The notes: generated from the sequence alone by a model not told the origin. Positions 1 through 33,297 are shown, counted from the stretch's first letter. The stretch: 33,297 nt of DNA from Candidatus Gottesmanbacteria bacterium (GCA_016195685.1 JACPZE010000017.1:1-33297), one strand, 5' to 3'. Program-made: numbers and translations.

Positions 1-37
1 AACTCATAATTTTTCTTCCTTATAGACGTGTAGGAAG

Positions 38-122
38 GAATTGGTGTAATTGATTGTAAATATCAAACCAATCTCGTATAACATCGTTCGATGTGGCCGA
101 ATTTATTGGTACCAGGATATAG
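38..122 (+). repeat. Promoter-plus-peptide repeat, copy 1
   Basis: First of three copies of an element also seen at 801-863 and 1398-1480. It holds a -35 TTGTAA at 54-59, a 17-bp spacer and a -10 TATAAC at 77-82, followed by a short reading frame (87-122) that reads FDVAEFIGTRI and then stops. Copies 1 and 3 share sequence from about position 35, upstream of the -35. Within the reading frame every difference from copy 3 falls at a third codon position, so the peptide seems to have been under selection, or it is the 5' remnant of a duplicated gene family. The in-frame GTG at 93 could be the start for a transcript beginning near 89. Confidence 0.7.
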
Positions 123-187
123 CCCTTTGTGAGTGCCTATAGTTTGCTCCGAGGGGAGATGAACGATATTTGCCACCTGGTTTTTTC
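89..187 (+). ncRNA. Candidate small RNA downstream of repeat copy 1
   Basis: A transcript from the promoter at 54-82 would start near 89. It can fold into GCCGA/TTGGT (96-100 with 106-110, two wobble pairs), TATAG/CTATA (118-122 with 137-141) and CTCC/GGAG (147-150 with 155-158). It closes with ACCAGG/CCTGGT (111-116 with 176-181), which runs straight into six Ts at 181-186. The closing stem followed by a T-run resembles an intrinsic terminator with a large structured loop. I recognise no known RNA family. Alternatively the T-run simply ends transcription of a decayed gene. Confidence 0.35.
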
Positions 188-220
188 TATTTAGCTGCGA
201 GGACTGAATGAAATTCGTAG

Positions 221-445
221 TTATTTCCTCAATAATTTTACAAATTCATCTTCGGTCAACTTTGCCCGCCTAATCTGTGATTTCAGAAGAAATCTGGCGA
301 CTTCTTTATGGAGTGGAATCGAAAGCGTTGGAAATCCTGCCCTTTGAAGTATCGCATGATCACCAGATGTATGAACATGCGTATATCCTGTTTTTTCAAA
401 TGCCTTTACTGCTTCTTTTCCAGAAATATTAGCAAGTTTAGGCAT
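221..445 (-). CDS. hicA: HicA-family toxin (mRNA interferase)
   Basis: A 74-aa protein with the compact HicA double-stranded RNA-binding-like fold: an N-terminal SGKEAVKAFEKTGY helix, the strand with the conserved histidine in SGDH (His30; most HicA proteins have GSH), then IPLHKEVARFLLKSQIRRAKL and a short acidic/basic tail. HicA toxins cleave mRNA and block translation; the paired HicB neutralises them. It lies 11 bp downstream of hicB on the same strand, in antitoxin-first order. Length and motif order are normal, so it looks intact. It sits between repeat copies 1 and 2, which suggests arrival as a discrete cassette (inference). Confidence 0.85.
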   Translation of the reverse strand: MPKLANISGKEAVKAFEKTGYTHVHTSGDHAILQRAGFPTLSIPLHKEVARFLLKSQIRRAKLTEDEFVKLLRK

Positions 446-456
446 AGAAGAAAGAT

Positions 457-693
457 TTATGTACTTGCAAAAGAGATAGGAATAGTTACCACTTCTTTGG
501 TGAAAGATTTATTTGCTTGTGAATTCTCTATAGCTTCCATAAAAGCTTTAATAGCCTGCTTAGCATTGGCAAGAGCTTCTTTTTTAGTCTTACCCTGACT
601 CATACAGCCATATAGATTCACTACATCAGCTACATAGCCTTTATAGTCTTTGTCATAAGTTAAATCTATAAGATAAGAAAGATTTTTAGTCAT
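457..693 (-). CDS. hicB: HicB-family antitoxin
   Basis: A 78-aa protein with the partial RNase H-like fold of HicB antitoxins. The pattern GYVADVVNLYGCMSQGKTKKEALANAKQAI matches the family's 'G-Y-A-DLPGC-QG-T-EEAL-NA' signature. The family binds HicA and usually autoregulates the operon. No clear C-terminal ribbon-helix-helix or HTH is seen, so DNA binding may be weak or depend on the complex. The gene is first in the operon. A TATAAT lies 22 bp upstream of the ATG, inside an inverted repeat that could be the operator. No Shine-Dalgarno is visible. Confidence 0.82.
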   Translation of the reverse strand: MTKNLSYLIDLTYDKDYKGYVADVVNLYGCMSQGKTKKEALANAKQAIKAFMEAIENSQANKSFTKEVVTIPISFAST

Positions 694-705
694 ATATTTA
701 CGTCT

Positions 706-738
706 CTAGTTTTATATTATACCACAAAAATGAACTAG
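706..738 (-). promoter_or_regulatory. hicBA promoter with flanking inverted repeat
   Basis: On the minus strand a TATAAT (716-721) is bracketed by CTAGTT (733-738) and AACTAG (706-711), 6-bp arms with centres 27 bp apart. Repeats around the -10 are common in autoregulated toxin-antitoxin operons. Which protein binds here is inference, and no good -35 was found. Confidence 0.45.
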
Positions 739-800
739 TATTATTTCAAGAACCATACTGGTATTTGCTTATTTATAAACGTAAATATGGAGATATTTGC

Positions 801-863
801 TTGTAGATTTTATACCAATCTCTTATAATATTGTTCGATATGGCAGAGTTTATCGGCACATAG
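801..863 (+). repeat. Promoter-plus-peptide repeat, copy 2
   Basis: Second copy: -35 TTGTAG 801-806, 17-bp spacer, -10 TATAAT 824-829. The frame from TTG 831 reads (L)FDMAEFIGT and stops at TAG 861-863. An ATG at 840 in the same frame would give MAEFIGT from a nearly leaderless transcript. The GCCGA arm of the hairpin possible in copy 3 is GCAGA here, which breaks that stem while keeping the encoded alanine. This favours peptide conservation over RNA structure. Confidence 0.68.
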
Positions 864-933
864 ATTGTCATAAGGCTTTAAAACAAGGTTGCACCTTATA
901 CTCGTAATACTCTTTATATGTTATAAGTATCTT

Positions 934-1308
934 GTGGGTAAAAAATTATTTATTCTGGGTATAGTATTTTCTTGTTTATCTCTTCTTCTAAGTATTTTTT
1001 TTCCATATAACTCTATTGTTACTCAACTTGAAAATTCTTCTGGAAAAATTATTTATCCAAAATTAACCTTTATTGATATAATAAGAAATTTTCTGGGAAT
1101 TGCCTACTTGTTAATTGTTTTATATTTTCTATTAAATATTCTTTACGGAATATTTAGATTTCTAAAATTAACCATTGGAAAGAAAAGAGAGGAAGCAGAG
1201 TCAAGTATTAAAATGAGTCTATTTTCTTTAATATATGCTGTTATACTTATTTTTCTGTGGATTATAACGGGAATTATCCCAAGAATTTTAGGAATTCACT
1301 TGCTTTAA
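934..1308 (+). CDS. Small membrane protein, TrbC/VirB2-pilin-like topology
   Basis: About 124 aa from a GTG at 934; an in-frame TTG at 889 would add 15 hydrophobic residues, so the start is uncertain. The N-terminus (VGKKLFILGIVFSCLSLLLSIFF) looks like a signal or anchor segment. Two further membrane helices are joined by a charged loop, GKKREEAESSIKMSLF, and the second ends in FLWIITGIIPRIL. Helix, short basic/acidic loop, then helix is the layout of TrbC/VirB2-like pilin proteins, several of which occur in CPR genomes. No conserved motif proves a function. It lies alone between repeat copies 2 and 3. Confidence 0.5.
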   Translation: MGKKLFILGIVFSCLSLLLSIFFPYNSIVTQLENSSGKIIYPKLTFIDIIRNFLGIAYLLIVLYFLLNILYGIFRFLKLTIGKKREEAESSIKMSLFSLIYAVILIFLWIITGIIPRILGIHLL

Positions 1309-1397
1309 ATATATTGGTTTAGCCTAATATAATAGTCTAACCAGTTTACAATTATGTGTTCGTAATCTCGATATTCAGGCTCACTTAATAACCAGTT

Positions 1398-1480
1398 GGA
1401 ATATATTGGTGTAATTGGTTGTAAATCATAAACCAATCTCTTATAATTATGTTCGAGGTAGCCGAGTTTATCGGCACATC
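1398..1480 (+). repeat. Promoter-plus-peptide repeat, copy 3 (probable tRNA-Gly promoter)
   Basis: Third copy: TTGTAA 1419-1424, 17-bp spacer, TATAAT 1442-1447, then ATG TTC GAG GTA GCC GAG TTT ATC in frame (MFEVAEFIGTSN). The DNA here can also form a nested hairpin: GTTCGA/TCGAAC outside and GCCGA/TCGGC inside. The frame continues without obvious protein character into tRNA-Gly, 30 bp downstream. The promoter probably drives that tRNA. Confidence 0.7.
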
Positions 1481-1509
1481 GAACTGTATAGTTTCTCAAA
1501 AATTATTTT

Positions 1510-1584
1510 GCGGGCGTAGTTTACCGGTAAAATGCTTCCTTGCCAAGGAAGAGACAGAGGGTTCAATTCCCTTCGCCCGCTCCA
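1510..1584 (+). tRNA. tRNA-Gly(GCC)
   Basis: Full cloverleaf: acceptor GCGGGCG/CGCCCGC, anticodon stem CTTCC/GGAAG with loop TTGCCAA, and a T-arm with GTTCAATTC. Discriminator T and an encoded CCA follow at 1581-1584, then five Ts. Repeat copy 3 supplies an ideally spaced promoter just upstream. Confidence 0.95.
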
Positions 1585-1732
1585 TTTTTGGGTTGATTCT
1601 ACTCTTTCACCTCTATAGGGTACATAGTTCAAAGATCTCCACTTTCTAGAACTCTTTTATTTAGCCTTCTATATGTGCTATATCACAGTTATAACTTGCT
1701 ATTTTATTCACAATGATGTATATTATAGGCTT

Positions 1733-3382
1733 ATGTCTATTATATTACCTACACCTGTCCAGAAAATTTCTGCCTTTAGTGGCAACCAAAGGAAAATATA
1801 TCTGGCTTTACTTTGCCTTGGTATTGCATGTACTTCAGCATTTGGTTTCTGGTGGATACTTCCAAAGCATCTCCCACATAATTTCACTGGTTTATTCCAT
1901 ATTTTTGATTATTTTCTATTTCTTCTTCTTACTTATGTTGTTTGGTATCAAATCGTAAATGAGTGTTTCTCGTGGTTTATTGCAGGATTTATGGAAAAGC
2001 CAAAGCCTCTTATACCACCGAAAGGACTAAAAGTTGCGTTTTTGACCGCATTCGTTCCAGGTAGCGAACCATATGACATTTTGGAAAAGACTTTATCGGC
2101 TATGGTATCGACAAAATACCCACATGATACATGGTTGCTGGATGAAGGTGATGATCCAATAGCTAAAAAGATTTGCTTAAAATACAACGTTAAACATTTC
2201 AGCAGAAATGGATCAGAAAAATATAACACTCCTGCCGGTATTTACAAAGCAAAAACTAAAGGAGGCAATTATAATGCCTGGTTTGATCAATTCGGAAATT
2301 ATTATGACGTAGTCGCCCAATTAGACGTCGATTTTGTGCCCAAAAAAGAGTATCTGATGGAAACACTCGGTTATTTTCGCGATCCGGATGTAGCTTTTGT
2401 GGGTACACCTCAAATTTATGGAAATACAAAGGATTCATGGATTGTACAAGGTGCAGCAGAACAATCTTACAACTTTTATGGCTCGATGCAAAAAGGGTTT
2501 TTTGGAGCTGATATGACACTATTTATCGGAGCAAATCACGTATTACGAGTTGAGGCATACAACGACATCAATGGTTATTCAGGTCATATCGTAGAAGACC
2601 ATTTAACCGGTATGAAGTTTTATGCACGGCGTTGGAAAAGTGTGTACGTCCCAAAAACGTTAGCTATAGGAGAAGGACCTTCTACTTGGCATGCTTATTT
2701 TAGCCAGCAAATGCGGTGGGCTTATGGTCTTATAGATATTCTTTTCCGACATAGTCCAAAATTATTTAATAAGATGGAAAAGTTCCATATTTTTAATTAT
2801 TTTTTACTGCAACAATATTACTTTTACGGAATTGCTCAAGTGATTGGAGTTTTTCTCTTGTTTATATATTTCTTTTTAGGTATACAGTCTACCTCCATGT
2901 CATTAAACTCACTTTTAGCATTATATATCCCTTTACTTTTTTATCAACAAGTTTTTTTCATCTGGCTACAAAGATTTAATATCAATCCGAAGAAAGAAAA
3001 AGGATTTATGATACGGGGTAGAATCTTAAATTGGGCTGCTTGGCCAATTTATTTTATGGCCTTGCTAGGAGTTATAGCTGGTAGACGTTTAAGTTATGTT
3101 GTCACACCAAAGGGAAATAAAAGAGAGGCAACTATCAAACTAGGGCTTTTTATACCCCATTTTATTTTAGGATCTATTACATTTTCCTGTCTTATTGCAG
3201 CTATTTATACGGATAATAGAATTCCTCAACTTTTATTTTGGGCGATATTAAATACTCTAATTATGTACAGCTTCGTATTTTCCGAAGTAATGCAAATAAT
3301 TTATAAATTTTTTGAAGAAACTGATATAGACTTCATCACAAAATATTTATCACAGAATTTACGCTTCTTCTCTACTAAATAA
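1733..3382 (+). CDS. Processive family 2 glycosyltransferase (cellulose-synthase-like)
   Basis: A 549-aa inner-membrane enzyme. Two N-terminal membrane helices (about 27-47 and 57-82) precede a cytoplasmic GT-A domain with DEGDD (137-141), the metal-binding DVD (198-200), VED (287-289, the TED-type catalytic base) and QQMRW (325-329, Q-x-x-R-W). Several more helices follow from about 355. These are the D, DxD, ED and QxxRW signatures of processive beta-glycosyltransferases such as BcsA, which polymerise and export a polysaccharide from UDP-sugars. No PilZ domain is seen. The ATG at 1733 is chosen because TATTAT lies 6 bp before it (leaderless); an upstream in-frame ATG at 1673 would precede that promoter. 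The polymer cannot be predicted. Confidence 0.88.
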   Translation: MSIILPTPVQKISAFSGNQRKIYLALLCLGIACTSAFGFWWILPKHLPHNFTGLFHIFDYFLFLLLTYVVWYQIVNECFSWFIAGFMEKPKPLIPPKGLKVAFLTAFVPGSEPYDILEKTLSAMVSTKYPHDTWLLDEGDDPIAKKICLKYNVKHFSRNGSEKYNTPAGIYKAKTKGGNYNAWFDQFGNYYDVVAQLDVDFVPKKEYLMETLGYFRDPDVAFVGTPQIYGNTKDSWIVQGAAEQSYNFYGSMQKGFFGADMTLFIGANHVLRVEAYNDINGYSGHIVEDHLTGMKFYARRWKSVYVPKTLAIGEGPSTWHAYFSQQMRWAYGLIDILFRHSPKLFNKMEKFHIFNYFLLQQYYFYGIAQVIGVFLLFIYFFLGIQSTSMSLNSLLALYIPLLFYQQVFFIWLQRFNINPKKEKGFMIRGRILNWAAWPIYFMALLGVIAGRRLSYVVTPKGNKREATIKLGLFIPHFILGSITFSCLIAAIYTDNRIPQLLFWAILNTLIMYSFVFSEVMQIIYKFFEETDIDFITKYLSQNLRFFSTK

Positions 3383-3463
3383 AGTTTCATTTTTGCAGCT
3401 TCAATTTCCAAATAATTTATTTTTAGTGTATTATATTAGTGCGTTTGACGCCCGTACAATTTT

Positions 3464-3545
3464 GGGCTGGTGGCGGAATTGGAAGACGCGTACGCTTCAG
3501 AAGCGTATGACGTAAGTCTTGGAGGTTCGAGTCCTCTCCAGCCCA
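3464..3545 (+). tRNA. tRNA-Leu(CAG)
   Basis: Class II tRNA with acceptor GGGCTGG/CCAGCCC, the leucine-type D-arm TGGCGGAATTGG, anticodon stem TACGC/GCGTA with loop TTCAGAA, and a long variable arm. Discriminator A at 3545. The CCA is not encoded. Confidence 0.94.
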
Positions 3546-3630
3546 CCGAACAAAATCTGCTGATTTTTTCGGTGTAAACACACAAAATCTTAGTGCTTTT
3601 ATGCAGAAAATTTCATCAGGACTTATTCTG

Positions 3631-3703
3631 CGCGCCTGGCGGGAATCGAACCCACAACCTACTTCTTAGAAGGAAGTTGCTCTATCCGTTGAGCTACAGG
3701 CGC
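3631..3703 (-). tRNA. tRNA-Arg(TCT)
   Basis: Minus-strand cloverleaf: acceptor GCGCCTG/CAGGCGC, anticodon stem ACTTC/GAAGT, loop CTTCTAA, T-loop GGGTTCGATTCCC. Discriminator G, no encoded CCA. It follows tRNA-Gly(TCC) by 14 bp and is probably co-transcribed with it. Confidence 0.94.
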
Positions 3704-3717
3704 TTTTCACTAGTCTG

Positions 3718-3788
3718 AGCGGGCGAAGGGAATCGAACCCTCGCATCGAGTTTGGAAAACTCGTATTCTACCATTGAATTACGCCCGC
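3718..3788 (-). tRNA. tRNA-Gly(TCC)
   Basis: Minus-strand cloverleaf sharing the GCGGGCG/CGCCCGC acceptor with tRNA-Gly(GCC); anticodon stem CGAGT/ACTCG, loop TTTCCAA. A TATAAT (3800-3805 on the minus strand) lies 11 bp upstream and probably drives this tRNA and the following tRNA-Arg. No encoded CCA. Confidence 0.94.
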
Positions 3789-3817
3789 GGTAGTCTTTCA
3801 TTATATCAAAATTTATC

Positions 3818-3973
3818 CTATCTCCATAATCCGCTGATCGTATCTTTCACGAAATTAAACGTCGAAACCAAAATATCATTTATGGTTCGATAAACCGAAG
3901 GCCAGATATCCTCTAGAAAATGGAGGGCTCGAGTTGAAAAAGGTTCCTTTGTCTCCCGATATCCTGGATCCAT
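3818..3973 (-). CDS. 51-aa hypothetical small protein
   Basis: Reading frame of 51 codons starting MDPGYRETKEPFSTRALHFL and ending TISGLWR. It fills what would otherwise be an empty gap between the DUF192 gene and tRNA-Gly. A perfect TATAAT (3983-3988, minus strand) lies 9 bp before the ATG, the spacing seen at other probable leaderless genes here. The second half (EDIWPSVYRTINDILVSTFN) has an amphipathic pattern of tryptophan, isoleucine, leucine and phenylalanine that could lie on a membrane. I recognise no family. Support comes from the promoter, composition and fit to the gap, not homology. Confidence 0.5.
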   Translation of the reverse strand: MDPGYRETKEPFSTRALHFLEDIWPSVYRTINDILVSTFNFVKDTISGLWR

Positions 3974-4001
3974 ATGATATTGATTATATCAAAGAATTTG
4001 A

Positions 4002-4445
4002 TCAATTTATAATGCGATTTCCTCTATCTATTTTAAGAGCTTTTATCACTCCAGCGTTTACTTCCAATACTTTATCAAAAGGTGCTTTTGAGGTAAACGT
4101 CGGAAGATTTTCTATACCTACTGTTGTTGGCGGCTGTATGTTTTCGCTCAAATCAACAACTTTATTTTGGTCTATCCAAATAAAATCAAGGGGGAATTTC
4201 ATATCTTTCATCCAAAATCTATAAAATCCTGGTGTTGGGAAAATAAACATTACCCCTTCATTTTTTGGCATATTTTTGCGTCCAGAAAGACCTAAGGCTC
4301 TAGTTTCGTTTGTATCCGCTACCTCAATATTCAGTAGATGCCCATTCATTGAAATTGCTTTTGTCTTATGGAAAGAAGATCGTTTACTATAAAAAAACAA
4401 TAATGCTGCAAATACTATCGCTACGAAGATTAAAAATTTTCTCAT
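4002..4445 (-). CDS. DUF192 family protein, membrane-anchored
   Basis: 147 aa: an N-terminal hydrophobic anchor (RKFLIFVAIVFAALLFFYSK), then a DUF192 domain with the family pattern of an ALGLSGR turn, NEGVMFIFPTPGFYRFWMKD, FPLDFIWIDQNKVVDL and a closing VLEVNAGVIKALKI strand. The domain is extracytoplasmic and its biochemical role is unsettled. The ATG at 4445 is chosen because the longer frame would run back into tRNA-Pro. The gene begins 18 bp after that tRNA's 3' end and may share its transcript. Confidence 0.82.
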   Translation of the reverse strand: MRKFLIFVAIVFAALLFFYSKRSSFHKTKAISMNGHLLNIEVADTNETRALGLSGRKNMPKNEGVMFIFPTPGFYRFWMKDMKFPLDFIWIDQNKVVDLSENIQPPTTVGIENLPTFTSKAPFDKVLEVNAGVIKALKIDRGNRIIN

Positions 4446-4463
4446 TATTATTTCATGGGGAAG

Positions 4464-4540
4464 TGGTCGGGGATGCCCGATTTGAACGGGCGGCCTCACG
4501 CTCCCAAAGCGTGCGCTCTAGCCAACTGAGCTAATCCCCG
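4464..4540 (-). tRNA. tRNA-Pro(TGG)
   Basis: Minus-strand cloverleaf with acceptor CGGGGAT/ATCCCCG, anticodon stem CACGC/GCGTG and loop TTTGGGA. Discriminator A and an encoded CCA (4464-4466). Upstream there is a 10-bp direct repeat (ATAATACCAA, twice within 4568-4593 on the plus strand). Confidence 0.94.
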
Positions 4541-4639
4541 AATAAAAATTCCAATTGCCAAACTTGATAATACCAATTATCCAATAATACCAACATGTTT
4601 GCAAGTTTAGTTATCTAGCATTAAAATGAGATTCTCCCT

Positions 4640-5797
4640 ATGAAATTTATTTTTATGGTTTTTGTATTATTATTTTTCTTGATACCACATGTAGCATTTG
4701 CAACGACCAATCCTTTGGATGTTGCGAACAATAAATACGGTATCCACGTGATCGATGAACATGATTTCCCGAATGCTTCAAATCTTGTAAACTCCTCCGG
4801 AGGCGACTGGGGATATATCACCTTAGTCATTACTGATAATGATAGGAAGAAAGACAAATGGCAGAGAAACTTTGATTTACTTCGAAGTTTACACCTTATC
4901 CCTATCATCAGACTTGCTACTCATCCTAGCGGAGATATTTGGGCTGCACCCAAAACTGAAGATGCGAGGAATTGGGCAGACTTTCTAAATAGTCTTTATT
5001 GGGTAAGCAAAAATAGGTATGTAATCTTATTCAATGAGCCGAATCATGCAACCGAATGGGGAGGATACATAAGCCCTTCTGAATACGCACAAATTCTCAC
5101 TAAATTTAGCGAAACTTTAAAAAGCGCTTCAAAAGATTTCTTTATTTTGCCAGCCGGTTTAGACGCTTCGGCACCGAATGGAAACCAAACCATGGATGAA
5201 ATTGATTTTATAAAAAGTATGATAAATACAAAAACAAACGTCTTTTCCCAAATAGATGGATGGGTTTCCCATTCATATCCAAATCCTGGCTTTCGAGGAC
5301 TTTCTTCAGATGAAGGCCGAGGTACACTTAAAACTTACCGTTGGGAAATCGAAGTACTGAAAAATTTTGGCGTAAACTACCAATTTCCTGTTTTTATCAC
5401 CGAAACCGGATGGCCACATGCGGATGGACTAGTACAAAACAAATCATATTACTCCGTAGAATTAATTGCGGAACTTCTAAAACAAGCTTCCCAACAAATA
5501 TGGGATGACCCTCAAATCGTTGCAATTACTCCTTTTATATTAAATTACCAAAGCATACCGTTTGCAAATTTTTCCTGGACAAAGTTAGGTGAAAAAGATT
5601 TTTATCCCTATTATTATACATACAAAAATATCCCTAAAATTGCCGGCAAGCCTATCTTAAATAGCGTATTCGGCAATTTTAATGGTTTCAAAATCAATAA
5701 CTTAATAACCAATTATTCCTCTGACTTAGAAGTATTTCGAAGCCACATTGACTTAAAATTCTTCCAGAGTTTATTTCTTCGGCTATTTAAACTATAA
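4640..5797 (+). CDS. Secreted glycoside hydrolase, clan GH-A-like
   Basis: 385 aa with a signal peptide (MKFIFMVFVLLFFLIPHVAF, cleavage probably after the next Ala) and a TIM-barrel-type catalytic region. FNEPN (131-135) supplies the probable acid/base Glu133 and ITETGW (253-258) the probable nucleophile Glu255, about 120 residues apart. That spacing and the NEP and ETG(W) motifs mark retaining clan GH-A enzymes (cellulase, GH39- or GH5-like). The substrate is unknown. About 60 residues at the C-terminus match nothing I recognise. No Shine-Dalgarno is visible. The stop codon overlaps the -10 of the next tRNA. Confidence 0.78.
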   Translation: MKFIFMVFVLLFFLIPHVAFATTNPLDVANNKYGIHVIDEHDFPNASNLVNSSGGDWGYITLVITDNDRKKDKWQRNFDLLRSLHLIPIIRLATHPSGDIWAAPKTEDARNWADFLNSLYWVSKNRYVILFNEPNHATEWGGYISPSEYAQILTKFSETLKSASKDFFILPAGLDASAPNGNQTMDEIDFIKSMINTKTNVFSQIDGWVSHSYPNPGFRGLSSDEGRGTLKTYRWEIEVLKNFGVNYQFPVFITETGWPHADGLVQNKSYYSVELIAELLKQASQQIWDDPQIVAITPFILNYQSIPFANFSWTKLGEKDFYPYYYTYKNIPKIAGKPILNSVFGNFNGFKINNLITNYSSDLEVFRSHIDLKFFQSLFLRLFKL

Positions 5798-5807
5798 TCA
5801 AGGGGAC

Positions 5808-5880
5808 GGTGGCATTAGCTCAACGGCAGAGCGCTGCCCTGTGGAGGCAGATGTTGCCGGTTCAAATCCGGTATGCCACC
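5808..5880 (+). tRNA. tRNA-His(GTG)
   Basis: Cloverleaf with the histidine-specific extra G at position -1 (5808) paired to C73 (5880); anticodon stem CTGCC/GGCAG, loop CTGTGGA. CCA is not encoded. TATAAT at 5793-5798 overlaps the stop codon of the upstream hydrolase gene and is the likely -10. Confidence 0.94.
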
Positions 5881-5919
5881 CACCATGATATAGCGGATAT
5901 ATAATCCGTATTAATTTTT

Positions 5920-7572
5920 ATGGAACTCACAAACCAACCAGAACTTAAACAACCAGTTGAAGATACTTCTGTCCCACCGACAAGCATATCTCATTTTGCC
6001 CAGGCTCTGGTCAAAAGTTGGAATTTAGGTGAGGCTAAACCTTCCACCTCAACCAACAAAATATCCGTATCTCAAACTGTTTCTTTTGTCGCCTTTTTGT
6101 ATGAAAAAATGAGAAATGCGGTGGAATTCCGGGAAGAACATCTTATCAGACGTGCCACAATCGAAAGAGTGATAAAAAGAAGAATGCTTTTAAACGAAAA
6201 CGGAAGAGATATTTCCGAACTTCTTATTAAAGAACTTCTTTGGGCCCGATATTATGAAAATAATACTATCGGTGAGGAAAAAGTCCAGGAAGTGCAAACA
6301 ACCATCGATAAATATTTTTTTCTTCGCAATGAAATTTCTGCAGGCAGATCTGGTAAGGAACAAGAAAAAATCGCTTCCTTTATACTGGATATTCTTTCTT
6401 GTGAAATCGAAGAAGTACTTTCCCCCAATCCGAGACTGGAAGCTTTTACAAATTTTGCATACCAGCTTCTTAGACTTACGGTTGCGCCTTTTGACGGTGA
6501 TCCATTGGAAAAAGATATCCAAGTTTATATCGCCGTTGAACGTACATTTGCACACAGTGATGACCCTCTTATACGGTATCATTTACTGAAACTCATGTTG
6601 CCTGAGGTGACAGGAATTACGTGGAAAACCGCTGAAAAAATCCTACCCAGATTTCATGAAATATACAAGGATATCGAAACAAACATAATCCATCCACTAG
6701 GAGACAAAACCCGTAATTACATAAAGAAACAAATTCCGCCGTATTTAATTTTGCAGGATGTATTTACTCAAAATGACAAATCCATCCTAAAAATACTTAC
6801 CGATGAAGACAAGCTTAAGGAGAAAGTCGATGAAACTTGTCGCAAACGCTATGACGAAACCAAAGGAAGATTACGAAGGACAGGCATCAGGTCTTTTATA
6901 TATATTTTGCTTACCAAAGTTATTTTTGCGTTTTTATTGGAACTTCCCTACGATTTATATATAGTCAAAAATGTCAATTATATCCCCATAATTATAAATG
7001 TTATTTTTCCGCCCTTCTTAATGGCAATTATTATACTTTCGGTGACAGTTCCGGGAGACGAAAATACTAGAAAAATCTTCAACCTCATAAAGGGTATCAT
7101 CGTTTATGACCCACAATCCAAAGAAGTCAAAGCACAAGCATTTGTAATCGGTAAAAAGGCAAAAGTCAAAAGTCCACTTTTTACGGCCATATTTTCTTTT
7201 CTGTATTTGCTGACATATCTTATAACTTTTGGAGGTATTATTTATATTCTATCCAAATTCAATTTCAACCCAGCTAGTCAAGCAATTTTTATATTTTTCG
7301 TAACGTTGGTGACTTTTTTTGCTTACCGTATCATCATCATTACACATGAATACCTAGTCATAGATCGGGAAGGACCACTTACTCCAGTAGTAGATTTCTT
7401 CTTCCTGCCTGTTATCAGAGTAGGCCAATGGCTTTCGGGAGAAGTTCTTGCTAAATTTAATGTCTTTATTTTCTTTTTTGATTTTATCATCGAGATGCCT
7501 CTTAAAGCTGTCGTTGAAGTCATCGATGAATGGGTCCATTTTGTAAGATTGAAAAAAGAAGAAATTGTGTAA
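5920..7572 (+). CDS. 550-aa hypothetical membrane protein
   Basis: I recognise no family. Residues 1-320 look soluble and mostly helical, with charged stretches (EEHLIRRATIERVIKRRM; KEKVDETCRKRYDETKGR). About four membrane helices follow near 323-345, 353-376, 420-445 and 453-477, and then a hydrophobic, probably amphipathic C-terminus (KFNVFIFFFDFIIEMPLKAVVEVIDEW). A cytoplasmic N-domain on a four-helix anchor is the simplest topology. TATAAT at about 5898 lies some 16 bp upstream of the ATG, giving a very short leader. The gene stands alone between tRNA-His and the convergent lepA. Confidence 0.75.
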   Translation: MELTNQPELKQPVEDTSVPPTSISHFAQALVKSWNLGEAKPSTSTNKISVSQTVSFVAFLYEKMRNAVEFREEHLIRRATIERVIKRRMLLNENGRDISELLIKELLWARYYENNTIGEEKVQEVQTTIDKYFFLRNEISAGRSGKEQEKIASFILDILSCEIEEVLSPNPRLEAFTNFAYQLLRLTVAPFDGDPLEKDIQVYIAVERTFAHSDDPLIRYHLLKLMLPEVTGITWKTAEKILPRFHEIYKDIETNIIHPLGDKTRNYIKKQIPPYLILQDVFTQNDKSILKILTDEDKLKEKVDETCRKRYDETKGRLRRTGIRSFIYILLTKVIFAFLLELPYDLYIVKNVNYIPIIINVIFPPFLMAIIILSVTVPGDENTRKIFNLIKGIIVYDPQSKEVKAQAFVIGKKAKVKSPLFTAIFSFLYLLTYLITFGGIIYILSKFNFNPASQAIFIFFVTLVTFFAYRIIIITHEYLVIDREGPLTPVVDFFFLPVIRVGQWLSGEVLAKFNVFIFFFDFIIEMPLKAVVEVIDEWVHFVRLKKEEIV

Positions 7573-7602
7573 ATTTACTATATTAGCGAAGTAAAAATAG
7601 AA

Positions 7603-9381
7603 TTAACTCTTAAAAATCTTCAGAAATACTTCGTGGGGTATATTTACATCTGCAAATTGGCGCATCCGTTTTTTACCCTTTTTTTGAGCTTCAAGCAGTT
7701 TATCTTTTCTAGTTTGGTCTCCTCCGTAAAGCTTCTGGGTAACATCTTTGCGGAAGGCTTTCATGTCTGCTCGGGCTACAATTTTTCCACCTATTACTGC
7801 CTGGATAGGCAGTTGAAATTGCTGACGAGGCAAAAGTTCTTTTAATTTATTCACCATCAACTCTCCCAACAATTGTGCTTTTTCCCTGACCACAATTTGT
7901 GAAAAAGCGGAAATTGCTTTTTTATTTATCAAAATATCCATCTTTACCGCGTTCACCTGGCGGAATTCATAAAATTCATATTCAAGACTGGCATATCCGG
8001 AAGTTGCCGATTTTAAACTATCAAAAAAATCGACAATCATTTCGGAAAGAGGAATCACATATGTAAACTTTGCCTGACTGTCGATATATTCTAAATTTAC
8101 CATTTCACCCCGTTTATCCTGACAAAGCTGTATAATAGCTCCAACTGTTTCTCCCGGTGTATAGATGGTGACAAGCATAAATGGCTCAGAAGTTTCTTCG
8201 ATCAATGTAGGGTCCGGAAAGTCATCAGGCGAATGTATCGTAATCTTCTCACCTGAGGAAAGCAAAAGGTTATACTCTACAGTCGGAGATGTAACTATTA
8301 CTTTGAGGTTAAACTCCTGACCCAACCTTTGGGTAACCACTTCTGCATGTAGAAGTCCTAAAAATCCGCAAAGGAATCCTTTTCCTAGGGCAGGTTGCGA
8401 ACGTAACTTAAAAGTAAATGATGAATCAGAAAGGTGAAGTTTTTCAAAAGATTCACGAAGAAGTGGAAATTCATCATTGTCGGCAGGGAAAATACTTAAA
8501 AAAACCATGGGTTTTGGTTCTTTATATCCGGGTAGTGGAACTATATTTGACAGTGAATCACTTAACGTATCACCAACTCGGGCAAGTGTAAGATCTTTAA
8601 GTCCGGTAGCGATATAACCCACGTCTCCTGCGCTAAGTTGGTGTGAAGCTAGCATAAAAGGCTTAAACACTCCAATTTCAATAGGTGCAAAAGTCGCTGT
8701 TGAAGCAGAAAACTTTAGTTGTCCTGATTGGCTATTTATTTTTCCGTCAACTATTCGTACATATGCAACCACACCTTTATGTTTATCAAATTTTGAGGAG
8801 AAAACTAAAGCTCTAACAGAAGAATACCTATTTCCTGTCGGAGATGGAATTTTACTTACAATGGCTTCTAAGACTTTATCTATATTTAAACCTGTTTTTG
8901 CAGAAATCTCCAAAATATCTTCACTTTTAAATCCAAAGGTATCTATAAGTGACTTTTTGACTATGTCAACTTTTGCTGTGGGCAAATCAATTTTATTTAC
9001 AATTGGTATGACTTTGAGATTTTTATCTTTTATAAGGTGCATATGAGCTACAGTTTGAGCCTGTATCCCTTGTGTCGCATCTACTACCAGAAGTATTCCT
9101 TCGCATGCCGCCAAAGACCTTGAGACTTCATAGGAAAAATCTACATGTCCCGGAGTATCGATAAGATTTAGTATAAAATCTTTATATATCATCCTTACCG
9201 GAGCTAATTTGATAGTAATTCCCCTTTCTCTTTCAATCGGGTTACTGTCTAACACCTGCTCTTGCATATGCCGCTTATCAATCGTACCTGTAGCTTCAAG
9301 TAACCGATCAGCTAGTGTACTTTTCCCGTGATCGATATGAGCTACGATTGCGAAATTGCGAATATGTTTTTGTGTCTCCAT
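7603..9381 (-). CDS. lepA: Elongation factor 4 (LepA)
   Basis: 592 aa, normal for EF-4, a translational GTPase that remodels ribosomes. Visible motifs: G1 AHIDHGKS (14-21), G3 DTPGHVDF and G4 NKIDLP, then domains II-III, and the EF-4-specific C-terminus with GGDQTRKDKLLEAQKKGKKR and RQFADVNIPHEVF. An ATG at 9393 would add four residues, but a TATAAT (9394-9399, minus strand) abuts it, so transcription should start after that codon. The ATG at 9381, 12 bp after the -10, is therefore preferred. It diverges from tRNA-Arg(TCG). Confidence 0.95.
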   Translation of the reverse strand: METQKHIRNFAIVAHIDHGKSTLADRLLEATGTIDKRHMQEQVLDSNPIERERGITIKLAPVRMIYKDFILNLIDTPGHVDFSYEVSRSLAACEGILLVVDATQGIQAQTVAHMHLIKDKNLKVIPIVNKIDLPTAKVDIVKKSLIDTFGFKSEDILEISAKTGLNIDKVLEAIVSKIPSPTGNRYSSVRALVFSSKFDKHKGVVAYVRIVDGKINSQSGQLKFSASTATFAPIEIGVFKPFMLASHQLSAGDVGYIATGLKDLTLARVGDTLSDSLSNIVPLPGYKEPKPMVFLSIFPADNDEFPLLRESFEKLHLSDSSFTFKLRSQPALGKGFLCGFLGLLHAEVVTQRLGQEFNLKVIVTSPTVEYNLLLSSGEKITIHSPDDFPDPTLIEETSEPFMLVTIYTPGETVGAIIQLCQDKRGEMVNLEYIDSQAKFTYVIPLSEMIVDFFDSLKSATSGYASLEYEFYEFRQVNAVKMDILINKKAISAFSQIVVREKAQLLGELMVNKLKELLPRQQFQLPIQAVIGGKIVARADMKAFRKDVTQKLYGGDQTRKDKLLEAQKKGKKRMRQFADVNIPHEVFLKIFKS

Positions 9382-9430
9382 AGAATAATCCATATTATAC
9401 TTTAAAAATGTTATAATTGGGAAAATATTT

Positions 9431-9503
9431 GCGCCTGTAGCTTAATGGATAGAGCGTGTGGCTTCGGACCACAAGGTTGCGGGTTCAAGTCCTGCCAGGC
9501 GCG
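9431..9503 (+). tRNA. tRNA-Arg(TCG)
   Basis: Cloverleaf with acceptor GCGCCTG/CAGGCGC, anticodon stem TGTGG/CCACA and loop CTTCGGA; discriminator G, no encoded CCA. TATAAT at 9412-9417 lies 13 bp upstream, overlapping the divergent lepA promoter region. Confidence 0.94.
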
Positions 9504-9536
9504 CAGAATAATCCCGACAAGGGTGATTTTCTGGCT

Positions 9537-9806
9537 ATGATTAACCAATGGTCCGTGTATATTTTAAGATGTGTGGATGGAAGTTTTTACACTGGAATTA
9601 CAAATAATATTAAACGCAGACTTGAGGAACATAATAATAGCAAGACTGTAGGATCCAAATATGTTAGAGCCCGACGACCGGTAGTACTTGTTTATAAACA
9701 ACAAACTGAGAGTAGAAGTGAAGCGTTAAAAAAGGAACAAGAAATTAAAAAATTATCAAGAATATTAAAGATTGCTTTAATTGGTGGGCCCGTAGCTCAG
9801 CGGTAG
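9537..9806 (+). CDS. GIY-YIG domain protein (UPF0213/YhbQ-like)
   Basis: 89 aa. The ATG at 9537 is chosen because the longer frame would be inside tRNA-Arg. The catalytic core is WSVYILRCVDGSFYTGITNN: a strand in the GIY position, then YTGIT for YIG, followed by the conserved arginine helix IKRRLEEHN. Later AEALKKEQEIKKLSR-like residues (SEALKKEQEIKKL) carry the conserved glutamate. Such short single-domain GIY-YIG proteins are putative nucleases with no added DNA-binding domain. The last seven codons (ending GGPVAQR) and the stop lie within tRNA-Lys, so the two genes overlap by 21 bp. Confidence 0.85.
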   Translation: MINQWSVYILRCVDGSFYTGITNNIKRRLEEHNNSKTVGSKYVRARRPVVLVYKQQTESRSEALKKEQEIKKLSRILKIALIGGPVAQR

Positions 9807-9857
9807 AGCAATTGCCTCTTAAGCAATTGGCCGAAGGTTCGAATCCTTCCGGGCTCA
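9786..9857 (+). tRNA. tRNA-Lys(CTT)
   Basis: Cloverleaf with acceptor GGGCCCG/CGGGCTC (one G-U pair), anticodon stem ATTGC/GCAAT, loop CTCTTAA. Discriminator A, no encoded CCA. Its first 21 bases are the 3' end of the GIY-YIG gene, so it is probably made from the same transcript or from a promoter inside that gene. Confidence 0.93.
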
Positions 9858-9867
9858 CAAAATTCAT

Positions 9868-9938
9868 AACCAAAAAAGCTCAACTGGAGAGTACCCCGCC
9901 AGGCGGGGTGGTTCTGAGTTCGATTCTCAGGCGGCTCA
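9868..9938 (+). pseudogene. tRNA-like pseudogene
   Basis: It keeps a D-arm (GCTCAACTGGAGAGT), a perfect T-arm (CTGAG TTCGATT CTCAG) and a 3' tail GCGGCTCACA like that of the tRNA-Lys just upstream. The 5' acceptor strand is missing (A-rich sequence instead). The anticodon arm is a palindrome, CCCCGCC A GGCGGGG, which cannot make a 7-nt loop with U33. Probably a decayed tRNA or a tRNA with a palindrome inserted; the palindrome could also act as a processing or termination hairpin. Confidence 0.6.
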
Positions 9939-9972
9939 CATAAATATTTTTACAGAATAAAATTCATCACCC

Positions 9973-10542
9973 ATGCAAACTTTTGAACAAATTCCCCTTG
10001 ACCAACAATTTATAGCAATCAGAGATCAGGCAAGAAAAAGAACTATTCAACATGCCACCAATATTGATCTGAATTTTTTATCAATGACAAAACAAAATAT
10101 ATGGCTTGATTGGAATGCTCAGCTCAGAAAGCTCGACAAATCTAAACTTCCCAATCAGGCTCAAACCGATGCGTATGCCCGTTCAAGAGCTGGTGATAAA
10201 AACCTTCTGTCAGATGAAATGCCAAAACCTGCAATATTTGGGCTTAGTGAAAAACAATTTTTTGTCATTTGTCGGGAAACATGGGGACCTATTATGGGAA
10301 CTGAACTTTTTGAACACGAACTTCAACACTTTTATGCGTTTCAGCACAAAGGTGTACCTGCAAAATTTGTAATGCTCGTTGGCAAAAAAAACGAAGTTGC
10401 TCATTATTTTATCACTGCCGTCCTACCTCAATATCCCGATGATATGCCGGAGGAAGAAAAAAAGGCTGCACTTTTGTTTGCTGCTCAAGCAGTAGATTTC
10501 AAGGGGTCCGATGACCAGATGACCATAAAAAGCAACTCTTAG
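9973..10542 (+). CDS. Hypothetical protein with HELQH zinc-protease-like motif
   Basis: 189 aa, no signal peptide or membrane helix. The only motif seen is FEHELQHFYAF, giving H-E-x-x-H at 115-119, the zinc-binding signature of many metallopeptidases, with another His at 125. A catalytic role is inferred from this motif alone and a chance match cannot be excluded, but the preceding strand-like segment and the aromatic residues after it resemble a genuine active-site helix. TAAAAT lies about 10 bp upstream of the ATG. It converges with the next gene; the two stop codons abut. Confidence 0.65.
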   Translation: MQTFEQIPLDQQFIAIRDQARKRTIQHATNIDLNFLSMTKQNIWLDWNAQLRKLDKSKLPNQAQTDAYARSRAGDKNLLSDEMPKPAIFGLSEKQFFVICRETWGPIMGTELFEHELQHFYAFQHKGVPAKFVMLVGKKNEVAHYFITAVLPQYPDDMPEEEKKAALLFAAQAVDFKGSDDQMTIKSNS

Positions 10543-10917
10543 TTATTGAATTAATTCTTGTAGGGACTTTTGGTTTTCGGGAGTAATCAGTTCCTTTATC
10601 GTATTTAAATTCTGGTTGTTTCCGGTAAAAGAGGAAGAAAAAAATAACTGTATAAGCCAGATGTTTAAAATAAGTGAAACTATGGTCATTACTAAATTAA
10701 GTACTGCCGCTTTCTTGCTTTGACTATCTCCAATGAAGAAAAAATATTTGATAAAATAATATATCCCTATCGGCGGCAGTAAAATGCTCATCAAATACGC
10801 TTTCCAATAGCTCTCTTTGGCCTTCAGATTTTGCTTTTGTTGATCCATCTGCAGAAGCGCCTCAAAATTTTTGGGATTTTTTACTTGAGAATCAGGTACG
10901 TTTAGCTGTTCTTCCAT
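10543..10917 (-). CDS. Two-helix membrane protein, unknown function
   Basis: 124 aa. A hydrophilic N-terminus (1-38) precedes two membrane helices (about 40-62 and 69-93), separated by GDSQSKKAAV, and a polar tail rich in Asn and Gln. The pattern suggests a small inner-membrane protein with both ends on the same side. No motif was recognised. It follows the TrmB-like gene by 14 bp on the same strand, so the two probably form one operon. Confidence 0.65.
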   Translation of the reverse strand: MEEQLNVPDSQVKNPKNFEALLQMDQQKQNLKAKESYWKAYLMSILLPPIGIYYFIKYFFFIGDSQSKKAAVLNLVMTIVSLILNIWLIQLFFSSSFTGNNQNLNTIKELITPENQKSLQELIQ

Positions 10918-10931
10918 ATATGTTCATCTTA

Positions 10932-11759
10932 CTATATATGTCGGTTTTTGGGATTTTTGGCTTTCTCAACACGTTTTCCCTCCTCTATATAATCTTCGGC
11001 AATATCCCAAAACCTCCAAAATATCTGCTTGTACATCCCTACAAATGGGGAATTGGCTATCTCCACCCCAACTTTATTGCCATCCGCCCAATTTAGTATA
11101 GATATCGTATCGTTAAAAATTACCTGGTATTGTCTAATATCCAGGATTTTGGGAGGGATGTATCTGGATTTGTAATATTTTCCCCAATCCGGCACATTTG
11201 TATACCAATAGTCTCCCTGATCCGTAGCATTTTCTACTTCTATCTTGGTGATTTTCCGCTTGACTTGCTCGTATCTTATCTTTTCGGCAAACGCCTTCCC
11301 AGCTATATTATTTCTGTTCTCAAAACCAAACACCAATATTTCTTTTTTAGCAGACAGATGGTTCCAAAGCATTTGTTTTAGACCATCTGTACCGTGATAA
11401 TGCTTTATTTCTATGCCTTTATTTGGATCGCTACCTAGAGTAGTAAGTCCTTTTAATATATCCGGTAAATTCTCTTTTTGAGTTTTCAACTCTTGCTCTT
11501 TTTCTAGTATAAGTAACTCTAAATTATCCGGATTTGAAGCTTTCAATGTGATCCCGCGTCCTATATTTACTTCTTCGATGAGTTTTTTGGATTTCAGTTT
11601 ATCTAGATATCTATATATACGCGACCTGTTTATATTTGTGTCACGGGAAAGATTTAAAGGTGTCCGGGAACCATTTTCCAATAAGTACAAATAAATTCTA
11701 GTCTCAACTTCATCTAATCCAAAGGAAGACAGTTGTGAAGCAATTATTTGTTTGTTCAT
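10932..11759 (-). CDS. TrmB-like transcriptional regulator
   Basis: 275 aa. Residues 8-75 form a winged helix of the TrmB type: LSSFGLDEVETRIYLYLLENG, then the recognition region RDTNINRSRIYRYLDKLKSKKLIEE and a wing. A coiled segment (EKEQELKTQKENLPDILKGL) leads to a C-terminal effector-like domain (HYHGTDGLKQMLWNHLSAKKEILVFGF). TrmB proteins sense sugars or other metabolites; the ligand here is unknown. It diverges from the FAD oxidoreductase across 65 bp that contain a palindrome, so it may control itself and that gene (inference). Confidence 0.82.
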   Translation of the reverse strand: MNKQIIASQLSSFGLDEVETRIYLYLLENGSRTPLNLSRDTNINRSRIYRYLDKLKSKKLIEEVNIGRGITLKASNPDNLELLILEKEQELKTQKENLPDILKGLTTLGSDPNKGIEIKHYHGTDGLKQMLWNHLSAKKEILVFGFENRNNIAGKAFAEKIRYEQVKRKITKIEVENATDQGDYWYTNVPDWGKYYKSRYIPPKILDIRQYQVIFNDTISILNWADGNKVGVEIANSPFVGMYKQIFWRFWDIAEDYIEEGKRVEKAKNPKNRHI

Positions 11760-11784
11760 ACGATCAAACAGATGGTTTACAAAC

Positions 11785-11803
11785 TATTATAGGGTATATA
11801 TAC
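11785..11803. promoter_or_regulatory. Divergent promoter region with 10-bp palindrome
   Basis: Between the TrmB-like and oxidoreductase genes lie a TATTAT (11785-11790, plus strand -10 candidate) and the perfect palindrome GTATATATAC (11794-11803). The palindrome sits where a repressor would block the plus-strand promoter. It could be the operator of the TrmB-like protein. Confidence 0.4.
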
Positions 11804-11824
11804 TTCCATGTCAAGGAACCAAAT

Positions 11825-13282
11825 ATGAAAAATAAAAAGGGAGATGTAATTATTGTCGGTACCGGAATTGTTGGCCTTATGACGGCTTATTATTTAAATG
11901 AGTCAGGATATAAGGTTACGTGCTATGATTTTGGGCCGGATCCGACTAATCTTCACTACGACGAACGGATGGCCAGTACCACTTATAGAAGTGGGAACGC
12001 CAGACATGTCACATCTACCGAAACGTCTTCTCTGGCTAGTTCTTCCCGGAAGGGACTTATCTATAAATCACCATCTGTTGGAGGCTGGATGTCAAAGAAT
12101 ATCAAGCAACTTACTCCTTCTGAAAAAAAATGGGTCGATGATTTTGAGTACTTTACCCATCATCCTGAAATTATAGACCGTTACAATGATGATATCTGCC
12201 GTATAAACAATATGGGTAAGAAAGGCTGGTATGATCTTATCCGGAAAAATAAAAAAATCTTTGAAAACTGCGGCTTGCAACTTGGAGTGGGAATATTTTT
12301 CCTGAATCGCAAACATTTCATGAAAGAAAAAGTCGACTCTTTTGAAAGAGCTAAATCTGAAGCTGATTTTGAAGACTTATATAACACGCCAAAAGTTAAA
12401 AGATTAAATATCGGTAAGGTAAGAAAAGCTTACCCTGCGTTTGAATATGCCTGTGATCAGGATTTGCTGGTGGGAGGACTTACGGAGGATTGCATAACTG
12501 TAAATGCTATAGACTTTTGTACAAATACAATAAATTACCTAAGAAACAAAGGTGTTGCCTTTCACTGGGAAAAGTTTATAGTAGAAATTAAACGAAATGA
12601 AAATAGTGAAATCTCTCACCTTGTCAATAGCAAGGGAGAAATACTAAAAGCAAATCATTATGTCTTTTCGACCGGCTGGCTTACCCACGGTTTATATAAA
12701 GATACAAAGTGTGAGGACAAAATAATGGGTGTTTTAGGCTGCTGGGTTACTGTTCCCAACCCGGGACTTGAGGCGGAAACTCTTGTCGCTCATGCTTTTG
12801 ATGCGAAACCATATAGCCCGAAGTGTTTTTCCGGTGCTTTTAAGATCGACGCTCCCGAACCTACCAACTATATAAATGCCACGCTGGAAGGCAGTAAACT
12901 GATAGTATCGGGTGGATATGGTTTTATAGGAAATGATATTACAAATATACCAAACCTCATATGGCCAGGAGTAAAAGCACAATTTAACCATTTTGAAGAA
13001 ATTGTTAAAAAGATTTTCCCGAAAGCGTATGAGGAAGCGGAACTGGCAGGAAGTTTGGACAGAAGAATGTGTGCCAGACCGGTAACAGCCTGCGGTTTAG
13101 GAGTTTTTGAAGAGTTAAAAACAGTTAAAGGTGGAAAAACGGTAATCGTAGGCGCCAATGCTGCCGGCGGCTTTACCCAAGCACCCGCACTCGCTGAAGC
13201 TGTAGTTTCTTCCATAAAGGGTAAAACTGACCACTTTGTGATAAGAGCATACAACCCGTCTCGTTTGGAGAGATCCTCTTAA
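11825..13282 (+). CDS. FAD-dependent oxidoreductase (DadA/DAO family)
   Basis: 485 aa. The N-terminal dinucleotide-binding fold is clear: VIIVGTGIVGLMTAYYLNESG with G12-x-G14-x-x-G17, ending in the acidic strand YDFGPD. The C-terminal GGKTVIVGANAAGGFTQAPALAEAVVSSI is the second FAD-binding segment of the DAO superfamily (amino-acid oxidases and dehydrogenases such as DadA and sarcosine oxidase). It most likely oxidises an amine or D-amino acid; the substrate is unknown. The ATG at 11825 is chosen because the longer frame would run antisense into the divergent regulator. About 20% longer than typical DadA, with no obvious membrane helix. Confidence 0.8.
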   Translation: MKNKKGDVIIVGTGIVGLMTAYYLNESGYKVTCYDFGPDPTNLHYDERMASTTYRSGNARHVTSTETSSLASSSRKGLIYKSPSVGGWMSKNIKQLTPSEKKWVDDFEYFTHHPEIIDRYNDDICRINNMGKKGWYDLIRKNKKIFENCGLQLGVGIFFLNRKHFMKEKVDSFERAKSEADFEDLYNTPKVKRLNIGKVRKAYPAFEYACDQDLLVGGLTEDCITVNAIDFCTNTINYLRNKGVAFHWEKFIVEIKRNENSEISHLVNSKGEILKANHYVFSTGWLTHGLYKDTKCEDKIMGVLGCWVTVPNPGLEAETLVAHAFDAKPYSPKCFSGAFKIDAPEPTNYINATLEGSKLIVSGGYGFIGNDITNIPNLIWPGVKAQFNHFEEIVKKIFPKAYEEAELAGSLDRRMCARPVTACGLGVFEELKTVKGGKTVIVGANAAGGFTQAPALAEAVVSSIKGKTDHFVIRAYNPSRLERSS

Positions 13283-13327
13283 TCTATTGTAGAATAGCCT
13301 GCAATATGACATAATTAAGGGATCTTT

Positions 13328-13900
13328 ATGGGTAAGATTTCTACAGCGGATTTCCAAAAAGGGATGTTTATAGAGTATAAAGATGAACCCCACCAAATCG
13401 TCGATTTGACATTCGTCAATCCGGGCAAGGGTTCTGCATTTGTCCGAACCAAGCTTAAAAGTGTAAAAACGGGTAGAGTCCAGGAATTTACATATAAATC
13501 CGGTGAAAGCGCGCAAGAGTTGCCTGTAGAAGTCCATGAAATGCAATATCTCTATAAGGAAAGCGACAAGTATATTTTTATGAACAACAGAAACTATGAG
13601 CAAACCAGCCTTTCCGAAGGTATAATAGGCAATTTCAGCAAGTTTTTAAAAGAAGGCGATACTCAACAAATTCTTATCTATGAAGGAAAGGCCATCGGAA
13701 TGAGATTCCCCAAAAAGGTCAGACTACTCGTGACTGAAGCAGAAGAAGGTGCAAAAGGAAACACTGTAATGGGTGCAAAAAAGATGGTTCGGGTAGAAAC
13801 AGGAGTAGAACTGGCCGTACCTCTTTTTATAAAAAAAGGCGACGTTGTCGCCATAGACCCTGAGACTGGTGAATACCTCCAGCGGGAGTCCATGCCATAG
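13328..13900 (+). CDS. efp: Elongation factor P
   Basis: 190 aa, the usual EF-P length with three beta-barrel domains. NPGKGSAF places the conserved Lys34 at the tip of domain I, where it contacts the peptidyl-transferase centre to rescue ribosomes at polyproline. MGKISTADFQKGMFIEY and the C-terminal GEYLQRESMP are typical. A promoter TTGTAG-N17-CATAAT lies upstream, with the -10 12 bp before the ATG and no Shine-Dalgarno. The polyproline run in hsdR in this window would be a natural EF-P client. Confidence 0.96.
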   Translation: MGKISTADFQKGMFIEYKDEPHQIVDLTFVNPGKGSAFVRTKLKSVKTGRVQEFTYKSGESAQELPVEVHEMQYLYKESDKYIFMNNRNYEQTSLSEGIIGNFSKFLKEGDTQQILIYEGKAIGMRFPKKVRLLVTEAEEGAKGNTVMGAKKMVRVETGVELAVPLFIKKGDVVAIDPETGEYLQRESMP

Positions 13901-13965
13901 GCAGGCACAGAATTAGCTTCTCTGCCGACCGTACTTTCAACTTAACTTGACAGTTTGAAGTATTT

Positions 13966-14589
13966 ATGGCATCCTACGCGATAGAAAGAATGAAAAAACT
14001 CATCCTTTTTGTACTTTGGTTTCCACTCAATTTTGCCCTCCTGACGTTCTATCTTGTATTGTTACTAAACTTCCATCACCAGAGAATTCCCTTGGCGAAA
14101 AAAGACATAGCTTTTGCAAAAGAATATACTATAGTTACTCCCTCACCCATAATAAACCCGAATAATATTTCTCCGAAAGCCGATATACGTATCACCGTCC
14201 TTCAGAAATTTCTTGCGAATTATGATTCTCCTTTGACTCCTCTTTCTTCATATCTAGTCGATACCGCAGACCTAAATGGCCTTGATTATGCCTTAATTCC
14301 AGCTATAGCCATGCAGGAATCCGGAGGGTGCAAAGTGATCCCGAATAATTCATATAATTGTTGGGGGTTTGGAATCTATGGAAGTACAGTCACCAGATTT
14401 GCATCTTACGAAGAGGCAATCAGCGCTGTTGCGAAAACCATAAAACAATCCTATATAAAAAATGGTTTGACAAATCCTACCCTTTTGGAAAACATCTGGG
14501 CACCACAAAGTACAGGACAGTGGTCGTACGCAGTGAATTACTTCATCGGGAAAATACGGGATCTAGAGAAAAATGTCCCTGCCACTTGA
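13966..14589 (+). CDS. Membrane-anchored lysozyme-fold (glucosaminidase-like) protein
   Basis: Up to 207 aa; an in-frame ATG at 13990 (MKKLILFVLWFPLNFALLTF) may be the real start. One N-terminal hydrophobic segment anchors or exports it. The domain from about residue 75 has LIPAIAMQESGGCKVIPNNS, with a Glu in the helix position of the lysozyme fold, then YNCWGFGIYGS, FASYEEAISAVAKTI and IWAPQSTGQWSYAVNYF. This order matches glucosaminidase or lytic-transglycosylase-like peptidoglycan hydrolases. The Cys pair around ESGGCK/YNCWG probably forms a disulfide. It is paralogous to the gene at 14776. TTGACA lies 23 bp before the first ATG, but no matching -10 was found. Confidence 0.75.
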   Translation: MASYAIERMKKLILFVLWFPLNFALLTFYLVLLLNFHHQRIPLAKKDIAFAKEYTIVTPSPIINPNNISPKADIRITVLQKFLANYDSPLTPLSSYLVDTADLNGLDYALIPAIAMQESGGCKVIPNNSYNCWGFGIYGSTVTRFASYEEAISAVAKTIKQSYIKNGLTNPTLLENIWAPQSTGQWSYAVNYFIGKIRDLEKNVPAT

Positions 14590-14619
14590 CAAGCCTATAA
14601 TGTATGATATAATACCTCT

Positions 14620-14675
14620 TTAGATCCTAAGGTTGTTCGAAAGCGCAAGCTTCCGAATGGCGTTAGGATTTTTTT
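14620..14675 (+). ncRNA. Candidate small RNA with strong promoter and terminator
   Basis: An almost ideal promoter (TTGACA 14586-14591, 16-bp spacer, extended -10 TGATATAAT with TATAAT at 14608-14613) would start RNA near 14620. The transcript folds into ATCCTAA/TTAGGAT (14624-14630 with 14663-14669), with an inner TTCG...CGAA hairpin capped by a GCAA (GNRA) tetraloop, and ends in a T-run through 14675. No reading frame fits. It is either an independent ~55-nt RNA or a premature-termination leader for the lysozyme-fold gene at 14776. No known riboswitch class recognised. Confidence 0.6.
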
Positions 14676-14740
14676 ATGCAAGAGTTAACGAACTTTGCGA
14701 GTTTTACTCTTGCATATGGTTAAATTCCATCAGGAATTTA
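14676..14740. repeat. Two further perfect inverted repeats
   Basis: Directly after the T-run come ATGCAAGAGT/ACTCTTGCAT (14676-14685 with 14706-14715; 10-bp perfect arms) and TAAATTCC/GGAATTTA (14721-14728 with 14733-14740; 8-bp arms, ATCA loop). Three perfect hairpins in 120 bp is far above what this AT-rich spacer should contain by chance. Confidence 0.6.
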
Positions 14741-14775
14741 CACCATCTGCCGAATAATTTATCTGCCCAAAATAT

Positions 14776-15315
14776 ATGAAATGGATAGTAATACCACTGA
14801 TATGTCTTTTTAGTTGGCTAGGTTTAACTAAGCCCGCTTTGGCGGAAAATGTATCAATCGCGGAACCATCTGCCAGCTTAAACTACAAACTGGTGGTAAA
14901 ACCCGATTTGAGACCACAAAAATTGGAAGATTTTCTATCCAAATATGGTTCTCCCCTTACTTCTTATGCACAAGTGATTGTAAGTTTGGCCGACAAGTAT
15001 CACATCGATTGGCGATTGGTTGCAGCAATTTCCGGTGTGGAATCCACTTTTTGCAAATCCATACCATATAATTCATACAACTGCTGGGGATGGAATAATG
15101 GTAAACATGCATTTGCCAGCTATATTGACGGATTGGAAAAAGTATCGGAAACTTTGGGCATTCATTATTTTGGAAAAGGATTTGATACCCCAGAAACAAT
15201 CGGCCCTATTTATGCTCCACCTTCACCTGATTGGGCGTGGAAAGTACGCTACTTCATGAATCTACTAGAGGATGATACCCAAGCCACTTTCCTGGCAAAA
15301 CAGTTCTCGATCTAA
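14776..15315 (+). CDS. Secreted lysozyme-fold (glucosaminidase-like) protein
   Basis: 179 aa with a cleavable signal peptide (MKWIVIPLICLFSWLGLTKP, cut after ALA). The mature part shares its whole pattern with the upstream paralogue: LEDFLSKYGSPLTSYA, LVAAISGVESTFCKSIPYNS, YNCWGWNNGKHAFASY and IYAPPSPDWAWKVRYFMN. Glu in GVES fills the catalytic-helix position of the lysozyme fold. It is probably a peptidoglycan hydrolase acting outside the membrane, while its sister stays anchored. Its transcript would cross the structured region 14620-14740, which may attenuate expression. Confidence 0.75.
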   Translation: MKWIVIPLICLFSWLGLTKPALAENVSIAEPSASLNYKLVVKPDLRPQKLEDFLSKYGSPLTSYAQVIVSLADKYHIDWRLVAAISGVESTFCKSIPYNSYNCWGWNNGKHAFASYIDGLEKVSETLGIHYFGKGFDTPETIGPIYAPPSPDWAWKVRYFMNLLEDDTQATFLAKQFSI

Positions 15316-15321
15316 AATCAG

Positions 15322-15405
15322 TGCCGAGGAGAGGACTTGAACCCCCACGACCTTTCGGTCAATAGGTCCTAAACCTATCGCGTCTGCCAGTTCCGCCACC
15401 TCGGC
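15322..15405 (-). tRNA. tRNA-Leu(TAG)
   Basis: Class II tRNA on the minus strand: acceptor GCCGAGG/CCTCGGC, D-arm TGGCGGAACTGG, anticodon stem ATAGG/CCTAT with loop TTTAGGA, and a GACC/GGTC variable arm. Discriminator A, CCA not encoded. Confidence 0.94.
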
Positions 15406-15435
15406 TTAAGTTCTTATTATAGCTTACTTGGGAAT

Positions 15436-16140
15436 CTAATTCACTCTTGATGTAGGGCATAAACTTTTGAAGGGACAAATGGAGCAATTTGGATTTTGGG
15501 CTTTACAGATGGCCCGACCGTGGTTAATAATAAGGTAAGTGTACTTAAACCAATCCTCCTTCGGAATAACTTTCATTAATTCCTGTTCTATTTTGTTGGG
15601 ATCTGCATCTCTAACGTAATCTAAAACTTCTTTTCCTCCTTTTTTAAAAGTCATCTTTTTCTTTCCACCGATTTTTCCTAGATCAACTAATCTTAACCTT
15701 TGGCTAATTCTATGGACATGAGTATCTACAGCTATTCCTTCAACCACTTTGTAGGCATTACCCAATACAACATTAGCAGTTTTTCTGGCAACTCCTGGAA
15801 GGGTTAAAATTCCAGCCATGGTTTTAGGGACTACGCCTTTAAATTTTTCTTTGACAATTTTGGCGGTTACGAGGATATTTTTGGCTTTGGCATGATAAAA
15901 CCCGGTGGACCTTATATTTTGTTCAAATTGACTTATATCTGCATTTACATAACTTTCTAGTGTTTTATATTTGGCAAAAAGCTTTCCGGTAACTTCATTT
16001 ACTTTTATATCTGTACATTGTGCGGACAAAATGACGGAAACGAGAAGTTCCCAGTTGCTTCCATATTTCAAAGCTATCTTTGGATCCGGATAAGTCTTTT
16101 TGAGGGTTGCCAATATCTTATCCTGGCTTGGATTTTTCAC
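15436..16140 (-). CDS. nth: Endonuclease III
   Basis: 234 aa, slightly longer than typical Nth (about 211) because of a lysine-rich insert (GGKKKMTFKKGGK, 158-170). It removes oxidised pyrimidines and cuts at abasic sites. LPGVARKTA is the helix-hairpin-helix with catalytic Lys120; VDTHVHR holds catalytic Asp139. Cys212-x6-Cys219-x2-Cys222-x5-Cys228 binds the 4Fe-4S cluster. The start is GTG at 16140, supported by AAGGAG five bases upstream, one of the few real Shine-Dalgarno sequences in the backbone. That start overlaps the stop of an 11-codon upstream frame. Confidence 0.94.
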   Translation of the reverse strand: MKNPSQDKILATLKKTYPDPKIALKYGSNWELLVSVILSAQCTDIKVNEVTGKLFAKYKTLESYVNADISQFEQNIRSTGFYHAKAKNILVTAKIVKEKFKGVVPKTMAGILTLPGVARKTANVVLGNAYKVVEGIAVDTHVHRISQRLRLVDLGKIGGKKKMTFKKGGKEVLDYVRDADPNKIEQELMKVIPKEDWFKYTYLIINHGRAICKAQNPNCSICPFKSLCPTSRVN

Positions 16141-16172
16141 ATTCGCTCCTTATAGTCACTCAGTATAAACAC
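16137..16172 (-). CDS. Possible 11-aa upstream frame coupled to nth
   Basis: GTG at 16172 opens an 11-codon frame (VFILSDYKERM) whose TGA overlaps the nth GTG start as GTGA. Its own start region is a 14-bp copy of the nth start region (CACATTCGCTCCTT on the plus strand at 16138-16151 and 16170-16183, 32 bp apart), so both carry AAGGAG at the same distance. It is either a duplicated ribosome site or a coupled leader peptide. Confidence 0.4.
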   Translation of the reverse strand: MFILSDYKERM

Positions 16173-16244
16173 ATTCGCTCCTTTCAACGCTTGGTATAAG
16201 CATATATTCATTATAACAAATATAATGTTATATAATCATAAAAT

Positions 16245-16532
16245 ATGTCCAAATACGAAGAGTATTATCAAAAGATGATAGACCAAAATCTCGATCTTTT
16301 CGGCGAATTCCAAGAAATTCACGATAATTACGCTTTAAATCCAACTATTAATCAAATGAAATACAATGAGATTGGAGCTAAGGTTGTTGAAGTGATAAGA
16401 GATTGGGAGAAAAAACTTTGTAAGGAAAGCGAGGGAGGACAATACGGAGTTTACTCGGTCAAACTAGCGGATAAATTCTGGGGACTAGTCAGGAAAGATT
16501 ATCCGAAGATAGATTTTGTCGGCGTAAAATAA
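16245..16532 (+). CDS. 95-aa hypothetical protein upstream of greA
   Basis: Small acidic, mostly helical protein with no membrane segment, starting MSKYEEYYQKMIDQNLDLFG. No family was recognised. TATAAT (16231-16236) lies 8 bp before the ATG and no Shine-Dalgarno is present, so the mRNA is probably leaderless. The stop is two bases before the greA ATG, so the two genes are one operon. Confidence 0.65.
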   Translation: MSKYEEYYQKMIDQNLDLFGEFQEIHDNYALNPTINQMKYNEIGAKVVEVIRDWEKKLCKESEGGQYGVYSVKLADKFWGLVRKDYPKIDFVGVK

Positions 16533-16534
16533 TC

Positions 16535-16990
16535 ATGTCCAAATATTTTTCTTTTACCGCGGAAGGTTTTCTAAAAGTAAAAAAAGAAAAAGACGATCTT
16601 TTGATCAAAAGAAAAACAGCGGTAGAAAATTTGCGGACGGCCCGCGAAATGGGAGACTTGTCAGAAAATGCAGCTTACAAAGTAGCTAGGGGAGAATTAT
16701 CATCTATAGATTCCCGGATTCGTCACCTAAATAAACTTATCCTATTTGGCCGTGTGGAAACTGTTCCAACCAATGGGGAAATCGGGATCGGCTCTAAAAT
16801 AACGCTAATGCACGGAGAAAGAAAGCTGGAATATGAAATAGTGGGGAGCTTTGAATCAAACCCTTCAAATGGTAAAATCTCATCTGTTTCCCCATTGGGA
16901 AAAGCGCTTATTGGTGAAAAAGAAGGTAAGAGCGTCACTATCTTTACTCCAAACGGACAGACTAACTACCAAATAATTGATGTAAAATAA
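16535..16990 (+). CDS. greA: Transcription elongation factor GreA
   Basis: 151 aa, close to the usual 158. GreA inserts its coiled coil into the RNA polymerase secondary channel and stimulates cleavage of backtracked RNA. The N-terminal coiled coil (about 10-75) carries the tip loop REMGDLSENAAYKVARGE with its acidic Asp-Glu pair. The C-terminal FKBP-like domain includes SNPSNGKISSVSPLGKALIGEKEGKSV. Second gene of a two-gene operon led by a leaderless start. Confidence 0.93.
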   Translation: MSKYFSFTAEGFLKVKKEKDDLLIKRKTAVENLRTAREMGDLSENAAYKVARGELSSIDSRIRHLNKLILFGRVETVPTNGEIGIGSKITLMHGERKLEYEIVGSFESNPSNGKISSVSPLGKALIGEKEGKSVTIFTPNGQTNYQIIDVK

Positions 16991-17014
16991 GAATTATATC
17001 TTATATATATCGAG

Positions 17015-17491
17015 ATGATTATCTTTATCCTACTATATACAATTCTTCATATAATCTTATTTCTTGTTTCTTTTTTCAAAATCAGGAATAATAATCTGGG
17101 TACTTTGGATTTTATCTATAAGTTTTCATTTCCATTTGGTGCTTTCGTTTGGGAAGATCTTCTTATATTCAGTCTTTTTAATTTAGTTATAGTTATTACT
17201 TTATTGGCATTTAAAGATTTGCGCATCGGATTACTGCTATTTATAGTATTTTGGATTGTGAGAAGTGCGGGCGAAACGATATATTTTTTTTTACAACAAT
17301 TTTTCCATCCCAAATACCATCCTCATTTCATAAGTGCACATTTTTGGATTTTAAAAAAGTTCCTGGGAAAGCTCTCTGATCAACAGTGCTTTATAATCAT
17401 GCAGGTTACTTTTCAAACTTTAAGCGTAATTTTTATAAGTGCCCTGATATTATTGTTGAAATTTTGGCCCTTTATACCTAGCGGATTTTAG
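17015..17491 (+). CDS. 158-aa membrane protein, unknown function
   Basis: Four predicted membrane helices: about 2-22, 48-66, 70-90 and 130-150. Between the last two is a polar stretch rich in His and aromatics (FFHPKYHPHFISAHFW) that could bind a metal or lie at the membrane surface. No family recognised. It starts 24 bp after greA and may be read through from it. Confidence 0.6.
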   Translation: MIIFILLYTILHIILFLVSFFKIRNNNLGTLDFIYKFSFPFGAFVWEDLLIFSLFNLVIVITLLAFKDLRIGLLLFIVFWIVRSAGETIYFFLQQFFHPKYHPHFISAHFWILKKFLGKLSDQQCFIIMQVTFQTLSVIFISALILLLKFWPFIPSGF

Positions 17492-17527
17492 AAAACATTT
17501 TTTAAGAATATTGAATTAATTATCTTT

Positions 17528-17737
17528 ATGACAAATCAACTTGTAACAATTGCCGTCTATGGTGATCCGAACGAGGGAAATATCGTCAAGTCCAAGTTAG
17601 AGTCAGAAGGCATTTATTGCTTCCTAGCCAATGAAGAACTCATGTCTTCACCAGATTTTCGAACGATTATCGGACAAGTTGAACTGCAAGTTAAATCCGA
17701 AGACGCAGAAAAAGCAAAACAGATATTGGGATTATAA
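17528..17737 (+). CDS. DUF2007 family small protein
   Basis: 69 aa with a ferredoxin-like alpha-beta pattern: VTIAVYGDPNEGNIVKSKLE, SEGIYCFLANE, then VELQVKSEDAEKAKQIL. This is the usual layout of DUF2007 (putative signal-transducing protein), in which a hydrophobic strand and 'A-I-K-S-L-L-E-S-E-GI' helix are followed by a 'L-V-V-DA-A-IL' end. The function is not known. TTAATT lies just before the ATG; no Shine-Dalgarno is seen. Confidence 0.72.
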   Translation: MTNQLVTIAVYGDPNEGNIVKSKLESEGIYCFLANEELMSSPDFRTIIGQVELQVKSEDAEKAKQILGL

Positions 17738-17798
17738 ACATTTCTTTAATACTTTCCGATAGCTACAAATTAAGAGCAAAACATGTTATATTTTACAC

Positions 17799-18497
17799 AT
17801 GAAACATATAGGCATAGTGGGTGTAACGGTACCGGGAGGCATTCTGTGTATAGATACAATTGTCTCTGAATCCTTTACTCATTTCGGCAAAGAAAGTCTT
17901 ATCCACCCACGCATTACATATACCAATCCGTCGCTTAGTGAAATCCATCCCCCGATTCATGATAAAGACTGGGTTACCGTAACGAAAGTTCTCCTTTCCT
18001 CAATCGTTATATTGCATAAAGCCGGAGCAGACTTCGCTATCATCCCATCCAATTCGCCACATTATGCGATAAAAGAAGTACAGCAAAAATCTCCTATACC
18101 CATCATAAGTATCGTCGACATTACTGTTGCCGAATGTAAAAGAAGGGGATTTAAAAAAGTTGGCATACTTGGCGTTGGAGTGACCATGAGTGATGGACTA
18201 TATGAGAAACCACTAAAAGCAGTCGGAATCATACCGGCAACATTACCCTCAAACCGTCAGAAGAAAGTTAACGATCTTATCATCAAAGAAATCATCCAAG
18301 GCAAACCAACTGCACAAACTACCAGTAAAATGCAGGGATTTATCCAAGAACTAAAAGATCTAGGATGCGACGCGTTTATCGCCGGATGCACTGAAATACC
18401 GGTCGTTATCACAAGCGAAAGCGATTCTCCTTTACCATATGTGGATACCACCAGGCTATTGGCGCAAAAAGCTTTTCAAGAAGCAATAAGAAAGTAA
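17799..18497 (+). CDS. Aspartate/glutamate racemase-family protein with Ser84
   Basis: 232 aa, normal for the Asp/Glu racemase superfamily of PLP-independent enzymes that shuttle a proton between two facing cysteines. The C-terminal cysteine is present in AGCTE (Cys197). The first is replaced by serine: IPSNSPHY (Ser84), where family members have C-N-T-x-H. Substitution at this position can leave a one-directional enzyme or a different activity, as reported for E. coli relatives with Thr there. Leaderless start likely: TATATT six bases before the ATG. Product possibly D-Asp or D-Glu for the cell wall. Confidence 0.82.
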   Translation: MKHIGIVGVTVPGGILCIDTIVSESFTHFGKESLIHPRITYTNPSLSEIHPPIHDKDWVTVTKVLLSSIVILHKAGADFAIIPSNSPHYAIKEVQQKSPIPIISIVDITVAECKRRGFKKVGILGVGVTMSDGLYEKPLKAVGIIPATLPSNRQKKVNDLIIKEIIQGKPTAQTTSKMQGFIQELKDLGCDAFIAGCTEIPVVITSESDSPLPYVDTTRLLAQKAFQEAIRK

Positions 18498-18550
18498 TTT
18501 ATACTCCGTGCCTGATTCTACAATCTTCATCATTTACTTTTCAGAATATA

Positions 18551-18796
18551 TTAGACAATTTGGGGAAGATCGAGGTGTTGTTCTATACGTTTGGTGCGCT
18601 TGGCTAGATCGATATTTTCTTGATCAAGAAAGTCAACGGTATCTTTAGTATTTTTTTCAACTTTTTTGAGTCGACTATCAATAGAATTCACTCTTTTAGC
18701 TATTGAATCCACTCGTTTACTAACCGGATCCAATTGAGTTTTTACTTCTTCCCTTACAGCGGTTCGAATTTGTTTAATATCTCTTTTTGTCAACAT
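18551..18796 (-). CDS. Short coiled-coil protein
   Basis: 81 aa, charged and almost entirely heptad-like (VSKRVDSIAKRVNSIDSRLKK), so it probably forms a dimeric or trimeric coiled coil. The N-terminal MLTKRDIKQIRTAVREEV and this repeated 'KRV-SI' layout are common in small CPR proteins of unknown role. GATAAT lies eight bases before the ATG, consistent with a leaderless transcript. No catalytic motif. Confidence 0.65.
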   Translation of the reverse strand: MLTKRDIKQIRTAVREEVKTQLDPVSKRVDSIAKRVNSIDSRLKKVEKNTKDTVDFLDQENIDLAKRTKRIEQHLDLPQIV

Positions 18797-18912
18797 GAAA
18801 AGATATTATCAAGTGAAAATTGAAGAGTCAATAGATCAACTATTTGCATCTTTTGTGGAAAACAGCCAGAGGTGAATATTTTACCAGTTTCGTGTTAAAA
18901 TATATCTAAACC

Positions 18913-18986
18913 GCCCCGTTCGTCTAGCGGCCTAGGACATCTGGTTTTCAGCCAGAGAATCGCCAGTTCGAATCTGGCACGGGGTA
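18913..18986 (+). tRNA. tRNA-Glu(TTC), element insertion site
   Basis: Cloverleaf with anticodon stem TCTGG/CCAGA and loop TTTTCAG, and T-arm GCCAGTTCGAATCTGGC. The acceptor is GCCCCGT/ACGGGGT, so the first pair is G-U where tRNA-Glu normally has G-C. The 3' 39 bases are shared with the end of the convergent serine recombinase gene. An element inserting at the tRNA 3' end and supplying the last bases would explain both. Confidence 0.93.
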
Positions 18987-20663
18987 CAAAGTAGGATTTT
19001 GAGACCAAGAAGTCTCCAATTGCGTTGTTGTAATGCTCCCTTTTTTAGGTTCGAACAATTCAGAAATAGTTCTTTCCTGTTTTACCATCTTCTTTATAGT
19101 GAAATACGGTTCTTGCACGTCGTAGTAAAGTGTTTTATCTTTTAAAATTAGGTTCGAACACACTGTCACAAGTATCTGTCTTTTAGAAATAGGATCACTA
19201 TTCTGGAATCTATATTTTATTCTTGTAATATAGTTGAAGTCTTTTTCTGCATTATCTAACCACTTATTAATCCTTGAGTCCATTTTTGCAAGTTTTTCCT
19301 TTATATTTGTTTTTTCTTCCAATAAGGTTTTCTTTTCTTTCAACAATTCTTCGTCTGACAGAAGTGATCGATCTGTATTTTGTGGCGAAATATAAAGTTT
19401 TATCAAGTTATCAAGTTTTGTTATACAACTTGCTTCAGCTTTCTGTAAGGATAATAATTGCGAGTTTCTGTCTGTCACTTCGCTCTCATTTAGTTTATTG
19501 AGATATTTTATTGCCCATTTATTAAACTCATCATTTATACCTATCTCAGACAGAATTTCATCAATTTGTCGATCTAGATCTTCAACTAAAATACTTTTTT
19601 GGGTGCATTTAGGATTCCTACTTTTTGCACAGTGATAATAGATGTAGTGAAGTATTTTTGGATTAACCATTTGAGATATATCTGTTTTGCACTGCGGACA
19701 TATTTGAGCACTAACCGAAGAGAACTTATTTTTACAACCGGAGCATATTACCTGCCATTTTTCCTCACAGGTTATAGCTCCTTCGCATTCTCCACATTTC
19801 ATAAGACCAGTGCCATAAAAATCTTTCTTTTTTGGACGCCTTACGCCTTTTCTTCCTAGAAGTATTTGCACTTTGTCAAAGTCATCTTTTGTAATCATAA
19901 AATCATGCTTACCTGAATACCAACGTCCACTTCCTTTTGGATATTCATATTCACCATAATAAAAAGAGTCAGTGAATATTTCATAGATTTGGCTCCGTGC
20001 CATAGGTTTACCACCAATACTTCTTCTTTCTACTGTTCTATATCCCCATTCATTATTTAACAATCTTAAAATCTGTGGAGGGGAATATAATCCAGTAAGC
20101 ATATACTCCCAACAACTCTTAATTAGTGGGAATCTAATTGGATCTTTTGTTTGATATTCTTCACCTTTCTTTTCAAGTTTTGAATTTAAATAACCTGGTT
20201 TTGCTATTCCTGGAAGCCATCCCTTCTCAGCTTTAGTAGTAAGACCACGTTTAACATCAACACTTTTATTATCATTTTCTAGCTTAGATTGAAGCATTAG
20301 AAAGCCGAGCATAAACTTGTCCATAGGATTATTTTTAAACGTCTGACTAGGAGTAATTACTTCGGATAACTTGCCTCTATCGATCAAAGATATAATTTGA
20401 GCTAAATCTTCAGTGTTTCTAGATAGTCTATTTGGATGCCATACCAGAATCCCATCAGCCTCACCAATTTCTAGTCTGTGTATCATTGAGTTGAATTTAG
20501 GTCTTCCAGGTACTTTTGCTGATTGTGATTCTGATATTACATCTTGAATCTCAAGACTTAATCTCTCTTTTATTCCAGTTAGACATTTCAATTGATCAGG
20601 AATAGATTGTACCTGCTTATATTTATCTTCCTCTGATTTTCTGGCATATAAAAAGTATTTCAT
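18948..20663 (-). CDS. Large serine recombinase / site-specific integrase
   Basis: 571 aa from ATG 20663. The N-terminal resolvase domain begins MKYFLYARKSEEDK with nucleophile Ser10 and has the active-site arginines in NRLSRNTEDL (79-82). A recombinase domain (about 137-260) follows. A zinc beta-ribbon has Cys290/Cys293 and Cys345/Cys353, with an extra CxxC-x11-CxxC ribbon inserted (307, 310, 322, 325). A coiled coil lies at about 395-470. The last twelve codons and the stop coincide exactly with the 3' part of tRNA-Glu, so the tail sequence is set by the target. It is preceded by a highly structured leader. Confidence 0.9.
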   Translation of the reverse strand: MKYFLYARKSEEDKYKQVQSIPDQLKCLTGIKERLSLEIQDVISESQSAKVPGRPKFNSMIHRLEIGEADGILVWHPNRLSRNTEDLAQIISLIDRGKLSEVITPSQTFKNNPMDKFMLGFLMLQSKLENDNKSVDVKRGLTTKAEKGWLPGIAKPGYLNSKLEKKGEEYQTKDPIRFPLIKSCWEYMLTGLYSPPQILRLLNNEWGYRTVERRSIGGKPMARSQIYEIFTDSFYYGEYEYPKGSGRWYSGKHDFMITKDDFDKVQILLGRKGVRRPKKKDFYGTGLMKCGECEGAITCEEKWQVICSGCKNKFSSVSAQICPQCKTDISQMVNPKILHYIYYHCAKSRNPKCTQKSILVEDLDRQIDEILSEIGINDEFNKWAIKYLNKLNESEVTDRNSQLLSLQKAEASCITKLDNLIKLYISPQNTDRSLLSDEELLKEKKTLLEEKTNIKEKLAKMDSRINKWLDNAEKDFNYITRIKYRFQNSDPISKRQILVTVCSNLILKDKTLYYDVQEPYFTIKKMVKQERTISELFEPKKGSITTTQLETSWSQNPTLYPVPDSNWRFSG

Positions 20664-20673
20664 ATATTCAAAC

Positions 20674-20752
20674 GGCCGTACTGGGTGCACTCATATCCGT
20701 TGGGATATGTCCACAATACGGCCATTAAAAAGCCCAACGGGTTAATGAGTGC
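20674..20752 (-). promoter_or_regulatory. Mutually exclusive stems before the recombinase (attenuator-like)
   Basis: Four perfect inverted repeats share 79 bp. Set A: GGCCGTA/TACGGCC (20674-20680 with 20717-20723) enclosing CATATCC/GGATATG (20692-20698 with 20703-20709, loop GTTG). Set B: GCACTCAT/ATGAGTGC (20687-20694 with 20745-20752) enclosing CCGTTGGG/CCCAACGG (20697-20704 with 20733-20740). The inner stem of A and both stems of B use overlapping bases, so they exclude each other; the outer stem of A with B would form a pseudoknot. The recombinase ATG is 11 bp away. Confidence 0.7.
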
Positions 20753-20781
20753 AATTTCATTGTAGTACTATAAATCTTCAT
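20725..20781 (-). CDS. 18-aa leader peptide before the recombinase
   Basis: ATG at 20781, 13 bp after the ATPase stop, with AAGGT eight bases upstream, encodes MKIYSTTMKLHSLTRWAF and ends at TAA 20725-20727. Its codons cover the 5' arms (in the transcript) of both set B stems, so a ribosome on this frame would prevent set B and allow set A. This is the geometry of translational or transcriptional attenuation. No homologue is known to me. Confidence 0.45.
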   Translation of the reverse strand: MKIYSTTMKLHSLTRWAF

Positions 20782-20794
20782 GTTCAATACCTTA

Positions 20795-22225
20795 TTAGAA
20801 CGGTACTTCATCTTTTAAGGATTCTTCTATAGCGACTTGATCCTCCATATTTGGTATTGAATCTGAGATGATTTTTCGTCTTTTTCCTTCTACTTCATAG
20901 ATTTTTGCTCTGTTTAAATACTGATTTTTCAAATCAGACGAAAGAGTGAGATTATTTTTTACTACTTTCTCTTTAAGTATATCCACTGCCTCAAGTACTT
21001 CCTGATCGGTGAGACTAGCCAAGTTAATATAGTAAAGATACCGCGACAACTTTTCCGAAGGATGTATAGAGATAGAGCCTTCTGACATCAAAACCTTGAA
21101 ATCTGGATGAAGACTATAATTCTTGATAAAACCTTCTCCCTGAAAATCAGAAGTAATAATTTCCAAACCCTCCAGCTCTTTGAGTATTCTTTGACAAGTA
21201 CGGACAGATTTATAAGTGATTCGACTTAAATCTTTTGCTTTTACATCACTATGATTTAGAAAATAATCCAATATATCAGCCCTTTCAGCAGGCATTGAAG
21301 ATCTAACCACATTTTTTAAGATCCTAATTTCATCGACTGATATAGCAGACCGTCCATTCAGAATAGAAAGACATATTCCTAGGTTTCTGAGTTGCTGAAA
21401 TGCCCTCCAGGGTTCTTCAACTTGCTTATCAGTGATTTCCACATACGAAACCTGTTTTCCATTCTCATTAGTAAAACTCCCTTTTGAAGTGAGTATAATA
21501 CCCCTTGTACGAGCCATAACTACCGCAAGCTGTTCCAATATAGATTTAGTTTCGGAATTAGTGATTACAAAGTGAATTGGAGCCATTTTAAGAAAGTTTT
21601 CAAAGTAAGATTTGACTAATTCACCACAACTACTAATGGCTTTTTTTCTATTTTCAACACTCCATGCAATATTGAAGCCATCTAATCTTCTTTTTTCATC
21701 AAGAGGAGGTAAACGATAGAGCATAAATCGAGGACCTACAATATTTAAGTATTTTTGATGCTTATTTAGAGCTACCGGAGTAATACACCCAATATGACTA
21801 AACTGACTCTGATAAGATATGTATCCCCGTGTAGGAGTGTATTTTGCAAATTCACCATCGTAAATAGATACCATTTCACCTAAAAGTTTTTTTGTTGTTT
21901 CCTCATTAAGAGAAAAGATCGTCGTATAGTCCTTACATATAAAACACTTGTTGTTAAGTTCTGATAATAGGTCATATGATTTTCCTTTATTTGCAGGCAC
22001 ATATCCTGAGGCAAAGGGATTCATTGTCATAGAATCAATAAAATAAACAAAGTCCAATTTCCTAAAGATTGAAACAAGATCAGTCTTTGCAGAAGATGGC
22101 ATTCCTACCATCATGAGCCATAATGGAGGAGAAATATCTAGTTTAACTGATAAGACTATTGCAAATACACACCTTATCAGATCTTCAGGTAAAGAGATGA
22201 ACTTGGATATTTCTTGTAATAACAA
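20795..22225 (-). CDS. P-loop ATPase, phage/plasmid replication type
   Basis: 476 aa. Walker A-like VGMPSSAKTD (40-49) has Ala where Gly is usual before Lys-Thr. CFICKDYTTIFS lies in the Walker B/sensor region, followed by IYDGEFAKYTPTRG and IGCITPVAL, then VGPRFMLYRLPPL with a probable arginine finger. This order resembles AAA-type helicase/primase-associated ATPases of phages and integrative elements. A winged helix (about 340-385, KDLSRITYKSVRTCQRILKEL) follows, then a basic helical tail. The TTG start has AAGGAG six bases upstream. In the same frame an ATG at 22297 opens ten codons that end in TAA, so the gene may have lost its original start. Confidence 0.72.
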   Translation of the reverse strand: MLLQEISKFISLPEDLIRCVFAIVLSVKLDISPPLWLMMVGMPSSAKTDLVSIFRKLDFVYFIDSMTMNPFASGYVPANKGKSYDLLSELNNKCFICKDYTTIFSLNEETTKKLLGEMVSIYDGEFAKYTPTRGYISYQSQFSHIGCITPVALNKHQKYLNIVGPRFMLYRLPPLDEKRRLDGFNIAWSVENRKKAISSCGELVKSYFENFLKMAPIHFVITNSETKSILEQLAVVMARTRGIILTSKGSFTNENGKQVSYVEITDKQVEEPWRAFQQLRNLGICLSILNGRSAISVDEIRILKNVVRSSMPAERADILDYFLNHSDVKAKDLSRITYKSVRTCQRILKELEGLEIITSDFQGEGFIKNYSLHPDFKVLMSEGSISIHPSEKLSRYLYYINLASLTDQEVLEAVDILKEKVVKNNLTLSSDLKNQYLNRAKIYEVEGKRRKIISDSIPNMEDQVAIEESLKDEVPF

Positions 22226-22327
22226 TCTAAACTCCTTATCCTTCGGAATTTGTGTCGCGGTTGTTTATGATTGATAATTATTTTCTGATTGTTCCATACG
22301 TTTTTGATATAATATTGATAAATATGC

Positions 22328-22383
22328 CGGAGGAAGGGTCCTCCTAGTTCCTCCCTCCGACAATGACCAAGCAAGAATTGGTC
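22328..22383. repeat. Two hairpins between DUF669-like gene and ATPase
   Basis: CGGAGGAAGG (22328-22337) pairs with CCTCCCTCCG (22350-22359) over ten positions with one wobble. GACCAA pairs with TTGGTC (arms at 22365-22370 and 22378-22383). Both lie in the 165-bp gap of the minus-strand operon and could slow or end transcription, or protect mRNA ends. There is no T-run, so neither is a standard terminator. Confidence 0.5.
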
Positions 22384-22390
22384 TTCCATT

Positions 22391-22774
22391 TTACAAAGGA
22401 AGTACGTCTGATATTTTTTGATACATAACTCCCTCGACTTCTTTGTCGTTTTTAACGATAATCTTGCAGGGTTTTCCTTTAAGATCCTGCAGATTAAAGT
22501 CTGAATCTTTATCAGGTTCCTTGCCTGTTAAAGATTTTACGATTCCGTAAAGTTTAGACACTTTACCGGATTTTTTTGACTTTGATAGCTTTTTGGAAGC
22601 GATCATTGTCCTCATCTCATCCCTTTGAGCTTCTGTCGTAATTACGAATGAGATTTTTACGTATTGTCCGAACTCTCCTTCTTCTTCGGAAAGTTCTTTT
22701 ACGTAGGCTTCGTATAAGCCTTCAGGAATTGGTTTTGGTTCGTCAAATTCCTGTACTTTAACTATTAAGGTCAT
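22391..22774 (-). CDS. DUF669-like protein (phage ssDNA-annealing neighbourhood)
   Basis: 127 aa from ATG 22774; a GTG at 22786 in frame lies inside the Shine-Dalgarno (AAAGGAGG) and is unlikely to be the start. The pattern PIPEGLYEAYVKEL, GEFGQYVKISFVITTE, LYGIVKSLTGKEP, DLKGKPCKIIVKND and YQKISDVLP resembles DUF669 and similar phage OB-fold-like proteins that accompany recombination or replication genes. A single-strand DNA-binding role is therefore possible but unproven. It is cotranscribed with the 59-aa gene whose stop is five bases upstream. Confidence 0.6.
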   Translation of the reverse strand: MTLIVKVQEFDEPKPIPEGLYEAYVKELSEEEGEFGQYVKISFVITTEAQRDEMRTMIASKKLSKSKKSGKVSKLYGIVKSLTGKEPDKDSDFNLQDLKGKPCKIIVKNDKEVEGVMYQKISDVLPL

Positions 22775-22778
22775 ATAT

Positions 22779-22958
22779 TCATTCACCTCCTTTCAAAAAA
22801 ACTTTAATAATCGGTGTATTTAGTTGATCATTAAGTAATATTTTGTATAAGCTTAAAAGCTTCATGCTCATGATTTTCGCCTCCTCAAAAGAAAGTTCCT
22901 TTTTATAAGTTTTTCTATATATTTCTTGAAATTCGTGTATGGCATCATTTGGCAACAT
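22779..22958 (-). CDS. 59-aa small protein of the element
   Basis: A 59-codon frame beginning MLPNDAIHEFQEIYRKTYKK and continuing ELSFEEAKIMSMKLLSLYKI. The sequence is a clean pair of amphipathic helices. The pattern 'EFQEIY-KEFG-ELSFEEA-LL-LY-LL' is one I associate with short proteins in CPR mobile elements; the function is unknown. It starts four bases after the DUF5659 stop, with GGAG ten bases upstream, and ends five bases before the next ATG. This tight packing and its protein-like composition support a real gene. Confidence 0.7.
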   Translation of the reverse strand: MLPNDAIHEFQEIYRKTYKKELSFEEAKIMSMKLLSLYKILLNDQLNTPIIKVFLKGGE

Positions 22959-22962
22959 ATCT

Positions 22963-23208
22963 TTATACTCCGCTATGAAGTCTTGTTTTTAATTCATTGA
23001 TTGCCTCAATTAAATTACGTGTAGGAAGTAAAAGCTTCTTATTCCAATGATCTGCTAAAATCTGAGGAACTTTATTTTCAAGATCATCAAAAATAAAGGA
23101 TGCTGAACGAGGATCGCCGTATTCTATTCTTTTTAATGGGATTCCGGAGGCAAGAATACAAGCGCTCAAATAAAAGTCATTAGATTTAAATTCAATCGTA
23201 TTTTCCAT
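22963..23208 (-). CDS. DUF5659 domain protein
   Basis: 81 aa with the DUF5659 pattern: FKSNDFYLSACILASGIPLKR at the N-terminus, a central SASFIFDD strand, and NLIEAINELKTRLHS at the C-terminus. The domain is common in small CPR and phage-like proteins and has no assigned role. It is the first gene of the minus-strand operon running towards the recombinase. Its promoter (TCGACA-N18-TATGCT) ends six bases before the ATG, so the mRNA is probably leaderless, and the promoter contains a heptamer repeat. Confidence 0.72.
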   Translation of the reverse strand: MENTIEFKSNDFYLSACILASGIPLKRIEYGDPRSASFIFDDLENKVPQILADHWNKKLLLPTRNLIEAINELKTRLHSGV

Positions 23209-23214
23209 GTATTA

Positions 23215-23304
23215 AGCATAAAAACTCGATTGGGGAGCTGTCGATATGTCTATTGGGGAGAAGATAAAACCAAAATGGGGAGAATCAATGGTCGATTTGG
23301 GGAG
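23215..23304 (-). promoter_or_regulatory. Four 22-23-bp-spaced heptamers over an operon promoter
   Basis: TGGGGAG (plus strand) occurs at 23231, 23254, 23276 and 23298, spacing 23, 22 and 22 bp, or two helical turns, so all face one side of the DNA. The promoter reading left has -35 TCGACA (23239-23244) and -10 TATGCT (23215-23220); the first heptamer lies between them, ten bases from the -10. Heptamer repeats at 11- or 22-bp steps near the -35 are the sites of SARP/OmpR-type winged-helix regulators. The neighbouring gene encodes such a domain. A replication-origin iteron array is the alternative. Confidence 0.7.
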
Positions 23305-24067
23305 TTGAACTTATTGCTCGTAAATTTATAAAAAGTCCGAAACCTTCTTCTTGTACAAAGATTATTGTATTCTTTAGTTTTTCATTTGAATATATCTTCC
23401 GTTTTATTTCTCGAAAAACTTTTTCAAGCATATCATGCGTTGCTGTTTCTTTTTTACTTTTTATTACCGCATCGTAATTATTTCCCCTTATTTCATAGAA
23501 TTCTTTTTTACTTATAATACAATTTAAATTATTTAAAAGCAGACTTAGGCTTTTAATTTCGATATCTCCATTAAATTTGACCTTTTCTCCAAGAAATGTG
23601 AACTCACCTGTATTTAAGTCGAACCTTGGTGATAATCCAGAATACACTTTTATAAAATTTGAAAGTTTATTCTTATTAATGAGTACGGAATATTTACCAG
23701 CAATCTCAGGTCCATAGTAAAATTCAATAGTACCCCGTTTCCAACATTCTACAAACTCATTTGGTGTAATATATCTTAGTTTTCTTGCTTTTAAAGTGAG
23801 AGGATATAATTCATTTGAAGTTTTTTTAGATATTATTAGATACCAATAATTCTTTACCTTTTCTTCAATTACACCCTCTTTTTCAAATAAATCAATTACA
23901 TCTTCATATGTGTATCCATATACTGTAGGAAGATCTTGTTCATCCTTGAAAGTAACTAGACCTGATCCAAGTTTGGCAATATTTATAATAGTCCACTCAC
24001 GAATTGTTAAAGTCGTGGAATTTATAGTCTTAGCAAGTTTTAGGGCATCTTTGAATAAATGATTCAT
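23285..24067 (-). CDS. Regulator-like protein with C-terminal OmpR-type winged helix
   Basis: 260 aa. The N-terminal two thirds match nothing I know, although TIREWTIINIAKLGSGLVTFKDEQD followed by GYTYEDVIDLFEKEGVIEEKV looks like a first winged helix. From about residue 165 the order FTFLGEKVKFNGD, SLSLLLNNLNCIISKKEFYEI, ATHDMLEKVFREIKRKIY and NTIIFVQEEGFGLFI follows the OmpR/PhoB DNA-binding domain: strand hairpin, 'vvsr-L', recognition helix 'I-LRKKI' and wing 'I-TV-G-GY-L'. Its own 3' end carries the last two heptamers, so it probably binds them (inference). Confidence 0.6.
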   Translation of the reverse strand: MNHLFKDALKLAKTINSTTLTIREWTIINIAKLGSGLVTFKDEQDLPTVYGYTYEDVIDLFEKEGVIEEKVKNYWYLIISKKTSNELYPLTLKARKLRYITPNEFVECWKRGTIEFYYGPEIAGKYSVLINKNKLSNFIKVYSGLSPRFDLNTGEFTFLGEKVKFNGDIEIKSLSLLLNNLNCIISKKEFYEIRGNNYDAVIKSKKETATHDMLEKVFREIKRKIYSNEKLKNTIIFVQEEGFGLFINLRAISSTPQIDH

Positions 24068-24245
24068 ATTCCATTAAATTAAATTATCTCTATTTTACTA
24101 TTTATCCACTTAAATATCAGTTGCTTAGGTTATTCTCGGATTTCTCTATCCAAAATTAAAAAAGTTTTTTTGCATTTGGACTAGACCTTTAGGCTTGAAA
24201 AATGAGGGAACAAATCAATGACAAAGGAAATTTAAGAAAAGATTC

Positions 24246-24803
24246 TTATTCTTCTTTTGTGGAAACTTGTTTGTTTCTTATGCTCAAAAGATAAAAATAC
24301 AGATCAGAGTTTCTTTCATCCGTATAATCTTCGACCTTCGGGATTGTAACTTCATGACAATTTGGACAAATATGCGGTTTAAAATGGCCACTAAAGAATG
24401 CAGTCATGGCCTGATCCATAGCAGATTCTATATATCTATCTCTTTTCTTTTGATTTTCCACACTTTCCAACGCAATCACTTCTCTTGGTCCAATAGATTC
24501 AGGATTTTTTAAAAGATTTTCATAACCAACTGATCTGACCATTTCTTTAAATTCATTCCAGGAAATCTGACGAGTTGAGGTTAAATCGAACACTTGTTTG
24601 AGAGCAGTTAAATCTTTTGGTACTTGCCGACTTACATGATTATTCTTGTCATGCCGGCCCACAGACTGTTCAAGGGAATGAAGAGTTACGGAGAGAAAGG
24701 TACCCTTTATTTTCTGAGCTATGAGGCGATAAGATAATCCTTCTTTTAAAAGATTTGAAACTATTTTGGAGCTTGTCGATCTACATATTCTACATTGTCC
24801 CAT
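24246..24803 (-). CDS. Zinc-finger-like DNA-binding protein, unknown function
   Basis: 185 aa. CRICRSTSSKIVSNLLKEGLSYRLIAQKI pairs a CxxC knuckle with an HTH-like helix, and CPNCHE near residue 145 gives a second CxxC, so the two may jointly bind zinc. The middle is helical with no motif. Similar 'C-x-x-C + helix-turn-helix' proteins occur on phage and CPR elements. TATAAT eight bases before the ATG suggests a leaderless transcript. It diverges from hsdM across 166 bp that include a hairpin and an operator, so it is a candidate regulator of the restriction operon. Confidence 0.6.
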   Translation of the reverse strand: MGQCRICRSTSSKIVSNLLKEGLSYRLIAQKIKGTFLSVTLHSLEQSVGRHDKNNHVSRQVPKDLTALKQVFDLTSTRQISWNEFKEMVRSVGYENLLKNPESIGPREVIALESVENQKKRDRYIESAMDQAMTAFFSGHFKPHICPNCHEVTIPKVEDYTDERNSDLYFYLLSIRNKQVSTKEE

Positions 24804-24888
24804 CAGATATTATTATACTCCTTATTTAAACAAATTTGAAGCTAAAATTGATAATTTATGTAAAGATGATGACAAATAGTCTGTACCT

Positions 24889-24920
24889 CAGGGGTGGGTA
24901 GAGATGCTCCCACTACCCTG
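24889..24920. repeat. GC-rich hairpin upstream of hsdM
   Basis: CAGGGGTGGG (24889-24898) pairs with CCCAC and CCCTG (24909-24920) over ten bases with a two-base TA bulge and a ten-base loop. It is strikingly GC-rich for the element and lies just outside the hsdM promoter, possibly where the -35 should be. No T-run follows on either strand. Confidence 0.5.
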
Positions 24921-24936
24921 TAATGGGGTGTAACAG

Positions 24937-24965
24937 TATAATAGATATACTATCTAGACTAGATA
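24937..24965 (+). promoter_or_regulatory. hsdM promoter with three alternating half-sites
   Basis: TATAAT (24937-24942) is followed by half-sites TAGATA (24942-24947), TATCTA (24951-24956) and TAGATA (24960-24965), each three bases apart, the middle one reversed. The last two plus their spacer form a 15-bp palindrome. They cover the expected start site and reach within five bases of the hsdM ATG, so a dimeric repressor could bind in two overlapping registers. Restriction-modification operons often use such control; the binding protein is not known. Confidence 0.5.
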
Positions 24966-24969
24966 TATT

Positions 24970-26442
24970 ATGTTTGAACAATCATTTAAAAATATTGATG
25001 ATATTCTCCATCGTGATGCTGGTTGTGCGACTGAACTTGATTATATAGAGCAAACCTCTTGGATTCTTTTTCTAAAATACCTTGACAACTTAGAAGAAAT
25101 AAAGAAAAAAGAAGCTGTACTTGCGGGAAGAGAATATAAATACATTATAAACCCAGAATATCGATGGAACGTTTGGGCTGAACCAAAGAAACCAGATGGT
25201 AGTTTGGATATAAACAAAGCTCTAACTGGAGACGATCTTATTATTTTTATCAATCGGATAGATGATAAAAATAATGGCTTATTCCAGTATTTGAAAAAAT
25301 TCAAACTAAATGCGTCAGGTCCAGATACTATTGAATATAAAATTGGCGAAATATTCAGTGAATTAAAGAATAAGATTGAAAGTGGATATCGACTTCGAGA
25401 AATCCTGAATATTGTAGACACAATGCATTTTCGTACTGATTCCGAGAAGCATGAACTATCTCATCTTTATGAAGCAAAAATTAAAAATATGGGTAATGCT
25501 GGGAGAAATGGTGGAGAATTTTACACACCAAGACCACTCATCAGAACCATCGTGAAGGTTGTTGACCCTAAAATTGGAAATACGATATACGATGGAGCGT
25601 GTGGATCTGCTGGATTCCTTGTTGAAGCATTTGATTACCTTAACCGGAGCAAAGAACTCACAACCACAGAATCGGAGCTTCTTCAAAAGCACACTTTCTA
25701 TGGCAAGGAAATTAAATCTCTTGCATATATTATTGGTGTAATGAATATGATACTTCACGGTATCGAAGCTCCAAATATCCTGCATACGAATACTCTTGCC
25801 CAAAATATAAACGACATCCAAGATAAGGATCGGGTTGATATAGTTCTTGCAAATCCACCCTTCGGAGCAGGAATCGGACGGGAGATACAACAAAACTTTC
25901 CTATTAAAACAGGAGAAACTGCATATCTTTTTCTCCAACACTTTATAAAAATGCTTAAAGCTGGAGGTAAAGCAGGAATAGTAATTAAAAATACATTCCT
26001 TTCGAACGCTGATAATGCCTCCGTCAGTTTACGCAAATTACTGTTAGAAAGCTGTAATCTCCAAACAGTGCTAGATTTACCTGGTGGTACTTTTTTGGGT
26101 GTTGGAGTTAAGACAGTAGTTTTATTTTTTGAAAAAGGATCGTCTACTAAGAAAATATGGTATTACCATTTAAATCTTGATCGAATGCTTGGTAAAAACA
26201 AACCATTAAATGAAAAAGATTTGGCTAAATTTGTAGAATTACATCAAACTAAAGCTGAAAGCGAAAATTCATGGACAATAGATATTACTAATATTGATTC
26301 TAAAATATATGATCTTCAGGTAAAAAATCCTCATAAAAAAGATGAATCACCAATTCGTAATCCGAAGGAAATAATTGATGAGATAGAAAAACTTGATGTA
26401 GAAAGCGCAAAGATACTCGAAACGATTAATTCTTTAATATGA
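24970..26442 (+). CDS. hsdM: Type I restriction-modification methyltransferase subunit HsdM
   Basis: 490 aa. It methylates the N6 of adenine with S-adenosylmethionine as the M subunit of an M2S methylase and R2M2S nuclease. N-terminal HsdM_N helices (1-150) are followed by GGEFYTPRPLI, SAM-binding motif I DGACGSAGF (208-216) and the catalytic NPPF (295-298), then the target-binding region and a helical tail. Length and motifs are normal. No Shine-Dalgarno precedes the ATG, and an operator lies just upstream. The stop overlaps the hsdS start by four bases (ATGA). Confidence 0.94.
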   Translation: MFEQSFKNIDDILHRDAGCATELDYIEQTSWILFLKYLDNLEEIKKKEAVLAGREYKYIINPEYRWNVWAEPKKPDGSLDINKALTGDDLIIFINRIDDKNNGLFQYLKKFKLNASGPDTIEYKIGEIFSELKNKIESGYRLREILNIVDTMHFRTDSEKHELSHLYEAKIKNMGNAGRNGGEFYTPRPLIRTIVKVVDPKIGNTIYDGACGSAGFLVEAFDYLNRSKELTTTESELLQKHTFYGKEIKSLAYIIGVMNMILHGIEAPNILHTNTLAQNINDIQDKDRVDIVLANPPFGAGIGREIQQNFPIKTGETAYLFLQHFIKMLKAGGKAGIVIKNTFLSNADNASVSLRKLLLESCNLQTVLDLPGGTFLGVGVKTVVLFFEKGSSTKKIWYYHLNLDRMLGKNKPLNEKDLAKFVELHQTKAESENSWTIDITNIDSKIYDLQVKNPHKKDESPIRNPKEIIDEIEKLDVESAKILETINSLI

Positions 26443-27623
26443 ATAATACCTGGGCAACATATAAATTGGGTGAAATATGTAATTTTCAAGGTGGCTCTCA
26501 ACCACCTAAATCGGAATTTTCAATCGTAAAAAAAGAAGGTTATATTCGCCTGATTCAAATTAGAGACTACAAATCAGATAATTTTATTATATTTATCCCA
26601 GAGAAAAGAGCAAAAAGGTTCTGTAATGAAGAGGAAATAATGATTGGAAGATATGGTCCTCCGGTTTTTCAAATATTAAAAGGCATTAAAGGTGCTTATA
26701 ATGTTGCTCTAATGAAAGCAATTCCAAATGAAAAAATTATTTCAAAAGACTATCTTTATATATTTTTAAAGTATTCGGAAATCCAAGACTATATAATTAG
26801 ATTGTCACAAAGAGCTGCAGGACAAAGTGGTGTTAATAAAAGAGCTCTTGAATCATATCCAATTCAAATTCCATCCCTTATTGAACAACAACGAATAGTG
26901 AAAATATTCATTAATACTTTTGAATCAATTTCTCAAGTTAAAAATAATACAGAAAAGAATTTACATAATATTCATGAGCTCAATAAATCTTATTTAAATA
27001 AAATATTTTCAAATCCAGCTAAAGACGAGACATCTTGTGAATTAAATGATTATGTTAAATTCATTGATTATCGAGGACGAACTCCCAAAAAAACAACAAG
27101 CGGATTGCGTCTTATAACCGCAAAAAATATTAAAATGGGTTTTTTACAAAGAGATCCTGAAGAATTCATTAATCCTGATGATTATGAAAAATGGATGACA
27201 AGGGGTATACCTAAAAAAGGTGATGTCTTGTTCACAACAGAAGCTCCATTAGCAAATGTTGCGCAATTAGATACTGATGAGAAGGTTGCATTTGCGCAAC
27301 GTACTATTATTTTCCAGCCAGAAGCTAATAAATTAGATCAATCTTATTTAAAATATTTACTATTAGCACCTCCTATTCAAAAGATTATTCAAGATAAAGG
27401 AACAGGAGCAACAGTAAAAGGAATTAAGGCTAGTGTATTGAAAAAGATTCATATTCAATTCCCTAATCTAATGACTCAAAAATCTCTAGTAACCAAACTT
27501 GATGAACTTTCTATAGAAATTAAAAAACTTGAGCAAAAATATAATAAAAAATTAAAAGATATTGAAGAGTTAAAAAAATCTATACTACAAAAACTGTTTG
27601 CAGGTGAATTACGTTATATATGA
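26439..27623 (+). CDS. hsdS: Type I restriction-modification specificity subunit HsdS
   Basis: 394 aa with the usual two-half layout. TRD1 (about 1-145) is followed by a conserved coiled helix (QQRIVKIFINTFESISQVKN to about 190). TRD2 (about 200-345, with TPKKTTSGLRLITAKNIKMG and GTGATVKGIKASVLKKI) is followed by the second helix SLVTKLDELSIEIKKLEQKY. Each TRD reads half of a bipartite target and the helices set the spacer. The two TRDs differ, so an asymmetric target is likely; the sequence cannot be predicted. It overlaps hsdM and hsdR by four bases on each side. Confidence 0.92.
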   Translation: MNNTWATYKLGEICNFQGGSQPPKSEFSIVKKEGYIRLIQIRDYKSDNFIIFIPEKRAKRFCNEEEIMIGRYGPPVFQILKGIKGAYNVALMKAIPNEKIISKDYLYIFLKYSEIQDYIIRLSQRAAGQSGVNKRALESYPIQIPSLIEQQRIVKIFINTFESISQVKNNTEKNLHNIHELNKSYLNKIFSNPAKDETSCELNDYVKFIDYRGRTPKKTTSGLRLITAKNIKMGFLQRDPEEFINPDDYEKWMTRGIPKKGDVLFTTEAPLANVAQLDTDEKVAFAQRTIIFQPEANKLDQSYLKYLLLAPPIQKIIQDKGTGATVKGIKASVLKKIHIQFPNLMTQKSLVTKLDELSIEIKKLEQKYNKKLKDIEELKKSILQKLFAGELRYI

Positions 27624-29941
27624 ATGAAGCAGAAACACGAGCTGAATATATTGATCCAAAACTAAAAGCCAGTGGATGGGGAGAAGTAGATGGATCTAAA
27701 ATCCTTCGTGAACATAGAATCACCGAAGGAAGGATACTAGTTGGTGGTACACGAGCCAAACCCGAGATTGCTGATTATATTTTGGTATATAAAAACCAAA
27801 AACTAGCAGTAATTGAAGCCAAACAAGATGAACTCCCCGCAACTGAAGGTGTAGCTCAGGCAAAAAACTATGCTCAGAAAATGCAACTTGAGTACACCTA
27901 CTCAACAAATGGAAAAGAAATCTATCAAATCTCACTGAATTCAGGAAAAGAAGAGTATATAGATGCGTTTCCTACTCCTGAAGGGTTATGGAAGAAAGTG
28001 TATTCAGATCAAAATGAATGGAAAGAGAAGTTTGCTTCAATTCCTCTAGAAGGTGAATTGGGAAAACGATATTATCAAGAATCAGCTATTAATAATGCAT
28101 TAAACGCAATTGCTGAAGACAAGAAACGAGTATTACTTACTCTTGCTACTGGAACAGGAAAGACAGCTATAGCTTTTCAAATAACTTGGAAACTCTATCA
28201 AACTCGCTGGACTCTTCAACATGATGCTCAAAGACGCCCAAGAATACTTTTCCTTGCGGATCGAAACATACTTGCTGATCAAGCATTTAATACCTTTGGC
28301 GCATTCCCTGAAGATGCTTTAGTTCGTATTAACCCTCTAGATATTCGTAAAAAAGGTTCAGTTCCTATGAATGGTAGTATCTTTTTTACTATTTTTCAAA
28401 CATTTATGAGTGGCCCACAAGGAACACCGTACTTTGGTGATTATCCTTCTGACTTTTTTGACAGCATCATTATTGATGAATGTCATCGAGGAGGAGCAAA
28501 CGATGAGGGGAATTGGAGAGCTATTCTTGAGTATTTTTCTCCCGCTGTTCAATTAGGATTAACAGCTACACCAAAGCGAAAGGATAATGTTGATACATAT
28601 AGATATTTTGGGGAGCCAGTTTATACATATTCACTTAAAGAAGGAGTAAATGATGGTTTTCTAACTCCATTTAAAGTAAAACGCATTCAAACGACTCTTG
28701 ATGAATATGTTTACACCTCCGATGATCAGGTTATTGAGGGCGAAGTTGAGGCTGGGAAAGTCTATAAAGAAGCCGACTTTAATAAAATTATTGAAATCAA
28801 AGAACGTGAATCGAAAAGAGTCCAGTTACTTCTAGATAATATAAATCAAAGCGAAAAAACAATAATCTTTTGTGCAACACAAGATCACGCTTTAGCAGTC
28901 AGAGATCTTATTAATCAATATAAGAAAAGCAAAGATCCTTTTTATTGCCAAAGAGTAACAGCAAACGATGGAGCACGAGGTGAGCAGTATCTACGCGACT
29001 TTCAGGATAATGAAAAGACTATTCCTACAATACTAACCACATCACAAAAACTTTCCACAGGTGTAGATGCGCGTAATATACGAAATATTGTTCTTATGCG
29101 TCCAGTCAATACAATGATTGAGTTTAAACAAATTATTGGACGTGGTACTCGGTTGTTTGAGGGTAAGGAATATTTCACGATTATAGATTTTGTTGATGCG
29201 TATAAAATGTTTTTAGATCCTGAATGGGATGGAGAACCGATTGAGCCACTTCCTCCTAAACCACCCGGTCCTCCACCTCCACCACCGAAACCGTGTCCAG
29301 TATGTGGGCAAGTACCGTGTATATGTGAAAAGCCACCTCCACCGCCCAAAAAAATTATCAAAGTCAAATTGCGCGATGGAAAAGAAAGAGAGATTCAGCA
29401 TATGATCTCAACATCCTACTGGGGTGCAAATGGAAAACCTATTTCTTCTGAAGAATTTATTCAAAGCTTATATGGAGTATTTCCAGATTTGTTTAAAAGC
29501 GAAGAAGAGCTTCAAGTTATATGGTCGAATCCAACTACAAGAAAGCGATTTCTGGAAAGACTTTTTGATCTTGGAATAGATTTGGAACAAATAGAAAACA
29601 TCTCCAAAATCGTAAACGCTGATCAATGTGATTTCTTTGATGTTCTATTATTTCTTGCATATAACAATCCTCTTATAACTCGTAAACAAAGAATTGAAGG
29701 GAACAAAAATCATCTATTTGAGAATCTAACAGACAAAGAAAAGGATTTTTTAAATTTCGTATTAAGTAAATATGAAGAGTCAGGTTATGAAGAACTTGAT
29801 GAGGAAAAACTCCCAATTCTATTAAATTTGAAATATCATGCTATTGCTGATGCTGAAAACGCATTGGGTAGTGTCGATAAGATTCGTGAAGCGTTCTTCT
29901 CTTTCCAAAAGAACCTGTATGAGAAAATTGACAAAGGGTAA
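27620..29941 (+). CDS. hsdR: Type I restriction endonuclease subunit HsdR (EcoEI type)
   Basis: 773 aa. The N-terminal PD-(D/E)xK nuclease shows Asp52 and Glu66-Ala-Lys68 (IADYILV...VIEAK). The SF2 translocase follows with Walker A ATGTGKT (176-182), DECH (286-289), GLTATP and the arginine motif QIIGRGTRL. Residues about 541-577 are an unusual proline-rich linker with a CPVCGQVPCIC knuckle, then an EcoEI_R_C-like tail. It cuts unmodified DNA after ATP-driven translocation. About normal size for EcoEI-type HsdR. Translation of the proline run probably depends on EF-P. Confidence 0.92.
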   Translation: MNEAETRAEYIDPKLKASGWGEVDGSKILREHRITEGRILVGGTRAKPEIADYILVYKNQKLAVIEAKQDELPATEGVAQAKNYAQKMQLEYTYSTNGKEIYQISLNSGKEEYIDAFPTPEGLWKKVYSDQNEWKEKFASIPLEGELGKRYYQESAINNALNAIAEDKKRVLLTLATGTGKTAIAFQITWKLYQTRWTLQHDAQRRPRILFLADRNILADQAFNTFGAFPEDALVRINPLDIRKKGSVPMNGSIFFTIFQTFMSGPQGTPYFGDYPSDFFDSIIIDECHRGGANDEGNWRAILEYFSPAVQLGLTATPKRKDNVDTYRYFGEPVYTYSLKEGVNDGFLTPFKVKRIQTTLDEYVYTSDDQVIEGEVEAGKVYKEADFNKIIEIKERESKRVQLLLDNINQSEKTIIFCATQDHALAVRDLINQYKKSKDPFYCQRVTANDGARGEQYLRDFQDNEKTIPTILTTSQKLSTGVDARNIRNIVLMRPVNTMIEFKQIIGRGTRLFEGKEYFTIIDFVDAYKMFLDPEWDGEPIEPLPPKPPGPPPPPPKPCPVCGQVPCICEKPPPPPKKIIKVKLRDGKEREIQHMISTSYWGANGKPISSEEFIQSLYGVFPDLFKSEEELQVIWSNPTTRKRFLERLFDLGIDLEQIENISKIVNADQCDFFDVLLFLAYNNPLITRKQRIEGNKNHLFENLTDKEKDFLNFVLSKYEESGYEELDEEKLPILLNLKYHAIADAENALGSVDKIREAFFSFQKNLYEKIDKG

Positions 29942-29947
29942 ATACAA

Positions 29948-30490
29948 ATGAATATTATACAAAAATCGGTTGAATTAGCATGGAAATGGCATAAAAATAT
30001 GACTAGGAAGGGAGATGATTCTCCTTATATCATCCACCCGATAATGGTGGCAACGATTTTAGCAAAAAATGGTTTCAGTGAAGAAACGATTGCAGCAGGA
30101 TACTGCCATGATTTACTTGAAGATACCAAGTGTACTGAACAAGAAATAAAAGATGTTTGCGGAGAAAAGGTTTTAGAAATAGTGAAAGCAGTTAGCAACG
30201 AAGACCTTAAGGATTGGAAAGAAAAGAAACGAAGATATATTGAATCTGTAAGAAAGGGACCAATTGAAGCAAAAGCGGTTTGTTGTGCTGATAAAATTCA
30301 CAATCTCCAATCTACTTTCATTGCCTACCCAAAATATACACCCGAAGCGTTTTGGGGAAAGTTTAATGCATCAAAAGAAGGCAAGGAATGGTTTGAAGAA
30401 AAGGTTTTGATTATGTTAAAAGAAACTTGGAATCATCCACTTATTAGTGAATATGAAAAATTACTTCTGGAGTCAAAGAAGTTAAAATAA
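29948..30490 (+). CDS. HD-domain hydrolase, (p)ppGpp-hydrolase-like
   Basis: 180 aa. YIIHPIMVATILAKNGFSEETIAAGYCHDLLEDT is the RelA/SpoT-type HD pattern: His30, the His54-Asp55 pair within HDxxEDT, and Asp115 in CADKIHNL complete the metal site. It is a stand-alone domain without synthetase or regulatory regions, like Mesh1-type small alarmone hydrolases; nucleotide phosphohydrolase activity is the likely alternative. It starts six bases after hsdR and sits in the restriction operon, where such a hydrolase could lower a toxic nucleotide or signal (inference). No lesions seen. Confidence 0.8.
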   Translation: MNIIQKSVELAWKWHKNMTRKGDDSPYIIHPIMVATILAKNGFSEETIAAGYCHDLLEDTKCTEQEIKDVCGEKVLEIVKAVSNEDLKDWKEKKRRYIESVRKGPIEAKAVCCADKIHNLQSTFIAYPKYTPEAFWGKFNASKEGKEWFEEKVLIMLKETWNHPLISEYEKLLLESKKLK

Positions 30491-30512
30491 AATGATGCTT
30501 GATCAATAAAAT

Positions 30513-30977
30513 ATGTTGATAAAAAGAGATGAAGCAACAGTACGAAAAAGACTAGTTTCTGCATTGAGAGAAGTACTGACAAAGACAGATCCTGAACTAT
30601 TGGTTGAAGAGGTACATGGAGTTGGCGAACATGGATTGGATATAATTTTTCTTGCTCGTGATTATATCGGTGAAAAACATTGCTTCGGCATACAAGTTAA
30701 AGCAGTAAATATTTCCTGTCAGGGACATCCCACTAAAGATATTAAAGAAATAATTGGTCAGCTCACTATTGCTACTGGATATAATTACAAATTTCAAACA
30801 GATAATACTTATGAATTCAGTGGCTTTTATGTGGTTACCGATAAAGAAATTTCAGAAGTAGCTAAGAAGTATATCTCATCAGCATTTAGGCATGGTAAAC
30901 CGATTTATTATCTATATGGTGAAAGATTAGAAAGGTTTTTGCTAAATAATGAAAGCAAAAGTATAACACAGGCATGA
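30513..30977 (+). CDS. Small PD-(D/E)xK-like nuclease (Mrr-like core)
   Basis: 154 aa. The core is EEVHGVGEHGLDIIFLARDY followed by CFGIQVKAVN. Asp43 and the Gln61-x-Lys63 motif fit the D...(E/Q)xK active site found in Mrr-type and other restriction endonuclease-like proteins. DIKEIIGQLTIATGYN is the usual helix after the core. The N-terminal basic helix (TVRKRLVSALREVL) may touch DNA. Only the nuclease domain is present, so target recognition must come from a partner. It shares an ATGA overlap with the next gene, which suggests that they work together. Confidence 0.7.
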   Translation: MLIKRDEATVRKRLVSALREVLTKTDPELLVEEVHGVGEHGLDIIFLARDYIGEKHCFGIQVKAVNISCQGHPTKDIKEIIGQLTIATGYNYKFQTDNTYEFSGFYVVTDKEISEVAKKYISSAFRHGKPIYYLYGERLERFLLNNESKSITQA

Positions 30978-33145
30978 AAATTAAATTTGACTTCAAAGAT
31001 AATAAAAACAATCCAACAAAACAAGCAGAAGTGTTCATCGCTTTTCTCAATGAAGGCAAACCAGGTAATGAAATAAAAGTCTTATCACCGGAGAAAATCT
31101 TAGGAAGAGGACCAGATTATTTTATTCCTAATACTGGACTTTTAATTGAAGCTACACAGTTAATTGATAATAAAGATTTAGCACGCAACGTTAAGTGGTC
31201 TCTTACTGTAAACACATTAAGTAAATTAATTAAAGAAAGCGCTGAGTTTTCTTCTATTAAAGGGCTTTATACGATCTCTACTCCAGAAAACTTTGGATTA
31301 AAGGCGTCCCAATTGAAAAACGAGTCAATTCTTAATACAAGAATAAATAATGCTGTTGATATTTTAATTCAAGCAATTATTTCAGGAAAAACAGAAATAG
31401 AAGTGTTTAATACTAAACTAAAAATTGAGAAAATTAATGAAGATAATAACGGAGTTTATTTTTCTACAATAGGCCAAGGTAGCTTTATAAATGTTGCTGG
31501 AATTTTCCATGAAAATTTAAAGGACAAATTTAATAAGGCTAATGAACAATTAGCTATTAAAAAGATTAACCAGATATTAGTAAATACTCGCATTTTACTA
31601 ATAGTAAATAGATATAGACTTTTAGCATTTGATTGGGATCTATTTGAAGGATTGAGCTATTCCTATAAAGATCTTGTTGAAAACTATAAAAATATTGATG
31701 AAATTTGGTTTCAAACAGAAGATGGAAAAGGTAAGTACCATCATAAAATACTTTATCGAAAATCTCTTTTTATTCAATTCGAGGACATGAACTTCTCTAA
31801 TATGAGTAGTCGAGACTATGATATTTTTGCGAAATGGTTTTCTGCTCTTGAAAAACTGGATGAAAAGAAAAAACAAAGCTTAATAGAAGCACTAAAAATT
31901 CTGTTAAGTCAGCACAAACCTTACGAAATTTTTCATGACTCTCAAACTAGAATTGAAATGGTAAGGTATGGCAGATGGTTAGCTGAGAATGGAAAGAGAG
32001 AAGAAGCGAACTGGTTAGCAAATCAGTTCTTGGACGATCCAGACCCACTTGATCCACCTTCTGATGATAAGGAGAATTATGGAAATCAACTCAATAAGAG
32101 TATTGAAAATGCTACAAAACCAGATACGCATGCGATACACACTGTTAAAGGACATTTAGCATGGACAGTACAATTACTGACTTTAAATAAGGACTTTCTT
32201 AAAGAAGCCTATGACAAAACGCAGAGTGTTTTAAGAAGTACAAAACATCTCTACTTAATTCTTCAATGGATATTTCCATTAATTGAAATTTCTAATAGAC
32301 GATTTTGGTTAAAAGAATTAGATGAGAATAAGTATAAGGATTTCAAAAAATTATGTTTCGAACTTTTAGATTCATATGCTAATTATCCAGATATTGCAAA
32401 AGGTCTTGTACGTGTTTTTAACTATTTTAAGGAATTGTCCTCAGAAGAAGCAAAAAGATTACTAGATAAGCTTGAAGATTCGGATGATTATGAGACATTA
32501 TTAATCTATTTTGCAATCTATAGAAATAGACACTTTAAAGAAGAAAAATATAATAAAGAAATTCGAGATTATAAACCTGATTATGCTATGAAAAAACTTA
32601 ACTCACTAGTATTAAATAATGATAAAAGATTACTTAATTTACGTTCGGGTATTGCTTGGAATATTTGGAAAATTCTATCGGATAATGATAAAGAATTCAA
32701 AACTCTAAGTCCTTTTATAGATCAATTTCTTACTACAACTTATGAAAATCACCTATACCATAATTTTGAAAGAATTGTAGAAACCTGTATAGACAAACAT
32801 CCGATTGAGTGTATTAAATGGTTTGTGCGTATTATTGAATCTGCTAATACTTATTTAGCTCAAAATCCTGAAGAAGGAAGAAATATCTGGTTAGGAAGCG
32901 AAATAGGCAAAGTCCTAAACATAATAGCTAAGAAAAAGCCCGATAAATTACTTTGTATAATACCTCTTTTATCTGAAATGTGGTTGAAGGGAGCGTTCAT
33001 TGGCACAATTTCAGAGGTATTTACATCTTATAAAGCTATTACTATTGCAAAACTCAAAACAGAAGCAAAGAAAAGATTTAAAGAGTATTACGCTCAAATG
33101 AAAGCTGTAAACCCCAAACTTCAGGAAGTGGACTGGAGGGATTAA
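30974..33145 (+). CDS. 723-aa protein: PD-ExT N-terminus plus long helical tail
   Basis: Unknown family. Residues 1-220 contain GRGPDYFIPNTGLLIEATQL, in which Pro47-Asp48 and Glu59-x-Thr61 lie at strand ends like a PD-(D/E)xK-fold nuclease; Lys is missing at the third position, so activity is uncertain. From about 270 to 700 the protein is almost all helix, with aromatic and charged repeats (KWFSALEKLDEKKKQSLIEALKILL; LIYFAIYRNRHFKEEKYNKEI), probably an alpha-solenoid scaffold. It overlaps the preceding nuclease by four bases and ends the operon. No membrane segments. A defence role is inferred from position only. Confidence 0.65.
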   Translation: MKIKFDFKDNKNNPTKQAEVFIAFLNEGKPGNEIKVLSPEKILGRGPDYFIPNTGLLIEATQLIDNKDLARNVKWSLTVNTLSKLIKESAEFSSIKGLYTISTPENFGLKASQLKNESILNTRINNAVDILIQAIISGKTEIEVFNTKLKIEKINEDNNGVYFSTIGQGSFINVAGIFHENLKDKFNKANEQLAIKKINQILVNTRILLIVNRYRLLAFDWDLFEGLSYSYKDLVENYKNIDEIWFQTEDGKGKYHHKILYRKSLFIQFEDMNFSNMSSRDYDIFAKWFSALEKLDEKKKQSLIEALKILLSQHKPYEIFHDSQTRIEMVRYGRWLAENGKREEANWLANQFLDDPDPLDPPSDDKENYGNQLNKSIENATKPDTHAIHTVKGHLAWTVQLLTLNKDFLKEAYDKTQSVLRSTKHLYLILQWIFPLIEISNRRFWLKELDENKYKDFKKLCFELLDSYANYPDIAKGLVRVFNYFKELSSEEAKRLLDKLEDSDDYETLLIYFAIYRNRHFKEEKYNKEIRDYKPDYAMKKLNSLVLNNDKRLLNLRSGIAWNIWKILSDNDKEFKTLSPFIDQFLTTTYENHLYHNFERIVETCIDKHPIECIKWFVRIIESANTYLAQNPEEGRNIWLGSEIGKVLNIIAKKKPDKLLCIIPLLSEMWLKGAFIGTISEVFTSYKAITIAKLKTEAKKRFKEYYAQMKAVNPKLQEVDWRD

Positions 33146-33164
33146 ACTAAGAATTAAATTCCTA

Positions 33165-33291
33165 TATAATATGTTCGAACGTCGTCCATCAGGGGGTACC
33201 AGTAAGTAATAGACCAATTTGATAGCCTAAAGCCTAACACCTCAAAATAGACAATTCAATATTTGGGAATTTTCGAGTAGGCTAGTTTTTT
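33165..33291 (+). terminator. Region after the restriction operon: -10 box and long-loop terminator
   Basis: TAGCCTA (33223-33229) pairs with TAGGCTA (33278-33284), followed by T at 33286-33291, a probable terminator with a structured loop (AATTC/GAATT inside). A TATAAT at 33165-33170 directly before ATGTTCGAACG resembles the -10 and first bases of repeat copy 3, so a short RNA of about 115 nt could start here. No acceptable -35 was found. The rest of the right end holds nothing else I can identify. Confidence 0.4.
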
Positions 33292-33297
33292 GACTTG

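What the first reader, a model, noticed from the sequence alone, without database searches (positions are those of the whole stretch)
20663..20797. Attenuator-like leader in front of a serine recombinase
In the 131 bp between the ATPase stop and the recombinase ATG are an 18-codon frame and four perfect inverted repeats of 7-8 bp that share bases. In the transcript the leader peptide covers the 5' arms of set B (GCACTCAT, CCGTTGGG). If a ribosome occupies them, set B cannot form and set A (GGCCGTA/TACGGCC around CATATCC/GGATATG) can. Set A ends 11 bases before the recombinase ATG. This could couple integration to translation rate or host state. An alternative is a DNA-level role as recombinase binding or crossover site, because perfect palindromes near an integrase gene are also expected there.
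Basis: partly seen in the sequence, partly recalled or inferred. Interest (0 to 1): 0.77.

Follow-up and report, generated by a model that had tools for sequence, protein, structure and literature searches.

The report
Conserved pseudoknot RNA heading recombinase genes
The short gap in front of this DNA-integration enzyme encodes a previously uncatalogued folded RNA that starts at the gene's own promoter and recurs, with compensating mutations, in front of related enzymes in many ultra-small (CPR/Patescibacteria) bacteria; it is probably a switch that limits when mobile DNA moves.

Summary
The four inverted repeats are real and turn out to be the four helices of a widespread structured RNA. 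A covariance model built from 9 relatives found it in 101 of 374 genomes of the class and 26 of 380 of the phylum (overlapping samples), giving 138 distinct copies. Of these, 89 lie upstream of a large serine recombinase (LSR), 63 of them directly adjacent. P1, P2 and the interleaved helix P3 covary strongly: score 0.69 against 0.18 shuffled and at most 0.11 with partners slid; 30 of 32 pairs show double changes. P1, P2 and P3 share no bases, so they can form together as a pseudoknot. The leader peptide is not: its ATG lies between the -35 and -10 of a promoter at constant distance from P1, and the frame is no commoner than chance. There is no terminator. A crossover-site role is unlikely here, because the recombinase 3' end overlaps tRNA-Glu. 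No Rfam match. Best reading: a promoter-linked 5' leader RNA gating LSR translation, since P3 ends a median 4 nt before the ATG. The mechanism is inferred; copies without an LSR keep the fold.

The parts
20782..20787 (-). -35 hexamer TTGAAC of the putative recombinase promoter
   Evidence: promoter scan (TTGAAC-17-TACAAT); same position in relatives
20759..20764 (-). -10 hexamer TACAAT; ends 3 nt before the RNA model begins
   Evidence: in 42 of 56 loci the best promoter's -10 ends exactly 3 nt before model position 1
20661..20755 (-). whole conserved RNA element (model match, 94 positions, through the recombinase ATG)
   Evidence: R1 match 84.8 bits, E 8e-17 (the window is one of the 9 training sequences); covariation
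20745..20753 (-). P1 5' strand TGCACTCAT; predicted transcript start falls on its first bases
   Evidence: pairs with 20686-20694; all 9 pairs have double changes in A3
20733..20740 (-). P2 5' strand CCGTTGGG
   Evidence: pairs with 20697-20704; all 9 pairs have double changes in A3
20727..20731 (-). conserved U-run between the P2 and P3 5' strands
   Evidence: invariant in A1, near-invariant in 138 copies
20711..20726 (-). P3 (pseudoknot) 5' strand AATGGCCGTATTGTGG
   Evidence: pairs with 20671-20685; 11 of 12 main P3 pairs have double changes
20703..20709 (-). hairpin C 5' strand CATATCC, repeats the end of the P1 5' strand
   Evidence: competes with the inner 3 bp of P1 and the end of P2
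20697..20704 (-). P2 3' strand CCCAACGG
20692..20698 (-). hairpin C 3' strand GGATATG (overlaps P1 and P2 3' strands)
20686..20694 (-). P1 3' strand ATGAGTGCA
20671..20685 (-). P3 3' strand CCCAGTACGGCCGTT; last paired base is 7 nt before the ATG
   Evidence: spacing in 63 loci
18948..20663 (-). large serine recombinase, 571 aa (Resolvase + Recombinase domains)
   Evidence: PF00239 2e-20, PF07508 3.5e-5; PHROG integrase 4e-51
18913..18987 (+). tRNA-Glu(TTC) overlapping the recombinase 3' end: presumed attachment site
   Evidence: ARAGORN; the same arrangement with other tRNAs in relatives
   Evidence: ATG lies between -35 and -10

Best explanation
The spacer encodes a conserved 5'-leader RNA of a tRNA-targeting large serine recombinase. 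Shown by sequence evidence: the predicted promoter places the transcript start on the first bases of P1. P1 (9 bp) encloses P2 (8-10 bp), and the apical segment of P2 pairs with the sequence just 3' of P1 (P3, about 14 bp), making a compact pseudoknot. A further conserved hairpin, C, repeats the end of the P1 5' strand, so the P1 3' strand can exchange between C and P1/P2. P3 ends a median 4 nt before the recombinase ATG (7 nt in the window). Inferred: P3 holds the ribosome-landing region closed and keeps recombinase synthesis low, while the C-to-P1/P2 strand exchange is the folding step at which the leader can be set open or shut, either by co-transcriptional timing or by an unknown protein, RNA or host signal.
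For: Covariation of all helices: A1, 9 sequences, 18 of 32 pairs with double changes, score 0.491 against 0.191 shuffled; A3, 81 distinct sequences, 30 of 32 pairs, 634 double-change cells against 173, score 0.693 against 0.180 shuffled and at most 0.107 slid. Hairpin C: mean 6.04 of 7 pairs against 4.58 shuffled, 0 of 500, with triple covariation CAG/CAA/CAT/CGA between the P1 5' end, the C 5' strand and the 3' strand. P1/P2-type and P3/C-type folds are close to equal in energy over 137 copies (mean difference -0.4, sd 4.1 kcal/mol). A P3 position is a near-fixed U-G wobble (72 of 80), and G-U far exceeds A-C in P3 (131:9) and P2 (36:9), which points to RNA of this strand. -10 box at fixed spacing. 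89 of 138 copies precede an LSR; in the 63 directly adjacent ones P3 ends a median 4 nt before the ATG and only 13 have a Shine-Dalgarno-like motif. In 25 further loci the LSR is 197-398 nt away; in most of these an inverted repeat of 10-30 bp could fold the intervening stretch out of the transcript.
Against: Copies without a recombinase within about 1.5 kb (34 on long contigs) keep promoter and fold as well as LSR-linked copies, and in one closed genome (G021) neither of the two LSRs found lies near its single copy. Constraint may therefore not come only from LSR translation. Several related LSRs lack the element. P3 can form in both alternative folds, so C/P1/P2 exchange need not change access to the ATG. 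The inverted-repeat helix of the distant class scores only modestly above swapped partners (16.4 against 14.1, maximum 15.8). No transcript or translation data. Energies ignore pseudoknots.
Confidence: 0.45

Rival explanations
1. A promoter-linked RNA whose job is at the 5' end of the transcript or in trans, not translation of the next gene: for example protection of the 5' end, an RNA that modifies RNA polymerase just after initiation (put-like antitermination), or a separate non-coding RNA of the mobile element.
For: The transcript would begin at P1 itself. Structure and promoter are equally intact when no LSR follows and when the LSR ATG is 200-400 nt away. The tail CATTTRAGTT after P3 is conserved even without an ATG.
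Against: 63 of 138 copies abut an LSR start codon with short spacing. Few unpaired bases are conserved apart from the U-run. Recombinase-less copies may be recent remnants.
Confidence: 0.33
2. Self-cleaving ribozyme or ligand-binding riboswitch with a nested pseudoknot.
For: Compact interleaved helices of nearly constant size; HDV-like order of strands if hairpin C forms.
Against: No Rfam ribozyme or riboswitch match even at permissive thresholds. Nearly all conserved positions are paired, with no conserved unpaired core beyond a U-run. No terminator at the window locus.
Confidence: 0.07
3. DNA-level recombinase binding or crossover site made of palindromes.
For: Inverted repeats next to an integrase gene. 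In the distant-LSR class a tRNA-3'-end-like sequence lies between the element and the LSR.
Against: Here the recombinase 3' end overlaps tRNA-Glu and relatives overlap tRNA-Asn, Met, Phe or Gln, so the att site is about 1.7 kb away. Helices change sequence freely while keeping pairing; G-U over A-C asymmetry in P3 and P2. Fixed promoter position.
Confidence: 0.05
4. Classical leader-peptide attenuator, as first proposed.
For: An 18-codon frame covers the 5' arms, and mutually exclusive hairpins exist.
Against: Leader ATG lies inside the promoter; frame frequency equals control (57 against 59); no intrinsic terminator.
Confidence: 0.03

Closest known systems
Pseudoknot-gated plasmid replication leaders (IncI/IncB repY-repZ type; own knowledge)
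   Same: Leader of a mobile-element gene in which competing helices and a pseudoknot near the start codon set translation.
   Different: There the pseudoknot activates and a translated leader peptide is required; here no leader peptide is conserved, the RNA starts at the promoter, and the gene is a recombinase.
put RNAs of phage HK022 (antitermination; own knowledge)
   Same: Structured RNA transcribed immediately after a promoter of a mobile element.
   Different: put is two simple stem-loops; this is a pseudoknot with a strand-exchange hairpin adjoining a start codon.
HDV-like ribozymes
   Same: Order of strands P1-P3-C-C'-P1'-P3' resembles the nested double pseudoknot.
   Different: No P4, no conserved catalytic core, no Rfam match.
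IS110 bridge RNAs and TnpB/IscB omega RNAs (own knowledge)
   Same: Structured RNA next to the recombinase or nuclease gene of a mobile element, also found in copies lacking the gene.
   Different: No variable target-matching loops seen; nearly all of the RNA is paired with itself. LSRs are not known to use RNA.
Rfam release 15 families
   Same: None found.
   Different: No match to the element in the window or in 17 other loci scanned at sub-threshold E-values.

Membership tests
Leader-peptide transcription attenuator | conserved translated leader ORF overlapping the switch | tested here: not met
   57 of 137 against 59 in controls; ATG between -35 and -10
Leader-peptide transcription attenuator | intrinsic terminator formed by one of the alternative folds | tested here: not met
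   0 terminator-like sites in 20600-20900
Leader-peptide transcription attenuator | mutually exclusive conserved helices | tested here: met
   hairpin C against inner P1 and P2
Structured cis-regulatory leader RNA (general kind) | covarying secondary structure in diverged copies | tested here: met
Structured cis-regulatory leader RNA (general kind) | consistent association with one kind of downstream gene | tested here: met
   89 of 138 upstream of LSRs; most of the rest are contig ends or copies with the same downstream element but no LSR
Structured cis-regulatory leader RNA (general kind) | structure changes expression of that gene | not testable with these tools
   no expression data
Any Rfam 15 family | covariance-model match | tested here: not met
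LSR attachment site (attP) | integration junction within the sequence | tested here: not met
   recombinase 3' end overlaps tRNA-Glu in the window and tRNAs in relatives; the right-hand junction was not found
HDV-like ribozyme | P4 and catalytic cytosine junction between P1' and P2' | tested here: not met
   only a few nt between P1 3' and P3 3' strands in nearly all of the 138 copies; no Rfam match
Large serine recombinase (the gene) | Resolvase N-terminal plus Recombinase domain | tested here: met
   PF00239, PF07508

The most novel reading that the evidence does not exclude
The element is an RNA partner of the recombinase system acting in trans, for example bound by the recombinase or by a host factor. 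That would explain why copies without a recombinase keep promoter and fold; LSR elements would then carry a non-coding RNA component that has not been described.
Probability: 0.12. Interest if true: 0.92.

Novelty: new variant of a known kind. Interest (0 to 1): 0.72.

Why it matters
Control of large serine integrases is known mainly through protein directionality factors and transcriptional regulators (own knowledge). A recurrent pseudoknot leader in about a quarter of sampled genomes of this class would be an RNA layer of control over integration in CPR/Patescibacteria, whose mobile elements are little studied. It also gives a concrete, testable RNA switch next to a class of enzymes used in genome engineering.

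Tried and rejected
Rfam at gathering and permissive thresholds: nothing at the element. Viral contigs: no relatives of the recombinase and no hits for two motif patterns. I first took hairpin C as private to the window; the 138-copy set showed it is conserved. I considered an attP between motif and LSR as the reason for copies without an LSR; closed genome G021 has no LSR near its copy, so simple separation by integration does not explain all of them. Literature searches found no description of such an RNA, but only open-licence papers are held.

Full report
OBSERVATION. The spacer 20664-20794 (minus strand reading) separates the stop of a 476-codon ORF from the ATG of a 571-aa large serine recombinase, which has Resolvase and Recombinase domains. 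The 18-codon frame is present.

RELATIVES. Protein searches gave recombinase relatives at 30-60% identity in the same class and elsewhere. Upstream of about a third of those inspected I found the same plan with different sequence: P1, P2 inside P1, and a third helix (P3) between the apical part of P2 and the sequence just after P1. Nine of these, aligned (A1), gave 94.8% paired cells, 18 of 32 pairs with changes on both sides, and a covariation score of 0.491 against 0.191 for shuffles and at most 0.11 for slid partners. A covariance model (P1+P2 only) then found the element in 101 of 374 genomes of the class, up to 6 copies per genome, and in 26 of 380 genomes drawn from the phylum; the two samples overlap. 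I collected 138 distinct copies. On 81 distinct rows of A3, 95.7% of cells pair, 30 of 32 pairs have double changes, and the score is 0.693 (0.180 shuffled, at most 0.107 slid). P3 was not part of the search model's structure, so its covariation is an independent test. The shuffles do not control for relatedness; the slides do in part.

STRUCTURE. P1, P2 and P3 use different bases and can form together as a pseudoknot. The segment after the P3 5' strand (GGACAG, GGACAA, GGACAT, GGACGG) repeats the end of the P1 5' strand and can pair with the same 3' strand. Over 129 copies it makes on average 6.04 of 7 pairs against 4.58 after swapping partners (0 of 500), and the three positions outside P1 pair in 85-87% against 48-60% (three columns). 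In the window the three matching positions (P1 5', C 5', shared 3') all differ from the common form together. So a strand exchange between C and P1/P2 is conserved. The two nested folds are close in energy over 137 copies (mean difference -0.4, sd 4.1 kcal/mol). G-U wobbles exceed A-C in P3 (131:9) and P2 (36:9), but not in P1 (11:11), where nearly all pairs are Watson-Crick. That points to RNA of this strand.

PROMOTER AND LEADER FRAME. In 42 of 56 loci the best sigma-70-like promoter has its -10 ending exactly 3 nt before the model; windows further upstream show no such peak. In the window it is TTGAAC-17-TACAAT at 20787-20759. The transcript should begin on the first bases of P1, though no start has been mapped. 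A frame covering both 5' arms is found in 57 of 137 copies, against 59 when the upstream 60 nt are shuffled. No terminator is present. The leader-peptide attenuator is therefore rejected as stated.

CONTEXT. 63 of 138 copies directly abut an LSR start, 26 lie about 200-400 nt upstream of one, and 49 have none in reach (15 of these on contigs that end nearby). In the direct class P3 ends a median 4 nt before the ATG, and few have a Shine-Dalgarno-like motif (13 of 63); in the window itself 1 of 24 genes has one, so initiation here probably relies on open sequence, which P3 would remove. In the distant class, 330-nt stretches with inverted ends (GTTCTTTAAAATTTTTGCG...) and a tRNA-end-like core lie between the element and the LSR. 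Copies without an LSR keep promoter and helices, including one in a closed genome with no LSR near it. This is the main point against a role limited to LSR translation.

NOT AN ATT SITE HERE. The recombinase 3' end lies within tRNA-Glu 18913-18987, and relatives overlap tRNA-Asn, Met, Phe or Gln in the same way. I did not find the right-hand junction of the window's element. Some related LSRs lack the RNA, so it is not required for the enzyme.

MECHANISM. Most likely the RNA is a leader that keeps LSR translation low through P3, with the C/P1-P2 exchange as the step open to regulation. The trigger is unknown. Structure and conservation are shown by sequence evidence; promoter and start are predicted; gating is inferred (0.45). 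A 5'-end or trans role is the main rival (0.33).

NOVELTY. Rfam 15 has no match in the window or in 17 other loci, and open-licence literature searches found no such RNA. I call it a new family within the known kind of structured leader RNAs. Papers outside the open library could not be searched.

Noticed in passing
window 18913-18987 and 18948-18986; L005, L006, L008, L011, L012, L015, L017, L019, L035: The recombinase's last codons are encoded antisense to a tRNA gene; the same overlap recurs with tRNA-Asn, Met, Phe and Gln in relatives, so the C-terminal residues may depend on the integration site.
   Followed up: partly
L052, L062, L063, L066, L095 (after the motif): About 330-nt non-coding stretches with inverted ends GTTCTTTAAAATTTTTGCG / CGCAAAAATTAAAGAAC and a tRNA-3'-end-like core lie between the RNA element and the LSR; possibly an attP whose use would separate promoter and recombinase.
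   Followed up: partly
L067, L070, L080, L091; L048, L071, L078: Copies of the RNA element without a recombinase, some facing a tRNA 3' end through the inverted half of that stretch; possible non-autonomous elements or remnants.
   Followed up: partly
L152 1209-1414; L139 918-1419: Two RNA elements in convergent orientation, about 14 bp apart in L152.
   Followed up: no
L039 about 4830-4980 (Mucilaginibacter): The LSR leader has a similar set of long inverted repeats, but its P3-like stem is followed by a T-run: a possible true terminator-type attenuator.
   Followed up: no
L023, L040: Longer-P2 versions of the same topology (13-bp P1) upstream of LSRs, not found by the model; judged by eye only.
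   Followed up: no
window 24970-29941: Type I restriction-modification genes (M, S, R) carried on the tRNA-distal side of the recombinase.
   Followed up: partly
window 20795-22225: 476-aa ORF upstream of the leader with no Pfam match and only a weak match to a CARF-type PADLOC model (4e-6, residues 309-380).
   Followed up: no
window 22391-22786: Small protein matching a phage single-strand DNA binding family (phrog_378, 3e-8).
   Followed up: no
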